Assembly: GCF_019008365.1 (NCBI RefSeq)
Contig: NZ_JAHHUL010000008.1
Coordinates: 62,001-126,000 of the forward strand
Reading direction: 5' to 3'
Length of the DNA: 64,000 nt
From: Phosphitispora fastidiosa
Lineage (GTDB): Bacteria; Bacillota; Thermincolia; Thermincolales; UBA2595
Notes under the pieces: generated by a model
Told to the model about the DNA's origin: nothing
Databases searched by the model: none
Seen by the model: the letters and a program-made list of their open reading frames with translations, nothing else
Program-made: the position numbers and the translations under genes
Part shown: positions 1-64,000 of the stretch, piece after piece
Position numbering within the stretch: the first letter of the stretch is position 1
Layout of the letters: each line of letters begins with the position of its first letter

Positions 1-49
1 CTGTGAATTAATTTATTAACCACTTGAGTTCCATCCCCCTTTGACAATT

Positions 50-56
50 TTCGACA
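50..56 (-). promoter_or_regulatory. Spo0A-box-like site at the left edge
   Basis: TTCGACA on the plus strand reads TGTCGAA on the minus strand, with flanking bases giving TTTGTCGAAAA, close to the classical 0A box. It lies 3' of the oxidoreductase gene. If real it would act on a gene left of the window. It is a single short match, so confidence is low. Confidence 0.25.
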
Positions 57-118
57 AACTATTACTTCAACGGTAAATATCTCTAATCCTGCCAATTTTA
101 TATGGTTATTTGTACCAA

Positions 119-1522
119 TTAATCTGCCAGCTGCATTTCCCTCTGCGCGGTACGGGCAGCTTCAGCTGCGAAGGCCATATAGTGGGCTTCCAGAGCATTA
201 TCGATATCGGTTCCCGCTTCATGAGGGTTTATTTCGCCTCTCATTACCTTCACAAATGAATCCATCAGGCCAAAGTCGCCGCCGCCGTGGCCTCCCATAG
301 ACAGTCCAGCCCTGTGGACTATATTTGTCTTAGAATAACGAAAGTCTGTTACTGTTATCTGTTCACCGTTGTAGCGGAAATAACCACGGATAGTACCTTT
401 AGTGCCAAAGATACGGATTTCTCTTCCCTCCAATTCCGAAACCCCATGCAGGGTAAGGGTTCCTGTTACGCCCCCGGGAAACCTGTAAGTGGTTATCTGG
501 TGGTCCAGAACATCATTGACGGCTTTAAAGATACACTTCCCATAGGGTCCTTCTTTGAGGGCCTTCATTTTTCCGGCGGGGGAGAGATCTGTGGTAATAA
601 CGGTAGCCGGAAACCTGTTCCAGTTTAAAATGCTCCGGAGGCCTTTATTAAAATGGCTGAGCAGGCTGAGAGCCCTTCTGTGGTTAAGGGCGAAATGCGC
701 TAAAAAGCGTGTCGTCCTTGATGGGGCGTGCAGCCCTATGCGCAGCAGAGGTTCTCCCGTCAGGTAGGTGCGGGGTGCATACCAGGGGCAGGTTTCAGCT
801 TCGGGACACCCGTCGGTACATCTTTCCGGAGCCCCTGCAGGGGCATTTTCGGGACGGTAATGGGTCAGGTCTCCCATTGACTGGACGGAAAGGGGTTTAG
901 CGCCAATAACCCAGTACATCAGGTCCAGGTCATGACAGGATTTGGCCAGTATAACCGGGGAAGAGGAGGCCTCATTTCTGTAATTGCCCCGTACGTAGGA
1001 ATGACCGAAATGCCAGTAAGAAACGTTCTCTGAGTGGTCATAATGAATTACCCGGCCAATCCGGCCTGAGTCTACCAGTTCCTTGATTTTACGCCAGAAG
1101 GCCGTAAAGCGCAGTACATGGCAGACTTGGATTTTGCGGTGTTCTTTTTCTGCCAACGCTGCTATGGCGCGGCATTCTTCCAGGTTGGGTGAAACCGGCT
1201 TCTCGAGTACCAGGTGATAGCCGCTGTTTAATGCAGCCAGAGCAGGGTGGTAATGCAAGTTATCCTGGGTACAGATAAAGGCAGCATCAGCAAGCCTGCC
1301 ATTTCCAGGAGAAAACAGGGTCTCCCAGGATTCAAAGGCCAGGTTGTCCGCGATATTGTGGTCTAGCTGAAATGCCCGGCGTCTTTCGAAATCAGGGTCA
1401 GCAACTGCCAGAAACTTCAATTTTCCAGGGTTTTTCAGGGCGTATTCGCCATATGCTTCACGACCGCGCAGCCCGGCGCCTGTTAATACAGCTGTTACAG
1501 GGGGTTCTCTATGTATGCTCAT
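119..1522 (-). CDS. Gfo/Idh/MocA family oxidoreductase
   Basis: This 467-residue protein is a predicted NAD(P)-dependent oxidoreductase acting on a sugar, inositol or related polyol. The N-terminus has a Rossmann-type segment (TAVLTGAGLRGREAYGEYA) and the family EKPVSPNLEE motif, in which the Lys is catalytic; a C-terminal substrate domain follows. The middle carries a Cys-rich insert (CTDGCPEAETCPW) seen in a subset of the family and possibly metal-binding. The ATG at 1522 was chosen because GGGAGGT lies about nine bases upstream; an in-frame start six codons earlier lacks a ribosome site. It stands alone, divergent from the YeeE/YedE genes. The substrate cannot be read from the sequence. 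Confidence 0.85.
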   Translation of the reverse strand: MSIHREPPVTAVLTGAGLRGREAYGEYALKNPGKLKFLAVADPDFERRRAFQLDHNIADNLAFESWETLFSPGNGRLADAAFICTQDNLHYHPALAALNSGYHLVLEKPVSPNLEECRAIAALAEKEHRKIQVCHVLRFTAFWRKIKELVDSGRIGRVIHYDHSENVSYWHFGHSYVRGNYRNEASSSPVILAKSCHDLDLMYWVIGAKPLSVQSMGDLTHYRPENAPAGAPERCTDGCPEAETCPWYAPRTYLTGEPLLRIGLHAPSRTTRFLAHFALNHRRALSLLSHFNKGLRSILNWNRFPATVITTDLSPAGKMKALKEGPYGKCIFKAVNDVLDHQITTYRFPGGVTGTLTLHGVSELEGREIRIFGTKGTIRGYFRYNGEQITVTDFRYSKTNIVHRAGLSMGGHGGGDFGLMDSFVKVMRGEINPHEAGTDIDNALEAHYMAFAAEAARTAQREMQLAD

Positions 1523-1618
1523 TTTGAACAGACCTCCCAAAATATTTGTTCTTATTTTTTACTGCTTCACCTTAAGATAACCGCCATAAGCAGTTGTCTG
1601 CTTCCCACCAAAATGTTG

Positions 1619-1647
1619 TTGACAAAAATACCCCACCGGGGTATAAT
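1619..1647 (+). promoter_or_regulatory. Sigma-A promoter for the YeeE/YedE pair
   Basis: A perfect TTGACA (1619-1624) and a perfect TATAAT (1642-1647) are separated by 17 bases. The spacer and the start of the -10 contain the palindrome ATACCCC-ACC-GGGGTAT, so a bound repressor would block polymerase. This is the clearest vegetative promoter in the window. Confidence 0.8.
1628..1644. promoter_or_regulatory. CsoR/CstR-like operator 1
   Basis: ATACCCC-ACC-GGGGTAT is a perfect 7-3-7 inverted repeat overlapping the spacer and -10. C-tract/G-tract palindromes flanked by AT are typical operators of CsoR-family repressors, including the persulfide sensor CstR, which controls sulfur-handling genes with YeeE/YedE-type transporters. 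The family assignment is inferred from the site and from the downstream genes; no csoR/cstR gene is in the window. Confidence 0.6.
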
Positions 1648-1663
1648 ACAATTTATCATACTA

Positions 1664-1680
1664 ATACCTGTAAGGGGTAT
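1664..1680. promoter_or_regulatory. CsoR/CstR-like operator 2 (imperfect)
   Basis: ATACCTG-TAA-GGGGTAT has the same 7-3-7 layout as the site at 1628-1644, with two mismatches in the left arm. The centres are 36 bp apart, so this copy lies in the early transcribed region. A second site of the same design makes chance less likely. Confidence 0.5.
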
Positions 1681-1698
1681 GGAAAGGGGTAAATCAGC

Positions 1699-2220
1699 AT
1701 GAATGGAAAAAACGCAAAAAGTGACCGGGATTGGTACATTGGAGGGGCGCTGCTGGGATTAGTGGTGGTTTTCTCCTTTTTCACCGGCCATCCTGTGGGG
1801 ACAGCTACTACTTATGAACGTATAACGGGGCATATTCTCCGGTTCTTTTCCCCGGAATATGTTACCAGCACTGTTCATTACTTCAAGGAAGCCGCACCTG
1901 TTGCCGAATGGCAGACCCTATTTGTTATCGGGATGTTGCTTTCCGGGGTCATCGGACGATTCTTGTTTGTGAAGCGTAAGGGTGAGGATGTGCCGGAAAT
2001 GTGGGCAGAGGTCTTTGGCAGCAGTACTGCCAAGAGGTTTGTGGTTTCATTTATTGGAGGCTTTCTGCTGTTATTCGGTTCCCGTCTCGCCGGCGGCTGC
2101 ACCAGCGGCCTGTTCATCAGCGGGGGCAGTCAGTTGGCGATAGCGGCGCTGATTTTTGCCGGAGCAATGTTTGCTTCCGGAATTGTAACCGCTAAACTTC
2201 TTTTCAAAGGGAGGGACTAA
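1699..2220 (+). CDS. YeeE/YedE family sulfur transporter, N-terminal half
   Basis: This 173-residue integral membrane protein has about four or five hydrophobic segments and matches the first half of the YeeE/YedE (TsuA-type) thiosulfate/sulfur-compound channels. The key motif is LAGGCTSGLFISGG near residues 132-145, whose Cys belongs to the family's sulfur-relay cysteines. The start ATG follows AAAGGGG. The second half is encoded 3 bp downstream, so the functional unit is probably the pair. The CsoR/CstR-like promoter suggests induction by sulfane sulfur or sulfide stress. The exact substrate is not determinable. Confidence 0.8.
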   Translation: MNGKNAKSDRDWYIGGALLGLVVVFSFFTGHPVGTATTYERITGHILRFFSPEYVTSTVHYFKEAAPVAEWQTLFVIGMLLSGVIGRFLFVKRKGEDVPEMWAEVFGSSTAKRFVVSFIGGFLLLFGSRLAGGCTSGLFISGGSQLAIAALIFAGAMFASGIVTAKLLFKGRD

Positions 2221-2223
2221 ATA

Positions 2224-2760
2224 ATGGAATTAGTGGGTAGTCCTTTTAGTGTATTGTTTCTTGGACTTATTACCGGTATTGCTTTTGGTTTTGTTATTTT
2301 TAAGTATGGGGCATCCCGTTATGATAATATCCTTAACATGCTTCGCCTGAAGGATTTCGGTCTGCTTAAGTTTATGATGACTGCTGTTATGGTTGCTTCA
2401 GTAGGGATATTTCTGATGGATGGTGTCATCTATATTGCGCCGGCCCAGATACTCAGACTAGTAGCCGGAGGACTCATTTTCGGAGTGGGTTTTGCCCTGC
2501 TGGGAGCCTGCCCGGGAACCGTACTGGTATCCTTCGGTGAAGGTAAAAAGGACTCTTGGTACGGTATACTGGGGGGATTGCTGGGAACAGCGGTTTATGC
2601 ACAGATATACCCGGCAATGGATAAGATGTTTATTGCACCCGTTAACCTGGGCAATATGACTGTACACAGCCTCCTGGGAGTCAGCTATGGTGTAGGAGTG
2701 ATAGTGCTGGTAGCTGTGTTCGGAGGTTCCATCCTCCTGATAAATAAGTTAACAAGGTAA
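2224..2760 (+). CDS. YeeE/YedE family sulfur transporter, C-terminal half
   Basis: This 178-residue hydrophobic protein is the partner of the preceding gene, with its own ribosome site (GGGAGGG) embedded in the end of that gene. It carries the second family motif, LLGACPGTVLVSFGEG near residues 97-112, with the conserved Cys. It has about five membrane segments. In many bacteria both halves are fused in one chain of about 350 residues; here they are two tightly coupled genes. It is expected to form a heteromeric channel with its neighbour for uptake of thiosulfate or a related sulfur compound. Confidence 0.8.
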   Translation: MELVGSPFSVLFLGLITGIAFGFVIFKYGASRYDNILNMLRLKDFGLLKFMMTAVMVASVGIFLMDGVIYIAPAQILRLVAGGLIFGVGFALLGACPGTVLVSFGEGKKDSWYGILGGLLGTAVYAQIYPAMDKMFIAPVNLGNMTVHSLLGVSYGVGVIVLVAVFGGSILLINKLTR

Positions 2761-2769
2761 GTATGATAT

Positions 2770-2997
2770 AGCACAATTGAATGGGCCATCTTCATAATTA
2801 AATAGGCCATCTTCATAGTTTTAGACCATTATTAGAGAAATGGCCGGTATGTTCCGGAGGGATGAGGCTGACGTCAGCCGGCCCACGAGCGCTTTGCGCG
2901 AGTGGCTAGCCGGCTGAGTTGTAGCCATCCCGACGGAATTTACCGGTCATTTCGTTCATTTATGGTTGAAAATACAGGGTGGCCATTTAATTGTGAT
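2770..2997. repeat. Palindromic MITE-like / structured element, copy 1
   Basis: This 228-bp intergenic element has imperfect terminal inverted repeats: CACAATTGAATGGGCCA at the left and TGGCCATTTAATTGTG at the right. Two tandem 21-bp repeats lie near the left end (about 2776-2817). The core is a long hairpin: outer stem 2837-2849/2941-2953, TTCCG/CGGAA (2852-2856/2934-2938), GGGATG/CATCCC (2859-2864/2926-2931), CAGCCGGC/GCCGGCTG (2875-2882/2909-2916), CCAC/GTGG and GCGC/GCGC. The same architecture with different stem sequences recurs at 38565-38794. It has no coding capacity. It could be a non-autonomous transposon, a structured RNA gene, or both. Confidence 0.65.
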
Positions 2998-3014
2998 ACC
3001 TTTTCCACTTCCGC

Positions 3015-4154
3015 CTACCTTGCCAGTCCTGACCTGCCAAAAGTACATTTTACGTTAATCTCCACTGGTACACCAGGGTAAACCTTTTCCCAGTTCATTT
3101 TCTCATATTCCCTGGGATAACGTCTTTTCAGCGCCTGTCCCAAACCCAGGTAATCAATACCCAGTTCCTTCTGAGATTTGGATATCGCTCTGGCAGCGCT
3201 TTGTTTAACCACTTCTGAAATTGTCTGTGTAATCTTTTCCATATTTTCAGGACGTGTCAGGTCCATGAATTTCCCCTGTTCTTCCAGGACTGTCCCTGTC
3301 ATCTCAATATTAAGCCTGAAAGCCGGTTTACCTTGTTTGATTTCAGGCACAATCTCAGTTTTCACCTTTTCTGTTTGGCAGGTGAAAAATAAATCCTCTG
3401 CTTGGCCCTGAACCACAGCCGGCGCTTCTTGGGTTACCCAGTTGGCATCCTGTGTCTCTACACACCCAAGCCAGCCTGCCAGTTTCCAGTTGTCAAAAAT
3501 GGCGCTTCCATTGCGAATCAGAATTTGCCTGTCTTTATGGACTATAACCCTGCTTCCCAGAGCCCGGCCGCCGGTATTCCTCAAATCCAGCAGGAAGCCA
3601 TTAAAAGGGTTTTCGTGTGCCAGTGAGGTATTAGTCTCAATCTCTGTGAGGGCAACCAGTTCATCTGACATGAATTTTCCCAGCCGGGGTTTAATTTTAA
3701 GTACATCACGGGCCTCTTTATCCTGAACGAACATTAGTTGGATACGGAGCTCCACTTCGGCGCTTTTCTCAAAAAAGCTTGCCGGGTCCATAAAGTTTTT
3801 TTCCCGGGCCAGTTTATCTCCCACCAGCAGTACCCTCAGGTGTGACAGGGTGAGCTGTTTTGATATCCTGGCCTGGAGCGCTTCAACAGCCTTTCCAATA
3901 CTGGGCGCTTCTACTGTTTCTATTATAGTTGCCGGCTCACCGGGAGGGCCGGCTAATTTTGCCTGGTTTATGATTTCAAATGTTACCTTATATTTGGCCT
4001 CATATTGGGAGCCCTTAAGATCAGGGGCACTTACGGCGTCCAGCCCGATAGAGGTTATAAAGGCCTGGTTGCTGATATCCTTTACATCCCAGCAGCCTGC
4101 AGGGATTAACATGAAAAGCAGCAAAAGCCCTAATGATGCCAATTTTTTACCCAT
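3015..4154 (-). CDS. gerAC: Ger(x)C family spore germination lipoprotein (GerAC-type)
   Basis: This 379-residue C subunit of a germinant receptor is a lipoprotein on the outer face of the spore inner membrane. The signal peptide ends in the lipobox LIPAGC, followed by the typical WDxKDI start of Ger(x)C proteins and the conserved QAFITSIGLD segment. The ATG at 4154 follows AGAGGTG; a GTG three codons upstream overlaps that ribosome site and is unlikely. The gene overlaps the end of gerAB by 8 bp, indicating translational coupling. It is the last gene of gerAA-gerAB-gerAC. The germinant is unknown. Confidence 0.9.
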   Translation of the reverse strand: MGKKLASLGLLLLFMLIPAGCWDVKDISNQAFITSIGLDAVSAPDLKGSQYEAKYKVTFEIINQAKLAGPPGEPATIIETVEAPSIGKAVEALQARISKQLTLSHLRVLLVGDKLAREKNFMDPASFFEKSAEVELRIQLMFVQDKEARDVLKIKPRLGKFMSDELVALTEIETNTSLAHENPFNGFLLDLRNTGGRALGSRVIVHKDRQILIRNGSAIFDNWKLAGWLGCVETQDANWVTQEAPAVVQGQAEDLFFTCQTEKVKTEIVPEIKQGKPAFRLNIEMTGTVLEEQGKFMDLTRPENMEKITQTISEVVKQSAARAISKSQKELGIDYLGLGQALKRRYPREYEKMNWEKVYPGVPVEINVKCTFGRSGLAR

Positions 4155-5271
4155 TCCTGTCACCTCTTTTTTTTCTTAAAAAGGCTGTTAATAATGCGGC
4201 TATGGGCAGAAGATACAGAAAAACTGGGGTTACCGCATTATAGTAGCTCCTGACCTGGAGGACAGCAGCATAACTGGGAAACATGTATGCCGCCAGGGTA
4301 ATGATAGCAGCGGCGAAATATGATATCCCCCGCCCTTTTTTTATGCCAAGAATCCCTGTTATCCCGGACACCAGAAAATATGTATACAGGCATATTGTAG
4401 TAAAAACACCGATTATCCAGGGCACTGTCAGGAACAGCTCGAACCGTTCCACCGGAAAGCCTGGGAGTTGGATCACAGATATGGCGCTGATTCCCGGCCA
4501 AATAGCTGCCTCGACATTTTCTGTCCCCATAACTCCTGCCACTGTAAGCAGCTGTACCAGGCTTAGGGCACTGATGGTATAAATGCCTGCCAAGGCCGGT
4601 TTAACGGCAGCTCTCACATTCTTCAGGAACGGACCCAAAAATAAGATAATCTCAAAGCCCTGCATGGCCCCAAGATAATACAGGGTCCCTTTAATTACAG
4701 GCATGACTCCATTGGCCAGGACAGGCTGGAAATTGTGCAGGTCTATATTCCTGATGGCCATTAAAAAAACAAGGATTAGCGGCAGAATCAGTAATGGCAG
4801 ATTTAACTGAAAAAACCTGATTATGGCTGTCAGGCCATAAGCTGCCAGCCATACTGCGGCGATGGCCAGGATGAGCATGGGGATACCCGGGGGAGTGCTT
4901 TTAAGAAAAAATACCCGGTTGGCCATACTGGCATCCTGGGAAATCAGGGCCAGGAATCCACCCCAGTATAAAAGGTATAGTATACCCAAAAGAAATGCGA
5001 TTGGCTTTCCCCAGATTTTTTTGCCGTACTGGAATGGGGATTCCCCGGGGAACCTTGCTGCCAGTTTGATAAGCAGGTATGCCGCTGCGCTGATTATCAG
5101 GCTCCCCAAAATTATACAAATCCAGGCATCCTGCTTGGCAATACGGATAATCCCATCAACCAGGGAAAAGAGTTCAAATTCTATTATGCCTACGATAAGC
5201 CCGGCAGTTAATACTCTTGGATCCAGTTTGTGTTTGGAGTCATCTCCGGAGTTATCTCCAAATGCATTCAT
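4147..5271 (-). CDS. gerAB: Spore germination permease (GerAB family)
   Basis: This 374-residue protein with about ten membrane segments belongs to the endospore germination permease family, related to amino-acid permeases. It is the likely germinant-binding subunit. After a short polar N-terminus the first segment (LTAGLIVGIIEFELFSL) begins near residue 20, matching the family layout, and the chain ends in a basic tail. The start ATG follows AAGGA. It lies 15 bp after gerAA and overlaps gerAC, consistent with one operon. Confidence 0.9.
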   Translation of the reverse strand: MNAFGDNSGDDSKHKLDPRVLTAGLIVGIIEFELFSLVDGIIRIAKQDAWICIILGSLIISAAAYLLIKLAARFPGESPFQYGKKIWGKPIAFLLGILYLLYWGGFLALISQDASMANRVFFLKSTPPGIPMLILAIAAVWLAAYGLTAIIRFFQLNLPLLILPLILVFLMAIRNIDLHNFQPVLANGVMPVIKGTLYYLGAMQGFEIILFLGPFLKNVRAAVKPALAGIYTISALSLVQLLTVAGVMGTENVEAAIWPGISAISVIQLPGFPVERFELFLTVPWIIGVFTTICLYTYFLVSGITGILGIKKGRGISYFAAAIITLAAYMFPSYAAVLQVRSYYNAVTPVFLYLLPIAALLTAFLRKKRGDRNG

Positions 5272-5286
5272 CTATATCATCCTTCA

Positions 5287-6477
5287 TTATTCTTGCGGTT
5301 TATAGGTATTATCTTTAGCCATTACAGGCGTATTTTCTCTGAACACAGTATGTCCCATGCTGCCGGTATCCGTCGGGGCTACCGGGGCCATATACGGAAT
5401 TCCGAAGGACTTTAAGGTCACCAGGTGTATCGCAATATAGAAGGAGGCAGCCGCAAACCCAAAAATTCCAAAAAAAGATGCCATTACCATAGTGAAAAAC
5501 TGCAGAATCCTTACGGCCAGTCTCAGGTCATAACTGGGAATCCCAAATGATGACACCATTGTAAGAGTCACGACAATTACAATTGGCGCGGCTATTATAT
5601 TGGACCATAATCCTGCGATAACCAGAGTGATACCTGACATCAATGCAATCGTTGTCCCAACCTGTGACGGCATCCTGACCATCATCATGCGTACAGCTTC
5701 AATGATCCCCATCAAAAAGAAAGCCTCAAAATAGACCGGGAAAGGGCTATTTTCCCGGGCGGCCAGAATCAGGTAAAGCAGTCTGGTGGGAATTAGTTCC
5801 GGGTTATAAGAGGTTAGGGCAATATAAAAAGCCGGCAGGGAAACGGCAAAAATAAACATTACATAACGGGCCAGCCGGAAAAAGTTTGCTGCCACAAACC
5901 ACCTCATATATGTATCGTCACGGGTGTCCAGAAGATCAAAAAAGGTGACCGGCGCCAGCAGGACCTGGGGACTGCCATCTGTAATAATTACAACCCTGCC
6001 CTGCAGCAGGGCTGATTCGGCGATATCAGGCTTTTCGGTTATTTCCACCTGGGGAAAGGGGCTCCATGACGAGTTTTCGATGTTGCGTTCTATGTAGCTG
6101 GAATCCAGGACCGTTTCTGCCCTGATGGCCAGGATGCGCTTTCTCACTTCTGCTATGATCTCCGGGTTTGTCCGATTTTTCAGGTAAACTGCCGTTACTT
6201 TTTTTGGCGCCAGAGAACCTATGGTAAATTTTTCACAGACCAGCTGGGGATTTGGGATTCTCTCCGCCAGCAGGGACAGGTTATATTCCGGATTTTCGTG
6301 AAAGCGTTTTTTGCTGCCCTTCAATACCTGTTGGCTGTCCCAGGGAACTGCATCTACAAAAGACACTTCGGGGAAGTCTGCAGAGATACAGGAATCCTGT
6401 TCGCTGGAGGAAATATTGGATTCTGTATGGCTGTCATGCTGCTTTTTTTGGAATCGGGCCTTCAGGAACTTGATCAT
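5287..6477 (-). CDS. gerAA: Spore germination protein GerAA family, short N-terminus
   Basis: This 396-residue A subunit of a germinant receptor has a soluble region of about 195 residues followed by a membrane region (from RLARYVMFIFAVSLPAFYIA) ending in the conserved SFGIPYMAPVAP. Hallmarks such as SPFPQVEITEKPD, LLQGRVVIITDGSP and ELIPTRLL are present. It is about 80-120 residues shorter than typical GerAA. The first N-terminal subdomain, normally with a D-L-V-I-R-E-F type motif and YIDGLVD, is absent and replaced by a polar stretch of about 55 residues. The ribosome site is weak and distant (AGGAAGG, 12 bases). It heads the operon. Confidence 0.88.
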   Translation of the reverse strand: MIKFLKARFQKKQHDSHTESNISSSEQDSCISADFPEVSFVDAVPWDSQQVLKGSKKRFHENPEYNLSLLAERIPNPQLVCEKFTIGSLAPKKVTAVYLKNRTNPEIIAEVRKRILAIRAETVLDSSYIERNIENSSWSPFPQVEITEKPDIAESALLQGRVVIITDGSPQVLLAPVTFFDLLDTRDDTYMRWFVAANFFRLARYVMFIFAVSLPAFYIALTSYNPELIPTRLLYLILAARENSPFPVYFEAFFLMGIIEAVRMMMVRMPSQVGTTIALMSGITLVIAGLWSNIIAAPIVIVVTLTMVSSFGIPSYDLRLAVRILQFFTMVMASFFGIFGFAAASFYIAIHLVTLKSFGIPYMAPVAPTDTGSMGHTVFRENTPVMAKDNTYKPQE

Positions 6478-6514
6478 TGTTTGGTCTCGCCTTCCTACTG
6501 AGTTAGATTATCAA

Positions 6515-6521
6515 TGTCGAA
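6515..6521 (+). promoter_or_regulatory. Spo0A-box-like site between gerAA and menG
   Basis: TGTCGAA occurs 38 bp upstream of the gerAA start, in the 233-bp gap between the divergent gerA operon and menG. The rest of this gap (6478-6710) is AT-rich leader with no gene. One 7-bp match is suggestive only. Confidence 0.3.
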
Positions 6522-6710
6522 ACTAATTACTGTTAATTATAAAAATTGAATTTTTGATTCTACAATCTATAATGTTCACAGGGACACTTGATTATGTATG
6601 ATGGCAGGAAGGTACAGCGAATTTGATGAAATTACATTGGGCAAAACAGCTTTTTTAGGGTAAAATATAGGTATTGGCTGACAATAAGCAAATATTGGGA
6701 GGAAACTGAA

Positions 6711-7439
6711 TTGGCTGATTTGCCTTCAAAGGAAAACAAGGAGAAGTTTGTCCGGGATATGTTCAATTCGATTGCCCGGCGCTATGACCTGATGAATACA
6801 CTAATGACCGCAGGGATGGACAGATCCTGGCGGAAATATACCGTTAAGCGTGCGGAAGTGAAGCCCGGCGGCCACGGTCTGGATGTCTGCTGTGGGACCG
6901 GGATGATTACAATGGAACAGGCAAGGGCTGCCGGGCCTAAGGGCAGGGTAACGGGCCTGGACTTTTCGGAAAACATGCTGGCAGCTGCCAGGGAGAATAT
7001 AAAGGAATTTAAACTCAGGGATAATATTGAGTTTATCCAGGGGAATGCCATGGAACTTCCTTTTGATGATAACAGTTTTGACTGTGTTACTGTAGGCTGG
7101 GGGCTCAGAAATGTGCCTGACATTCTGATAACTGTTAAAGAAATGACCCGGGTTGTCAGGCCCGGCGGAAAAGTTGTTTCACTCGATATGGCTCAGCCCA
7201 CTGCCCTTGGCTTTAAGCAGTGTTACTGGCTGTGCTTTGAAAAGATAATTCCTGCCATGGGTAGGCTGTGGGCTGGAAATAAGGGGGCCTATGGCTATCT
7301 TCATGATTCGGCAAAGGTTTTCCCGCCTCAGTGGGAACTGGCCGGGATATTTGACCGGGCAGGGCTTACAGAAACAGGTTACCGAAATCTGGCCGGCGGT
7401 ATTGTGGCAGTGGTTGAGGGGCGGAAGCCTCGGGATTAG
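6711..7439 (+). CDS. menG: Demethylmenaquinone methyltransferase (UbiE/MenG)
   Basis: This 242-residue SAM-dependent enzyme makes the last C-methylation in menaquinone synthesis, converting demethylmenaquinol to menaquinol. It has the UbiE signature near the N-terminus (MFNSIARRYDLMNTLMTAGMD), the SAM motif DVCCGTGM at residues 58-65, and the NVPDI/RVVRPGGKVVSLD region. The start is TTG, preceded by GGAGG at eight bases. A menaquinone enzyme fits a respiring anaerobe with the c-type cytochromes found elsewhere. It appears monocistronic. Confidence 0.92.
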   Translation: MADLPSKENKEKFVRDMFNSIARRYDLMNTLMTAGMDRSWRKYTVKRAEVKPGGHGLDVCCGTGMITMEQARAAGPKGRVTGLDFSENMLAAARENIKEFKLRDNIEFIQGNAMELPFDDNSFDCVTVGWGLRNVPDILITVKEMTRVVRPGGKVVSLDMAQPTALGFKQCYWLCFEKIIPAMGRLWAGNKGAYGYLHDSAKVFPPQWELAGIFDRAGLTETGYRNLAGGIVAVVEGRKPRD

Positions 7440-7576
7440 CACAGTCCCGGATGGTAATAACAGCCACAACAAAAAGGAGCGGCTCTTTGACGAAACTGGG
7501 TTTAATCAGTTTCAGTTCACCGAGGACTGCTCCCTTTGCTGTTCTGTAATCATATGTTCTGTGATTAATTACCTTG
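7440..7576. other. Intergenic region between convergent menG and spoVT-like genes
   Basis: No gene is seen. The segment contains an inner hairpin GAAACTG...CAGTTTC (about 7490-7511) and flanking AAAGGAGC / GCTCCCTTT arms that could fold around it. This may be a bidirectional terminator, although it lacks a long T-run. Confidence 0.3.
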
Positions 7577-8086
7577 TCAATACTGTTTCTCCAGGAAGGC
7601 TGTCATTGCCAGCATGACTTTTTCTTCCACATTGGTTGGTTTCTCCTTAAACAGGATTACTGAGCCGACAATGTTTCCTTCATGGTTTAACGGGGTACAG
7701 ATGAAATTGGACTTGCTATCCCATCCTTCCATAAGTTCTTCACCTTTACGCCCGAAATAAGATTCCCCGTTTTTAATTTTATCATGGATATCCTCTGAAA
7801 GACTCTTCTTAAGCAGGGACTTGTTACCCGGGGCGGATATCACCACATCTTCCCTGGTGACTACGGCCTCACCTCCAAGGGTTTCAGCAAGAACCTTGGA
7901 GATATTATCTGCCTGGTTGCCCAGCGGGTCAGGAGTGGGGTCATACTTGCGAAACACAATGGCATTTTTGTCAATGAAGATTTCCAGAGGGTCACCGTTC
8001 TTAAATCTCAGGTTTCTCCTGATCTCCTTGGGAATTACCATCCTGCCGAGGTCATCCATCCTTCTGACAATACCAATATCACTCAT
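7577..8086 (-). CDS. spoVT: SpoVT/AbrB-type sporulation transcription regulator
   Basis: This 169-residue regulator has an N-terminal AbrB/MazE-type swapped-hairpin DNA-binding domain (GIVRRMDDLGRMVIPKEIRR, residues 5-24) and a C-terminal GAF-like domain, the architecture of SpoVT, which tunes forespore (sigma-G) gene expression. The length is close to the roughly 178 residues of the Bacillus protein. The start ATG follows GAGAGGAGG. Similar proteins can be duplicated in Clostridia, so it could be a SpoVT paralogue. Two TGTCGAA boxes lie about 150-175 bp upstream. Confidence 0.82.
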   Translation of the reverse strand: MSDIGIVRRMDDLGRMVIPKEIRRNLRFKNGDPLEIFIDKNAIVFRKYDPTPDPLGNQADNISKVLAETLGGEAVVTREDVVISAPGNKSLLKKSLSEDIHDKIKNGESYFGRKGEELMEGWDSKSNFICTPLNHEGNIVGSVILFKEKPTNVEEKVMLAMTAFLEKQY

Positions 8087-8233
8087 GTTGTTAACCTCCT
8101 CTCAATATATGTTGTATTAAAAGTAAGGATTATATGTATCTTTTTGTATTGGCAAAATTACCAAAGAAATTCACACTTACGCTTTTTCACTTCTATTTTA
8201 CAATAATACCAAAAGCAGGAAATATGATTTTGA

Positions 8234-8260
8234 TGTCGAATACTATAGATAAATGTCGAA
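8234..8260 (+). promoter_or_regulatory. Tandem Spo0A-box-like sites
   Basis: Two identical TGTCGAA heptamers (8234-8240 and 8254-8260) lie in the same orientation with 20-bp spacing, about two helical turns. They are in the 306-bp gap upstream of the spoVT-like gene. Tandem boxes at helical spacing are how Spo0A typically binds. The rest of 8087-8392 is AT-rich with no gene, apart from the hairpin at its right end. Confidence 0.42.
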
Positions 8261-8348
8261 ATAAATCCATATGGTGGAAGAATTCATTCAGTGATTACTC
8301 AAGACGAATCCGGTATAATATTTAACTATTCGTCATAGGTTAATGTGA

Positions 8349-8373
8349 GAGAGGGGAAGAAAATTCCCCTCTC
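8349..8373 (-). terminator. Stem-loop after the Mn-catalase-like gene
   Basis: GAGAGGGGAA (8349-8358) pairs perfectly with TTCCCCTCTC (8364-8373) across a 5-base loop, just 3' of the minus-strand gene ending at 8393. A T-run is poor, so termination efficiency is uncertain. Confidence 0.5.
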
Positions 8374-8392
8374 AGTTAATGTATACGTTGTT

Positions 8393-9082
8393 TTAGTGCT
8401 GTGACGGGTGCTGCGGGTTCTGAAACTGCGGCGGACTGGGATTATGCAGTTGAGAACCCACATAATTGCCTGGTGTGGAGAGGTTGAAGTAAAGCCGGGA
8501 ATCCTTGTCCACACCCCAGTCACGGTTTGATCCGGTATCCTGGACTCTCTGCAGGCACTCCCGGAACATGGTATTGTGAGCCTCCTCCCGATTCAGCAGA
8601 AAGTCAATCATCTGCCTGACATACTGGTCATTTATCTGCCTGTGCAGATATTCATAAACGACCTTTGCCCTCTGTTCAGCGGCAATATTTGAAAGAAGGT
8701 CTGCAGGCAGGTCTCCGGTTACATTTACATAGGCTGCCGTCCATAATTGGCCGGAAGCATTAGTCAGCATAGGGTTCAACCCTGTCAGTACATGGGCTTC
8801 AATATTTCCAATTGTTGCCTGATTAGCCATCGGGTCATGCCCGTTAAGCAGGGTAATCGCGGTGGCCACCATCTCCATGTGGCTCAGTTCCTCTGCGGCG
8901 ATATCCAAAAAGACATCCCTAATTGCCTGGTCCTTGATTCTGAAACTCTGGGAAATGTATTGCAGGGCTGCTTTTAGTTCACCCTGGGGACCACCCAGCT
9001 GTTCCTGAAGCATTGCAGCGTAATTTGGGTTGGGACGTTCCACCCGAACCATCTGCAGCAACTGTTTTTCGTGTCTGAACAT
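8393..9082 (-). CDS. Manganese catalase / CotJC-like ferritin-fold protein
   Basis: This 229-residue protein resembles dimanganese catalases and the spore-coat protein CotJC. It has a four-helix core with metal-ligand-type Glu/His residues: GELKAALQYISQSF, EELSHMEMVATAI and, near the C-terminus, NREEAHNTMFRE. The tail is Pro/Gln/His-rich. The family disproportionates hydrogen peroxide; in spore formers members may sit in the coat. It follows the Gly/Phe-rich protein gene on the same strand. Whether it is vegetative or sporulation-specific cannot be told. Confidence 0.82.
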   Translation of the reverse strand: MFRHEKQLLQMVRVERPNPNYAAMLQEQLGGPQGELKAALQYISQSFRIKDQAIRDVFLDIAAEELSHMEMVATAITLLNGHDPMANQATIGNIEAHVLTGLNPMLTNASGQLWTAAYVNVTGDLPADLLSNIAAEQRAKVVYEYLHRQINDQYVRQMIDFLLNREEAHNTMFRECLQRVQDTGSNRDWGVDKDSRLYFNLSTPGNYVGSQLHNPSPPQFQNPQHPSQH

Positions 9083-9219
9083 ATTTGTCCCCTCCGTTTA
9101 TTTTTATATTGCAACAGTATCTATTCTAGTATTTACAGTCTCAGCTATAAAATGCCTGACTCATATACAGGTGAAGCAGGTAAGTAATGACAATATCAAA
9201 AGTATCGGAGAAAAAGAAT

Positions 9220-9251
9220 GGTGCACATCCCGAAACAATCGGGTGCGCACC
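9220..9251 (-). terminator. Terminator after the Gly/Phe-rich gene
   Basis: A GC-rich hairpin (GGTGCACATCCCGA/TCGGGTGCGCACC with one bulge and a 5-base loop) is followed on the minus strand by ATTCTTTTTCTCC. It separates the Gly/Phe-rich gene from the Mn-catalase-like gene. Confidence 0.6.
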
Positions 9252-9278
9252 TTATGAATCATAGTTGGTAATTACAGG

Positions 9279-9674
9279 TTAATAGCGCCGGTTCCTTCCG
9301 GGTATCCTCCGGGCATTATACCTGGCCCGGTTTTTGTTTGGTTTGACACCAAACAGGCCGCCCAGGAGACTTCCTAAAAACTCTCCAAAGGCCGGGCTGA
9401 ATAACCCGCCTCCCAAGCCCTTACCGAAACCGGGACCAAACAGCCCGCCACCGGAACCACCGCCAAACCCAGGGCCCAGGAGTCCGCCCCAAAAGCCGGA
9501 ATCGAAAAGCCCGCCGCCAAAACCCTTACCAAAGCCGCCGCCAAAACCGGGACCGAATAGTCCTCCGCTAAAGCCGGGGCGCCGCTTTTTGCCAAAAATA
9601 AAACCCGGCTTTTTACCAGAACCTTGCTTCTTGCCGGAACCCGGACCAAAGAAACCGGTACTGCCGTAATTCAT
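9279..9674 (-). CDS. Gly/Phe-rich repetitive basic protein
   Basis: This 131-residue low-complexity protein is built of repeats such as GGLFGPGFGGG, GKGFGGGLF and GGLLGPGFGGG, with basic ends (KKQGSGKKPGFIFGKKRRPG and RARYNARRIPGRNRRY). The start ATG follows AAGGAGG and a terminator follows, so it is a real gene despite low complexity. No enzymatic domain is visible. Gly/Phe repeats with Lys/Arg/Tyr termini suggest a structural, possibly spore-surface, protein; this is inference from composition and its coat-protein-like neighbour. Confidence 0.6.
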   Translation of the reverse strand: MNYGSTGFFGPGSGKKQGSGKKPGFIFGKKRRPGFSGGLFGPGFGGGFGKGFGGGLFDSGFWGGLLGPGFGGGSGGGLFGPGFGKGLGGGLFSPAFGEFLGSLLGGLFGVKPNKNRARYNARRIPGRNRRY

Positions 9675-9885
9675 GTATCATTTACCTCCTTCATAACCTG
9701 GGTCAAGGTCATTCTCCATCTATATTATGTTAATATTAAGGTTAATGTACCGGGGAATGTCCTGCCAGGCTTGCCTTCTCAGGGCTGCCCGGCAGCTTTG
9801 TTTAATGGAGGTCAACCGCAGAATAGGGGGCCAATTCTGCGGATAAACTTATTAACAAAATATTTAATTGTCAGGAGTGACACCG

Positions 9886-10651
9886 ATGAAAGCACTGACC
9901 TACCAGGGAATAAAAGATGTAAAGGTTCTTGAGGTCAAGGACCCCGGGATTGAAAAGCCGGATGATGCCATTATCAGAGTTACGGCAACAGCTATTTGTG
10001 GCTCCGACCTGCACCTGATACACGGGATGGTTCCTAATATGCCCGCAGGATTTATTCTTGGGCATGAGACAATGGGAATTGTCGAAGAAGCAGGTCCTGA
10101 TGTAACCCAAATTAAAAAAGGAGACCGGGTGATAGTACCGTTTCCGGTATCATGCGGGCACTGCTGGTTTTGTGAACACGACCTCTGGAGCCAGTGTGAC
10201 AACTCCAATCCCCACGGAGATGCCGGGGGTATTTTTGGTTACAGTGAGACTTTTGGAGGTTATGCCGGAGGCCAGGCTGAGTATCTGAGAGTCCCGTATG
10301 CAAATGTGGGGCCTTTTGTGATTGAAGGGGACATACCTGATGAAAAGGTATTGTTCCTTACAGATATCCTGCCAACTTCATATTGGGGTGTTGATATTGG
10401 AGGGGTTAAGCCCGGGGATACGGTAATTGTGCTGGGCTGCGGTCCTGTAGGACTGTTGGCTCAGAAGTTTGTGGCTCTGAAGGGGGCCGAAAGGATAATT
10501 GCAGTTGATTATATTGACTACAGGCTGGAACCTGCCCGAAAGTACAATGGGGTGGAAACAGTCAACTTTACCGAAACCCATGACACCGGCAGGCACCTTA
10601 ATTTTTGATGCCAAGAAGGACAACTGTGTTAAGGTAGTCCTGTATAATTAA
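9886..10651 (+). pseudogene. Zinc-dependent alcohol dehydrogenase, internally deleted and frameshifted
   Basis: The reading frame from ATG 9886 (ribosome site AGGAG) encodes the N-terminal two-thirds of a medium-chain zinc alcohol dehydrogenase. It has the catalytic zinc Cys (ICGSDLH), GHETMGIVEE, the structural-zinc cysteines (CGHCWFCEHDLWSQC) and the NAD motif GCGPVGLLAQ. It stops at 10608, after about 240 of about 385 residues. In the +1 frame, 10601-10651 encodes IFDAKKDNCVKVVLYN, the typical C-terminal end of the same family. So about 130 codons were lost with a frame change. The nucleotide-binding domain is incomplete, so the product should be inactive. Confidence 0.85.
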
Positions 10652-10683
10652 TGTTTCTGCACAATTAGTGTTGCCCTGTATGA

Positions 10684-11601
10684 TTAGTTTAGTGGTTTGG
10701 TATCGAGATGCTTGACCCAGAGATTCATGTCCTCAAACTTGTCCATGATATTGCAGTTGTTTAGCAACCGCCCCCCATAGGTGTAACCGTGGCGGTGAAA
10801 CACCAGGTTGATCCCGTGGGAAATTGCCCGCGACAGGGAGTAGAGCGTCTGCATCTGCTCCTTTTTCATTTCATCTTCAAGGGCATTAATGAGGATGGAC
10901 ATCAGTCCGTGGCCCCTGTAATCAGGGAGGGTGGCACAATCAGTTATCTCTACGGCCATATTGGTCCGGTTGATTTCTGCCGAAGCAGCGCTGATTATCT
11001 TGCCCTGGTGTTCAATCACTTTAAAATGTGCTTTTTTCCCGATAACCTGCTCCAGGTATTCGGGCCTGTTTAGCGGTGTAGGGTAACTTGGGAAAACAGC
11101 TGTGAAAAGTTCTACCAATGCAGGAATATCCTCAATCCCTGCTGAACGCAGACAGCTGTCCGAAGGCAGTTTTTTCAAGTTGACTGAAGGAGGCTGGGCC
11201 AGTATCTGCTGCAGTATTTCGTCTTCATCCTCAACGAATTGGCTGATGCGGCGCTCTTGCCCAAAAAACCGGGACAGGCAGTAACCGGTTTTCCCACTGA
11301 AATAGTTTTTGATAAACCCTTCCAGGACGTACCCGCGCGAAAGAAAGGTCTCCCAGTCTGCTTCCCTGGAGACTAGCACAACCTTGCCAAATCCGTTCTC
11401 CCTGGCCAGGTAATTGAGGTATTCGGCCATTGCCGGAACATTTGTGCCCTGATAGTCGAGGACCTTGATTCTTTCATTAGTACAGTCGATAAACACCTCA
11501 ACCGTAAAATCTTCCCTCTGCTTGAGGTAAGACAGACCGTAAATAGTCCCATAAATAGTTGTGGTTGTTTCTTTGTCAAAAGTGATTTCAGCTATCCGCA
11601 T
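10684..11601 (-). CDS. ablB: Beta-lysine N-acetyltransferase (AblB-like)
   Basis: This 305-residue GNAT protein has its acetyl-CoA region in the C-terminal half (ATLPDYRGHGLMSILINALE, the R-G-H-G loop). It lies 12 bp after the lysine 2,3-aminomutase gene, the conserved ablA-ablB arrangement. The pair makes N-epsilon-acetyl-beta-lysine, a compatible solute of methanogens and some anaerobic bacteria. The start ATG follows GGAG at seven bases. The expected cytosolic reaction is acetyl-CoA plus beta-lysine giving acetyl-beta-lysine. Confidence 0.87.
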   Translation of the reverse strand: MRIAEITFDKETTTTIYGTIYGLSYLKQREDFTVEVFIDCTNERIKVLDYQGTNVPAMAEYLNYLARENGFGKVVLVSREADWETFLSRGYVLEGFIKNYFSGKTGYCLSRFFGQERRISQFVEDEDEILQQILAQPPSVNLKKLPSDSCLRSAGIEDIPALVELFTAVFPSYPTPLNRPEYLEQVIGKKAHFKVIEHQGKIISAASAEINRTNMAVEITDCATLPDYRGHGLMSILINALEDEMKKEQMQTLYSLSRAISHGINLVFHRHGYTYGGRLLNNCNIMDKFEDMNLWVKHLDTKPLN

Positions 11602-11613
11602 AGTCAGACTCCT

Positions 11614-12873
11614 TTATTGGATATAGTCTTTTCTCCTGTTTTCCCTGATATTCCCCTTGGGGACCAGGCTGATTTTTCGATTGCCAAACAGCTTTGCCAA
11701 TCCTGATCTGATGGGTATTTGGTCTTCACATATCCCGCATTCCATGCAGCTGCTGCCGCGGTCCGCCGGCTCCGTATAGGCACAGATTACACCCTCGTAG
11801 TTTCGCAGGATTACTTTTTCATCAGACATGGATATCAGGTATTGGGGTGAGACCGGAATTTTGCCGCCGCCGCCGGGAGCATCCACGACATAGGTAGGAA
11901 CCGCCAGTCCGGAGGTGTGGCCCCTGAGCATTTCTATTATTTCGATGCCTTTGGCAACTGAAGTCCGCAGGTGTTCCAACCCCTCGGAGAGGTCGCACTG
12001 GTACAGGTAATAGGGCCGTACCCTCATTTTCACCAATTGATGGACTAATTTCCTGATCACATACGGGCAGTCATTGACCCCCTTTAGCAGCACGGTTTGG
12101 TTGCCCAGTGGGATTCCGGCATCAGCCAGCATGCTGCAGGCGAGTTCTGCATCTGGGGTAATTTCTTTGGGATGGTTGAAGTGTGTATTCAGCCAAATCG
12201 GGTGAAAACGCCGGAGCAGTTTGCATAAATCTTCAGTGATGCGCTGTGGCAGGACTACCGGGGTTCTGGTTCCGAAGCGGATTATTTCCACATGTGGTAT
12301 CTGCTTCAGCCGGCGAAGCAGGTACTCCAGGCGTTCATTATCTACCAGCAGGGCATCTCCGCCGGAAATCAGGACATCCCTGACAGCAGGCGTCCCGGCT
12401 ATGTAGTCCAGGGCCAGTTCAACAGCATCTTGGGGCATTGACATATCGGTGCTGCCGGCCAGGCGGCGCCTGGTACAGTGACGGCAGTACATGGAACACT
12501 GGTCTGTAATCAGAAACAGAACCCGGTCGGGATACCTGTGGGTAAGTCCGGGTACCGGGGAATCCACATCTTCTGAAAGTGGGTCTTCCAGGTCACACGG
12601 GCTTTCATCCAGTTCCCAGGTGACCGGGACAGCCTGCTTCCGAATGGGGCATTCCGGGTCATCCGGGTCCATGAGCAGGGCATAATAGGGTGTGATAGCC
12701 ATTCTTAGGGTTTTCAGGCAGTTTCTGATACCTTCTTCCTCTTCACCTGTCAGGTTTACTAACTGTTTAAGCTCTTCTACTTTAGTAATCCGGTTGGCAA
12801 CCTGCCAGCGCCAGTCATTCCACTGGTCATCTGTAACGTTTTGCCATATTGGTGTTTCACGGTAGCTGCGCAA
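11614..12873 (-). CDS. ablA: Lysine 2,3-aminomutase (radical SAM, PLP)
   Basis: This 419-residue enzyme converts L-lysine to L-beta-lysine. The radical SAM Fe-S motif is C126-x3-C130-x2-C133 ([13 protein letters not shown]). [11 protein letters not shown] and the PLP-binding PGGGGKI with its Lys are present, with a C-terminal Cys cluster (CMECGIC). The length matches the family. The start is TTG, preceded by GGGGAGG; that ribosome site lies inside the 3' arm of a terminator-like hairpin. It is followed by ablB, pointing to osmolyte synthesis rather than lysine fermentation. Confidence 0.92.
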
Positions 12874-12883
12874 AAAAGAAAAC

Positions 12884-12921
12884 CTCCCCTGCTTTTTTCT
12901 TATTTTCTCAAAGCAGGGGAG
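12884..12921 (-). terminator. Hairpin terminator overlapping the ablA ribosome binding site
   Basis: CTCCCCTGCTTT (12884-12895) pairs perfectly over 12 bp with 12910-12921 across a 14-base loop. On the minus strand it follows the zinc-ribbon gene and is trailed by TTTTCTTTTTT, so it looks like an intrinsic terminator. Its downstream arm contains the GGGGAGG used by ablA, so it may also act as a translational switch. Confidence 0.7.
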
Positions 12922-12929
12922 ATTTTATC

Positions 12930-13331
12930 CTAGTTGGTTTTCAATTCGCCGGGCGCGCCTTCTTCCCATATGGTAACATAGACCTTTCCGTCCTCACCTT
13001 TAAAACCCCGCATCAGTTCACAGTGTCTCAGAGTGGCGAACTGTTTATCAAGCTGCCACTTGGGGAGGCGGAACTTTTTCATTATTTGTTCATGGGTGAC
13101 AGGGCCATCCTGTTTGACGTAGTTATAGATATCTGTCTGCAGTTCCGTAAGTCCCTCAGTGCCTGTCTGGCCGGCCATTTTGCGAGCCACCTTGGCGCTG
13201 TAAACTGCGGTGACATCACATGTGCGCGGGGGTTCGATTGCTTCAATATAGCAATCCTCACACAAGTTCTGGCCCATGTGTTCACATTTTTCACCATCCG
13301 GAATTGTTTCTTTACACCTGTCACAAATCAT
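12930..13331 (-). CDS. Zinc-ribbon plus winged-helix-like small protein
   Basis: This 133-residue protein starts with paired cysteine knuckles (CDRC near residue 3, then CEDC and a further Cys), suggesting a treble-clef zinc ribbon. A region resembling a winged helix-turn-helix follows (LTELQTDIYNYVKQDGPVTHEQIMKKF). The ATG at 13331 was chosen for its strong AAGAGGAGG; an upstream in-frame start has none. It overlaps the end of the marR gene by 11 bp, so the two are co-translated. I do not recognise a named family; a regulatory or sensing role is inferred. Confidence 0.65.
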   Translation of the reverse strand: MICDRCKETIPDGEKCEHMGQNLCEDCYIEAIEPPRTCDVTAVYSAKVARKMAGQTGTEGLTELQTDIYNYVKQDGPVTHEQIMKKFRLPKWQLDKQFATLRHCELMRGFKGEDGKVYVTIWEEGAPGELKTN

Positions 13332-13776
13332 TTTTTTCCTCCTCTTTAGGATTTGGCATCCTGAATTTGCGCAGCAGAACATACAGCTGCTGCTGCTCTT
13401 CCCGGGTAAGTCTTCCGTTAATAATACTGCTCACTGTTTCCAGGGAACTGAGGATATCATCACGAACCAGTTTTCCTCTGGGAGTGACAAACAATACATA
13501 GGAACGGCGATCCTGAGGGTCAGGCTCCCGCCTGATATATCCCAGTTTTTCCAGCCTGTCAATAATTCCTCCGATAGTGGTCCGGTCAACCCGCATCAGA
13601 CAGCCCAGCTCCTGCTGGTTGAAGCCGTCACACTTCCAGAGAAAAGCCAGGGTGGCAAACTGCGGCGGTGTCAGACCAAACTCCGTGACTGCGTCTTTCA
13701 TCATACCATGGGCTTCCTGGTGGCTTTTAGCCAGCAGGAACGGCAGCCATTCCTCAATATCAAACAAGCACATCAT
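13321..13776 (-). CDS. MarR family transcriptional regulator
   Basis: This regulator of about 150 residues has the MarR winged-helix pattern: TPPQFATLAFLWKCDGFNQQ, then the recognition segment LMRVDRTTIGGIIDRLEKLG and the wing REPDPQDRRSYVLFVTPRG. The start is uncertain: ATG 13776 has AAGG immediately adjacent, while a TTG four codons later (TTGTTTGAT) has better spacing. A perfect 14-bp palindrome lies 25 bp upstream and is probably its operator. It is co-transcribed with the zinc-ribbon gene. Confidence 0.85.
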   Translation of the reverse strand: MMCLFDIEEWLPFLLAKSHQEAHGMMKDAVTEFGLTPPQFATLAFLWKCDGFNQQELGCLMRVDRTTIGGIIDRLEKLGYIRREPDPQDRRSYVLFVTPRGKLVRDDILSSLETVSSIINGRLTREEQQQLYVLLRKFRMPNPKEEEKNDL

Positions 13777-13800
13777 CCTTAAAGGTATAATTTATTAATC

Positions 13801-13814
13801 ATCAGTATACTGAT
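13801..13814. promoter_or_regulatory. Palindromic operator upstream of marR
   Basis: ATCAGTATACTGAT is a perfect 14-bp palindrome overlapping a TATAAT read on the minus strand (13812-13817). MarR proteins bind such palindromes at their own promoters, so autoregulation is likely. The rest of 13777-14047 is AT-rich and holds a short repeat of AAAAATATCAGGAATCT near 13972-14008; no gene is seen. Confidence 0.5.
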
Positions 13815-14047
13815 TATATTTTAGCAATTAATTTGGTTTAGGTCAACTTATATTATCTGTGTACTTAATATTATCTGTCCAGCAGACTAAATAATACCTG
13901 CTCCTGTTAGCTTTCAACAGAAGGTTAAGCGGGCTCTGGCAGCGAAGTAATTGTGTTGGAAAAAATATGTAGAAAAATATCAGGAATCTGAAAAATATCA
14001 GGAATCTTATCAGGAATGTGAATAAATAAAAGGAATGATGAGAGGAC

Positions 14048-14635
14048 ATGAAAAAGAGAGTTATTGGCTACCTGCTGCTGATTCTAGTTGTAATACTTGG
14101 TCTGACTTCTTTTCCCCAGAGCCGCAGGGTCAGGTCACTAATGCCGCATCTGCCGGCCCCTATTGCAGCTGAAAAGGCTCTGGTTACTCCAGCCGGGCAG
14201 GGACCGGAGGGACTGATTGTAAGCGAAATCTGTGATGCCCTGAACATTAACAATAGTTTCATGTACTGGGCTGAGCCCGAGGACCTGCGGGGTTTCAACA
14301 GCCTGATTATTGTCCTGGGATTCAGCAAACAGGGGCTTCATTCACTGCATAAAGAAGAGGAAGAGGAAATTGAAAGGGTCAGCCGGCTGATACAGGCTGC
14401 GGAGCGGCAGAATATTCCGGTTGTCCTGATTCATCTGGGCGGACCGGACCGCAGAGGCGCTGTGAATGATGCCTTGGCAGAGGTCCTGGCTGTGGCGGCA
14501 GACTATATAATTGTCACCCAGGATGGTGAAAGGGACGGTTTTTTTACCGCTTTGGCTGATAAGAATAACATACCTGTAACGATAGTCAGTGGAGTGACGG
14601 CAGTAAAAGTTCCTCTGAACTCTGTGTTTAGATAG
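14048..14635 (+). CDS. Membrane-anchored DUF6305-like protein
   Basis: This 195-residue protein has an N-terminal hydrophobic anchor or signal (residues 5-22) and an extracytoplasmic alpha/beta domain. It contains LPAPIAAEKALVTPAGQGPEG, resembling what I recall as the DUF6305 family, and an acidic helix EEEEEIERV. No catalytic motif is evident. It heads a three-gene operon with a sensor kinase and a response regulator, 13 bp and then overlapping, so it may feed a signal to the kinase. The family assignment is from memory. Confidence 0.6.
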   Translation: MKKRVIGYLLLILVVILGLTSFPQSRRVRSLMPHLPAPIAAEKALVTPAGQGPEGLIVSEICDALNINNSFMYWAEPEDLRGFNSLIIVLGFSKQGLHSLHKEEEEEIERVSRLIQAAERQNIPVVLIHLGGPDRRGAVNDALAEVLAVAADYIIVTQDGERDGFFTALADKNNIPVTIVSGVTAVKVPLNSVFR

Positions 14636-14648
14636 GAGGACCTATGGG

Positions 14649-16025
14649 ATGAGTAGAACCGAATTTAGAAAAATCATGTATACGGTTTGTGCCCTTATTT
14701 TGGCCGGTATCAGCGCATATGACGGAATTTACCGGATGGAATCCTTCAGCGTAATCGGGGGACTGTTGGAGACAGCCGTTACCAGGAGCGATACCGGGCT
14801 TTTGGTCCTGGCATCCTTTGAACTGGTAGTCTTGGATACCCTGTGGCTGGTTCCGGGGATTTTAAGCGGATTCCTCCTTATAGATGTATGGCGCAGCCGT
14901 TTTCCCTTCAGGTGGTGGGTTAATTATTTCCTGGTGCTGCCCTGGGTCGGTGTAATTCATCTGGTACTGGCCATCCAGGGGTCGGGATATAGTTTTATCG
15001 GAGGATTTATTGTGGTCATCCTGGCAATTCTGGCTGTGATTGAAATGGGTGAAGCCAGGGAGAGTTTTGCTGCCGTGGCTCTGGTTGTCTTCGGGATTGG
15101 GATGGCTGTTGACTGGCTGAATATTGTCCCGGCGTTTTCCTTTATTCCTATCAGCCATGGTGACCTGGATGTAGGGATAAAGCTTGCCGCCGATTTCCTG
15201 CAGGGTGAAAGTGTGCTTAACCTGGGCTTGTTCTTTTCGGTTTTCTTTATGTTCATCAGTTTGGTGATTACACTGCTGATATCAGTATATCTGAGACGGA
15301 TCAGTCTGGTAGAGGAAAACAAGGTCAAGGAGATGCAGCTTCAGGAAATGGAGATTCAGGCCAGGCAGGCCAGGGTGCTTCAGGAAATGCATACACTGGT
15401 CCATGACCTGAAAACCCCCCTGATGACTATCAGAGGTCTCAACTCACTGGTGGAAATGAGCGCTGCCAATGAAAAGGTTGTCGAATACTGCCGCAGAATT
15501 GACGGCTCTGTAGATAAGGTCAATGCTATGGTTTCCGAAATCCTGTATGATGAAGTACGCAAGAAAATTACGGTGGAAGAACTTATTACCTATGTAAGAG
15601 CCCATGTCCTGGTAAAAAAGGCCGGACAGGAGGTGGTCTTTGATATTGCCGAAGGGCTGCCTTTATTGGAAATAAATGTTATTCGGATGAGCCGGGTACT
15701 GATAAATATAATCGAAAATGCATTTACTGCCACAGCAGGGGTGAGCAATGCCAGAATTGTCATCAGGGCTTACGCAGAAATGGGAGACCGGGTCTGTTTT
15801 GAGGTCTCAGATAATGGCAGGGGTATCCCTGCCGGGCATTTGGAACAGGTCTGGAAATGGGGGTATAGTACCAGGGGGAATTCTGCCGGTCTGGGACTGG
15901 CCTTTGTGAGACAGATAGTGGAAAATCACCACGGGACTGTTGAAATCAGCAGCTCCGAAAGCGCCGGGACCACGATGACAATCAGCTTAAAGGGGGCAAA
16001 GGACGATGAAAGTACTCATAATTGA
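14649..16025 (+). CDS. Membrane sensor histidine kinase
   Basis: This 458-residue kinase has about six or seven membrane segments in residues 8-215 with short loops, then a coiled coil (EENKVKEMQLQEMEIQARQ). The HisKA box has His252 in HDLKTPLMTIRG. An HATPase_c domain follows with an N-box (NIIENAF), GRGIPAG and GLGLAFV. Because the sensor is almost all membrane-embedded, it may sense a membrane state or its operon partner. It ends inside the next gene with a 20-bp overlap, a classical kinase-regulator coupling. Confidence 0.9.
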   Translation: MSRTEFRKIMYTVCALILAGISAYDGIYRMESFSVIGGLLETAVTRSDTGLLVLASFELVVLDTLWLVPGILSGFLLIDVWRSRFPFRWWVNYFLVLPWVGVIHLVLAIQGSGYSFIGGFIVVILAILAVIEMGEARESFAAVALVVFGIGMAVDWLNIVPAFSFIPISHGDLDVGIKLAADFLQGESVLNLGLFFSVFFMFISLVITLLISVYLRRISLVEENKVKEMQLQEMEIQARQARVLQEMHTLVHDLKTPLMTIRGLNSLVEMSAANEKVVEYCRRIDGSVDKVNAMVSEILYDEVRKKITVEELITYVRAHVLVKKAGQEVVFDIAEGLPLLEINVIRMSRVLINIIENAFTATAGVSNARIVIRAYAEMGDRVCFEVSDNGRGIPAGHLEQVWKWGYSTRGNSAGLGLAFVRQIVENHHGTVEISSSESAGTTMTISLKGAKDDESTHN

Positions 16026-16617
16026 TGATAATGAGGATATCAGGTTTACCGTCAGCGAGATATGTGATTTTGCCGGATGGACCCCGGTAACGGCAGAAAA
16101 TGGTTTTGAGGGTGCGGAACTCTTCAAGTCGGAAAAGCCGGACCTGGTGGTTGTTGATTACCATATGCCCATGCTGGATGGTATGGAGACTGTTGAACAG
16201 ATCAGGAAAACTGACCGTAAGGTTCCTATTATCGTCCTCACGGTAGATGAGCGCCAGGAGATTGCTGATGAGTTCCTGGCTATGGGGGCGACGGATTTTG
16301 CGCTGAAACCGATAAAGGCCCCTGACCTGATAGCTCGTATTAAAGTAAACCTGAGAATTGCCCAACTGCTCAAAATAGAGTCCGGTCTGGCGGAAGATTA
16401 TGTTAAGGGAATCAGCGGGGCAACCGAGAAAATTATTATTGAATTCATGAAAAAACAAGGTGAGCCGCTGCCCATTGAAGAGATTACTGAGGGTGTGGAA
16501 CTCGCCTATCAGACCGTACACCGCTATCTGATGAATATGGTCAGGGAGGGGAAAGTGGTCACCATCTGTGACTACGGCAAGGTAGGGAGGCCCAAGAACC
16601 GGTACAGGCTTGTTTAG
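16006..16617 (+). CDS. Response regulator with C-terminal helix-turn-helix
   Basis: This 203-residue protein has a complete receiver domain: acidic pair D7/D8, phospho-acceptor D51 (VVVDYHMPMLDG) and K101 (ALKPI). The C-terminal region (EEITEGVELAYQTVHRYLMNMVREGKV) looks like the CitB/DcuR-type helix-turn-helix. It is translationally coupled to the upstream kinase and probably controls transcription. The targets are not evident; the Opp-type importer begins 110 bp downstream on the same strand. Confidence 0.88.
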   Translation: MKVLIIDDNEDIRFTVSEICDFAGWTPVTAENGFEGAELFKSEKPDLVVVDYHMPMLDGMETVEQIRKTDRKVPIIVLTVDERQEIADEFLAMGATDFALKPIKAPDLIARIKVNLRIAQLLKIESGLAEDYVKGISGATEKIIIEFMKKQGEPLPIEEITEGVELAYQTVHRYLMNMVREGKVVTICDYGKVGRPKNRYRLV

Positions 16618-16727
16618 AGGCTCTCGGAGGTTTATTTGACAGGTTTCAAGAGAAATATGAGATAAAATAGGATTTTGTATTATATTCGTCTAAAATAAAA
16701 GAGCAGGCTTGACAGGGGGATAAAAAG

Positions 16728-17714
16728 TTGGCGGAGACTTTACTTTCAATTGAAGATTTAAAAACATACTTTTATACAGAAGCGGGTGTGGTCAAGGCAG
16801 TTGACGGGGTCAGCTTCAGTATTGAGAAAGGCAAGACCCTGGGAGTTGTCGGGGAGTCGGGTTCCGGTAAATCTATTACAGCCATGTCGATTCTGCAGCT
16901 GATTCCAACACCACCGGGGCGGATTGCCGGCGGCAGGATTATATTTGAAGGAGTTAACCTGCTGGAAAAGTCTCCTGAGGAAATCAGGAAAATCCGGGGC
17001 AATGAAATTTCAATGATATTTCAGGACCCGATGACCTCACTGAACCCGGTCCTGACAGTAGGGGAACAGCTCATGGAAGTAATCATACTGCACCAGAAGC
17101 TGGACAAAAAGGCAGCCCGGATAAAAGCTGCCGAGATGCTGGGTCTGGTTGGGATTCCTGATCCTGATAAACGGCTTAAAGCCTATCCCCATGAATTCAG
17201 CGGCGGGATGAGGCAGAGAGCCATGATTGCCATGGCCCTGTCCTGTAACCCGAAGCTTTTGATAGCTGATGAGCCCACCACCGCTCTGGATGTGACTATC
17301 CAGGCACAAATCCTGCAGCTCATGAACGACCTGAAGGCAAAGCTGAATACGTCTATTATGATGATTACCCACGACTTGGGGGTCATTGCTGAGATATGTG
17401 ATGATGTTGTAGTTATGTATGCCGGTAAACCGGTCGAATATGCGGATGTGCAGACCATTTTTGCATCTCCGCAGCATCCTTATACATGTGGACTTTTGGC
17501 TTCACTTCCCAAGATTGAGGGAGAAAACAGGCAGCGCCTGGAGGCTATTGAGGGGCTCCCCCCCGACCTGAGGGATATGCCCCCCGGATGCCCATTTGCG
17601 CCGAGGTGCCCGAAGGCTGTGGAGATTTGTTTCCGGGAGCAGCCTGTCAGCAGGGAAATTGTTCAGGGACATTCTGTTGCCTGCCATCTGACCGGCAGCA
17701 AACTAGGCAGGTGA
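16728..17714 (+). CDS. oppD: Oligopeptide/dipeptide ABC transporter ATP-binding protein (OppD/DppD)
   Basis: This 328-residue ATPase has Walker A GESGSGKS (residues 42-49), Q-loop [10 protein letters not shown], signature [15 protein letters not shown], Walker [13 protein letters not shown] and an H-loop. The C-terminal Cys-containing oligopeptide extension ([17 protein letters not shown]) is that of Opp/Dpp ATPases and can bind an Fe-S cluster in relatives. The start is TTG after GGGGG. It is followed 7 bp later by the partner ATPase. It energises uptake of peptides or another Opp-family ligand such as nickel chelates. Confidence 0.92.
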
Positions 17715-17721
17715 TAAACTG

Positions 17722-18693
17722 ATGGAAGCATTACTCAAAGTAAGAAATCTGAAAAAACACTTCCCTGTCACCAAGGGAATCATCAGGGAAAAACAGGTTG
17801 GCCTGGTCAAGGCGGTTGACGGTGTCAGCTTTGATGTCTATAAGGGAGAAACACTGGGGCTTGTGGGGGAGAGCGGCTGTGGCAAAAGCACCACCGGCAG
17901 GTGTATTCTGAGACTGATTGAACCAACTGAAGGTGAAGTGCACTTTGACGGGGTAAATGTGAGAACACTTGACAGCCGTGCTATGAGACGCATCCGCAAG
18001 GATATGCAGATGGTTTTCCAGGACCCCTATGCATCCCTGAACCCGAGGATGAAGGTAGGGGACATCATTATGGAGCCGATCCTGCTGCACGGGATTGCCA
18101 GGGGAAAAGAAGCCAGGGAGAGGGTAAACGAGCTCCTGGATGTGGTCGGGCTTGCCGGCTACCATGCTGAGCGTTATGCCCATGAATTCAGCGGCGGGCA
18201 GAGGCAGAGAATCGGTATTGCCAGGGCCCTGGCTGTGGAACCTAAAATGATTGTCTGTGATGAACCCGTTTCAGCGCTGGATGTCAGCATCCAGGCACAG
18301 GTCATCAACCTGATGGAAGACCTGCAGGAACAATTTGACCTGACCTTTATTTTTATTGCTCATGACCTGAGTGTGGTGCACCATATCAGTGACAGGGTTG
18401 CCGTAATGTACCTGGGCAGGATCGTGGAAATGGCGGGCTGCCGGGAACTTTACCAAAACCCGCGTCATCCTTATACCAAAGCCCTTCTTTCAGCAATTCC
18501 GGTTCCTGACCCCAATGCAAAAAAAGAAAAAATTATGCTTAAGGGTGATGTTATCAGCCCACTGAACCCGCCTCCGGGCTGTAACTTTCATACCCGGTGT
18601 CCCTATGCTGTTCCCCGGTGCCGGGAGGAGGCCCCTGAACTGAAGGAGATGGGGACAGGACACAGCGCTGCCTGTCACCTGGTTAACCCCTAA
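17722..18693 (+). CDS. oppF: Oligopeptide/dipeptide ABC transporter ATP-binding protein (OppF/DppF)
   Basis: This 323-residue second ATPase has Walker [21 protein letters not shown], signature [15 protein letters not shown] and Walker [12 protein letters not shown]. It ends with the family motif [17 protein letters not shown]. It forms a heterodimer with the preceding ATPase under the two permeases encoded at 20.6-22.5 kb. The order D-F-A-B-C differs from the common A-B-C-D-F. Confidence 0.92.
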
Positions 18694-18771
18694 GAGTTCT
18701 GGTTATCCTGGTATGAATTCCTGCGGGAGTTACCATACAAATTAATATTCTAAATTAAGGAGGTTTACGAG

Positions 18772-20379
18772 GTGAAAGTGAAAAGACTGGCTGCTGCACT
18801 GTTCCTTGTCCTTGCCATGATGGTCAACATCGTTGGCTGTGGCGGCGGGGATAATGCGGCAAAAGATGCAGGGGGAGACAAAGAAAAAATCTTTGTGTTT
18901 GCCAGGAGTGGTGACGCTTCAGGCCTGGACCCCATTAATGTTACCGATGGTGAAAGTCTTTATGTGACTCAGCAGATTTTTGACACACTACTGGAGTATG
19001 CGGAAGACAGTACTGATGTCGAACCCGGACTGGCAACAGAATGGGAAAGCAGCAAGGATGGCAAGGAATGGACCCTTAAACTGAGAGAAGGTGTTAAGTT
19101 CCACGATGGCACCCCCTTTAATGCCGAGGCGGTTAAATTTAATTTTGACCGCTGGCGTGATGAGAAAAACCCGTATCACCAGGGGGACTTCAGCTACTAT
19201 ACTTATATGTTTGGCGGTTTCCCCGGAATTATCCAGGATGTAGCTGCTGTTGATGAGTATACTGTAAAGTTTGTCCTGACTCAGTCACAGGCGCCGTTTT
19301 TGGCCAACCTGGCCATGGCCACCTTCGGAATCTCCAGCCCCGAGGCCATTAAGCAGCATGGCGAAGACTACTTTAAGAACCCTGTTGGCACCGGCCCCTT
19401 CAAGTTTGTCAAGTGGGAGAAAGACCAGCAGATAGTTGTTGAGAAATACGCCGAATACTGGGGCGCTAAAGCCAAGGTTGACAAAGTTGTCTTCAGGACT
19501 ATCCCGGACAATTCAGCCCGCCTGATGGAGCTGCAGTCAGGCACCATTGACGGCATGATTGGGCTAAACCCTGATGATGTGGAGACTGTCAAGAATGATG
19601 CTAATCTGCAGCTCCTCATGAGACCCAGTATGAACATTGGTTACCTGGCAATGAACACCGAAAAGGATTTCCTTAAGGAACAGAAAATCCGCCAGGCAAT
19701 TAACCATGCAGTTAATAAGCAGGCTATTATTGACGCCTTTTATGCAGGGCTGGCTAAGCCCGCCAAGAACCCAATGCCTCCTTCACTCTGGGGCTATAAT
19801 GATGAAGTGAAAGGCTATGAATATGACCCTGCCAAGGCCAAAGCGCTGCTGGCAGAGGCAGGTTATCCTGATGGTTTTGAAACAACTCTGTGGGCTATGC
19901 CTGTAGCCAGGCCGTATATGCCCCAGCCCAAGGAAATCGCCCAGGCCATCCAGCAGGATCTGGCTAAGGTAGGGATAACGACAAAAATAGTTACCTATGA
20001 CTGGGAGACCTATATTGAAAAAGGTGAAAACGGCGAACATGACCTTTACCTGTTTGGCTGGACCGGAGACAACGGTGACCCCGACAACTTCATCTATGTA
20101 CTCCTGGATAAGAGCAACACAGTTAAGGGTACAGCAGGTAATGTGGCTTTCTACAAGAATGATAGGGTTTCTTCACTCCTGGTTGATGCCCAGAAGGAAA
20201 GTGACCAGTCAAAAAGAGATGCGCTATATAAGGAAGCCCAGGTTCTTATCAACGAAGATGCTCCCTGGGTACCCCTGGTACACTCGACTCCACCCATTGC
20301 AGCCAAGAAATCAATCAGCGGCTGGCTGCCCCATGCTACCGGAACCGAGGGTTTCGTAGGTGTTGACAAGGCTGAATAA
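18772..20379 (+). CDS. oppA: ABC transporter substrate-binding lipoprotein (SBP family 5)
   Basis: This 535-residue extracytoplasmic solute-binding protein has a signal peptide ending in lipobox NIVGC. The mature chain shows family-5 features: DPINVTDGESLYVTQQIFDTL, LREGVKFHDGTPFNAEAVKFNFDRW and NPVGTGPFKFVKW. The start is GTG after AAGGAGG. Family-5 proteins bind peptides, glutathione, nickel chelates or opines; the ligand cannot be chosen here. It lies between the ATPase genes and the permease genes of the same transporter. Confidence 0.92.
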   Translation: MKVKRLAAALFLVLAMMVNIVGCGGGDNAAKDAGGDKEKIFVFARSGDASGLDPINVTDGESLYVTQQIFDTLLEYAEDSTDVEPGLATEWESSKDGKEWTLKLREGVKFHDGTPFNAEAVKFNFDRWRDEKNPYHQGDFSYYTYMFGGFPGIIQDVAAVDEYTVKFVLTQSQAPFLANLAMATFGISSPEAIKQHGEDYFKNPVGTGPFKFVKWEKDQQIVVEKYAEYWGAKAKVDKVVFRTIPDNSARLMELQSGTIDGMIGLNPDDVETVKNDANLQLLMRPSMNIGYLAMNTEKDFLKEQKIRQAINHAVNKQAIIDAFYAGLAKPAKNPMPPSLWGYNDEVKGYEYDPAKAKALLAEAGYPDGFETTLWAMPVARPYMPQPKEIAQAIQQDLAKVGITTKIVTYDWETYIEKGENGEHDLYLFGWTGDNGDPDNFIYVLLDKSNTVKGTAGNVAFYKNDRVSSLLVDAQKESDQSKRDALYKEAQVLINEDAPWVPLVHSTPPIAAKKSISGWLPHATGTEGFVGVDKAE

Positions 20380-20388
20380 TACCGGGAT

Positions 20389-20433
20389 TCATAGCTAAAC
20401 AGCGCCAGGACTCATAGCTAAACAGCGCCAGGA
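20389..20433. repeat. Two tandem copies of a 22-bp sequence
   Basis: A 22-bp unit beginning TCATAGCTAAACAGCGCC is repeated with a 23-bp period just after the solute-binding gene. It has no coding role and looks like a recent slippage duplication in a spacer. Confidence 0.7.
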
Positions 20434-20466
20434 TGCAATAAGTTCAAATAGCAGTTAGTTATCAAC

Positions 20467-20500
20467 TGAGCGGAGCCGGGGATGGGCCCGGTTCCGCTCA
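20467..20500 (+). terminator. GC-rich hairpin between SBP and permease genes
   Basis: TGAGCGGA/TCCGCTCA continues through a G-T pair into CCGGG/CCCGG, 14 bp in total, with a 6-base loop. No T-run follows, so it may act mainly as a 3' stabiliser or partial terminator. That would give higher expression of the binding protein than of the permeases, a common arrangement. Confidence 0.6.
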
Positions 20501-20579
20501 CTTACTGACCTTCACCGGAGGCCTGCAGCTTTTCCCAGATTAAAGTTTTGCCCCGAGCTTTGAGGAGGGTACGCCTTAA

Positions 20580-21584
20580 ATGACCAGATATATTATCAAA
20601 CGACTCATAGGACTGATACCGGTTATCATAGGAGTTTCCATATTTGCCTTTTTACTTATCCACCTGATTCCCGGTGACCCGGCAAGAGCCATCCTGGGGG
20701 AGCGGGCGACCGCGCAGGCCCTTACTGCTCTACGGGAGCAGCTTGGTCTCAATGATCCGCTGTATATTCAGTACGGGCGGTTTATGGGACAGATTCTGCA
20801 GGGCGATTTCGGGCGTTCCGTGATTACCAATTCGACGGTCATTGAGGAATTTGCCGCCAGGTTTCCCGCTACCCTGGAACTCTCTGCTGCCGCAATGCTG
20901 ATTGCCGTTGTTGTTGGCATCCTGGCCGGAGTTATCAGCGCTGTCCGGCAGTACTCGGTCTTTGATAATGTAAGTATGGTGGGCGCCTTGATTGGGGTAT
21001 CACTCCCTATCTTCTGGCTGGGATTGATGATGCAGTGGCTGTTTGCATTCAAACTGGGTCTTCTGGATGCTTCGGCCCGGCTCAGTGTGGGGATTAACCT
21101 GGATTCGATTACCAATTTTTATGTCCTGGATTCCCTGCTTACAGGGAACTGGGTGGCGCTGAAGGATGCCCTGAAGCATTTGGTTATGCCCAGTCTTGCC
21201 CTGGCTACCATTCCTATGGCGATTATTGCCCGGATGACTCGTTCCAGTATGCTGGAGGTTCTCAAACAGGACTATATCCGGACTGCCAGGGCCAAAGGCC
21301 TTAAGGACAATGCCGTGATTTTCAGGCATGCCCTGAAAAATGCCTTTTTACCTATACTGACTGTTATGGGGCTCCAGTTTGGGACTCTGATGGGCGGAGC
21401 GGTACTTACAGAGACCATATTTTCCTGGCCCGGGATAGGGCGGCTGATGTATGAAGCAATTATGCAGCGGGATTATCCCGTGGTGCAGAACGGTATTCTG
21501 ATAATTTCACTGATATTTGTATTCATTAACCTGATTGTAGATATCCTTTATAGTTTTGTTGACCCGCGAATCAGGCTGGAATAG
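20580..21584 (+). CDS. oppB: Oligopeptide/dipeptide ABC transporter permease (OppB/DppB)
   Basis: This 334-residue permease has about six membrane segments. The N-terminus IIKRLIGLIPVIIGVSIFAF and the motif HLIPGDPARAILG are diagnostic of the OppB/DppB class. The EAA coupling loop is present (DYIRTARAKGLKDNAVIFRHALKN). It lies 11 bp before the OppC-type gene. Confidence 0.93.
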   Translation: MTRYIIKRLIGLIPVIIGVSIFAFLLIHLIPGDPARAILGERATAQALTALREQLGLNDPLYIQYGRFMGQILQGDFGRSVITNSTVIEEFAARFPATLELSAAAMLIAVVVGILAGVISAVRQYSVFDNVSMVGALIGVSLPIFWLGLMMQWLFAFKLGLLDASARLSVGINLDSITNFYVLDSLLTGNWVALKDALKHLVMPSLALATIPMAIIARMTRSSMLEVLKQDYIRTARAKGLKDNAVIFRHALKNAFLPILTVMGLQFGTLMGGAVLTETIFSWPGIGRLMYEAIMQRDYPVVQNGILIISLIFVFINLIVDILYSFVDPRIRLE

Positions 21585-21595
21585 GGGGTTAGGAC

Positions 21596-22507
21596 ATGAG
21601 TGACATAGTATCACTGCAACTGAAGGCAAATGGACCGCAGCCCCAAAGTAATGACAAAGAAAGTAAAGGGTTATGGGCTGATGCCCTGAAGCGCATCGTT
21701 AAGAGCAAAATATCACTGCTGGGCCTGATAATTGTGGCGGTTTTTCTGCTGGTGGCCTTGTTTGCTCCCGTGATAGCCCCTTATGACCCTATTAAAGATA
21801 GTGATCTGGTTAAACGACTGGAGGCGCCTAGCGGTGACCATATCATGGGCCGTGACAGTCAGGGCAGGGATGTCTTCAGCAGGCTCGTTTACGGAGCCAG
21901 GATTTCAGTTAAAATAGGTGTGATTTCGGTGGGATTTGCCCTGGTCCTGGGGGTTACCCTGGGTGCAGTTGCGGGATTCTATGGAAAGTGGCTTGATGGT
22001 ATCATTATGAGGCTGATGGATATCCTGCTGGCTTTCCCTAGTGTCCTGTTGGCTATTGCCATTACGGCGGTGCTGGGCCCTGAACTGAGGAATGCCATGA
22101 TTGCCATAGGCATAGTGTATACTCCGCATTTTGCGCGGATAGTCCGTTCCACTGTCCTCAGTGTAAAGGCAACGGAGTATATTGAGGCTGCCAGGGCGAT
22201 TGGGTGCAGTGATTTGAGAATTATCATGTGCCATGTGCTGCCAAACTGTATGGCGCCGATTATCGTGCAATCCACCCTCAGTGTGGGTACTGCTATCCTG
22301 GATGCGGCAGCTCTTAGCTTCCTGGGTCTCGGGGCACAGCCTCCGGACCCCGAATGGGGGGCCATGCTGAGTGATGGCAGGAGTTACCTCCAGAAGGCCC
22401 CCCATGTGATGATATTTCCCGGTGTGGCGATTATGTTTGTTGTCCTCGGGTTCAACCTGTTGGGTGACGGACTGCGTGACGCCCTTGACCCGCGCCTGAA
22501 ACAGTAA
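21596..22507 (+). CDS. oppC: Oligopeptide/dipeptide ABC transporter permease (OppC/DppC)
   Basis: This 303-residue permease has the OppC_N region (LLGLIIVAVFLLVALFAPVI), the DSQGRDVFSRLVYGARIS motif and the EAA loop (EYIEAARAIGCSDLRIIMCH). It completes the D-F-A-B-C transporter. A strong terminator follows at 22521, ending the unit. Confidence 0.93.
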   Translation: MSDIVSLQLKANGPQPQSNDKESKGLWADALKRIVKSKISLLGLIIVAVFLLVALFAPVIAPYDPIKDSDLVKRLEAPSGDHIMGRDSQGRDVFSRLVYGARISVKIGVISVGFALVLGVTLGAVAGFYGKWLDGIIMRLMDILLAFPSVLLAIAITAVLGPELRNAMIAIGIVYTPHFARIVRSTVLSVKATEYIEAARAIGCSDLRIIMCHVLPNCMAPIIVQSTLSVGTAILDAAALSFLGLGAQPPDPEWGAMLSDGRSYLQKAPHVMIFPGVAIMFVVLGFNLLGDGLRDALDPRLKQ

Positions 22508-22520
22508 AGATAATGAATTA

Positions 22521-22571
22521 GACCGGTTAGTGAGCGCAGAGACTTCTCTGAGCACATTAACCGGTCTTTTT
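22521..22571 (+). terminator. Intrinsic terminator after oppC
   Basis: GACCGGTTA pairs with TAACCGGTC, with further pairing in the interior (GAGA/TCTC), followed directly by TTTTTA. This closes the Opp-type operon. Confidence 0.85.
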
Positions 22572-22661
22572 AGGTATTTTCACAGCAATAGGTGTGATAT
22601 AATAATATAGCATGGTATGGGCTTTTAAGTTAACATAACTTTTAAATATTGCGAGGTAAAA

Positions 22662-23690
22662 ATGAACTGTGACACATTAAAGAATTCTGCTGAGGTCAAT
22701 TCCGGTGATAACGGCGCTGTTATCACCGCCAGCGACCTGGTGAAGAAGTTTGATGATTTTGAAGCTGTCAGGGGAGTCAGTTTTTCCATAAACCGCGGCG
22801 AGTGCTTTGGCCTGCTCGGTCCAAATGGAGCCGGGAAGACTTCAATAGTAAAGATGATATATGGGTTTTCTCCGGTGACCTCCGGAGAGCTGCAGATTTT
22901 CGGGCAGGATGTGGCCGTTTGTGCCAGGCAGATTAAAGCCCAAATCGGGGTAGTCTCACAGGAGGATAACCTTGACCCCGAGCTTTCGGTAAAAGAAAAT
23001 CTGATTACATATGCCGGCTATTTTCGCTTAAAGAAGGATGAGGCCCGAAAGCGGGCAGATGAGATCCTTGAGTTTATGGAACTGAGCGACAAAGCCGATA
23101 CGGAGGTCAGTAAACTATCCGGAGGCTTAAAAAGACGGCTCACCATGGGGCGGGCTCTGATAAACAGCCCTGATTTGATTATCCTTGATGAACCTACCAC
23201 CGGTCTGGACCCCTATGCCCGCCATCTTTTGTGGCAACGCCTTAGGAGGCTGCGGGACTCAGGGACCACAATGCTCCTGACGACCCATTACCTTGAGGAA
23301 GCCAGCCAGTTGTGTGACCGCCTGGTTATTCTCCACAGGGGTAAAATTCTTGAGGCGGGCGCTCCTCAGGAGCTGATTGACCTTCATGTGGGCAAAGAAG
23401 TGATGGAAATAGGGGTCGGGGCAGAATGGCGGAAAAACATCCTTGAGATTGCCGGGAATCTGATTAAGGACCACCATATCCTGGGTGACAGCCTCCTCCT
23501 GTTTACCAACAGGGGCAAGGAACTGGCCGAACAGGTTCCCCTGAGGGCAGCTATGATGAATATTCTGCTGTCTTACAGCCGGCTGAGACCCTCCAACCTT
23601 GAAGATGTGTTTCTTAAACTTACCGGTGAGACCCTGGAGGGGAAAGGGCTTCTGGAGGGGAAGGAGAGTGGCAGCTTTGAAGAAAATTAG
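22662..23690 (+). CDS. ABC exporter ATP-binding protein (NodI/DrrA-like)
   Basis: This 342-residue ATPase has Walker A GLLGPNGAGKTS, VSQEDNLDPELSVKENL, signature KLSGGLKRRLTMGRAL and Walker B LIILDEPTTGLDP. The layout and the C-terminal extension match the DrrA/NodI subfamily, which pairs with ABC-2 permeases to export lipids, lipo-oligosaccharides or drugs. It overlaps the start of its permease gene by 23 bp. The substrate is unknown. Confidence 0.88.
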   Translation: MNCDTLKNSAEVNSGDNGAVITASDLVKKFDDFEAVRGVSFSINRGECFGLLGPNGAGKTSIVKMIYGFSPVTSGELQIFGQDVAVCARQIKAQIGVVSQEDNLDPELSVKENLITYAGYFRLKKDEARKRADEILEFMELSDKADTEVSKLSGGLKRRLTMGRALINSPDLIILDEPTTGLDPYARHLLWQRLRRLRDSGTTMLLTTHYLEEASQLCDRLVILHRGKILEAGAPQELIDLHVGKEVMEIGVGAEWRKNILEIAGNLIKDHHILGDSLLLFTNRGKELAEQVPLRAAMMNILLSYSRLRPSNLEDVFLKLTGETLEGKGLLEGKESGSFEEN

Positions 23691-24483
23691 GCGTTTGCTT
23701 AAAGGCCTGTTCACTGCTCCTGATATTTCGTGGCCTCTGGTAGGAAGGGTTTTTTCCCGGAACTTCAAGGTGTTCCGGAAAACCTGGAGGACAAATATCA
23801 TGTTTCATTTCATTGAGCCGGTCCTTTACCTCTGGGCCATGGGATTCGGGCTGGGGGTTTATGTCACTGATATCCAGGGTTTGCCCTATATACAGTTTTT
23901 GGCTGCCGGGCTTGTTGCTTCTTCAACTATGTTTGCCGTCTCTTATGAAATGACCTATGACAGCTTTACCAGGATGAACTATCATAAGACATTTCATGCT
24001 ATGGTGGCCACACCGGTGAGCATGGATGATGTGGTCATGGGAGAGATGATTTTCGGAACCTTTAAAGGGCTTCTGTACGGTGGGGTGTTTTTTTCCGTGA
24101 CCCTCCTGTTTGGTTTGGTGAAATCACCCTTTGCGCTGTTACTGCCGGTGCCGCTGATACTCCTGGCCCTTACTTTTTCCGTCCTTTCCCTGATCTGGAC
24201 CAGTGTGGCCCCGAGTTATGATTCCTTTGGATATTTCTTCACCCTGTTCATATCCCCGATGTTTCTTTTCTCAGGAGTATTCTTCCCTGTGGAAAGCCTG
24301 CCGGTAGGAGTCCGGTATGTGGCTTGGGCAACTCCGCTCTTTCATGCTGTCGAAGTGGTCCGTCCGTTGATTCTGGGCAAATTGACTACAACTATGCTGG
24401 TACATCTGGGAGTATTGACGGCATTTGCCCTGCTGCCCCTGAGAGTACCGCTTGTGATGGTGAAAAACAGGCTGATTAATTGA
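23668..24483 (+). CDS. ABC-2 type exporter permease (NodJ/DrrB-like)
   Basis: This permease of about 272 residues has six membrane segments from IMFHFIEPVLYLWAMGFGLG onward and the ABC-2 motif MFLFSGVFFPVESLP. The GTG at 23668 is favoured because GGAGGGG lies seven bases upstream, within the end of the ATPase gene; a longer ATG frame from 23599 has no ribosome site and would overlap the ATPase by 92 bp. With the preceding ATPase it forms a two-component exporter. Confidence 0.87.
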   Translation: MAALKKIRRLLKGLFTAPDISWPLVGRVFSRNFKVFRKTWRTNIMFHFIEPVLYLWAMGFGLGVYVTDIQGLPYIQFLAAGLVASSTMFAVSYEMTYDSFTRMNYHKTFHAMVATPVSMDDVVMGEMIFGTFKGLLYGGVFFSVTLLFGLVKSPFALLLPVPLILLALTFSVLSLIWTSVAPSYDSFGYFFTLFISPMFLFSGVFFPVESLPVGVRYVAWATPLFHAVEVVRPLILGKLTTTMLVHLGVLTAFALLPLRVPLVMVKNRLIN

Positions 24484-24647
24484 ATTCATTTTGGGCAGAT
24501 GCTATTTAAAAGTAAACCTGACTATGGTATAATAAGTATTATTCTAGATATGGAAAAATTATATTGGTTTTTATGCAAAAATCACCTACCAGTACACACT
24601 GGGGTTGCCAGTCAAAAAGCAAAAAAACAGGCAGCTTTTCGATAAAA

Positions 24648-24692
24648 TGGACTTGCACATTATGCTGGTCCTTTTTGTTTTTTTCGTGGAGA
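24648..24692 (+). terminator. Terminator-like hairpin with long T-run
   Basis: GGAC...GTCC with partial inner pairing (TTGC/GC) is followed by TTTTTGTTTTTTT. It closes the exporter unit within the 289-bp gap 24484-24772. Apart from this hairpin and an AT-rich leader I see no gene in the gap, nor a recognisable riboswitch. Confidence 0.55.
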
Positions 24693-24772
24693 GGAGACTA
24701 AAACAACAATATAGAAAGGGGGGCAGGCTGATTCACTAACTTAACAAAAACGTTTGGAAGGAAGGTGTTTCG

Positions 24773-25843
24773 ATGACAGCACGCCAGGATGTTATGTCCC
24801 CTCCGGAACGGATGCAGGCGCTTCTTACCGGGCAAAAACTTGACAGGGTTCCCTTTATTCCATTTTTATTTGGCTATACTGCTGTGACAACAGGGTACAA
24901 GGTGGGTGATATTTATGCAGAGCCGGAGAAGAGCTTCCGCGCTCAGCTGCTTACCCAGGAAATGTTCGGTTATGACGGCTCACCACTCTATGGTTATGCA
25001 TCCTTCGGAGGCTGGGAGCTTGGTGGTGACATACATTTTCCCTATGGCAAGTATGAACAGGCCCCAAATGTGACCCGGCATCCTTTAAGTACTCCGGAGG
25101 CAATAGAAAGTTACCGTGTTCCTGATGATGTCAGCCAGTGTGGTGCGGTACCGCTGATGCTTCGCTTTTCTGACCTTCAGGCCCAGTACGGGATGCCGGT
25201 GATCGTGCAGGCTGGAACCCCTTTCACCTGTGCCGGTGCAGCGATTGGTGAAGAAACCATGCTGAAATGGATGAGAAGAGAGCCGCAGTTGGTACACCTG
25301 ACCCTCAGGAAGGTAACCGATTTCCTGCTCAAAGTAATAGAGTTGTACGTGAAACGCTACGGGGCGGAAAAAATGATGGCCTTTGACGGGGGACCGACTG
25401 AGGCCAACCAGTTGATCTCCCCCAAGCAGTTTGAGGAATTTGCCCTGCCATATGTGGCGGAAATTCACGATAAGGCAATTGCCATGGGGGTAAGGCATTT
25501 CTTAACCCATATCTGCGGGGAACAGAACCTGAACCTGCCCCACTGGCAGAAGGTTAACTGTGGTACTCCGGGCATAGTCAGTGTCGGTCATGAGGTGAGC
25601 CTGGAAACTGCGAAAAAGATGTTTGGTGATAAAAATGTGGTTGCCGGTAATATTAATACAACCATAATCCAGATGGGCACACCGGAGGAAGTATATGAAG
25701 TTACCAAACAATGCATCCTTGAAGGCAAAGATTCACCAAGCGGGTTTGTCCTCATGGCCGGGTGTGAAGTACCTGTGCTGGCCCCACCGGTTAACATGTA
25801 TTACATGATGAAAGCCCTGCGTGATTTTGGGTTTTATGATTGA
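24773..25843 (+). CDS. Uroporphyrinogen decarboxylase-family methyltransferase (MtaA/CmuA-type)
   Basis: This 356-residue TIM-barrel protein belongs to the UroD superfamily. Rather than a haem enzyme it looks like the zinc methyltransferase branch, because it has zinc-ligand-type motifs: THICGE with His-x-Cys, and a later Cys in MAGCEVP. These enzymes move methyl groups between corrinoid proteins and coenzyme M, tetrahydrofolate or similar acceptors. No corrinoid protein gene lies beside it, so the partner is unknown. The start ATG follows GGAAGG. Confidence 0.75.
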   Translation: MTARQDVMSPPERMQALLTGQKLDRVPFIPFLFGYTAVTTGYKVGDIYAEPEKSFRAQLLTQEMFGYDGSPLYGYASFGGWELGGDIHFPYGKYEQAPNVTRHPLSTPEAIESYRVPDDVSQCGAVPLMLRFSDLQAQYGMPVIVQAGTPFTCAGAAIGEETMLKWMRREPQLVHLTLRKVTDFLLKVIELYVKRYGAEKMMAFDGGPTEANQLISPKQFEEFALPYVAEIHDKAIAMGVRHFLTHICGEQNLNLPHWQKVNCGTPGIVSVGHEVSLETAKKMFGDKNVVAGNINTTIIQMGTPEEVYEVTKQCILEGKDSPSGFVLMAGCEVPVLAPPVNMYYMMKALRDFGFYD

Positions 25844-25874
25844 TTATGAAGTAAAATAGCAGGCGAATGAAAAT

Positions 25875-25916
25875 AAACCTCCTTTGCTGCTTGTTTTAAC
25901 GCAGCGAAGGAGGTTT
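25875..25916. terminator. Bidirectional terminator
   Basis: A 16-bp stem (25875-25890/25901-25916, one G-T pair) with a 10-base loop has A-rich and T-rich flanks on both sides. It lies between the convergent methyltransferase and beta-propeller genes and can serve both. Confidence 0.85.
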
Positions 25917-25929
25917 AAATTGTTTCTGA

Positions 25930-27882
25930 TTAATTAATTTTCAGGGTGTTGATTTCCTCCATAGAACTCAGGTCATGTGCCTTAATTGCCGCCCTGGAGA
26001 CAGTGTACAGGGTGTTGCCGATATATATGGCGCGTTCCACGTTACTTTCACTGTCATACCACCCATGTCCCGATTTAATGATATCAGCTTCGGGAATATG
26101 GGTGATCTTTCCTTTTAGAGTAAACCCGTTGATTAGGTCAAGGTTATACACATAGGCGCCCTGGAAGGCAAACCGGCCATATTCGGGCCAACCGTTTTTC
26201 TTATTTGAAACTGAACCGGTATTATCCAGTTCCATAACTGTTACCGGAAATGCCAGGAGGTTTCTTTCCCTGGAAAACAAGAGGGCTTTATGATTTCTCA
26301 GCAGTTCGGAGTCAGTACCCCGGTCACCGATTATTTCCTTGAATTTTTCCACCGGGTGGGCCACATCGGTGACATCAAAAACGGCTATTTTCATGCCCTG
26401 ATAAAAAGCCATGGTATTTGTTTCATTTCCATTCGGGTCTTTCATCCCCATTTCCACGGTATCCTTTCCAAAGCCGATGATGTGATTTTCATCATAGGGG
26501 TGGAGGTAGTCACTATAGCCCGGTATTTTCAGGGCGCCCAGTATTTTGGGCGACAGGGGTTCCTTCAGATCAAGCACAAACAGCGGGTCTACTTTCTTAA
26601 AGGTTACCATATAGGCACGGTCTCCCATAAACCTGACAGAATAAATCCTTTCCCCAGGGGCAATATCCTCAATTTTCCCGGTTATCTGGAGGCTGTCATT
26701 CAGGATATACAGGTTGTTTTTTGAGGTATATTCATTATTGCGCCAAACTTCCCCCTTGGTAGTGGCGATACGAAAGTAACCATTGTGTTCATCCATGGAA
26801 AACTGGTTGAGAATCGAGCCCGGAACTTCACCTTTGCCCAGATACTTTGTGTGCCCGTCATTTAATTGGAACTTATAAACCATGGTCCCCAATTCATTCA
26901 TTTTGAGGTTGTGCTGTGACCGGGTTAAGGCTACATAGAGGTTTTTATCTGATGCATAAATATTCTCGCCGCTCCCCAGGTAGGTGGAGACCTCCATTTC
27001 CCTGTCAGGTTCATCCAGGTTTATTCCGGCAACCATAAGGTAATTGGGCTGCGGTTCTTCCGGGAAGTACCTGATATCAGGGAAATCTATACTTGTAAGT
27101 TTGTCAGTGCCCGCAGAATCCCGATAAGCAGGAGTCAGATAATTAGTGTCCAGGTTTGCTTCCTGCTGTTCCATGATATAGTAATAGTCAATCTGCTTAT
27201 TGGCCACCAGGTAAAGGGCGGAACCAATTTTCCGGGAAGATATATAATGCCCTTCCAGCTCTGTTTCCCGGAGTTTCTGAATATTTTCCCGGTCACTGAT
27301 ATCGTAAATTATAGTTTTTACTGTATTATAGGACTGTCCTTCAGGAAATGGTATCAGATATTGTGTATGTCCGATGACAACCATGTGCTTATCATCCACA
27401 TAAAGTTCCTGGGGCATAAAATTTTCATCATCGAAGTTTACCGTGTTAATTATTTCCATCTTATCTGCAGGGTGAGCACGGGCAATTATTATTTTTTGAT
27501 TATTGACCTGATAGATGTACCTTCCGTCTGTCTTAATGACATCTGCCTCATCCACCCCCCGGACCTGGACATTGGTGCCGGAATACTCCTTATTTACGCT
27601 CTCTGCCTGATCCGCAGCCACTGTGTTTTGCATTGCATCATCAGAAATGCTCATCTTCATACTCTTCATGCCGTTATAAAAATACTCGCTGAAAGTCCGC
27701 TTATCTTTGAGGAGTTCCCTGAGGTTTTCCAGTGACCCTACCACAGGGAGTGGAGTCACCTCGGCAGCAGGTTCTTCTCCCAGCGGGTCAGACTGGTCTC
27801 CGGCATTTGTCAGGGTTGCGGTGAACATCAGAAATACCAGCATCACCAGTACAGGGTAAATTCGCAGCAGTACTTTGTTCAT
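25930..27882 (-). CDS. Secreted beta-propeller domain protein
   Basis: This 650-residue exported protein starts with a signal peptide (KVLLRIYPVLVMLVFLMFT, cleavage near TNAG). The rest resembles the secreted beta-propeller family (Beta_propel), with motifs such as SGTNVQVRGVDEADVIKTDGRYIYQ, YVALTRS and DRAYMVTFKKVDPLFVLDLKEP. No membrane anchor or lipobox is seen, so it should be extracytoplasmic. Function in the family is poorly known. It is monocistronic. Confidence 0.82.
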   Translation of the reverse strand: MNKVLLRIYPVLVMLVFLMFTATLTNAGDQSDPLGEEPAAEVTPLPVVGSLENLRELLKDKRTFSEYFYNGMKSMKMSISDDAMQNTVAADQAESVNKEYSGTNVQVRGVDEADVIKTDGRYIYQVNNQKIIIARAHPADKMEIINTVNFDDENFMPQELYVDDKHMVVIGHTQYLIPFPEGQSYNTVKTIIYDISDRENIQKLRETELEGHYISSRKIGSALYLVANKQIDYYYIMEQQEANLDTNYLTPAYRDSAGTDKLTSIDFPDIRYFPEEPQPNYLMVAGINLDEPDREMEVSTYLGSGENIYASDKNLYVALTRSQHNLKMNELGTMVYKFQLNDGHTKYLGKGEVPGSILNQFSMDEHNGYFRIATTKGEVWRNNEYTSKNNLYILNDSLQITGKIEDIAPGERIYSVRFMGDRAYMVTFKKVDPLFVLDLKEPLSPKILGALKIPGYSDYLHPYDENHIIGFGKDTVEMGMKDPNGNETNTMAFYQGMKIAVFDVTDVAHPVEKFKEIIGDRGTDSELLRNHKALLFSRERNLLAFPVTVMELDNTGSVSNKKNGWPEYGRFAFQGAYVYNLDLINGFTLKGKITHIPEADIIKSGHGWYDSESNVERAIYIGNTLYTVSRAAIKAHDLSSMEEINTLKIN

Positions 27883-28122
27883 TTAAATCCCTCCCACCAA
27901 TTTGCTAACGGTCATTTCCAGAACCAACCATTGCAGTAAAGTTAATTATTTGACGTTATTCACCCTATATTTGTTTCACCAAATCCTTCCGGCCGTTCAA
28001 ATAAGAGAGCGGCCCTAATTTTATGTAAATTCTTGCTGTGATATTATTTGAGTTACCTTCTGTTTTGGGTTTGCATAAATTATATATGTAAAGTAAAAAT
28101 AGATTGTTTCAGAGGTGTAATT

Positions 28123-29457
28123 ATGTCATATCACGATGTTTTACTGATTAACCCGCCGTCAAGGCAAAGAGAGTTTTATGAACATCTTGGCTTAGGTTAT
28201 CTGGCAGCCTGTCTCAGAAAACAGAATGTTGATGTTAAAATTCTGAATATGCCTCATTGGATGGCTCCCCGGGCCTTACAGGAAGTTAAAAAGTATTCCT
28301 GCAAACTGGTTGGGGTCAGTATTCCATTCCAGAGGAGCGCACGACAGGCCTTTAGTTTTATTTCCCGCCTCAAAAGGGAGGGCTTTGAGGCGGCACATGT
28401 GGCGGTAGGTGGTATCTACCCATCCTTTGCTTATGAAGAGATTCTGGATCAATTTCCCGCTGTGGATTCGGTTGTTATCGGTGAAGGTGAAGAAACCATA
28501 GTAGAGCTGGCAGAAGCCATAATCAGGAACAGTGACTGGAAGAAAATAAGAGGGATAGCATTCCGTGGGCAGGAAAACATTGTGACAACAGAGTTACGCC
28601 CCCTCATTGAGGATCTGGATACCGTGCCATTTCCGGAACGTGATACCCTTCCGGAAGTATTGGAGAAACTGGAACATGCGCCGGTGCTTTCTTCTAGAGG
28701 CTGCTATGGCAGGTGCACTTTTTGCAGTGTGGTGCCTTTCTTTAAAAAATTCGGCACAACACTGAGGATGCGCAGCAGCGCCAACGTCATTGAGGAGTTG
28801 GAATTCCTGTATCACAATTACGGGGTTCGAAATGTGGATTTTAATGATGCCAATTTTATTGGCGGGAAGGGACGTGGCTTTCGCCGGGCCCGGGAGATAG
28901 CGGAACTAATCCTGAGCAAAAACATGGATTTGAAGTTCGGAATCCAGTGCAGGCCAAATGAAATCGACCTGGAACTGTTCAGCATTTTAAAAAGAGCGGG
29001 TCTCAGTAAAGTGTTCGTGGGAATAGAATCAGGTTCCCAGGCAATGCTGGAACGGTTTCAGAAGGACATTACAGTTGAAGAAAACCTGAAGGCCCTGGAA
29101 ACTCTGGGTAAACTGGATCTAATCACATATATGGGATTCATAACCTTTGATGATAGATCAACTATGCAGGAATACAGAGAAAACATTGCCTTCATTCAAA
29201 AAGCTAAAAAGCTGATTCCGCAAAACGCGCTTTTTTATGACCTGGGAACCAAACTTCTCCCCCTGGCCGGCACAGACGCCGAAAAAAACATGAAGAATAG
29301 AGGAATCTTGATTGGGAATTCCCTCAAATTTGATTATAAAATGGATGACCCCAAACTGAATTTATTTTATGGCGCTATAAAGGTTAAAGAGGACATTTCC
29401 AGGATCGGGAGAAGGCTGGGAGAAGCTGATAAGGAATGGACTAAAGAAAAGCCTTAA
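28123..29457 (+). CDS. B12-binding-type radical SAM protein
   Basis: This 444-residue class-B-like radical SAM protein has an N-terminal Rossmann-like B12-binding-type domain (DVLLINPPSRQREFYEHLGLGYLAA), GGIYPSFAYEE, VVIGEGEETI, and then C194-x3-C198-x2-C201 (RGCYGRCTFCS). IESGSQAMLERFQKDITVEEN follows in the barrel. The ATG at 28123 follows AGAGGTG. It is distinct from the four radical SAM genes at 57-64 kb. It is followed by a methyltransferase gene. The substrate is unknown. Confidence 0.85.
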   Translation: MSYHDVLLINPPSRQREFYEHLGLGYLAACLRKQNVDVKILNMPHWMAPRALQEVKKYSCKLVGVSIPFQRSARQAFSFISRLKREGFEAAHVAVGGIYPSFAYEEILDQFPAVDSVVIGEGEETIVELAEAIIRNSDWKKIRGIAFRGQENIVTTELRPLIEDLDTVPFPERDTLPEVLEKLEHAPVLSSRGCYGRCTFCSVVPFFKKFGTTLRMRSSANVIEELEFLYHNYGVRNVDFNDANFIGGKGRGFRRAREIAELILSKNMDLKFGIQCRPNEIDLELFSILKRAGLSKVFVGIESGSQAMLERFQKDITVEENLKALETLGKLDLITYMGFITFDDRSTMQEYRENIAFIQKAKKLIPQNALFYDLGTKLLPLAGTDAEKNMKNRGILIGNSLKFDYKMDDPKLNLFYGAIKVKEDISRIGRRLGEADKEWTKEKP

Positions 29458-29565
29458 ATCATTTAGGTGGAGATGTAAAAAAAAAAATGTTTCAGAATAA
29501 GGGGCATTTCAGCTCCTTTTTCGTATTATGGGAGAAAAAGATAGTTATTTGGAAGGGAGATCCGT

Positions 29566-30300
29566 ATGGAAAAAGACGCCGTATCAATACTTTGCAGCCC
29601 TGAGACCGGGGCAGGACTGCAACTGGTCTCGGAGGAGGTTCCAGGGAGGAGGGGGCGGGAGGCGCTGGTGGACAGCGGGACAGGCAAGAAGTTTGTGGTA
29701 CGCGAGGGTATCCCCCTTTTATTAAAAGATGATCAGATTACCGGAGAAGGCAAAAAGACCCGCGCCTTTTACAATGTAATAGCCCCGCTTTACAATGTGC
29801 TTCATGAACTACAGGGCCGTAGAAAAGGGGGCGAAAGGAAACTGCGTCAAAAGATCCTCAGTCCCCTGGAGATAGGTGAGGGCAACAAAGTCCTGGAGGT
29901 TTCAGTGGGCACAGGCAGTAACCTACCATACCTTCCGCCAAATGCCAATTACTATGGGGTGGACATTTCATTCCCAATGCTCAGGCAGTGCGCTAAGCTG
30001 CTGAAAAGACACGGAATTTCAGGCAATTTGGTTTTAGGAGCAGCCGAATACCTGCCCTTTAAGGACAATGTATTTGATTGCGTGTTTAATGTATGTGGCT
30101 TCAGACTTTTTAATGACAAATCAAGGGCTATGGGAGAAATGGTCAGGGTGGCTAAACCTGGAGCGAGAATCCTCATTGCAGACCAGAAAAGGAGTGGTGT
30201 TCCCCTGGATCTGATACCCCGCTCGGCATCCCCGGCAAATGTTTCTGAGATAGAGGAATGGGAGTTATATTGCATGGTGTTCAGGAAAAAGCACTTGTAA
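29566..30300 (+). CDS. Class I SAM-dependent methyltransferase with Trm112-like N-terminus
   Basis: This 244-residue protein has an N-terminal segment of about 60 residues like a Trm112/zinc-ribbon-derived domain (SILCSPETGAGLQL...FVVREGIPLLL), without obvious zinc cysteines. A Methyltransf_11-type domain follows with VLEVSVGTGSN, NYYGVDIS, EYLPFKDNVFDCVFNVCGF and KPGARILIADQ. It could act with the upstream radical SAM protein. The ATG follows GGGAG. Specificity is not visible. Confidence 0.8.
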   Translation: MEKDAVSILCSPETGAGLQLVSEEVPGRRGREALVDSGTGKKFVVREGIPLLLKDDQITGEGKKTRAFYNVIAPLYNVLHELQGRRKGGERKLRQKILSPLEIGEGNKVLEVSVGTGSNLPYLPPNANYYGVDISFPMLRQCAKLLKRHGISGNLVLGAAEYLPFKDNVFDCVFNVCGFRLFNDKSRAMGEMVRVAKPGARILIADQKRSGVPLDLIPRSASPANVSEIEEWELYCMVFRKKHL

Positions 30301-30404
30301 AATACTTGAAATGTAACCTTTCGTAAAACCTTAACATAATATTTAGTGAAGAACTGAAACAACTTAGCCCAAATTTATTAAATTCTTTGAAGGAGGGTAA
30401 TCAA

Positions 30405-30503
30405 ATGTCTGTTAATACCCAGGAATTTGGATGGACCGCACCGTTTTTTCTTTTCCTGATCCTGATCCTTCTGTGGGCAGGGGTAGACGGTGGTTGCTGG
30501 TAA
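30405..30503 (+). CDS. Hydrophobic micropeptide, array copy 1 (32 aa)
   Basis: This 32-codon gene has a strong ribosome site (AAGGAGGG). The peptide has a polar N-terminus (MSVNTQEFGWTAPF), a hydrophobic core FFLFLILILLW and the end GVDGGCW. It is nearly identical in DNA to the next copy across the core, showing recent duplication. It could be a membrane-inserted peptide, similar in scale to YjcZ-type sporulation peptides; no family is assigned. Confidence 0.75.
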   Translation: MSVNTQEFGWTAPFFLFLILILLWAGVDGGCW

Positions 30504-30557
30504 AATTACCAAAAAAACACATTTGTGAACATATCAAGCAGAAAGGAGGGTATTTAG

Positions 30558-30659
30558 ATGGCTGATGTGAAATCTCAACAATGGGGATGGACCGCACCGT
30601 TTTTTCTTTTCCTGATCCTGATTCTTCTGTGGGCAGGGGTGGATGGTGGTTTCTGGTAA
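30558..30659 (+). CDS. Hydrophobic micropeptide, array copy 2 (33 aa)
   Basis: This 33-codon gene has AAGGAGGG upstream. It encodes MADVKSQQWGWTAPF, the core FFLFLILILLW and the end GVDGGFW. It is the closest relative of copy 1 in DNA and of copy 4 in protein. It lies 54 bp after copy 1, so the two may share a transcript. Confidence 0.75.
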   Translation: MADVKSQQWGWTAPFFLFLILILLWAGVDGGFW

Positions 30660-30708
30660 AAACTGCTTAATTTAATAGGCAGGCTGAGGAACACTCTCAA
30701 GATATGCT

Positions 30709-30730
30709 CATAGTATAGTAGCAAAGGTCG
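30709..30730 (+). promoter_or_regulatory. Shared leader with sigma-E/K-like -10, copy 3
   Basis: CATAGTATA matches the CATAnnnTA pattern of sporulation sigma-K -10 elements. The sequence continues GTAGCAAAGGTCGG and recurs upstream of copy 4 at 30978. An AC pair lies about 16 bp upstream, where the loose -35 would be. This is inference from a short motif. Confidence 0.35.
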
Positions 30731-30767
30731 GTAATTAAAATAATTATTTAGCAAAGGGGGACGTAAA

Positions 30768-30866
30768 ATGGCAGACGGAATCTTTGGCGGAGGCGCTACA
30801 TTTCCATTTTTCCTGTTTTTGATTCTGATACTCCTGTGGGGAGGAGTAGATGGCGGTTTCTGGTAA
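30768..30866 (+). CDS. Hydrophobic micropeptide, array copy 3 (32 aa)
   Basis: This 32-codon gene encodes MADGIFGGGATFPF, the core FFLFLILILLW and the end GVDGGFW. The N-terminus differs from copies 1, 2 and 4 (Gly-rich instead of the SQQW type) while the hydrophobic half is kept, so the core is what selection preserves. The ribosome site is AAAGGGGG. Confidence 0.75.
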   Translation: MADGIFGGGATFPFFLFLILILLWGGVDGGFW

Positions 30867-30904
30867 AATTACCGCCTGTTAAACTGATATATTTTATATC
30901 CCAG

Positions 30905-30940
30905 TGATCAGGCCCGCTTATTGTTAAGCGGGCCTGATCA
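30905..30940 (+). terminator. Perfect hairpin after micropeptide copy 3
   Basis: A perfect 16-bp inverted repeat (30905-30920/30925-30940) with a 4-base loop lies 38 bp after the stop codon. There is little T-run downstream. It separates copies 1-3 from copy 4. Confidence 0.65.
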
Positions 30941-30977
30941 TGAATGTGCAGTCGATGAACCTTTTAAGAAATTTAAA

Positions 30978-30998
30978 CATAGTATGTAGCAAAGGTCG
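30978..30998 (+). promoter_or_regulatory. Shared leader upstream of micropeptide copy 4
   Basis: CATAGTATG followed by TAGCAAAGGTCG repeats the leader found at 30709-30730. Its conservation between two paralogues, apart from the genes themselves, suggests a promoter or regulatory site. Confidence 0.35.
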
Positions 30999-31041
30999 AT
31001 AGGGTATCAATTTAAGATTATTCCTGAAAGGAGGCAAAGGA

Positions 31042-31143
31042 ATGGCTGATTTAAAATCCCAGCAGTGGGGGGCAACCGCACCGTTTTTTCTCTTCCTGAT
31101 CCTCATTCTCCTGTGGGCAGGAGTAGATGGCGGTTTTTGGTAG
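31042..31143 (+). CDS. Hydrophobic micropeptide, array copy 4 (33 aa)
   Basis: This 33-codon gene encodes MADLKSQQWGATAPF, the core FFLFLILILLW and the end GVDGGFW, with TAG as stop. Its DNA differs from copy 2 mainly at third codon positions, which indicates selection on the peptide. The ribosome site is AAAGGAGG. Confidence 0.75.
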   Translation: MADLKSQQWGATAPFFLFLILILLWAGVDGGFW

Positions 31144-31204
31144 AAACGGATCATTAAAGTAATATCGATATCAAGCATGTCATAGGCTAAACCGGTTATT
31201 AAAG

Positions 31205-31223
31205 CCCCGGAGCCATTCCGGGG
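31205..31223 (+). terminator. Short GC hairpin between micropeptide copies 4 and 5
   Basis: CCCCGG and CCGGGG pair around a 7-base loop and are followed by TTTACAATTCTT. It is a plausible weak terminator after copy 4. Confidence 0.5.
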
Positions 31224-31254
31224 TTTACAATTCTTACGAAGGAGGTGAATGTTA

Positions 31255-31350
31255 ATGGCTGACGGGTGTGGAATAGGCGGCAATAATTTCCCGATTTTCC
31301 TTTTCCTGATTCTGATTCTTTTATGGTCAGGAGTTGATGGCTGCTGGTAA
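31255..31350 (+). CDS. Hydrophobic micropeptide, array copy 5 (31 aa)
   Basis: This 31-codon gene encodes MADGCGIGGNNFPIF, the core FLFLILILLW and the end GVDGCW. It is the most diverged copy, with two cysteines, one in each polar flank; copy 1 has a single Cys near its end. It has a strong ribosome site (AAGGAGGTG). Confidence 0.75.
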   Translation: MADGCGIGGNNFPIFLFLILILLWSGVDGCW

Positions 31351-31360
31351 TAACCTTTTT

Positions 31361-31386
31361 TATCCGCTTCCTTAGTGAGGCGGATA
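31361..31386 (+). terminator. Terminator after the micropeptide array
   Basis: TATCCGC and GCGGATA pair around a 12-base loop, with TTTGTTTG following. It closes the array on its 3' side. The stretch 31387-31475 shows no gene. Confidence 0.55.
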
Positions 31387-31475
31387 TTTGTTTGATATAT
31401 AGCGGTGTAAAACTGAAATGTGTCAGGTGGCAGCAGCACCACGTATTCCGGATAACAAAGTTTGGTAAAAAACAA

Positions 31476-31500
31476 AGAACCGGCAGAGACTGCCGGTTCT
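31476..31500 (-). terminator. Terminator of the DUF2680-like gene
   Basis: AGAACCGGCA and TGCCGGTTCT form a perfect 10-bp stem with a 5-base loop. On the minus strand it is followed by TTGTTTTTTACC, a good T-run. Confidence 0.8.
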
Positions 31501-31529
31501 AAATTATTTCTGGTACACAATCCGGGTAT

Positions 31530-31913
31530 TTAATTAAGGATTCCGCCAGAACCCTGAAGATTAGCATTGGCGCCAAAGCCGCCCCTGAAGCCTGCTCCGC
31601 CACCGCAGCCGCCGCCGGCACCATAAGCGCCGCAGCCGCCGCCACCGTTTCTAAAACCGGCTCCCGGCAGGATGTCGTTTTCCTGGCGGTATTGTTCAGC
31701 CTGGTCCATCCTGTCTTTAATGGCTTGACCCTGGTCAGCGGTGATCTCTCCTGATTCCACATACTTGTCAACCAACTGCTTCCTCAATTCGACCATCTGC
31801 TTTTGCAGGTCAAGAACGTCCTGCTTTTGGGTATCCGTAAGGGCTGCAAAAGCCGGTACAGCAAAAGCCAGGACTAAAACAACGGTTAAGGCAATAAGAA
31901 GTTTATTTTTCAT
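31530..31913 (-). CDS. Secreted DUF2680-like protein
   Basis: This 127-residue exported protein has a signal peptide (KNKLLIALTVVLVLAFAVPAFA), then a helical region (LTDTQKQDVLDLQKQMVELRKQLVDKYVESGEI is its first part) and a Gly/Cys-rich tail (GGGGCGAYGAGGGCGGG). The helical part resembles the DUF2680/YckD family. The ATG at 31913 is chosen because AAGGAGGTG lies nine bases upstream; an in-frame GTG overlaps that site. The role is unknown. Confidence 0.75.
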   Translation of the reverse strand: MKNKLLIALTVVLVLAFAVPAFAALTDTQKQDVLDLQKQMVELRKQLVDKYVESGEITADQGQAIKDRMDQAEQYRQENDILPGAGFRNGGGGCGAYGAGGGCGGGAGFRGGFGANANLQGSGGILN

Positions 31914-32112
31914 GTTTGTTGTCACCTCCTTTTCAGCTAATACGAGACCGGATAAACTTTATGTTTCTTATATATTAAGTATAGCCAAATGTTGTGTGCA
32001 AAATGGGTTGAAATTGTTAAGAAATTGTGAATAATTGTTTCCATTACCTGCCGGAAGGTAATGATGCAGTAATTGTAGAAATAGTAGAAAAACCGCCGGA
32101 AGGAGGTAATTT

Positions 32113-32313
32113 ATGTCGCCAGCGTCAATTAAAATTAACCCTGACCTTTGTAAAAAGTGTGGGTTATGTGTTTGTTTCTGTCCGCAAAAAGTACTCACAG
32201 GGACGCCGGGAGAACTTCCTAAAGTTCAAGCTGTGGAAAAATGCGCCGGCTGCCTGGCTTGTTTCGATAGGTGTCCTGATTTTGCCATCGAAGTGGAGGT
32301 GCAGGGGTCTTGA
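32113..32313 (+). CDS. korD: 2x[4Fe-4S] ferredoxin, delta subunit of the 2-oxoacid oxidoreductase
   Basis: This 66-residue ferredoxin has two CxxCxxCxxxC motifs: CKKCGLCVCFCP and CAGCLACFDRCP. It is the first gene of a four-gene operon and passes electrons from the ThDP enzyme to the ferredoxin pool. The start ATG follows GGAGG. It overlaps the alpha subunit gene by 4 bp (TTGA). Confidence 0.88.
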   Translation: MSPASIKINPDLCKKCGLCVCFCPQKVLTGTPGELPKVQAVEKCAGCLACFDRCPDFAIEVEVQGS

Positions 32314-33440
32314 ATTTGGATGAAAAACTGTTTTTGCAGGGTAACGAGGCTTGCGTCCGGGGAGCCCTTGCCGCCGGCGCTGCCTTTTATGCCGGATACC
32401 CTATCAGCCCGTCTACTGAAATTGCGGAACTTTGTTCTCAAATGCTTCCTGAACATGGAGGTGTTTTTATCCAGATGGAGGATGAAATTGCTTCAATTGC
32501 TGCAGTTATCGGGGCCAGTCTCGGAGGGATGAAAGCCTTTACTGCTACCAGCGGCCCCGGGTTTTCCCTAATGCAGGAAAACCTGGGGATGGCGGTTATG
32601 GCAGAGATACCCTGTGTAATTATAAACGTCCAGCGTTTTGGGCCGGCGACAGGTATTGCCACCAAGCCGGCACAGGCTGATGTGATGCAGTCCCGCTATG
32701 GGACGCATGGGGATTATGAAATCATTGTTCTGGTGCCCAGCTCAGTACAGGAGTGTTATGAACTGACATTGGAGGCCTTTAATCTGGCAGAGCGTTTCCG
32801 TACCCCGGTGATACTTCTTTCAGATGCTGCGTTGGCTCACCTGAGAGAACAGGTAGTAATACCAGGTGACCCGATGGTTGTGGATCGCAATAAACCCGGC
32901 TGCCCTCCCGGGGAATACCTTCCATACGGTCCGGGGCCGAATCTGATACCGCCCATGGCGGCTTATGGCAGTCCCCACATTATGCGGGTTACCGGATTGG
33001 TTCATGATGAAAGAGGTTATTCCACCGCAGACAATGAGACTGCTGATAACCTGCTGCGCAGGCTGGCAGGCAAAATAAAGAATTATTCGGCTGAGCTGCC
33101 ACAGCCTCTGTATTGGGGTGATCAGGATGCGGAGATACTCTTGGTTGCCTATGGTGTTGTGACCAGGGCAGCCCGGGCTGCTGTGGTAAAAGCCCGGGAA
33201 GCGGGTATTTCTGTAGGTCTCCTGCAGTTACGGACATTATGGCCATTCCCCGACCAGGCAGTTGCCGGATACCTGGGAAAAGTTAAGCAGGCGCTTGTTC
33301 CTGAAATGAATCTGGGTCAGGTGGTCCGTGAAGTCAGGCGGGTTAATGAAGGAAAAGCAGAGATTCACCTGCTTTCACGCACAGATGCCGGAATAATTAC
33401 TCCGGAACAGATTGTCCAAAAACTGCGGGAGGTGGTATAA
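32310..33440 (+). CDS. korA: 2-oxoacid:ferredoxin oxidoreductase, alpha subunit
   Basis: This 376-residue subunit has the pyrimidine-binding ThDP-type domain (GYPISPSTEIAE, FIQMEDEIASIAAVIGASLGG, TATSGPGFSLMQENLG) and transketolase-like C-terminal parts (ILLVAYGVVTRAARAAV, LLQLRTLWPFP). It starts with TTG overlapping the ferredoxin stop. The layout is that of 2-oxoglutarate or branched-chain 2-oxoacid enzymes (KorA/VorB). Substrate choice among 2-oxoglutarate, branched-chain and other 2-oxoacids is not resolvable by eye. Confidence 0.88.
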   Translation: MNLDEKLFLQGNEACVRGALAAGAAFYAGYPISPSTEIAELCSQMLPEHGGVFIQMEDEIASIAAVIGASLGGMKAFTATSGPGFSLMQENLGMAVMAEIPCVIINVQRFGPATGIATKPAQADVMQSRYGTHGDYEIIVLVPSSVQECYELTLEAFNLAERFRTPVILLSDAALAHLREQVVIPGDPMVVDRNKPGCPPGEYLPYGPGPNLIPPMAAYGSPHIMRVTGLVHDERGYSTADNETADNLLRRLAGKIKNYSAELPQPLYWGDQDAEILLVAYGVVTRAARAAVVKAREAGISVGLLQLRTLWPFPDQAVAGYLGKVKQALVPEMNLGQVVREVRRVNEGKAEIHLLSRTDAGIITPEQIVQKLREVV

Positions 33441-34291
33441 TGGCCGGTTACAGTTACCGTGATTATATCGCCTGGGAGCGGCTGCCTCACCTCTGGTGTC
33501 CCGGGTGCGGTCACGGTATCATTCTTAAGGCCCTGGCAGGGGCGCTGGCAGAACTCGGCCTGCCTCCGGAAAAGACCTTGCTGGCAACCGGAATCGGTTG
33601 TGCGGGGCGCAGCGGAGACTATGTGACCTGCCACCGGTTCCAGGGGACCCATGGACGCACCCTGGCTTTTGCGACCGGAGCGAAACTGGCCCGACCGGAA
33701 ATGAAGGTTGTCTGTGTGATGGGTGATGGCGATGCTGCAGCCATCGGTGGAAACCACCTCTTGCACGCTGCCCGGCGGAACATGGACGTGACAGCGGTGG
33801 TTTCCAATAATTTTAACTATGGGATGACCGGGGGGCAGTACTCGCCGCTTACGCCTGCTGACAGCATTTCGAGTACTTCCCGTCAGGGCACGGTTGATGC
33901 ACCTATGGATATCTGTTCCCTGGCAAACTGGGCGGGGGCCAACTATGTTGCCAGGTCCACCGTATACCATGTTACAGAATCGAAGCGTTTTCTCAGGGAG
34001 GCTCTGCAGAAAAAAGGGTTCTCACTGGTTGAAATAATCAGTAACTGCCCGACCTATTACGGTCGTTACAATAGGCTGGGGGCAGCTCTGGAAATGATGG
34101 ATTGGTTTAAACACAATGTGATTCCCTTGGAAAAACATCGGCAGCTGCCTGTTGAAGAACAGGTGAAATTCTTCTGGCGGGGCTGCCTCGCTGACCGCAG
34201 CAAACCAGGCTTCCTGGAGCGTTCAGGACATCAGGTGGAGGAAATGACACCTGATGCGGAGACTATTACCGGCGGGGGTGAAAGCCTATGA
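33440..34291 (+). CDS. korB: 2-oxoacid:ferredoxin oxidoreductase, beta subunit
   Basis: This 283-residue ThDP-binding subunit has WCPGCGHG near the N-terminus, GIGCAGRSGDYV, THGRTLAFATGAKLA and the ThDP/Mg motif GDGDAAAIGGNH...SNNFNYGMTGGQ. It is coupled to korA by a 1-bp overlap and to the gamma subunit by 4 bp. Together with alpha it makes the catalytic core that oxidatively decarboxylates a 2-oxoacid to an acyl-CoA. Confidence 0.9.
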   Translation: MAGYSYRDYIAWERLPHLWCPGCGHGIILKALAGALAELGLPPEKTLLATGIGCAGRSGDYVTCHRFQGTHGRTLAFATGAKLARPEMKVVCVMGDGDAAAIGGNHLLHAARRNMDVTAVVSNNFNYGMTGGQYSPLTPADSISSTSRQGTVDAPMDICSLANWAGANYVARSTVYHVTESKRFLREALQKKGFSLVEIISNCPTYYGRYNRLGAALEMMDWFKHNVIPLEKHRQLPVEEQVKFFWRGCLADRSKPGFLERSGHQVEEMTPDAETITGGGESL

Positions 34292-34809
34292 GAAAAATAT
34301 GGAATGTTATCATAGCGGGTTCCGGGGGCCAGGGCCTTGGTATGGCCGGCCGGATTCTCGCAGAGACTGCTCTGTCTGCGGGGATGCACGCAGCCCATAA
34401 CCAAAGTTATGGCGCCCGTGCCCGGGGAGGCTACAGCCAGTCATCTGTGGTCATCAGCTCTAACGAAATTGTTTATCCCTTTGTTGAGCAACCCAACCTG
34501 GTGATTGCCTTATCGCAGAGGGCTTATGATATTTATCTGCCCCTGATGGCTCCTGACGGGGTGATGATTTTTGACAGTGAACTTGTACAGGGAAAAGAGA
34601 CAGGGCTAATCAGGGGCTTTCCTTTTAGTGATACTTCCCGCCGGGCATGCAGCTCCCTGGGTATTTCTATAGCCGCTCTTGGCGCTGCGGTACGGCTAAC
34701 CGCTATTGTTCCTGAGGACATGCTTGACCAGGCCCTGAACAGTCACTTCCAGGGAGAAACCCTGGCTGTAAACAGCAGCTGTCTCAGTCTTGGCATGGAT
34801 TTAGTGTAA
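34288..34809 (+). CDS. korC: 2-oxoacid:ferredoxin oxidoreductase, gamma subunit
   Basis: This 173-residue gamma subunit has the family start (IIAGSGGQGLGMAGRILAETA), the HNQSYGARARGGYSQSSVVIS segment and VEQPNLVIALSQ. It is the last gene of korDABC, followed by a hairpin terminator. The complex would be cytosolic and reversible, supplying reduced ferredoxin or fixing CO2. Confidence 0.9.
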   Translation: MRKIWNVIIAGSGGQGLGMAGRILAETALSAGMHAAHNQSYGARARGGYSQSSVVISSNEIVYPFVEQPNLVIALSQRAYDIYLPLMAPDGVMIFDSELVQGKETGLIRGFPFSDTSRRACSSLGISIAALGAAVRLTAIVPEDMLDQALNSHFQGETLAVNSSCLSLGMDLV

Positions 34810-34836
34810 AGTAAAACAGGAATTGCCCAAAAGCAT

Positions 34837-34872
34837 GAAGGTAGTGGCCCCTTACCAGGGAACACTACCTTC
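34837..34872. terminator. Terminator after korC
   Basis: A 10-bp stem (GAAGGTAGTG/CACTACCTTC) encloses a small inner CCCT/AGGG stem, followed by TTAATATG. It lies between convergent genes and may serve both strands. Confidence 0.7.
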
Positions 34873-34914
34873 TTAATATGCAACCATTTGGTCACATGGA
34901 CCTATTTGGCTGCA

Positions 34915-35577
34915 TCAGTCTTTTCCCGCCAGAATCCGGATATCTTCCAACCGTACATGCAGTCCGCAGCTCTTCTCCAGAACCATGTTGACAAGTCCCG
35001 TATGGTTCAGTGACATCATGCAAAAACCCGGCAGGAATGTTACGCGGCAGCCGAAAGCCGGCTCATTTTTAATATGTGAGGCGATGCCTTCGAAGCCTAT
35101 CATGTGGTAAGCGACTACATCTTTGACCTGGTGATCACGGGAGTATTTGGGCCCAACAACCCAGGTGTACAGAAGCCCGGTAACCTGTTCAGCCTCTATT
35201 ACCTGCAGCACATGCGGGATGGGGCAGCCGGCGCCCATGGGCCGGCCCAGGACATAGTCCCCTTTTTTGATGTCCATTTTTTCCACCATATCAGGCCGGA
35301 ATGGGAGAACAATTTTTCTGGCTGAAATTTCACCTGGGAGCGGTTCCAGAACAAAGTCGTATTCATGCCCCAAGACATCTCTCTGGGGATAAATGGCCTT
35401 AGTTTCTATTCCGGTTAATTCGTTGGGATCTGCAGACCTTTGCTGTTCGCTATAGTAGGGGCAGTCCGAATAGCTTTTCCGGGAAGAATTTATCATTTTC
35501 AGAAAGCTTTTACAGCTGTCTTCTCCGCATAAACCGCAGTTTTTTCCGGGGGGCAGCCAGGCCCTTACTGCATTCAC
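34915..35577 (-). CDS. Fe-S-binding protein with an ACS-gamma-type Cys cluster
   Basis: This 220-residue protein begins with GKNCGLCGEDSC and later DCPYY, the CxxCxxxxC pattern of the small [4Fe-4S] domain found in the corrinoid/Fe-S subunit of CODH/acetyl-CoA synthase and in related redox proteins. The remaining 170 residues include MGAGCPIPH and GCRVTFLPGFCMM and match no family I recognise. The start is GTG, 1 bp after the GTPase stop. It is the last gene of the ABC/GTPase/Fe-S trio, which suggests metallocofactor handling. Confidence 0.7.
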   Translation of the reverse strand: MNAVRAWLPPGKNCGLCGEDSCKSFLKMINSSRKSYSDCPYYSEQQRSADPNELTGIETKAIYPQRDVLGHEYDFVLEPLPGEISARKIVLPFRPDMVEKMDIKKGDYVLGRPMGAGCPIPHVLQVIEAEQVTGLLYTWVVGPKYSRDHQVKDVVAYHMIGFEGIASHIKNEPAFGCRVTFLPGFCMMSLNHTGLVNMVLEKSCGLHVRLEDIRILAGKD

Positions 35578-35578
35578 G

Positions 35579-36289
35579 TTACTCCCCCCTGTATAGGTAA
35601 TCAGCGATTTGACCGTTAAGCTTTTGAATCACGCCAAAATGGTGCTTCCAGCCAATTTCTTTTTTGCCGATACAGATTGTGCAGGTGCCGAGGGGCGGGT
35701 TACCTTTCAGGAAAAGATTATTTTTGTCGATATCTTCAGAGTCGCTGATAAGCTTATATAACCGGTTCAGTGAAGTCCCCTGCAGGGCATTGGTTTCCAT
35801 TAATACAATTTTGCGATGGACTTCCTTGATTTTCTGAATAAGCACCTCTCTTTCGGCCTGGCTCACCAGGTCGATTTTTGTGACTACAGCTATATCGGCA
35901 AGGCTGACCATGGCGCCCATTTTTTCCGGAGCATGAATCCCCGAGATTGAACTTAAAACAATTACCCCCAGTCCCTGGTTAAGGTATGGTGAACAGCGCA
36001 GGCAAAGCCCGGCGCTTTCTACTATAAACAGGTCTGCACCATTACTATCAGCCCATTCTACGGCATCACCAAGAACCATAACTCCGGCATGGTCAGGGCA
36101 GAGGTCGCCGGAGTATATTTTTTTAGTCAGAATATTGAACTCCTTGCTTAATTCAATATCCTCATAAGCCCTGACAACATCAATTTTAAGAAAGGCTATC
36201 CGCAGTTCGTTATTAAAGTGCTTTACAATTTGTTTGGTAAGTGCGGTTTTGCCTGCGGAAGGGGGGCCGGCAATAACCAAAAGCTTCAA
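35579..36289 (-). CDS. HypB/CobW-like P-loop GTPase
   Basis: This 236-residue protein has P-loop GPPSAGKTA (residues 8-16), a G3-like region (FIVESAGLCLRCSPY) and a TKID guanine-specificity-type motif in the HypB/CobW (G3E) group. Extra cysteines (CLRC and CTICIG) could bind metal. G3E GTPases load metals or reactivate metallo- and corrinoid enzymes. The start is TTG. It lies 62 bp after the ABC ATPase gene and 1 bp before the Fe-S protein gene. Confidence 0.75.
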   Translation of the reverse strand: MKLLVIAGPPSAGKTALTKQIVKHFNNELRIAFLKIDVVRAYEDIELSKEFNILTKKIYSGDLCPDHAGVMVLGDAVEWADSNGADLFIVESAGLCLRCSPYLNQGLGVIVLSSISGIHAPEKMGAMVSLADIAVVTKIDLVSQAEREVLIQKIKEVHRKIVLMETNALQGTSLNRLYKLISDSEDIDKNNLFLKGNPPLGTCTICIGKKEIGWKHHFGVIQKLNGQIADYLYRGE

Positions 36290-36351
36290 AAAACATTCAC
36301 CGCCTCTTTTATTAGACTAAATATCAGTTTTAGTTCAGATAAGATATTGGC

Positions 36352-37134
36352 TCAGGATGCGAAATTTACAGCAAACACATCAGTTGTGATTACATCTCCT
36401 GCTCGTAGCTGCTCCCTGATGCTGCCTACTCTGCGGTCGACTTCCAGAAGGTTCTGGGCAGCCATGACTTCAACTTCATTTTGATGAAGAACCTTTTTTA
36501 CGGCTCCGTTTTCGATTATGATCCGCATCTTGGTGAGAAGTGCAATCACGGGGTCGTGAGTTACGAAAACAATAATTTTCCCGGTGCCTTTAATTATGTC
36601 GATAACCTCCTGCTTGAAGATGCCGGCATTTTCGATTTCATCCAGGAGAATAATAGGAGCTGCCCCAATCATAATTGCATCTGCAATCAGGAGGGATCTT
36701 GTCTGCCCTCCCGATAAAATAGTTACCTTGTGATCCTTATGGATTTTTTCACCCGTAAAACTATTAGCTAACTTAATAGTTTCCGCAATTACGCCGATAT
36801 CATTAATACCACGGGCGCGGGCATGAATTTCCAGGAAATCTTCAGTGGTAAGGTCTGCGAAGCATTTGGTATTCTGGGTAATCATAGCAATTGGCTTAAG
36901 CGAGGGGTTATATCTGATGTCATCTGTTGGGTTACTTCCATTAACCAAGATAGTTCGGCCTGTGGAGGTATCCCCTTGGGCCAGCAACTCAATATCAGTA
37001 ATAAAAGCGGTTTTCCCGCTTCCGGTGGGGCCGACAATAGATACGGTTTCTCCTGCCCTTAGTGTAATTTCAGCGAAGTTTTCCCTGACATCAAGTTTGT
37101 CTGTGCCGGGAAGAATTGTGATTTCACTGAGCAT
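36352..37134 (-). CDS. Stand-alone ABC-type ATPase
   Basis: This 260-residue ABC domain has Walker A GPTGSGKT, signature ILSGGQTRSLLIADA, Walker B IILLDEIENAG and H-loop VTHD. No membrane partner lies nearby. In the D-loop region the usual TSGLD-type sequence is replaced by ENAGI. With a G3E GTPase and an Fe-S protein as operon partners, it may be a soluble energy-coupling ATPase for metallocofactor assembly or enzyme activation. The start ATG follows AGAGGAGA. Confidence 0.75.
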   Translation of the reverse strand: MLSEITILPGTDKLDVRENFAEITLRAGETVSIVGPTGSGKTAFITDIELLAQGDTSTGRTILVNGSNPTDDIRYNPSLKPIAMITQNTKCFADLTTEDFLEIHARARGINDIGVIAETIKLANSFTGEKIHKDHKVTILSGGQTRSLLIADAIMIGAAPIILLDEIENAGIFKQEVIDIIKGTGKIIVFVTHDPVIALLTKMRIIIENGAVKKVLHQNEVEVMAAQNLLEVDRRVGSIREQLRAGDVITTDVFAVNFAS

Positions 37135-37306
37135 AAGTTCTCTCCTCTCAACAATTTATTTCCTGCAGTCTAAACTATGAATTATGTATTCGAAAGGTTA
37201 CTTTAAATGGCAGTTAATTTGAAGCTGCTTAGAAAAGATGGGTGGGGTTTCCTGGGGAAGTGGCATGAAAATACATTCTAATCCGGGAGCTCCCGAATAG
37301 AACGGT

Positions 37307-37355
37307 TAAGGGAACGTCCCTTCAAAATCAGACTTTTGAAGGCGGCGTTCCCTTA
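37307..37355 (-). terminator. Strong hairpin downstream of the Gln-rich gene
   Basis: TAAGGGAACG/CGTTCCCTTA (37307-37316/37346-37355) and an inner 9-bp stem (CCTTCAAAA/TTTTGAAGG) form one long hairpin just 3' of the minus-strand gene ending at 37380. Otherwise the 245-bp gap 37135-37379 shows no gene. Confidence 0.7.
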
Positions 37356-37379
37356 GTCAGGTAGCTATTAAACTGGATG

Positions 37380-37712
37380 CTAGTAAGTGCTCACATATTG
37401 TCCGGTCGGTCCAAACTGGCTGGTGTTAATTGGGCGGTTAGCCCAACTGCCGGTGGTAATTGAACCCTGATACGGGGAGCCAAACTGCTGTCCCACGGTG
37501 CTAAACTGAACACTGCTCATCATGGAATTCATCTGTGAGGCTGCTTGGTGGCAAAGCTGGGCACATTGCTGCAACTGCTGAGCGGCATTGCGTTCAGCCT
37601 GCTCAATCTGGTGCAGCTGGTTTACATTAGCGCTCTCGCTCTGACTGAGTTGCTGACAGATTTGAGCAATTTGGTTCAGGCTGCTTTGAATCTGGCTGAC
37701 TTGTGAATACAT
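37380..37712 (-). CDS. Gln/Ser-rich small coiled-coil protein
   Basis: This 110-residue protein has a Gln/Asn/Ser-rich helical first half (SSLNQIAQICQQLSQSES and QQLQQCAQLCHQAASQ) with three cysteines, and a Gly/Tyr/Thr-rich second half. It has no signal peptide or known domain. A ribosome site (GGAGGTG) and a downstream terminator support a real gene. The composition is reminiscent of spore-coat-type proteins of Clostridia; I do not assign a function. Confidence 0.6.
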   Translation of the reverse strand: MYSQVSQIQSSLNQIAQICQQLSQSESANVNQLHQIEQAERNAAQQLQQCAQLCHQAASQMNSMMSSVQFSTVGQQFGSPYQGSITTGSWANRPINTSQFGPTGQYVSTY

Positions 37713-37866
37713 TAGTGTAACAACACCTCCAAGGAAATATATTGGTGAACCTGAACATTATTATTTCAAGATTAAAGTTAATTATTCCAGGATTGCCGTA
37801 AAAAATAATGGAATTTTACCGGCAGGGACTGGGGAAACTAGGTAAAATGTTAAAGGAGGTACTTGA

Positions 37867-38532
37867 ATGGTTAAACGCATTTTTTACCTTATGCTGGTGC
37901 TGCTTTTGCTGGTAATGGGTTGTGCCGGTGAGGAGCCGGAAAAGAAACCACTCCCCCAAGAACAGGAGCCTGCACAAGAGACAATGCTGGATGCTGCCGC
38001 CGCCGATCCCTATGGTGATGGGTGTGTGTCCTGCCATAAAAAGACCGCTCAGGTGGACCAGTCACTGCCGGCCTATGTAACCAGAATTTCCGGACACCCG
38101 GAAGTCAGAGAGGCGACTGTCAATGAATGCTACCGGTGCCATGAAGCCGAAAAGGACTATTCCCTCTATAAAAAATTTTACCGGGGAATTCATAAGGTCC
38201 ACTGGGAAAGCGAGACTTTTTACAATGAGCAGAAAGGGCGCTGTTATGCCTGTCATACAGTAGAAACCAATGGTGTATCAGGGATAAAAAAATACCCCCT
38301 GGCCGGATACCGTTCAGGGAGTGAAGCTGCTGGAAAAGAAGACAAGGATGAAAAAGCAGCTCCGGAAACTAAAGCTAAACAACCGCAGGTAAAGCAGGAA
38401 CAGAAAGCAGCGCCGCAGCGCCAGCCGCAGCTGGAACCGGAGCGCCAGCCGGAACAAAAGCCGGAACGGCAGCCTGAACAGCCGGCGCCTCAACCGGAAC
38501 AAGAATCTGAACTGCCTACTCCCGGTCCATGA
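37867..38532 (+). CDS. Triheme c-type cytochrome lipoprotein with Pro/Gln/Glu tail
   Basis: This 221-residue lipoprotein has a lipobox (LVMGC, Cys19) and three CxxCH haem sites (CVSCH 53-57, CYRCH 88-92, CYACH 126-130). The last 75 residues are a low-complexity Pro/Gln/Glu/Arg repeat (QPEQKPERQPEQ), probably extended and wall-spanning. The strong AAAGGAGG supports the start. It is a likely extracytoplasmic electron carrier anchored outside the membrane. Confidence 0.88.
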   Translation: MVKRIFYLMLVLLLLVMGCAGEEPEKKPLPQEQEPAQETMLDAAAADPYGDGCVSCHKKTAQVDQSLPAYVTRISGHPEVREATVNECYRCHEAEKDYSLYKKFYRGIHKVHWESETFYNEQKGRCYACHTVETNGVSGIKKYPLAGYRSGSEAAGKEDKDEKAAPETKAKQPQVKQEQKAAPQRQPQLEPERQPEQKPERQPEQPAPQPEQESELPTPGP

Positions 38533-38564
38533 GTAGTCTATAAAGGATCCAAGGATAATGTGGG

Positions 38565-38794
38565 AGCGCCCTAAGCTAAATGCTTGAAGATAGACATAAT
38601 TATCTTTAACTAAAAATAAGGAGGGGCAGATATGTTCCGGAACGATGAGTCTGATGTCCGCTTGTCGGTGAGCCGCGGATGCGGGAGCCGGTAACAAGCG
38701 GAATCGTTGCCATCGTGGAGGAATGTATCTGCCCCTCCTTGCTTTCATAGTTAAAAGAAAGTTGGTTCTGTCTATAAGCATACTTAAGGGCGCT
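38565..38794. repeat. Palindromic MITE-like / structured element, copy 2
   Basis: This 230-bp element has terminal arms AGCGCCC/GGGCGCT and imperfect pairing inward. The core has a perfect 15-bp outer stem (38618-38632/38726-38740), TTCC/GGAA, CGATG/CATCG (38643-38647/38711-38715), CCGCTTGT/ACAAGCGG (38658-38665/38694-38701) and a capped hairpin. Loop-side strings ATGTTCCGGA, GATGAG, CTGA and GCCATC are shared with the copy at 2770-2997, while the stems differ with compensating changes. It abuts the stop codon of the MCP gene. Confidence 0.65.
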
Positions 38795-38795
38795 T

Positions 38796-40301
38796 TCACC
38801 TTAGTCTGAAAAATTTTGACGCTTCCTGAAGGCTTTTTAGCTGTTGGTTGAGGTTGCTGATTTCAGTCTGAATATGTTTTGTGAATGTGGTGACTTCCCC
38901 GGCTGATGCGCTGACCTCTTCCGTAGATGCTGCATTTTCCTGCGAGATGGCGGAAATATTCATGATTGCCTCACTGGCCGATCCGGTCTCTATTGCCAGT
39001 TCGCCGGTAATCCGGGTATTTTCCGCTGTAATCCCGGAGATTATGTCTGTGGCCTGAGCAATCTCCAGGCTTTGGGTCTTCATGTTTTCCATTGAGTCAT
39101 TAATTTCATCCAGCCGGTTGACGACCTGGTTGACCGCTTTGATGATATTTCTCAGGGCTGTGCCGGCCTTATAGGCAACCTTGCTGCCCTCTTCCACGTC
39201 TAGAGTGGCTCTGCCTGTCTCGTCGACTACGTTCTTAGTTTCTGCCTGTATACCTGTAATCAGTTCTCTGATCTCCTCAGTTGATTTTCTGCTGTTTTCC
39301 GCCAGCTTGCGGACTTCATCCGCTACTACGGCAAATCCCTTGCCATGTTCTCCGGCCCTCGCGGCTTCTATGGCTGCATTTAGAGCCAGCAGGTTTGTCT
39401 GCTCGGCAATATCATCTATCACCTGGATGATTTCCCCTATTTGCTGGGAGCGGTCACCCAGTGAGGCTACTTTCTGTGACAGGTTATTAACAATTTCATT
39501 GATTGATTTCATATCATCTATGGTTTCATCAACCAGGTCTTTACCTTCATTAGCGGCGCCGTAACAATTGCTGATATCGCTATTTATAAGTTTAGTGTTC
39601 TCCACAACATTATCAGTTGCATCCGAGACCTGGTTAATCAGCTGAACAGTAGTAGCAACACTTTCATTTTGCTTAACGGCATTTTCCTGAATGGCAGCTG
39701 TTACCTGGCTCAGCTTATTGGTCATATCAGTAGTCTTCTGCATGTCTTTTGCCTGCTCCTGGGTGTCCACAGATATCTGTTCAATAGCCAGGGTTACCTG
39801 TTCAATTGTTTCCAGGTTTTTAGCTGCATTTGTATTTAGGGTATCACTGATATCAACCATCTGATCAGTGGCGACAAATACATCATACATATATTTCTTG
39901 AGGTTTTGGTACATTTCTTTAAACGAAACGCCGAGGTTTTCCAGTTCATCTCCGGTTTTAATAATGGTGATATCTTTTACCGGTCTGGAGAGATCTCCTT
40001 TGGAAATCCGGCGTATCATTTCTTCCAGCACTTTAACCGGTCTGTTAACATTTCGAATTATGTAGACGGTAAATGCCAGGGAAATAATGAGGGCAGCAAC
40101 TATCAGAATGCCGGTTTCCAGGGCAAAATTCTGCAGCCGGTCATCAATTATCCGGCCAATTTCGGGATTTTCCGCAGTTATTTTTGTGAGGGAGGCTTCC
40201 AGCCCGGAGATGTTAATATAGGCTGCTATCGCTGTAATAACCAGCAGCCAGAACATAACTGCAAAGGCGGCACAAATCTTATAAGCCAGCTTAATTTTCA
40301 T
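38796..40301 (-). CDS. Methyl-accepting chemotaxis protein
   Basis: This 501-residue MCP has two membrane segments (about 10-30 and 63-85) separated by only about 30 extracytoplasmic residues, so its sensor is minimal. A HAMP domain ([23 protein letters not shown]) and a long signalling coiled coil with the conserved hairpin tip ([21 protein letters not shown], in two stretches) follow. The ATG at 40301 follows AAAGGTG. With such a small external loop it may sense membrane or intracellular signals. Confidence 0.9.
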
Positions 40302-40467
40302 AAATAACACCTTTCTGTTTTCGATTTTTTTATATCAACAGGCTTTCTGTATGAATTTGTAACACTATACTCCATAAAAATATTCCATAAAAAATATCTT
40401 TTTCCTGCATTTTTCGACGGAAAATTGTATTGAGTAGTATTTCACATACTTATTTATGCAATCATAC

Positions 40468-40520
40468 TTGCGATAGCAGGTGTGATGTAGTATATTATAA
40501 ATTAGAAAGATCATTCGGTA
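40468..40520 (+). promoter_or_regulatory. tetR promoter with a putative operator half-site
   Basis: TTGCGA (40468-40473), a 17-bp spacer and TATATT (40491-40496) make a promoter. ATCATTCGGT at 40510-40519 lies at the expected transcription start and matches the right half of the palindrome in front of the FAD/Fe-S dehydrogenase gene (ATCGTTCGGT). This suggests TetR binds both. Confidence 0.45.
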
Positions 40521-40541
40521 TTATAAAGAGAGGTGACTATA

Positions 40542-41168
40542 TTGCTGAGGCCAGAGATTGTATCAGGTGAATCAAGGGCAAGTCATAATAATGGGAAAGT
40601 TTCTGAAACCGAAGTAAAAAGCAAAATATTCATGGTGGCTCAGCAGCTTTTCGTAGAAAAGGGATATCACCGAACGAGCATTCCGGATATTGTCAAAGAA
40701 GCAGGTGTGAGCACAGGAGCCATTTACCACCACTATTCCAGCAAAGAGGATTTGGCCAGGGAAATTCACCGGGTTACGGTCGGGCAGTTTCTGAAAAAGT
40801 ATGCGGAAGAAGTAGCTTCCAAGGAAGCCACTTATGAAAAAATACGCGCATATACAGCTCTGCTGTTCAGGTGGGTGGAGGAAGACCCGGTAATGGTCCG
40901 ATACCTGCTTTATGGAAGACCGAAGGAAATCCTGGATAAATGCCTGAGTGTCTGTTCTGAGGAAGGTCTTAAGGCAACTATGGAAATTGTGCATAACGGA
41001 ATCAGCAGGGGAGAGGTCCGGCCTATGTCCCCGACTCTTGCTGCGGCTTCTATTTCCGGAATTCTTATGAGGATGCTCGAATTACGGATTGACGGGTTGA
41101 TTGAGCACTCCCTTGTAGAGTACATCGAAGCTGCTGCAAACAATATCTGGCTGTCAGTCAAAGCCTAG
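40542..41168 (+). CDS. TetR family transcriptional regulator
   Basis: This 208-residue regulator has a typical TetR_N helix-turn-helix (IFMVAQQLFVEKGYHRTSIPDIVKEAGVSTGAIYHHYSSKEDL, read in parts) and an all-helical ligand domain. The TTG at 40542 is preferred because AGAGAGG is eight bases upstream; a GTG three codons earlier lies inside that site. It is followed 12 bp later by a LuxR-type regulator. The layout is similar to acyl-CoA-responsive TetR proteins, but the ligand is not evident. Confidence 0.85.
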   Translation: MLRPEIVSGESRASHNNGKVSETEVKSKIFMVAQQLFVEKGYHRTSIPDIVKEAGVSTGAIYHHYSSKEDLAREIHRVTVGQFLKKYAEEVASKEATYEKIRAYTALLFRWVEEDPVMVRYLLYGRPKEILDKCLSVCSEEGLKATMEIVHNGISRGEVRPMSPTLAAASISGILMRMLELRIDGLIEHSLVEYIEAAANNIWLSVKA

Positions 41169-41180
41169 GGAGGTGGTCGG

Positions 41181-41831
41181 ATGAATTTTTACGCAGTGTT
41201 TATTGTCAGCCGGGAAGCGCTGCTGCGTCATTCCCTGGCGTGCCTGCTGAGTTCATTTCCGGGTTGCCGGGAAGTTGCGGAATACAAGGCTGCACAGGAA
41301 GTATTTAAAAGGGGAAAACCCATTACTGACTCAATCCTGATTCTTGATGCGGGCCTTCCTGAACACGATATTTCTGCTGTGATAGATTTTGCCCGGCAAG
41401 GCCAAAACAGGATTATCCTTTTAAGCAGCGGGACTGATAAAAAACGGCTTATCGGGTTGCTGCCTTTAAAGGCGGACGGATATATAACCACCAGGATTAC
41501 TTCCGGGGAATTTTTTGCCTTGCTGGATAAGGTAAAGACGGCGGGCGAGACGGTAATTGATGAGAGTCTTGTTTCGGAAATGGCGAAGCATTTGTCAGCA
41601 GCGCCCGCCGGGTTTGCGGGGGCTGGGGCCGGGCTGGATATCCTCACCCCAAGAGAGGTTGAAGTTTTGCGGCTGCTGGCGGTCGGGTGTACCAACAGGC
41701 AAATCGCCAAAAAGCTTGTGATCAGCGTTTATACTGTCAAGAACCATGTTCATAGTATTCTTGACAAACTGGACCTTGACAACCGGACCCGCCTGACATC
41801 TTATGCACTTGCCAGGGGCTTGGTAGGGTAA
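41181..41831 (+). CDS. LuxR-type regulator with degenerate receiver domain
   Basis: This 216-residue protein has a receiver-like N-terminus and a C-terminal LuxR/GerE helix-turn-helix (LTPREVEVLRLLAVGCTNRQ, then VKNHVHSILDKL). The receiver keeps an Asp at ILILDAGLP but lacks the acidic pair (IVSRE instead of xxDD), and the usual Lys is replaced (GYITTRI). Phosphorylation may therefore be weak or absent. No kinase gene is adjacent. Confidence 0.83.
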   Translation: MNFYAVFIVSREALLRHSLACLLSSFPGCREVAEYKAAQEVFKRGKPITDSILILDAGLPEHDISAVIDFARQGQNRIILLSSGTDKKRLIGLLPLKADGYITTRITSGEFFALLDKVKTAGETVIDESLVSEMAKHLSAAPAGFAGAGAGLDILTPREVEVLRLLAVGCTNRQIAKKLVISVYTVKNHVHSILDKLDLDNRTRLTSYALARGLVG

Positions 41832-41910
41832 ATGCGGGGCTGGGATGAATGCCGTGAAGGAACATTTTGATAGTTCTTTTGGTTCATCATAAAACAGACA
41901 TTAAGATTTA

Positions 41911-41964
41911 TTAACGGCGAGCATATAACAATGTATAATAAAACCGAGCGAATAATCGTTCGGT
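41911..41964 (+). promoter_or_regulatory. Promoter and TetR-type operator before the FAD/Fe-S dehydrogenase
   Basis: TTAACG (41911-41916), a 17-bp spacer and TATAAT (41934-41939) are followed immediately by an imperfect 22-bp palindrome with arms ACCGAGCGA and TCGTTCGGT (41943-41964). A repressor there would block transcription initiation. The right half resembles the site in front of tetR. Confidence 0.5.
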
Positions 41965-42015
41965 TTTATGTTATTAATTTCACAAATCGTAAAACAAAAT
42001 CAGGGAGGGTTTGTT

Positions 42016-44700
42016 ATGGGAAAAGAGATTCCTGAAGGGATGAAATCTGAACTTGAGCAATTATTCAAGGACCGGGTTCGTTTCAACACCATAGAGAGGC
42101 TGGTATACTCCCACGATATGGGTGTACTGCCATCCCAGGTCATGAAACTTATCCGAAATATGCCCGATGCTGTCGTTCAGCCGGTATCAGTGGATGAAGT
42201 GGTTTCAATAACCAGACTGGCTGCCAAATACAACATCCCGTTGATACCGCGGGGCGGTGGTACAAGCGGTTTCGGCGGCGCCCTACCCACCCGCGGGGGA
42301 ATCGTACTTGATTGTGTGCGGATGAATAATATTATTGAATTTGAAGAGGAGAGCGGCACTGTTACCGTGGAGCCAGGGGTTGTCTGGGGAGATTTGCAGA
42401 AATACCTCAATGAACGCGGTTATGGCTTACGCTTGTACCCATCAAGTGCGCCATCGGCCAGTGTTGCCGGATGGGTGGCCCAGGGCGGAAGCGGGTATGG
42501 CAGTTATGAGTACGGTTGGTGTGGCGAAAATATTGAATCAGTGGAAGTGGTACAGCCTGACTATACTGTGAAGACATTTTCCGGGGCAGAACTGGAAATG
42601 GTCAACACCCTGTGCGGGGTGACGGGAACAATTGTCAGGGTCACCGTGAAGGTAAAGGAAAATGATGAAGAGGTTGCGCTTCTGGCAGGGTTTGACAACC
42701 TTTCAGATGTGTCCGGTATGCTAAAGGCGCTAAAAGCACAAAAAGTCCCTCTGTGGTCGTTAAGTATGTCTACTCCGGCATATATCAGACTTAAACAGAG
42801 GGCGTCCCAGCATGTGATTCTCCCGGAAGACAGGTATTTCCTGACCATGGTTTATCCCAAGAAAAGAAGGACCGGTGTAGAGACTGCCGTGAAGAATCTG
42901 GTTAAGGCACATAACGGAGAAGTTATGAAGGACAGCCTGGCTAATACGGAGTGGGCAGAGCGCTTTTACCCAATGCGCTTCAAGAAACTCGGTCCTACAT
43001 TGGTCGCCACCGAAGTAGTTGTTCCGATGGAGAAAATTGACCAATTTGTAACTGCAGTGGAAAAGAAATACAAGGGTGAATTTGCTCTTGAGGGAACCAT
43101 GATTCATAATGATAAAATGGCTATCTTGGGCTTTATGTTATCAGATGAGCGTAAAGCAGGATTCCCTATGGCCTATGCCAATTCCCTGACAGTTATTGAA
43201 ATGGGTGAAAAACTAGGCGGCAGAGTATTTACTCTGGGGCTGTATTTTGCAGACAGGGCCAAAGACGTGTTGGGAAAAGAGCTGTTGGAGCGGGTTTGGA
43301 AATACAAGAGGAGCATTGACCCTAACGGGATTATGAATCCCGGAAAAGTTATACCCAGCTCTCTGGATAAGAGTTCGCCCGCCAAACTGTTAAGCACGGC
43401 AATGGCCATGGCCAATGCCGGTAAAGGTTTATTCAGCCTGGCAGGGAAACTGATGGATAAGGTTCAGAGTGACAGTTTCAGTTCACCCTTAAGTGAACAA
43501 ATTACCAAAGATACTTTTGCCTGCGCCTTGTGTGGCTACTGCCGCAATACCTGTACGGTTTTTGACGCTGTTCCCTGGGAAAGCAATTCCCCCAGAGGCA
43601 AGTACTTCCTGCTGACCCAGTATATTAAGGGGAACATTCCTATGGATGAGGAAGTTTCCAAGGCGTTGTATTCATGCACCACATGCAAGAAGTGTGATTT
43701 GGTCTGTCAGATTCAGGCTCATAATGCCCACAACTGGATGTCACTGCGGCCTTGTTTCCATGCCGGCGGAATTGAAAATACAGGGTTGGCGGCAATCAGG
43801 GAAAATGTCCTGAATACCGGCAACTTCTGGGGTGTGCCCAAAGAAGATAAGTTTAAATGGCTGGATGTGCCCACTCTGAAAAAGGGTAAAATTGCCTACT
43901 GGGCAGGATGCTGGGCCAATGTTGTCATGAGCAATATGCCTCAAAGTATAACCAAAATTTTAAATAAGACAGGTGTGGATTTTGTCCACTTCGGGGAAGG
44001 AGAATCATGCTGTGGCCTGTATCTGGCGCTGGGAGGATACAATGATGATTTTGCCGCTCTGGTGAAAAAGAACCTGGAAATGTTTAAAGAGGCCGGGATT
44101 GAGACAATGATTTTTTCCTGTCCCGGATGTTATGCGACTTTTTCGGAAAATTACCCTGTGATAGCGGAACAATTAGGAATGGACTGCAATATTAAATTCC
44201 AGCATGTGACCTGTTTTCTCAGTGAGTTGGTTAACCAGGGAAGGCTCAAGTTTACAGATAAGTTGAATGCCAAAGTGACATATCATGATTCCTGCCATGT
44301 GGGGCGCTGGTTCGGCCATTATGATGAACCGAGAAATGTCCTTAAGTCAATACCGGGTATTGAACTTTTGGAAATGCCCAGTACCAGGGAAGAAGGCCTG
44401 TGCTGCGGACTTGTTTCAGCCTTTGATTCTTTGCCCACTGTCTCCCATGCAGGCATTAAGCGAGTTAATGAAGCTGAGGGGACTGGAGCCGACTATCTGG
44501 TAACAAACTGTGCCGGCTGTGGCTCCCAGTTTAATGCAACCAGTTGTGCCATGCAGACAAAGGTGCGTCAGAAGGATTTTACCACCCTGGTGGGCGAAGC
44601 CCTGGGGATTGAATTTGAGGATCCCACGGAAAACGCTGGCAGGTTCATGAGGGCTGCGGTAGAGATGCTGCAGACCAGCTACATGAAGAAGGTCAGGTAA
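42016..44700 (+). CDS. FAD-linked and Fe-S fusion dehydrogenase (GlcD-GlcF / D-lactate dehydrogenase type)
   Basis: This 894-residue fusion has an N-terminal FAD-binding PCMH domain (IPRGGGTSGFGGALP near residues 77-91) and an FAD-oxidase C domain. Around residues 500-565 there are two [4Fe-4S] motifs (CALCGYCRNTC and CTTCKKCDLVC). Two CCG cysteine-rich domains follow (ESCCGLYLALGG, GLCCGLVSAF, NCAGCGSQF). Such fusions oxidise 2-hydroxyacids (lactate, glycolate and others) and pass electrons to quinone or ETF-type partners. The ATG at 42016 follows GGGAGGG. TetR control is suggested by the operator. Confidence 0.88.
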   Translation: MGKEIPEGMKSELEQLFKDRVRFNTIERLVYSHDMGVLPSQVMKLIRNMPDAVVQPVSVDEVVSITRLAAKYNIPLIPRGGGTSGFGGALPTRGGIVLDCVRMNNIIEFEEESGTVTVEPGVVWGDLQKYLNERGYGLRLYPSSAPSASVAGWVAQGGSGYGSYEYGWCGENIESVEVVQPDYTVKTFSGAELEMVNTLCGVTGTIVRVTVKVKENDEEVALLAGFDNLSDVSGMLKALKAQKVPLWSLSMSTPAYIRLKQRASQHVILPEDRYFLTMVYPKKRRTGVETAVKNLVKAHNGEVMKDSLANTEWAERFYPMRFKKLGPTLVATEVVVPMEKIDQFVTAVEKKYKGEFALEGTMIHNDKMAILGFMLSDERKAGFPMAYANSLTVIEMGEKLGGRVFTLGLYFADRAKDVLGKELLERVWKYKRSIDPNGIMNPGKVIPSSLDKSSPAKLLSTAMAMANAGKGLFSLAGKLMDKVQSDSFSSPLSEQITKDTFACALCGYCRNTCTVFDAVPWESNSPRGKYFLLTQYIKGNIPMDEEVSKALYSCTTCKKCDLVCQIQAHNAHNWMSLRPCFHAGGIENTGLAAIRENVLNTGNFWGVPKEDKFKWLDVPTLKKGKIAYWAGCWANVVMSNMPQSITKILNKTGVDFVHFGEGESCCGLYLALGGYNDDFAALVKKNLEMFKEAGIETMIFSCPGCYATFSENYPVIAEQLGMDCNIKFQHVTCFLSELVNQGRLKFTDKLNAKVTYHDSCHVGRWFGHYDEPRNVLKSIPGIELLEMPSTREEGLCCGLVSAFDSLPTVSHAGIKRVNEAEGTGADYLVTNCAGCGSQFNATSCAMQTKVRQKDFTTLVGEALGIEFEDPTENAGRFMRAAVEMLQTSYMKKVR

Positions 44701-44727
44701 AATGTCTGTCAGGCAAAGCCTGTATAA

Positions 44728-44764
44728 GAACAGAAGCTGCAGTTTTCTACTGCAGCTTCTGTTC
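44728..44764 (+). terminator. Terminator after the FAD/Fe-S dehydrogenase
   Basis: A perfect 15-bp stem (44728-44742/44750-44764) with a 7-base loop lies 28 bp after the stop codon. The T-run is weak. The rest of 44765-44918 is a leader region with no gene. Confidence 0.7.
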
Positions 44765-44918
44765 GTTAGGGATGAACCCTGAACTTGAGAAATTATTCAA
44801 GTAAAAGGGCTGTAACTTACCCGGCAGATTATTTGGTGAAAAGCACAGATATTAAAAAAGGAAATAACGTATAATAGTAGAATAATGTCAAAAAATATTA
44901 ATTTTGCCGGGGGGCTAA

Positions 44919-46253
44919 ATGGCAGAGCTTTGGAGTGAGTTCTTAATAATTTTCATTTTAATTCTTATAAATGCGTTTTTCGCCGGGTCTGAAATTGCAC
45001 TGGTGACTTTCAGAAGAAGCCGGGTCAGGCAGCTGGCAAAGCAGGGCAGCAAGTCCGCCATGGCGGTAGAATACCTGCTAAAGGACCCCAGTCGGCTGCT
45101 GGCAACGATTCAGGTAGGAGTAACCTTAGCCGGGTTTATGGCGAGCGCCGCTGCTGCTGTGAGTATATCCGGAGTGCTGGCGGATTTTATCAGTAAGATC
45201 CCGGCGCTGGAAAAATATGCTCAGCTGACTGCAGTAATTATAGTCACCATTATTATTTCGTATTTTACTTTGGTTCTCGGGGAACTGGTTCCCAAAAGAA
45301 TGGCCATGCAGAAGGCTGAGCGGATATCCCTGGTAATTGCCCAGCCTATCGTTATTCTGGCGAAAGCTGCCGGGCCCTTCATAGCGTTTCTGACGGCATC
45401 AACCAATTTGGTGGTAAGGATGCTGGGCGGTGAGGTTAAGCATAGGGAGCAGAAGCTTAATGAAGAGGAAATCAGGCTGATGGTTTCTGAACAGGGGGCT
45501 CTTGATGAAGGTGAAAAAGAGCTGATTGAAGGTATTTTCGAATTTGGGGACACTGTTGCCAAGGAAGTGATGATACCGAGGACTGAGATTGCTTCACTGG
45601 AGTGCAGTCTGACAGTAAATACTGCTCTGGAGGAGATAATCAGGCATGGATTTTCCAGATACCCGGTTTTTGAGGATAATATAGATAACATCACAGGAAT
45701 CACAACCATCAAGGACCTTTTGAAGGCTGTAAAACGAGGCCATGGTGAGATGCAGGTCAGGGAAATTAAACGTGAGACACACTTTATCCCCGAGTCTAAA
45801 AATGTAGCTGAATTATTAAAGGAACTCCAGAAAAGAAGAATGAATATGGCTGTTGTTCTGGATGAATACGGGGGGACTGCGGGTATTGTGACCGTAGAGG
45901 ACCTGCTGGAGGAAATAGTCGGTGATATTGATGACGAGTATAATGAACACAAAGATGAGGTGAAAAGAGTGGAAATAATTTCACCAAATCACGGTATTTT
46001 TGATGGCAGAGTCAGGGTCGAAGAAGTCAATGAAAACCTGAGCCTTGACCTGCCTCTTGAGGATACATATGAAACTATAGGTGGACTGGTTTTTCATCAA
46101 CTGGGAAATAAGCCTCAGGCCGGTGACGGGGTATGTGTGGATTGTGCTTCCATTAAAGTTATGCAAATGCAGGGAAACCGGGTAAAACGGGTAGAAGTGG
46201 TCAAAGAAAATAATCCTGGAAATTCTCCGGGGGAAGAAGAAATCACCGAATAA
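44919..46253 (+). CDS. CNNM/CorC (HlyC/CorC) family transporter
   Basis: This 444-residue protein has a DUF21 membrane domain of about four segments (LIIFILILINAFFAGSEIALV; LGELVPKRMAMQKAE), a CBS pair (ASLECSLTVNTALEEIIRHG; MAVVLDEYGGTAGIVTVEDLLEEIVGDI) and a CorC_HlyC C-terminal domain. The family is linked to Mg2+/Co2+ homeostasis and is often annotated as hemolysin. It is monocistronic with a downstream terminator. Confidence 0.9.
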   Translation: MAELWSEFLIIFILILINAFFAGSEIALVTFRRSRVRQLAKQGSKSAMAVEYLLKDPSRLLATIQVGVTLAGFMASAAAAVSISGVLADFISKIPALEKYAQLTAVIIVTIIISYFTLVLGELVPKRMAMQKAERISLVIAQPIVILAKAAGPFIAFLTASTNLVVRMLGGEVKHREQKLNEEEIRLMVSEQGALDEGEKELIEGIFEFGDTVAKEVMIPRTEIASLECSLTVNTALEEIIRHGFSRYPVFEDNIDNITGITTIKDLLKAVKRGHGEMQVREIKRETHFIPESKNVAELLKELQKRRMNMAVVLDEYGGTAGIVTVEDLLEEIVGDIDDEYNEHKDEVKRVEIISPNHGIFDGRVRVEEVNENLSLDLPLEDTYETIGGLVFHQLGNKPQAGDGVCVDCASIKVMQMQGNRVKRVEVVKENNPGNSPGEEEITE

Positions 46254-46258
46254 ATACC

Positions 46259-46298
46259 GCGGGTTGCAGCCGGAACAACTGCAGCCCGCTATTTTTTT
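46259..46298 (+). terminator. Intrinsic terminator after the CNNM/CorC gene
   Basis: GCGGGTTGCAG pairs with CTGCAGCCCGC (11 bp, one G-T), followed by TATTTTTTT. It is a textbook rho-independent terminator. Confidence 0.88.
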
Positions 46299-46323
46299 GC
46301 TGAAATCTATTACGAAAAAATAT

Positions 46324-48351
46324 TCACCCCAGCAGTTCCTTGAGCTTCTTCACATCTGTAATGGGTTGCCGGCAGGCATAATTGGTACATACATATGCTG
46401 CAGCCCTTCCCTCTAGAGGATTCCTGTCCCTAATGAAGGGAATAATATCTGAAAGCTGTTCTCCTTCCTCGCCGGGTGCCTTAACTATCAGGAGCAGTTC
46501 AGGCCGGAAAACGCTGTTGATTGCCCGCAGCATTTCCTTCATTTCACCGGAATTGGGGTTTCCAGCCAAAGTTACTTCGATAGGTGGCACTATATCAAAC
46601 CAAACGCCCATCAGGAAATGGGAGTGGCCCATTGGGGTCTCATTAATAGAACCCCCAAATGCCTTCAACTGCAGCCGGGACTTTTCCTCCAGGTCACGGT
46701 CACCGGTAAGCCGGGCCAATTTAAGCAGATTGAGGACTGCTGCCGAGTTTCCCGAGGGTATAGCGCCATCATAAGTCTCCTTGGGGCGGCTGATGAGGTT
46801 TTCTGCATCAGAGCCGTACTGAAAAAGACCGCCATTGGCTTCATCCCAAAAATACTTTAACATATCGCGGTTAAGCTCCAGAGCAAGTGAGAGATAGTCA
46901 GGTTTAAAGGTTGCCTGGTATAATTCAATCAAACCCCAAACCAGGAAGGCATAATCGTCAACATAAGCGGGGAATGCGGCCTCACCATCCCTGTACCGGG
47001 CCAGCAGACGCCCATCCTCTCTCCTCAGGTTTTGCCTGATAAATTGTACAGCTTTTTCGGCTGCTGCCGCATATTCAGGCGCATCCAGTACACGCGCCCC
47101 CAAGGATAAAGCGGCAATCATCAAACCATTCCATGAGGTCAGTATTTTGTCATCCTTAAAGGGGTGCACCCGTCGGTCCCTGTAAAGGAAAAGTTGTTTC
47201 AGGAGTTGGGGGTCTCCATTTTGGTAACCCGTCTTGATCAGGTTAGGAATGCTTTTTCCTTCAAAATTACCTTCAGGGGTGATGTCATATTGCCGGCAAA
47301 ACCTTTCTCCATCTTCCTGCCCAAGAACATCTTTGATTTCATCAGGTGTCCATATGTAGAATTTGCCTTCCTCCCCCTCGGAATCAGCATCTTCCGCAGA
47401 ATAAAAAGCGCCCTCCGGTGAGGTCATGTCCCTGAGCACATATGTGAATATGTCGCGCGCTATTTTGGCCCATTTTTCTTTTTTTCCGACCTGATAAGTT
47501 TCCAGATATGCTATTGCCAGCAGGGCATTGTCATAAAGCATCTTCTCAAAATGCGGGACCAGCCATTGCCTGTCAGTGGCATACCTGGAAAAACCAAAAC
47601 CGATGTGGTCATACATGCCGCCCAGGTACATGGATTCGAGGGTCTTTTCCACCATTTCCAGAGCCTGTTCCCTGCCTGTCATCTTCCAGCAGCGCAGCAG
47701 GAGGGATAGGTTGTGGGGGGTAGGGAACTTGGGCGCCCTGCCAAATCCGCCGAATTCCGGATCAAAGGAGTTCTCATAATAACTGTATGCCCCGGACAGG
47801 GTGTCTTCGGTGATTGAGCCCGTGGCGTGGGTGAAAAAGTTTTTTTCGATGGCGTTTGTTATGTCATCAACCGTCTGCAGCAGCTTTTCCCTTTCATTTT
47901 GCCATAGCTCAGTAACCCGGGTTAATATGCTTATCAACCCAGGCATCCCTCGTGAATCCTGCTTGGGGAAATATGTCCCGGCAAAAAACGGCTTTTTCCC
48001 GGGAGTCAGAATAACTGTCAGCGGCCAGCCGCCGTGCCCTGTTATGGCCTGGCAGACTGCCATGTAGATAGTGTCTATGTCAGGGCGCTCCTCGCGGTCA
48101 ACTTTAATGGATACAAAGTTTTTATTGAGAATTTCGGCAACCTCGGTATCTTCAAAGGATTCACGTTCCATGACATGACACCAGTGGCAAGTACTATAGC
48201 CGATGGAGAGGAAGATGGGTTTATCTTCATTTTTTGCCTTTTCAAAGGCTTCATCGCTCCAAGGGAACCAATCCACGGGGTTGTAGGCGTGTTGCAGGAG
48301 ATAAGGACTCTTTTCATTTATAAGTCTATTGGGTGTCTTGGTGAGTTTCAT
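46324..48351 (-). CDS. YyaL/DUF255 thioredoxin-fold protein
   Basis: This 675-residue protein has an N-terminal thioredoxin-like DUF255 domain with the C55-x2-C58 pair ([16 protein letters not shown]) and the opening [22 protein letters not shown] long (alpha/alpha)6-type region follows, as in YyaL/spermatogenesis-associated protein 20. The ATG at 48351 follows AAGGAGG; two in-frame upstream codons overlap that site. The role is unclear in bacteria. It is monocistronic. Confidence 0.9.
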
Positions 48352-48549
48352 GGGCATCACCTCCTTAAGTCTCTATTTGTTGATAGGATGTCCAAGTTTT
48401 GAACTTAAATATGTAAAAATTAAATACATACTGAGAGTGATATTTATTTGTGAATTGAATTCTATTTGTAAATCCGGGGAACTTTATTAAAGAATTGGAA
48501 TGGAGTAAGGATTGGTGGGACAAAACAATAAATAAGGGTGAGTTCATTA

Positions 48550-49155
48550 ATGATGGATAAATTTAGAATAAGTGACCGGGTAATTTTAGTGCTTTTATCG
48601 GGAACTGTTTCTGCGGCAGTTGCAAATACATTTGGGTATATTTCCAAGAGCTTTTATCCACTGACAGTAATTATGCCTGAAGCTGCCGCGGAATTATTTG
48701 TCCGTCCAAAGCAAATCCATACAATATTAGGCTTTGTATTCGGAAACCTAATGAGTTTCGGAATGGGAGGACTTCACGCTTTAGCATTTGTGGCAATCCT
48801 TGATATAACGGGATGGCGATACTTTTGGTTGAAAAGTTTCGCAGTTACCACTCTTGGTTGGCTAGTAGGAGTTGGTATGTTGTTTCGTGCTCTAGGCGTC
48901 GCTTCCGGGAATAACCCTGACTTACTGTCATCAGTTTTATTTTATGGTGCTCATCTTGTATATTTGACAGTATCGGCTTTTATTATTGGAAGGTACGGAG
49001 TACCTATAAACGAATTAACAGAGAATATCGGTTTTCGGCAATTCACAAGGGATGAGGTTAGTTTACCACCAACATACGGTAACAAAAGAGTATTCACCAT
49101 AACCCCTAACCCTGCAAAAAAACTGAAAGTGACTTCGTTTAAGAGAACAAGGTAG
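48550..49155 (+). CDS. Hypothetical membrane protein
   Basis: This 201-residue protein has about four hydrophobic segments (VILVLLSGTVSAAVANTFGYI; FVFGNLMSFGMGGLHALAFVAIL; FAVTTLGWLVGVGMLF; LFYGAHLVYLTVSAFIIG) and a basic cytoplasmic-type tail. The ATG at 48550 has AAGGGTGA upstream. It sits next to an insertion-sequence remnant and is more AT-rich than its neighbours. I do not recognise the family. Confidence 0.6.
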   Translation: MMDKFRISDRVILVLLSGTVSAAVANTFGYISKSFYPLTVIMPEAAAELFVRPKQIHTILGFVFGNLMSFGMGGLHALAFVAILDITGWRYFWLKSFAVTTLGWLVGVGMLFRALGVASGNNPDLLSSVLFYGAHLVYLTVSAFIIGRYGVPINELTENIGFRQFTRDEVSLPPTYGNKRVFTITPNPAKKLKVTSFKRTR

Positions 49156-49189
49156 GTGTGTGATACCACTACTAAAGCAGATTATGCTG

Positions 49190-49307
49190 TGACGTACTCC
49201 CACCACCTACGCTAGCACTAAGAGGTGGGGGCTTCTTGGGACGTACCGACCAACGTCAGTATAATTACCAAGCTATCCCCGTTCGCCCAACGGTTCTTTG
49301 ATTATTC
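49190..49307 (-). ncRNA. IS200/IS605 right end / putative omega-RNA (reRNA) scaffold
   Basis: On the minus strand, downstream of the tnpB stop, the sequence reads GGGCGAACGGGGATAGC, then AAGAAGCCCCCACCTC and a GTAGGTGGTGGGAG hairpin (CCACCT/AGGTGG, 49203-49208/49223-49228). This is the type of conserved right end of tnpB-bearing elements that yields the guide RNA scaffold. The 3' boundary is estimated. Confidence 0.5.
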
Positions 49308-50558
49308 TCAGGCTATACCAAGTATCCGGCAGCCTTCATTTTTGATATTGATGGCAGCGTTCACGTCCCTATCCAGTTCTGCTCCGCAACGGGGGCATGT
49401 CCAGGTTCTGTCTGCCAGTGTCAATTCTTTGTTTTCATGCTTGCATAAATGGCAAAGTTTGCTGGATGGATACCATTTGTCCGATGGCTAAGCGCCACTA
49501 AGATTCTCTATTTCATAAGTGGGAGATAAGTGGCGCTAAGCCCCTGGATAAGTCAACTAAACTTCAGATGAAGTATAAAACTCCATCTGAAGTAAGTTTC
49601 CTTTATCAATAATGACCAGATATTTGCCTTTTTCCATTATTTTATATGCTAAAAAAGTTTTTAGCATCCCAAACCCATTATCATTGGTTGATTTTGCTAA
49701 ATTCAAACTTTGGGCCATGCCTCTCATATTTAGGTCCTCAATAGCAACAACATCATAGGCATTGGCTATCTGCCTTGACAATTGATGCAAAAAGTCCTTT
49801 CGCTGATTGGCAACCTTCTCATGGAGTTTCGTTACTTTACGGCGTTGTTTCTCCCTATTCTTACCGCCTTTTTCCCTTTTCGATAGTTTTCGCTGTTCTC
49901 TTTTTAACTTAGCTTCAGCTTGGCGGTAGAATTTCGGGTAATCCGGACTGTTTGTCTCACTATCGATAAATAGTGCCTTTGAAGAATAGTCAAGCCCGAT
50001 AGCCTTTTCTGCCGTCGGTTTTATTGGCTTTATCTTGGCTTCATATTCTACCAGAATAGATATGTAATATTTCCTTGTTGGTGTTTGACTTATTGTTGCT
50101 GATTTGATTATAACATTTGGTGGCAATTGCCTGTGTATTTTAACCCTCACATCTTTTAATTTGGGTAATCGAATAGTTTTGCTGTCAATAAGCCTTATGG
50201 TTCCTTTTTGGTTATTGGTGGTATAGGATTTTCTGTTATGATGTTTGCTTTTGAATTTCGGGAATCCTACCGTCTTGTCTCTAAAAAAGTTATTGTAAGC
50301 CTTATTGAGATTTAGTTGGGCATTGGCCAGAGCCAGGCTATCCACTTCTTTGAGCCAGGGGAATTCTTCTTTGTAATCAGCCGGCAATGCATGTTTTTGC
50401 TGTTTTAATGCTTCTTTATCGTCTTTATACTGCTCATAGATGGCCTTTCTATTTGCAAGCATTTGATTATATACAAACCGAACACAGCCAAATGTTTTAT
50501 TTATAAGAAGAGCTTGTTCTTTTTTTGGATAAAGACGATATTTGTATGCTTTAATCAC
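49308..50558 (-). pseudogene. tnpB: TnpB RNA-guided nuclease, split by a 120-bp insertion
   Basis: The N-terminal 319 residues (49602-50558) carry the RuvC-I Asp190 (GLDYSSKALF) and RuvC-II Glu274 (VAIEDLNMRG). The frame is then interrupted and ends at 49557. The missing C-terminal 57 residues are encoded at 49308-49481: DKWYPSSK, zinc finger CHLC...CPRC, and the RuvC-III Asp in ELDRDVNAAINIK. Joining VIIDK to WYPSSK restores a TnpB of about 374 residues. As it stands the product lacks the zinc finger and third catalytic Asp and should be inactive. Confidence 0.85.
49482..49601. mobile_element. 120-bp double-hairpin insertion inside tnpB
   Basis: The insert contains two palindromes: arms AGCGCCACT/AGTGGCGCT enclosing about 40 bases (about 49491-49541), and ACTTCAGATG/CATCTGAAGT (about 49562-49594). 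On the minus strand it is flanked by GATAAA and GACAAA, which could be an imperfect target duplication. It has no coding capacity. It resembles palindrome-rich non-autonomous elements mobilised by IS200/IS605-type transposases. Confidence 0.65.
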
Positions 50559-50668
50559 AGCTTTTCACCCTGTCTTCCAATATATAAACCGCGAACCTAT
50601 GTTCGTATTTTACCATAATTTGAGCAATCTATCAACAAATTCAGGGAGAAAAAGGAGGCAATTCATCA

Positions 50669-50735
50669 CCCGCCTACGCTCTCACTAGCGTGAGCAAGGT
50701 AGCTTAGAGGCGGGAGACTTCTTGCCGCCCGAAGT
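50669..50735 (-). repeat. Solitary IS200/IS605-like end hairpin beside the tnpB left end
   Basis: CCCGCCT (50669-50675) pairs with AGGCGGG (50708-50714), enclosing CTCAC/GTGAG. On the minus strand the sequence reads AAGAAGTCTCCCGCCTC, closely similar to the right-end AAGAAGCCCCCACCTC at the other side of the element and in the same orientation. It may be the left end itself or a remnant right end of an earlier copy. Confidence 0.5.
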
Positions 50736-50840
50736 TAAATTTTAATATGTATTAGCAAACAGTAGCATACTAACCTTGAAACAAGGAGAGGAGATCAACA
50801 CTGCTTGGTCTTCGCAAAAAAACAGGAGGGGGAAGAAACC

Positions 50841-51929
50841 ATGAAAAGATTTTGGCGCTTCATCTTAAGTGCTGGCCTGCTGTTGATGCTTCTATTTAGC
50901 GTGGCCGGGTGTAAAACAGATCAAAATGATACCAAGAAAGAGGGTGATGAAAAAGCAGCTCCAAAAACAGAAGCAAAAGCCACCTTTGTCGGAGACGATG
51001 CCTGTAAATCCTGCCATGGCAATGTGATCACCGACTTCCAGGCAACGGAACACGCAGAAGCATTGAAGCCCATTTCGGAATATCAGCTGACCGGCGAACT
51101 GCCGAACGTCACCTTGTACGATGGAGCAGATCCGGATAACACAAAACCTACCGAATTGGATTTGTCTGAAGCAAAACTTTACGGTGTAATGGTGGATGAG
51201 TATCTATTAGCTGAAGTTCCGGACTTTAAAAGTAAGATTTACCGGGTTGCCAAGCTTGTCAAAAACGGCGATAAATATGATGTCCAAGCCGCCAAATCTG
51301 TAGATGTGGACAAAGATGGAAAAGAAGATTGGCAGGCTGCAGACGGTACGAGTTGTGCCAAGTGCCATGCACCCGGTATTTTGGCTGAATCACCCGCCAA
51401 GGGAGTTTCCTGTGAATCCTGCCATGGGCCCGGCAGTGTCCACGTGGATGCGACGCCAGATAAGAAGAAGGGCTCAATTAAGGCATCAGCGGACAGCGAC
51501 CTGCCTGATACCCAGATTTGTCTGGGATGTCACAGGTCTGACCCGGATAAAGACGATGATGGAACTCTGATTGCGAATAACCACTATGGCACACGCAACT
51601 GGTTTGCCAGCAAACATGCGCAGAGTGAAAAGCTTGCCGGTTGTATGAGTTGCCACACTTCCCATAAAGCAAATGCCAATGGTCAGCTGCTGCAAAAAGA
51701 CAGCGCTGAGGATGTTTGTGCGACCTGTCATGAAGGGGCAGATTTTGATTTGGATAAGCTGATGTGGAAAAATCCAACAGACCCCCATGACCATATTACT
51801 GCTGATCACAGCTTCGGGGCTATGAAGTATGAAGACCTGGGCGACGATCCGGCGACAAAAGAGATTGAAATTACAAACCCGGCATATGTTGATTTAATCG
51901 AGAAGGAATTTCCAGACCTGGCAAAGTAA
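50841..51929 (+). CDS. Hexaheme c-type cytochrome lipoprotein
   Basis: This 362-residue lipoprotein (lipobox SVAGC, Cys24) has six CxxCH haem sites: CKSCH (55-59), CAKCH, CESCH, CLGCH, CMSCH and CATCH. The arrangement resembles periplasmic or outer-face multiheme carriers used in anaerobic respiration or extracellular electron transfer. The ATG at 50841 follows GGAGGGGG. It is monocistronic with a downstream terminator. It is the second c-type cytochrome of the window. Confidence 0.9.
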   Translation: MKRFWRFILSAGLLLMLLFSVAGCKTDQNDTKKEGDEKAAPKTEAKATFVGDDACKSCHGNVITDFQATEHAEALKPISEYQLTGELPNVTLYDGADPDNTKPTELDLSEAKLYGVMVDEYLLAEVPDFKSKIYRVAKLVKNGDKYDVQAAKSVDVDKDGKEDWQAADGTSCAKCHAPGILAESPAKGVSCESCHGPGSVHVDATPDKKKGSIKASADSDLPDTQICLGCHRSDPDKDDDGTLIANNHYGTRNWFASKHAQSEKLAGCMSCHTSHKANANGQLLQKDSAEDVCATCHEGADFDLDKLMWKNPTDPHDHITADHSFGAMKYEDLGDDPATKEIEITNPAYVDLIEKEFPDLAK

Positions 51930-51953
51930 ATAAGAGAAAACAGGTACACCGAA

Positions 51954-51989
51954 AAACAGGCAATCCGAATAATCGGGTTGCCTGTTTTC
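51954..51989 (+). terminator. Terminator after the hexaheme cytochrome
   Basis: A 16-bp stem (51954-51969/51974-51989) with one T-G pair and a 4-base loop has A-rich and T-rich arms and ends in TTTTCTTATA. Confidence 0.85.
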
Positions 51990-52119
51990 TTATAAAAATT
52001 CGTGACTTATTCGTCAATGGTTGATTATATGCCTTTATAGTTTTATAATTTACTAGGGTTAATAGATAAAAACCAGTACGGTAAATGCACGATAATTGCA
52101 GAACGGGAGGATAGAGAAA

Positions 52120-53754
52120 ATGCCTATCACAGAAATTCTGGCGCGGAATGCCGAAATGTATGGACAGGAAATATGCCTGACAGAGATTAATTTGGATCTC
52201 CAGGAAAGTCACAATGTCACCTGGCGTGAGTATGAGCTGATTGAAAATAACCCGGCAGGTGAATACCGGCGGGAAATGACCTGGCGTGTTTTTGACGAGA
52301 AAGCAAATCGAATGGCCAACCTGCTTCTGAAGAGGGGTATAAAAAAGGGGGATAAGGTAGCTATTCTTTTAATGAATTGCCTGGAGTGGCTGCCGATTTA
52401 TTTCGGAATATTAAAAACCGGCGCAATTGCAGTGCCGCTAAATTTCCGCTATACGGCTGATGAAATAAAATATTGTTTAGATTTATCTGAAACCATTGTC
52501 TTGATTTTCGGGCCGGAATTTATCGGCCGGGTGGAAGCGATTTGTGATCAAATACCTAAAGTGAAAACACTTTTTTTTGCCGGAGAAAACCGCCCGACTT
52601 TTGCTGAAAACTATGACCGCTTAACTGCCAATTGTTCCAGTGAAGCTCCACATATTGAGCTTAAAGATGAAGATGATGCGGCAGTATATTTCTCCTCAGG
52701 AACCACAGGATTCCCCAAAGCAATTTTACATACACATCTAAGTCTGATGTCAGCATGTTATACGGAAAATAAGCACCATGGTCAAACGCGTGAAGATAAT
52801 TTTTTATGTATTCCACCCCTTTACCACACCGGCGCCAAGATGCATTGGTTCGGCAGTCTGTTGTCAGGAAGCAAAGCCGTGTTGCTTCGTGGAGTTAAGC
52901 CTGAATGGATACTCAAAACGGTCTCTGAAGAAAAAATTACCATTGTCTGGCTTTTGGTTCCCTGGGCACAGGACATTTTGGATGCCATTGAATGTGGAGA
53001 TTTGAGACTGGAAGATTATCACCTTTCCCAGTGGAGACTCATGCATATCGGCGCCCAGCCGGTTCCGCCCAGCTTAATTCATCGCTGGAAGAAGTATTTT
53101 CCGGACCATCTCTATGATACCAACTATGGCCTGAGCGAATCTATCGGTCCCGGATGTGTCCATTTAGGTATCGAGAATATTCATAAAGTCGGCGCTATCG
53201 GAATACCGGGCTATAATTGGGAAGTCAAGATTACAGACGAGGATGGATGCTCTTTAACCCCGGGACAGGTTGGAGAATTGGCTGTTAGGGGACCGGGTGT
53301 GATGAAATGCTACTACAATGACCCGGAAGAGACTGCAGCCGCAATCAGGGATGGCTGGCTATATACCGGTGATATGGCCCGGATGGATGAAGATGGTTTT
53401 ATCTATTTGGTTGACCGGAAAAAAGATGTGATTATCAGCGGCGGCGAGAATTTATATCCGGTACAAATCGAAGATTTTCTCCGCGCTCATAATGCAATTA
53501 AGGATGTAGCAGTCATTGGGCTGCCTGATAAACGTCTGGGTGAAATAGCGGCTGCGATCATTGAACTAAAACCGGGCTCTAAGTGTACCGAAGAAGAAAT
53601 ACAAACATTCTGCGCTCCAATGCCGCGTTACAAACGTCCGCGGAAAATCATTTTTGATGAAGTCCCGCGTAATCCCACCGGCAAGATTGAAAAACCGCGG
53701 TTAAGGGAAAAATACGGGGCCATAAGTTTAGTGGCGGCTCAAACTGAGAGATAA
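52120..53754 (+). CDS. AMP-forming acyl-CoA synthetase
   Basis: This 544-residue ANL-family enzyme has the AMP-binding signature YFSSGTTGFPKAILHTH, YDTNYGLSE (A5 motif), GWLYTGDMARMDEDGF and the C-terminal RKKDVIISGGENLYP and NPTGKIEK with the catalytic Lys. It activates a carboxylic or fatty acid to acyl-CoA with ATP. It has its own terminator and stands about 600 bp upstream of the acyltransferase/radical SAM operon, so it could supply acyl-CoA to it; that link is inference. The ATG at 52120 follows GGGAGG. Confidence 0.88.
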   Translation: MPITEILARNAEMYGQEICLTEINLDLQESHNVTWREYELIENNPAGEYRREMTWRVFDEKANRMANLLLKRGIKKGDKVAILLMNCLEWLPIYFGILKTGAIAVPLNFRYTADEIKYCLDLSETIVLIFGPEFIGRVEAICDQIPKVKTLFFAGENRPTFAENYDRLTANCSSEAPHIELKDEDDAAVYFSSGTTGFPKAILHTHLSLMSACYTENKHHGQTREDNFLCIPPLYHTGAKMHWFGSLLSGSKAVLLRGVKPEWILKTVSEEKITIVWLLVPWAQDILDAIECGDLRLEDYHLSQWRLMHIGAQPVPPSLIHRWKKYFPDHLYDTNYGLSESIGPGCVHLGIENIHKVGAIGIPGYNWEVKITDEDGCSLTPGQVGELAVRGPGVMKCYYNDPEETAAAIRDGWLYTGDMARMDEDGFIYLVDRKKDVIISGGENLYPVQIEDFLRAHNAIKDVAVIGLPDKRLGEIAAAIIELKPGSKCTEEEIQTFCAPMPRYKRPRKIIFDEVPRNPTGKIEKPRLREKYGAISLVAAQTER

Positions 53755-53761
53755 TTAAACA

Positions 53762-53808
53762 AACCACCTGTAGCATAGTGAGATGATATGCTTATGGGTG
53801 GTTTTTTA
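53762..53808 (+). terminator. Terminator after the acyl-CoA synthetase gene
   Basis: AACCACC and GGGTGGTT form the base of a hairpin with inner GCATA/TATGC, followed by TTTTTT. The rest of 53809-53949 is an AT-rich leader of the cold-shock gene. Confidence 0.8.
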
Positions 53809-53949
53809 AACCCCAATTCATTTGGATACCAATTATTGGAGGATTTATTAGCATAATTGTCTAAGTATATCTTATTATTTGTATTAGTATAATAAATATG
53901 AATTGAATCAGCATCACATCATCATAATCATTAGGGAGGTGAGTTTAAA

Positions 53950-54150
53950 ATGTTGGGTACAGTAAAATGGTTTAATGCTGAAAAAGGTTTCGGGTTTATT
54001 GAACAAGAAGGCAGTGGGGAAGACGTATTTGTACACTTTTCTTCTATTAATACAGCAGGATATAAATCCCTTGATGAGGGGCAAAAGGTTGAGTTTGATA
54101 TAGAAAAAGGTCAGCGTGGCCTACAAGCCGCTAATGTTAATCTTCTATAA
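53950..54150 (+). CDS. Cold-shock domain protein
   Basis: This 66-residue CspA-family protein has the RNA-binding motifs [15 protein letters not shown] and DVFVHFSSI. It is a single OB-fold nucleic-acid chaperone. The start ATG follows AGGGAGG. A T-rich terminator follows. It is monocistronic and unrelated in function to the next operon. Confidence 0.93.
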
Positions 54151-54198
54151 TTATAATTTTGTAAATTTACAACTATAGAACCAAATTTGTTTTTTAAT

Positions 54199-54225
54199 GC
54201 TACTTTTTGTAGCTTATTTTTTTTG
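54199..54225 (+). terminator. Terminator after the cold-shock gene
   Basis: GCTAC and GTAGC pair around TTTTT and are followed by TTATTTTTTTT. The rest of 54226-54352 has no gene and leads into the acyltransferase/radical SAM operon. Confidence 0.75.
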
Positions 54226-54352
54226 CTTTTTCACCGCTGCCGGCAGAAGTGCAAGCAGGCGGTCTGATTGGGTAAAAGCTGAAAGCTGGAGAATAAAGGA
54301 TAACCTAATAACGTAGAGGACTATTATCATAATAAGTCGAATTTAATACATT

Positions 54353-55441
54353 ATGAATTTAAAATTTGTGAGTACACGCAGAGAAATTAAGCAGTACCTT
54401 AACATAACGAGGCTGATTTATCGCGACTGCATCTATTATCGCGATTCCATGACTGACATCCTTAAGATGTTTTTATATAAAAAGACCGCGTTTATTGAAC
54501 ATAGTGAGTTCCTGCCTTTTCTGATTGAAGACCAGGGGAAGCCGGTACTGCGGGCTGCCTTTATCATTGACCGTAACCTGTCAGACTGCCTGATCATTGC
54601 TTTCTTTGAGGCTTATGAGCATCAGGGGGCAGCAGTGGAATTGATGCTGCAGAAGGCAAGGGAATTAGCTAAATCCAGGGGCCTGAAAAAAATTATCTGC
54701 GGCTTAGCTGCACACTTAAATTACGGGGTAGGCTTTTTGGCCTCACATTTCGATGTGGCACCCTGTTTTGGTCTTGGTTACACGCCCGGTTACTACCTGG
54801 ACTACTTCCGGGGGATGCGAGAAGTAAACTTTACCTCCATTCAGGTTGCTGTCGATAAATTTGATTTTGCCGGAGAGGAAGGTTTGCTAAAACGCATTCA
54901 GCAGAGGGGCTATACCTTTCGCACAGCAGATTTCTCCCAGTTGGACCGGGAGATTGCCATTTTCACCAGATTAAATAATCTCAGCTACCAGGGTCAGCAG
55001 TGGTGGACTGAGCGCACCTTTTCGGAAGATAAGGAACTTTTGTATCCCTTTAGGTGGTTCCTCAGTGGAGAGAATCTGATTATTGCCGAAAAAGACGGAG
55101 AACCTGTCGGGCTGCTCCTGTGGTATCCGGATTTTAATCAACTGGTTGCTCCCGGTCAGTGTTTAGGTATTTCCACCCTAATTAAACTAAAATTGGGCGG
55201 TAGGCGCCGGATTGACCGCTTTAAAATTGCCGATATTGCCGTTCATCCGAAGTTTCAGGGGACGGGGATAATATTAGGCCTGTTTGAGAGGCTGCAGACC
55301 CTGGTTAAAGGCCGCTTCAAATATGGCGAGGGCGGCTGGATTGCAGCAGATAACCTGCTGTCCCGGGGCTTTGCCGGTCGCTGGCGGGATCTGGGCTGTC
55401 AGGAATACAAGCAGTATAAAGCCTTTGAAACGGAGCTTTAG
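54353..55441 (+). CDS. GNAT-like N-acyltransferase, first gene of the radical SAM operon
   Basis: This 362-residue protein appears to contain two GNAT-like halves: residues about 1-150 (ILKMFLYKKTAFIEHSEF) and a second with the acetyl-CoA-type motif IADIAVHPKFQGTGIILGLFE near residues 285-305. No ribosome site is obvious before ATG 54353, so the start is less certain. It is followed 1 bp later by a second transferase. The acceptor is unknown; the operon context suggests transfer of an acyl group to an amine. Confidence 0.7.
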   Translation: MNLKFVSTRREIKQYLNITRLIYRDCIYYRDSMTDILKMFLYKKTAFIEHSEFLPFLIEDQGKPVLRAAFIIDRNLSDCLIIAFFEAYEHQGAAVELMLQKARELAKSRGLKKIICGLAAHLNYGVGFLASHFDVAPCFGLGYTPGYYLDYFRGMREVNFTSIQVAVDKFDFAGEEGLLKRIQQRGYTFRTADFSQLDREIAIFTRLNNLSYQGQQWWTERTFSEDKELLYPFRWFLSGENLIIAEKDGEPVGLLLWYPDFNQLVAPGQCLGISTLIKLKLGGRRRIDRFKIADIAVHPKFQGTGIILGLFERLQTLVKGRFKYGEGGWIAADNLLSRGFAGRWRDLGCQEYKQYKAFETEL

Positions 55442-55442
55442 G

Positions 55443-56453
55443 ATGAAGTGGATTACTTACGACAAAATTGACCAGGTCCCTACAGACTGGGATGAACTGG
55501 CTGGCAGCAACATCTTTTTAACCAGGGATTTTCTCCGCCACCTGGAAAAGGTTAATCCCTGCAGCCAGGCGTATCACCGGCTGGAAGATCACGTGTGCCG
55601 GCCAAAGGCTATCTATGTTGACTATACATTGAAGCTGGACATATTTACCTATAGACTGTTGAGTTTTAAGATTCCCCTAAGAATTATGGGGATTCCCTGT
55701 TCGGTGGCTAAACCGGGCTTTAGCGCTGCCGCAGGTTATGAAAATGAATTATGGCAGCACTTTCAAAGCCGGAAGGGAGCAAAACTGATTCTGAATTGTT
55801 CTCAGAAACTACCGGGCAAAGCGGGTAATACCTTGCCGGCCTGTCGTTTGCAGATTAATTGGAGCAGTTTTGAGGAATATCTTATGGCCATGCGCAGCAG
55901 CTATCGCTGCCGGACTAACAAAGCTGTCAGGAAGTGGCATGAGGTTCAGGTTGACATACTGCCGCCATCGCGTTTTGATCAAAACATGTACCTGCTATAT
56001 GAAGCGGTTTATGCCAGATCCGCCGCCAAATTGGAGAAGCTGTCTATTGGCTTTTTCAGAAGCTTAACCCCTAAAGCCAGGTTGATTAGAGCCACATATA
56101 AGGAACAATTGCTTGGCTTTAGCGTCATAGTAGAAAATGATGATGAATTGGTGTTTTTATTTACCGGCTTTGATTATCAGTTAAACCACCAATTTGATAT
56201 CTATTATAATCTTTTACTGGAAATACTGCGTTTCGGAATTGCCAACAACTATGCCGTTATTGATTTCGGGCAGACGGCAGAGGAGACTAAACTGAAATTG
56301 GGAGCCCAGCTGTTTGATTTTGCAATGTACATCGGCCATTCCAATCCCATCATCAATTGGGCTGCCAATCGTGTCCTGGGGGCACTTAGTTACCGGGCGT
56401 CGACAGTGCCGTACCGGGTGTTCAAAAACAGGGGGCAGCATACAGAAAACTAA
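55443..56453 (+). CDS. GNAT/FemAB-like acyltransferase
   Basis: This 336-residue protein resembles the GNAT-related Acetyltransf_6/FemAB-like group: MRSSYRCRTNKAVRKW, YEAVYARSAAKLEKLS, FTGFDYQLNHQFDIYYNLLL and VIDFGQTAEETKLKLGAQ. Members transfer acyl or aminoacyl groups in cell-envelope and lipid pathways. The ATG is 1 bp after the previous stop (TAGGATGAAG), indicating translational coupling. The substrate is unknown. Confidence 0.7.
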   Translation: MKWITYDKIDQVPTDWDELAGSNIFLTRDFLRHLEKVNPCSQAYHRLEDHVCRPKAIYVDYTLKLDIFTYRLLSFKIPLRIMGIPCSVAKPGFSAAAGYENELWQHFQSRKGAKLILNCSQKLPGKAGNTLPACRLQINWSSFEEYLMAMRSSYRCRTNKAVRKWHEVQVDILPPSRFDQNMYLLYEAVYARSAAKLEKLSIGFFRSLTPKARLIRATYKEQLLGFSVIVENDDELVFLFTGFDYQLNHQFDIYYNLLLEILRFGIANNYAVIDFGQTAEETKLKLGAQLFDFAMYIGHSNPIINWAANRVLGALSYRASTVPYRVFKNRGQHTEN

Positions 56454-56471
56454 AAAAATATGAGGTATATG

Positions 56472-57134
56472 ATGAGCAGGATATGGGATTTTTGGGCCAA
56501 ATACTATGACCGCCTCTGGGTGCAGACCTATTCTCTTGGACCGACCAGGAAGCTGGTTATCAAGGAGTTGGAGGGTTTGCTGGGGATTCACAAAGCCCCG
56601 GTGGGGAGGCCGGTGCGGCACCTGGATGTTGGGTGCGGCAGTGGTCAGTTAATTGCCGAGCTTATTGAAGTATTTACTCCTGAAGCTATTATCTGCAGCG
56701 GAATTGATGCCTCTGTGAAGATGATTGAGCAAGCCAGGGATAAAGGTCTGGCTGCCAAATTCTATCCGGGTGATGCTCATCAACTGCCTTTTGACGAGGC
56801 TTCTTTTGACCTGGTCACCTGCTGCCATTCTTTACCTTATTACCATAACCAGCCACTGGCAGTTCAGGAATTTTACCGTGTCCTCAGACCGGGCGGGTTA
56901 TTGTTTTTGGTTAATGCTTCAGTGAACAGTTTCTATGACCGGGTGATGATGAGTTTAGTGAAGGTAACTACTGGGCCTGGGAATTATCCATCAAAGGCCG
57001 GGATGAGGGAGTTAGCAGCTGTCTCCGGAGCGGAATTAATCACCCAGGTCAGGGTGCCGGTCTACAGCCTCATCCCCAGTCTGATATTGACTATTTCCAG
57101 AAAGCGGGTGCCTCATGAAGGTATTACTGGTTAG
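56472..57134 (+). CDS. Class I SAM-dependent methyltransferase in the radical SAM operon
   Basis: This methyltransferase of about 220 residues has motif I LDVGCGSGQLIAEL, CSGIDASVKMIEQA, DAHQLPFDEASFDLVTC and YRVLRPGGLLFLVNAS. ATG 56472 is chosen because GAGGT lies just upstream; an in-frame ATG at 56460 precedes that site. Its 3' end overlaps the first radical SAM gene by 20 bp, so they are co-translated. It may O- or N-methylate the pathway product or a lipid. Confidence 0.8.
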   Translation: MSRIWDFWAKYYDRLWVQTYSLGPTRKLVIKELEGLLGIHKAPVGRPVRHLDVGCGSGQLIAELIEVFTPEAIICSGIDASVKMIEQARDKGLAAKFYPGDAHQLPFDEASFDLVTCCHSLPYYHNQPLAVQEFYRVLRPGGLLFLVNASVNSFYDRVMMSLVKVTTGPGNYPSKAGMRELAAVSGAELITQVRVPVYSLIPSLILTISRKRVPHEGITG

Positions 57135-58467
57135 ACCCAAACCTCACCCGGATACCATTGGTCTCCAGAGTATCATGGTCTGTGAGCCTTTGGAACTGGA
57201 ATATCTGGCCGCAGCTATTAAAGAGCGCCATCAGGTTGAATTAGTGGATATGATTCTGGAAAAGGATTCCCTGGAGCATTTCCTGGTCAGATACCGGCCT
57301 GATGTGGTTGCTGTAACAGCATATATATCACACATACCGGTTGTCAAAGAATATGCCAAAGCAGTCAAACAGTTTGATACCGCCATTACTGTAGTGGCGG
57401 GAGGGGTTCATGCCGAGGTAGTGCCGGAGGATTTTTTTGATGAAAACATCGATTATGTGGTCTATGCTAAAGGCTTAGCAAATTTCAGTCTGCTAATTGG
57501 AGAATTGGAAGCAGGCTCCCGGGTAAGTCTGCCGGGCGTTCTAAGCAAAGGTCAGACTAAGGTTCCGGTTGATAATAGGGACCTTCCAACGGTATTTCCT
57601 GACCGGACCATCACTGCCAAGTACCGTGATCAATATTACTACATGTATCACCAGCCCTGTGCTCTGCTGAAGACTTCCTATGGGTGTCCCTTTAGCTGTA
57701 ATTTTTGTTATTGCAGGGAAATCACTGGGGGGAGCTATTATGTGCGGGACCTGGAGGAGGTTATTGCAGAGCTTCTCCTGATTAAAGAGCGGGAGATCTA
57801 TATTGTTGATGATAATTTCCTGGTTGATCCCATCAGGGTAGAAAGATTTTGCGAATTACTGCAAAAACACCGTTTGGATAAAAGGTTTCTCATCTATGGA
57901 CGGGCTGATTTTATTGCTGAACATGAGGAAACTATTGCTAAATTTGCTCAAGTTGGGCTGCGGGCTGTTATCGTGGGTATCGAGTCACCTGACAGCACCG
58001 AATTGGCACAGTACAACAAGCAGAGCAGTGTCGAAAGCAATGAACGGGCGATAAACATTTTGCAGAAATATCAAGTAGACTGCTATGCTACCATGATTAT
58101 GGGTCTGGACTGGGATAAGCGGGATTTTGACCGTCTCTTTCGGTGGCTGTCCAAAAACAAACTGCAGTTTGTGAACCTGCAGCCCCTAACCCCCATGCCG
58201 GGAACAATTTTACAGGGGCAGTACACCGACCTGCTTATTGCGCCAACTGATTATGCCAAGTGGGATCTGGCCAATCTGGTAGTGAAACCGACCGGGCTTT
58301 CTGTACGCAGTTATTACCTGCAGATGTTATGGGTTTACTTTAAAATAACCCTCAGTCCCGGGAGTCTCTTTAAAAACTTACGCTATGGCTTGCTGCCAAA
58401 CCTGAAACTGTCTCTTGGAGTAACCAAAATAATCTGGCAGTATCTGCAGAAAATCATCAAAGGGTAG
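57115..58467 (+). CDS. B12-binding-type radical SAM protein A
   Basis: This 450-residue protein has an N-terminal B12-binding-type Rossmann domain (KVLLVRPKPHPDT...EPLELEYLAAAIKE; GGVHAEVVPEDFF) without an obvious DxHxxG motif. The radical SAM core has C191-x3-C195-x2-C198 (YGCPFSCNFC). The VGIESPDSTELAQYNKQSS region and a hydrophobic/basic C-terminal tail suggest membrane association. It is paralogous to the proteins at 58584 and 62554. The family often modifies lipids or peptides by methylation or C-C/C-S bond formation. Confidence 0.83.
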   Translation: MKVLLVRPKPHPDTIGLQSIMVCEPLELEYLAAAIKERHQVELVDMILEKDSLEHFLVRYRPDVVAVTAYISHIPVVKEYAKAVKQFDTAITVVAGGVHAEVVPEDFFDENIDYVVYAKGLANFSLLIGELEAGSRVSLPGVLSKGQTKVPVDNRDLPTVFPDRTITAKYRDQYYYMYHQPCALLKTSYGCPFSCNFCYCREITGGSYYVRDLEEVIAELLLIKEREIYIVDDNFLVDPIRVERFCELLQKHRLDKRFLIYGRADFIAEHEETIAKFAQVGLRAVIVGIESPDSTELAQYNKQSSVESNERAINILQKYQVDCYATMIMGLDWDKRDFDRLFRWLSKNKLQFVNLQPLTPMPGTILQGQYTDLLIAPTDYAKWDLANLVVKPTGLSVRSYYLQMLWVYFKITLSPGSLFKNLRYGLLPNLKLSLGVTKIIWQYLQKIIKG

Positions 58468-58470
58468 TAA

Positions 58471-58525
58471 GCAAAGTGAAGCAGGCAAAGTGAAGCAGGC
58501 AAAGTGAAGCAGGCAAAGTGAAGCC
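58471..58525 (+). repeat. Four tandem 14-bp repeats in the operon spacer
   Basis: GCAAAGTGAAGCAG is repeated three times exactly and a fourth time with one change, in the only long spacer (116 bp) of the operon. It is followed by AAGGGGTA/AAGGGGTG-like strings. It looks like replication slippage and could vary in copy number. Confidence 0.85.
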
Positions 58526-58583
58526 AGAAAGGGGTAACAAACAAGGGGTAGTAAGAGATGCCAGCCAAGAAAGGGGTGTTTTG

Positions 58584-59948
58584 ATGCGAGTTTTACTGGT
58601 CCGGCCAGGGCGGAGAAAACAGGCTATTACTCTGGGAGAATTCATGTTTGCGGAACCCATCGGTCTGGAGTGTGTCTATAGTGTCCTGAAGGATACCTGT
58701 CAGGTTAAGATTCTGGACCTGATGATAGAGGGGCAGGACTTCACCAAAGAGCTGCAGGATTTTCGCCCCGATGTTGTCGGATTTACTTCCTATTGTATTG
58801 ATGTATTGGCTGTATTGGAATTGGCAGAAGCAGCAAAGAAAATTAATCCCGGATTTATCACCCTGGCAGGCGGCACACAGGCCTTGTTGGCCCCAGAAAG
58901 TTTTTATAACGAATATATTGATCACATTTTTGAATATACCACAAAAGAAAATCTGCTTGAATTCTTTGACTCCTTAAATCGGGGAGAGGAAATCCCGCCA
59001 ATTGCGGGGGTGCGCAGCCGCAGGGACAATTATCTGGGCACAGGAGCAAAGGGCCTAAATGAGTACATCATTCCCGAGCGCAGCTCCACGGCTGGATATC
59101 GCCGGCATTACAGTTATTTCGGGTACAAGCCCTGTGCCATCATGCAGACATCTATGGGCTGCAGCACTCACTGTAAGTTCTGCCTGCGCTGGAAGATCGA
59201 AGGACCGGTGGAACAGGATCGGCCCATGACAGAGGTTATTGACCAGATTGCCGGGATCGCGGAACCTAGCATCATGTTTTATGATAATAATTTTCTATAT
59301 AACCCCAGGCGGTTGGAATATTTTTGCGATGCCATTGAAACCAGGGGCATCAGGAAGAATTTCATCTGCTATGGCAGCGCCCGGAGTATTGCCGCTCAGC
59401 CTGAGCTGATGCAGCGCCTGGGTAAGATTGGCCTAAGGGCAGTGCTGGTTGGCTATGAGTCTTTTCGCGATGAGGATCTGGCCAGTTATCAAAAGCAGTC
59501 AACTGTCGCGGTGAATTTAGAGGCAGCCCGCATTTTAAAGGAGGCCGGGATTGATTGCTGGGCATCATTTATTCTGCACCCTGACTGGAGCGCAAAGGAT
59601 TTCGGGGAATTTCGCCGCTGCCTAAAACAGCTTAAGCCGGAGATTTCCTCCTTATCTCCGATGACACCGTTTCCCGCCGGGCTGCTTTACCGGCAGTATC
59701 AGGACAGGCTGCTGTTTCCCAAAGAGGCCTATGACCAGTGGAGTTTTTCGGTTGTATCCATCAGACCAAGCCAGATGAGTTTAAGACGTTATTACCTGGA
59801 GGTGATGCGGACAAACCTGTATGTAAACCTCTGTCTGAACAATTCCACCTATTTAGTAAGAAAATTCGGGTGGAGGACTATGGTGCGTTTGCTCAAAGGG
59901 TCATTAAAATTTGGTTGGACCTATACTAAACTAATGTTAAAGGGCTAA
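58584..59948 (+). CDS. B12-binding-type radical SAM protein B
   Basis: This 454-residue paralogue of protein A begins MRVLLVRPGRRKQ, with AEPIGLECVYSVLKD in place of EPLELEYL. The cluster motif is C193-x3-C197-x2-C200 (MGCSTHCKFC). VGYESFRDEDLASYQKQS and a basic amphipathic tail follow. ATG 58584 follows AAGGGGTG; longer in-frame starts are inside the repeat spacer and lack a ribosome site. It lies 4 bp before the next radical SAM gene. Confidence 0.83.
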   Translation: MRVLLVRPGRRKQAITLGEFMFAEPIGLECVYSVLKDTCQVKILDLMIEGQDFTKELQDFRPDVVGFTSYCIDVLAVLELAEAAKKINPGFITLAGGTQALLAPESFYNEYIDHIFEYTTKENLLEFFDSLNRGEEIPPIAGVRSRRDNYLGTGAKGLNEYIIPERSSTAGYRRHYSYFGYKPCAIMQTSMGCSTHCKFCLRWKIEGPVEQDRPMTEVIDQIAGIAEPSIMFYDNNFLYNPRRLEYFCDAIETRGIRKNFICYGSARSIAAQPELMQRLGKIGLRAVLVGYESFRDEDLASYQKQSTVAVNLEAARILKEAGIDCWASFILHPDWSAKDFGEFRRCLKQLKPEISSLSPMTPFPAGLLYRQYQDRLLFPKEAYDQWSFSVVSIRPSQMSLRRYYLEVMRTNLYVNLCLNNSTYLVRKFGWRTMVRLLKGSLKFGWTYTKLMLKG

Positions 59949-59952
59949 TGAG

Positions 59953-61275
59953 ATGAAAAAAAAATTACTCTTAATTCAACCCACTCCCTATGACAGCAGC
60001 GGCAGTTTAATTAAAAGACGCAAACTGTATTTTGTGGGTTTGGCCTTACCACTGCTGGCTGCCTTGACACCTGAGGCTTGGGAAATAGAATTGGCTTTGG
60101 AAACCATTGAGGAAGTCGACCTGGAAACAGATGCCCAGGTAATCGGCATCAGCAGCATGGGACACAGTGTGATCAGAGCCATTGAATTGGCTAAGGAGTA
60201 CCGGAACAGAGGCAAAACCGTCATTATGGGCGGGTACATGGTGAGTTTGATGGCAGAGGAAGCCGGTCAGTATTGTGATGCTGTGGTCATCGGTGATGCC
60301 GAGGGAGTTTGGCGGGAACTGCTCCTGGATTGGGAAGCGGGGCAGCTTAAAAAAATTTACCGGGCTGAGCTGGATTCCTTAGAAAATTTACCTCTGCCGC
60401 GCTATGATTTGCTGACAGATAAAGCCATCGGCGATTTTCTTCCTGTTCAGGCCGGGAGGGGGTGTCCTCACAGCTGCAGCTTTTGTTCAGTTCACTGCCT
60501 GTACCGGGGGAAATACCTGAAACGCAGTATCCCGGAGGTGATTCGGGATATTAAATATGTTAAGTCCTTAGGGTATAACAGGTTTTTACTTCTGGATGAC
60601 AACATTGTCTCAGATGAAGGGTATATGCTGGAGCTGGTGCGCGAAATCGCCAAACTGAAGATGCAGTGGTTTAGTCAGTGTGATATTACGGCAGCCAATA
60701 ATCCCGTTCTGTTAAAGGCTCTTAAGGACAGCGGCTGTTTGGTCTTAAGCTTTGGTTTGGAAAGCATCAGCCAGGAAAGCCTGGACAGCCTGAATAAAGC
60801 CTGGGCCAAAGTGCAGCATTATCCTGACCAGATTCAAAGGATTCGCCAGGCCGGTATTGAAGTCAGTACTGAGATGGTGGTGGGCACAGATGCCGATACG
60901 GAGGAAAGCATTTTAGCCACTGCCAATTTCATCGCAGCCAATAAGATTTCTGTCCCGCGATTTTATATTTTAACACCTATTCCAGGTACAGATTTGTTTA
61001 ATCAGCTGCGCAGTGAGGGCCGGATTTGCAATGAAAATATCTACTCTTATAACGGTACGGAAGCTGTCCATGTTCCGGCCCGGATGAGTCCACAGCAGTT
61101 AACCAAAGCCTACTGGGAACTTTATAACCGGGTCTACAGCTGGACCTCCATTATCAAGAGAACGCTGTTAACCCGAAATTTCCTGGCTAACCCAATACAG
61201 CAGTTGTTTTATTTTTTAGTTAATCTGAAATACCGGCAGGACATCAGGAAGGGCATACCGCCCAACATAATCTAA
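59953..61275 (+). CDS. B12-binding-type radical SAM protein C (different subfamily)
   Basis: This 440-residue protein starts KKKLLLIQPTPYDSS, carries GGYMVSLMAEEAG and C171-x3-C175-x2-C178 (RGCPHSCSFC), and has LDDNIVSDEGYMLELVREI, FGLESISQESLDSLNKAW and VVGTDADTEESI. It is closer to the general B12-rSAM (HpnJ/BchE-like) pattern than to A, B and D. The C-terminal region is hydrophobic/basic. It sits between protein B and the LuxI/FeeM-like gene. Confidence 0.82.
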   Translation: MKKKLLLIQPTPYDSSGSLIKRRKLYFVGLALPLLAALTPEAWEIELALETIEEVDLETDAQVIGISSMGHSVIRAIELAKEYRNRGKTVIMGGYMVSLMAEEAGQYCDAVVIGDAEGVWRELLLDWEAGQLKKIYRAELDSLENLPLPRYDLLTDKAIGDFLPVQAGRGCPHSCSFCSVHCLYRGKYLKRSIPEVIRDIKYVKSLGYNRFLLLDDNIVSDEGYMLELVREIAKLKMQWFSQCDITAANNPVLLKALKDSGCLVLSFGLESISQESLDSLNKAWAKVQHYPDQIQRIRQAGIEVSTEMVVGTDADTEESILATANFIAANKISVPRFYILTPIPGTDLFNQLRSEGRICNENIYSYNGTEAVHVPARMSPQQLTKAYWELYNRVYSWTSIIKRTLLTRNFLANPIQQLFYFLVNLKYRQDIRKGIPPNII

Positions 61276-61310
61276 AGGATGAACCTGCTAACATAATCTA
61301 AGGGGTGAAC
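61264..61310 (+). repeat. Duplicated 22-bp leader before the LuxI/FeeM-like gene
   Basis: AACATAATCTAA-GG-TGAACC occurs twice in tandem, the second copy carrying the ribosome site AAGGGGTG of the next gene. The first copy spans the stop codon of the preceding gene. It is probably a slippage duplication. Confidence 0.6.
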
Positions 61311-61315
61311 CAAAA

Positions 61316-61837
61316 GTGACCCTGCAATTGACCTTTAAGACAGCAGAAACAATTGCGGAACAACGCCAAGCCAGACAAGTCATTCAGCGGGTGTTTGTGG
61401 ATGAACTGAATTATCGGCAGATGACCATAGATCAGTTTGACCAGATAGCCCATTATCTCATTGCTGTTCAGGACTCCGAGGTAATCGCGGCACTAAGGGT
61501 CATTCCTGATGCAGAACTGGGGCTGCCCATCGAAGAGTTTATTGACCTGTCACCTTTAAGAAGTAATGAGGTCAAACTGGCAGAGGTGTCCCGGCTGGCC
61601 TGCTTAACCGGCTTTCGCAATTTCAATATCACCTGTAAAGGATTGTCCTTCTTCGAGGAGACTATCCGTTCTTTAGGTTTTACTCATCTTGTGATTGAAT
61701 CACTATTGGAAACCGTTCGCTTATACCGGTTCCTGGGGTTTACCACTTTCGATGAACCCTTCTATGATTATTCGGTAGACTTATACAATCAGAAGAGTCC
61801 TAACTCAATAGGTTTAATGAAAAGCATGAAAGGTTAA
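61316..61837 (+). CDS. LuxI/FeeM-like N-acyltransferase-fold protein
   Basis: This 173-residue protein contains IAALRVIPDAELGLPIEEF (residues 57-75) and AEVSRLACLTGF (residues 89-100). The R...E-x-S-R pattern is characteristic of acyl-homoserine-lactone synthases and FeeM-type N-acyl amino acid synthases, which have a GNAT-like fold and use acyl-ACP or acyl-CoA. The start is GTG after AAGGGGTG. The length is in range. It could N-acylate an amine made by the operon. The family call is from motif only. Confidence 0.62.
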   Translation: MTLQLTFKTAETIAEQRQARQVIQRVFVDELNYRQMTIDQFDQIAHYLIAVQDSEVIAALRVIPDAELGLPIEEFIDLSPLRSNEVKLAEVSRLACLTGFRNFNITCKGLSFFEETIRSLGFTHLVIESLLETVRLYRFLGFTTFDEPFYDYSVDLYNQKSPNSIGLMKSMKG

Positions 61838-61854
61838 AGCAGAGGTAATTTTTG

Positions 61855-62550
61855 ATGGAATTATTCATGGGATTATTGGCGGGACTGCTGGCTGTGTTCG
61901 GGGTAACTTATGTTTACTGGCGATATTTTTACTTTTTTCGGGACCCTCACCGGGTAATTACTCAGGATGAGTCAGCCCTGGTTTCTCCGGCAGACGGTAC
62001 AGTCATATATATTAAAGAAGTTCTCACTGATGAAGTGTTGTTTTGTACTAAACTGGGCAGAAAGATTAGTTTGCAGGAATATTGTGCAGCCCAGGAGTTC
62101 CAGGCTCCCTGTTATTTAGTGGGCATTTTCATGCACCCCACCGGTGTTCATGTAAACCGGGCCCCCATTTCCGGGGAAATTGAAAAAATTGATTATCTGC
62201 AGGGTAAAAACCTACCCATGACCCTGACCTGGTGGCGAGCCATTTTAGGCCTGAAGCCCTATGAAAAATACGCCGGACACCTGTTTTCCAATGAGAGGAA
62301 CATTATTGGCATTAGGGGCAGGTTAAGGGTGCTGGTCATTCAAATTGCTGATATATATGTGAATAAGATTGAGTGCTGGGTAAAAGAACAAGACCGGGTA
62401 AGCAAGGGGCAGCGCTTAGGGATGATTAAAATGGGTTCCCAGGTTGATGTGCTGCTCCCCATGGCTGCGGGCTTAACTCTTAACATTGAGGTTGGTCGGA
62501 AGGTTAAGGCAGGGGAAAGCATAATTGCCTACTACCGGGAGGAAGGATAG
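61855..62550 (+). CDS. Phosphatidylserine decarboxylase-like protein
   Basis: This 231-residue protein has an N-terminal membrane segment, then SPADGTV (Asp47), HPTGVHVNRAPISGEI (His94, His99) and a C-terminal MGSQVDVLLP in which Ser195 corresponds to the self-cleavage/pyruvoyl Ser of the LGST motif. It matches the short Psd type. The canonical Leu and Thr of LGST are Met and Gln here, so cleavage efficiency or substrate may differ. It would make an ethanolamine-type lipid headgroup or decarboxylate a related serine lipid. Confidence 0.8.
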   Translation: MELFMGLLAGLLAVFGVTYVYWRYFYFFRDPHRVITQDESALVSPADGTVIYIKEVLTDEVLFCTKLGRKISLQEYCAAQEFQAPCYLVGIFMHPTGVHVNRAPISGEIEKIDYLQGKNLPMTLTWWRAILGLKPYEKYAGHLFSNERNIIGIRGRLRVLVIQIADIYVNKIECWVKEQDRVSKGQRLGMIKMGSQVDVLLPMAAGLTLNIEVGRKVKAGESIIAYYREEG

Positions 62551-62553
62551 TCA

Positions 62554-63921
62554 ATGAGGGTATTATTGGTCAGACCAGGGTATGAAAATCTCTTTGCCAA
62601 TATTAATATAGTCAATGTGGAGCCCCTTGAGCTGGAGTACCTGTATACGGCAGCTAAAGAAGCAGGACATGACTGCCTGATTTATGATGCCGTAATCCAA
62701 CGCACCGGTATTCATAAGGTATTAAAGGAATATAATCCGGATATTGTGGCTGTCACAGGTTATATTACTCACAGAGATGTAATGATTGGATATGCTAAAC
62801 AGGCTAAAGAACACAACCCCGCAGTTCAGGTGATTATGGGCGGAGTGCATGCTGAGCTGAATTATCATGATTTCTATGTGCCGGCAGTGGATTTTATCGT
62901 ACACTCCGGCGGCATTGTCCCTTTTCGGGAAATAATAACCCTTCCTGTCTCGGGAAAAAAACTGGGAGATATCAAAGGAATCTGTTACCGGTCCGGAGAT
63001 TCATCCTGGATAGTCAATGAACGCAGTTATATTAATCCGGATGACCTGCCGATACCGGACCGCTCTTTCTTTTATGCCAACCGGCAACACTTCAGATACA
63101 TAAATTTAAGTCCCTGTGCAGTGGTCAAGGCAGCATACAGCTGTCCACACAGGTGTAATTTCTGCTATTGCTGCCTGTTAAATAACGGTGAGTATGTCTG
63201 CCGTAATGTGGCCAGGGTGGTTGAGGAAATTGCCGGCATCAATTGTGAGAATATCTGGATCGTAGATGATACCTTTTACACAGACCGGCAAAAGGTGCAG
63301 GAGTTTGCCCGGCTGCTTCTGCAGCAGGGTATTAAGAAGAACTTTATCTTGTATTACCGCGCCGATTTTATTGCCGATAACGAAGAAGTTATTATTACCT
63401 TGAAAGAGGCAGGTTTAAAGGTAGTACTGGTGGGGTTGGAGTCCTTTGATGACGATATTTTATCTGATTACAATAAATTGACCTCTAAGGCAATTAATGA
63501 GCGCTGCCTGGAAATCTTACGAAAGCATGAAATTGAATGTACCGGGCTGTTCATCGTAGACATTGATGCCACAAAAAAGGATTTTAAAAAATTAAGGGAT
63601 TATGTAAAAAAGCATCAATTAATGGTCGCGACGGCAGCTATTCTAACTCCATTACCTGGCACCTCCCAGTATGAAAAATATCAGCAGCGGATTAATACGA
63701 AAAATCCGCAGCACTGGGATTTCCTGCATTTGGTGGCAGAACCGGGCAGTATGGGAAAACTTCAGTTTTATTATGAGTTTTACAAGTTCTATATTATACT
63801 GTTATTAAGCAACAAAAAATCAAAGTATTTAGATATAAATTACCTGCAGCACATTAAGGATTTAGCCAAGGCATATATGAGAGAGCTTACCAAAAGGTTA
63901 AAGCAGCAACAAAATAAATGA
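62554..63921 (+). CDS. B12-binding-type radical SAM protein D
   Basis: This 455-residue paralogue of A and B starts MRVLLVRPGYENLF with EPLELEYLYTAAKE and GGVHAELNYHDFY. The cluster motif is C197-x3-C201-x2-C204 (YSCPHRCNFC), followed by YCCLL, giving two extra cysteines. VGLESFDDDILSDYNKLTS follows. It is 3 bp downstream of the Psd-like gene and is the last operon gene in the window. The C-terminus is Lys/Gln-rich. Confidence 0.83.
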   Translation: MRVLLVRPGYENLFANINIVNVEPLELEYLYTAAKEAGHDCLIYDAVIQRTGIHKVLKEYNPDIVAVTGYITHRDVMIGYAKQAKEHNPAVQVIMGGVHAELNYHDFYVPAVDFIVHSGGIVPFREIITLPVSGKKLGDIKGICYRSGDSSWIVNERSYINPDDLPIPDRSFFYANRQHFRYINLSPCAVVKAAYSCPHRCNFCYCCLLNNGEYVCRNVARVVEEIAGINCENIWIVDDTFYTDRQKVQEFARLLLQQGIKKNFILYYRADFIADNEEVIITLKEAGLKVVLVGLESFDDDILSDYNKLTSKAINERCLEILRKHEIECTGLFIVDIDATKKDFKKLRDYVKKHQLMVATAAILTPLPGTSQYEKYQQRINTKNPQHWDFLHLVAEPGSMGKLQFYYEFYKFYIILLLSNKKSKYLDINYLQHIKDLAKAYMRELTKRLKQQQNK

Positions 63922-63941
63922 ACTCGGAGGGATGAGTGAAC

Positions 63942-64000
63942 GTGAACAGGCAAATTTTCATTACTGAGGTGGACAAAAATAGACTGCAGAAGCTTATTGA
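63942..64000 (+). CDS. Rnk/GreA-like protein, partial at right edge
   Basis: The first 19 codons from GTG 63942 read MNRQIFITEVDKNRLQKLI. This resembles the opening of the regulator of nucleoside diphosphate kinase (Rnk) in the GreA/GreB family. CGGAGGG lies ten bases upstream. The gene continues past the window, so the call is tentative. Confidence 0.5.
   Translation, partial: MNRQIFITEVDKNRLQKLI

Follow-up and report, generated by a model that had tools for sequence, protein, structure and literature searches.

SscA, a relative of YjcZ and YhzE, has a role in the assembly of the spore coat. SpoVM is a tiny coat anchor peptide of 26 residues that is made in the mother cell under sigma-E and forms an amphipathic helix. 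The YjcZ/SscA (YhzE) proteins of the Bacilli, represented by PF09680 (YjcZ_2), are about 26-45 residues long, some longer, and combine a glycine/aromatic N-terminus with one conserved hydrophobic core that ends near a glycine; they occur in multiple copies per genome and carry no other domain. In B. subtilis, yjcZ belongs to the sigma-K regulon (PMC517825). The tiny proteins of the B. subtilis YhzE family have been included among putative type I toxins that are unconfirmed (PMC6562991); toxins of this class are usually shorter than 60 residues with one transmembrane segment (PMC6563280). For most spore-formers other than Bacillus and a small number of Clostridia, the spore coat has hardly been described.

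Here, we describe an array of five micropeptide genes in the window, the whole stretch of 64,000 nucleotides of DNA that was analysed, from a thermophilic, spore-forming Thermincola. The explanation that we favour, with a probability of roughly 0.7, is that the genes belong to a sigma-K-dependent family expressed late in the mother cell, whose single-helix peptides would be part of the spore envelope and work like YjcZ/SscA. The sigma-K-type promoters and the distribution of the family across the phylum go beyond the preliminary description of the locus, which was concerned with the genes and their products.

Comparison with Known Small Spore Proteins

The array peptides share with YjcZ/SscA the small size, the glycine/aromatic N-terminus, the single hydrophobic core ending near glycine, the multiple copies per genome, and the absence of any other domain. 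The core itself differs, being LFLILILL-x-x-G[DV] here and LIVVLFILLIIVGA in YjcZ/SscA. Membership of PF09680 (gathering cut-off 21 bits) is not supported, as neither the array peptides nor eight relatives gave a match at E 10, and the whole genome contains none. Cross-profile scores with PF09680 averaged 9.2 and 6.0, compared with 6.2 and 4.4 for class-preserving shuffles; most of the scores lie within the range of the shuffles, and hhalign gave a probability of 29% for the two families. They occur together in no sampled genome, which is not significant with only six PF09680 genomes. The likeness to YjcZ/SscA would be one of function, with homology no more than putative. Compared with SpoVM, the array peptides are also tiny, but their predicted helix is fully hydrophobic and their promoters are of the sigma-K type.

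The Array and Its Genes

Five tandem open reading frames (ORFs) of 31-33 codons lie at 30405-31350 of the window, as follows:

30405-30503, forward strand: micropeptide copy 1, 32 residues, MSVNTQEFGWTAPFFLFLILILLWAGVDGGCW
30558-30659, forward strand: micropeptide copy 2, 33 residues, MADVKSQQWGWTAPFFLFLILILLWAGVDGGFW
30768-30866, forward strand: micropeptide copy 3, 32 residues, MADGIFGGGATFPFFLFLILILLWGGVDGGFW
31042-31143, forward strand: micropeptide copy 4, 33 residues, MADLKSQQWGATAPFFLFLILILLWAGVDGGFW
31255-31350, forward strand: micropeptide copy 5, 31 residues, MADGCGIGGNNFPIFLFLILILLWSGVDGCW

Each ORF is preceded at 5-10 nt by a Shine-Dalgarno sequence (AAGGAGG, AAGGGGG or a near variant), and 18 alignment columns are invariant among the five peptides, including FLFLILILLW and GVDG...W, which bears out the five small genes with strong ribosome sites and a conserved core reported in the preliminary description. 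An alternative ATG for copy 5 at 31249 is possible, but sits too near its Shine-Dalgarno sequence. No further copies were found in the genome at the thresholds used. A scan of genome contigs gave matches in two Thermincola relatives only, where an array of seven copies occupies the same place in each; one copy, in L034, is broken by Ns. In one Thermincola genome only, a 56-residue variant with an FLLFLILILL core within a longer protein adjoins the array (L035, 9629-9799).

Between copies 2 and 4 there are 13 synonymous changes and 3 that are non-synonymous (dN/dS about 0.04, NG86), so that the differences are indeed mostly silent, as had been claimed. The selection on the peptide that was read from them extends to the orthologues, where ten comparisons among three Thermincola genomes, including that of the window, gave 75 synonymous and 30 non-synonymous changes. 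The pooled pN/pS is 0.12; the Fisher P of 2.5e-29, which takes sites as independent and pools non-independent pairs, is indicative only because the comparisons share the window copies, although the ratio is unaffected. Within the 15-codon core FLFLILILLWxGVDG, 2 non-synonymous stand against 39 synonymous changes (pN/pS 0.02). Given the likeness of all five copies, the retention of the array in two relatives, and the low pN/pS, the array is more than a chance run of short frames: the five ORFs are real genes under purifying selection.

Promoters and Transcription Units

The intergenic regions of the array contain the following candidate elements:

30316..30343, forward strand: sigma-K-type promoter P1, ACC..N..CATAATATT, serving copies 1 and 2, kept in both Thermincola relatives
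30691..30717, forward strand: sigma-K-type promoter P3, ACACTCT..N..CATAGTATA, preceding copy 3
30905..30940, no strand assigned: perfect 16-bp hairpin 3' of copy 3, with no clear T-run
30959..30986, forward strand: sigma-K-type promoter P4, ACCTTTT..N..CATAGTATG, preceding copy 4, kept in both relatives
31181..31189, forward strand: weak -10-like CATAGGCTA 5' of copy 5, with no matching -35 and not conserved in the relatives
31361..31386, forward strand: terminator-like hairpin 3' of copy 5, closing the array

The motif AC[AC]-N-CATANNNT, with 16-17 nt from AC to CATA, stands about 60-70 nt 5' of the start codons of copies 1, 3, and 4 and, in the form AC-N16/17-CATANNNT, is kept before their orthologues. 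The -10 elements of sigma-E and sigma-K are identical in B. subtilis, and a C instead of a T in the -35 marks sigma-K (PMC517825); the array promoters have C at this position. These features indicate that the promoters of copies 1, 3, and 4 are of the sigma-K type. Copy 2 starts 54 nt after copy 1, has no promoter of its own, and is probably co-transcribed with it, while copy 5 may be read from P4 because only the weak -10-like site precedes it. This layout of transcription units is the one that we infer from the sequence; the lack of a convincing promoter for copies 2 and 5 themselves counts against the favoured explanation.

The same motif accompanies the family elsewhere. In a first set of loci it precedes 39 of 73 family genes; 200 shuffles gave 1.0 on average and never more than 5, and permuted -10 sequences gave no more than 2. 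The 17-nt spacing is preferred and the AC of the -35 stands out. A further 40 loci, fetched later and mostly from other genera, include a few genes of the first set and have the motif before 30 of 52 genes. Combined, 65 of 121 unique family genes, from many genera, carry the motif, against 17 of 237 long ORFs of the same and adjoining stretches (P 2e-22), and several of these 17 are themselves spore-coat-type genes. Across the genome of the window, enrichment of the strict 17-nt motif is only about two-fold (12 sites versus 5 for a reversed control), which weighs against the favoured explanation. Strict sites precede the genes of two LysM proteins and Gin/CsfB (L131, L133, L134). B. subtilis uses sigma-K to switch csfB on in the mother cell, through AACACCGA/CATATACT (PMC4383634). 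A sigma-K-like site that is kept in both relatives also stands about 65 nt 5' of an ABC-transporter ATPase-like gene of the window (36352-37199, reverse strand).

Neighbouring Genes

Motif-bearing genes near family members encode SipL+LysM, YkwD-spore, SodC, and Hsp20 proteins and a BMQ_0737-like coat protein (below cut-off), and in two other genomes the gene of a SipL+LysM morphogenetic protein is found at a distance of about 2.5 kb from the micropeptide array. A coat regulon would be expected to contain genes of these types. Regulation of membrane proteins is the role of many known bacterial micropeptides, and the array peptides could likewise be small subunits or regulators, made at the time of sporulation, of a complex in the mother-cell or forespore membrane instead of structural coat components. 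Their single predicted helix suits such a role, and sigma-K timing alone is no proof of coat location. We consider this unlikely, as multicopy arrays with variable ends suit a structural function better, no partner gene is constant across loci among the neighbours tested, and coat-type genes are found among the motif-bearing neighbours.

Upstream of the array lies a pair of enzyme genes, the first of which has a promoter-like site of its own:

28055..28081, forward strand: sigma-K-type promoter-like site 5' of the B12/radical-SAM gene 28123-29457, kept in three Thermincola genomes including that of the window

Because the site is kept in all three genomes, the B12/radical-SAM gene may encode a sporulation-time enzyme and is a possible co-regulated neighbour of the array. 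The second gene, at 29566-30300, encodes a UbiE-like methyltransferase and is directly upstream of the array. Another UbiE-like methyltransferase gene (L137, 6516-7238; 52% identity) is also directly upstream of a micropeptide array, in the only genome sampled from a different family of the same order.

The arrangement raises the question of whether the peptides are precursors of ribosomally made, modified products (RiPPs) that the adjoining B12/radical-SAM enzyme and methyltransferase (28123-30300) would modify. The order of the genes, the sub-cut-off matches of the radical-SAM protein, which include RiPP C-methyltransferases, and the sigma-K-like site kept within the genus all speak for it. 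The conserved part of the peptides, though, is the hydrophobic core instead of a leader, and the ends differ among copies. None of 20 loci from other genera has the radical-SAM gene, which was found within the genus only, and one of the 20 has the methyltransferase (52% identity); in L035 a beta-propeller gene separates the two enzymes. A link to a RiPP maturase was rejected, since no maturase is constant beside family genes across genera, and we regard this origin of the peptides as very improbable. Convergent to the array, a gene on the reverse strand (31530-31925) encodes a DUF2680 protein with a Gly/Cys-rich tail and a weak, sub-cut-off match to GrrA-type radical-SAM-modified RiPPs.

The Wider Family

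A profile built from 16 members was searched against 299 Bacillota genomes at E 0.001 or better, and 71 of them, from across the phylum, contain matches, often several per genome, singly or arrayed. The family set was sampled from the top-scoring matches. What its members have in common is a core, [AP]F-x-LFLILILL-x-x-G, about 14 residues long, with end sequences and lengths that vary; FLILIL and the next G are invariant when 22 diverse members are aligned. Members score a mean of 53 bits against their own profile and 10 for shuffles that keep the hydrophobic positions, a test that compares order with composition only because the profile was built from the same members. The conservation of the family is one of sequence itself, beyond hydrophobicity alone. 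Pfam and NCBIfam scans of the window peptides and 22 relatives returned no meaningful family match, and a text search of the literature for the core motif found nothing relevant. A match of two relatives to PF11395 (coronavirus NS7B) was attributed to chance resemblance between hydrophobic helices. Judged by the shared core, the micropeptides belong to a widespread family for which no Pfam or NCBIfam model was found. Two loci (L011, 2572-2754; L054, from about 2797) encode Gly/Pro-rich proteins of 60-69 residues that end in the FLFLILILL core and have their own sigma-K-type site.

The family is nearly restricted to genomes with spore genes. SpoIVA is present in 69 of the 71 family-bearing genomes and in 180 of the 228 others (Fisher P 9e-5, kinship uncorrected), an association that is modest because most sampled genomes carry SpoIVA; the two exceptions are incomplete bins of 61-75% completeness. 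The genome of the window encodes SpoIVA, and SigK above the curated cut-off. T. ferriacetica has been described as spore-forming (PMC4582578), and in T. carboxydiphila spore formation was not observed (PMC3533761).

These results also bear on a reading of the array as type I toxins, in which each gene would encode a small hydrophobic membrane toxin kept silent by its own antisense RNA. Size, hydrophobicity, and the tandem multicopy arrangement are compatible with it, and type I toxins such as TxpA, BsrG, C. difficile CD2517.1, and others are likewise small, hydrophobic, and previously unannotated. Unlike them, the array peptides have promoters of the sigma-K type, not the sigma-A type, a spore-linked distribution, and no antisense signal that could be found: a consensus scan of both strands gave 2 sigma-70-like sites versus 3.5 in shuffles, and an Rfam antitoxin match is absent. 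The peptides have no charged C-terminus. The family accompanies spore genes and gave no match in a phage collection (one tblastn with a short hydrophobic query and low-complexity filtering on) or in a plasmid search. A toxin array is, on this evidence, improbable.

A Model for the Function of the Peptides

AlphaFold2 models the window peptides as a single helix over residues 4-29, at moderate confidence (pLDDT 75, pTM 0.36). According to the spore-envelope explanation, after engulfment the mother-cell sigma-K RNA polymerase would transcribe at least three units, with P1 serving copies 1-2, P3 copy 3, and P4 copy 4 and perhaps copy 5. Each product of 31-33 residues would fold as one hydrophobic helix (about residues 4-29), with a short polar/Gly/aromatic N-terminus that varies among copies and with GVDG and an aromatic residue at the C-terminus. 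The peptides would insert in the spore envelope, in the outer forespore membrane and/or the coat, where the near-invariant core could pack helix to helix into a hydrophobic structural or scaffold layer, leaving the variable ends exposed. Several copies would provide both a greater dose and varied exposed ends. We infer the expression, location, self-assembly, and coat role of the peptides in this way; on the opposite side, the mother-cell membrane could accommodate the core just as well, and not all sigma-K genes are coat genes. The earlier suggestion of membrane-type peptides of the spore or cell membrane agrees with the predicted helix and the selection on the peptide, and its choice of two sites is narrowed, in that the sigma-K-type promoters, the co-occurrence with SpoIVA, and the coat-gene neighbours favour the spore.

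Implications

As a broader and more tentative proposal, which we think possible but doubtful, the FLILIL family, phylum-wide and driven by sigma-K, may assemble by itself into a specific hydrophobic layer within the spore envelope of spore-formers outside the Bacilli, as an independent counterpart of YjcZ/SscA, whose core would be reused at the C-terminus of the longer Gly/Pro-rich proteins (L011, L054). With members in about a quarter of the sampled Bacillota genomes and no Pfam or NCBIfam model, the family may point to a genuine annotation gap, and it yields a shortlist of candidate spore-specific peptides. The promoter pattern is usable for finding sigma-K genes in uncultured spore-formers. 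The family is also relevant to the question of how tiny hydrophobic proteins like the YhzE group act, as toxins or as parts of the spore.
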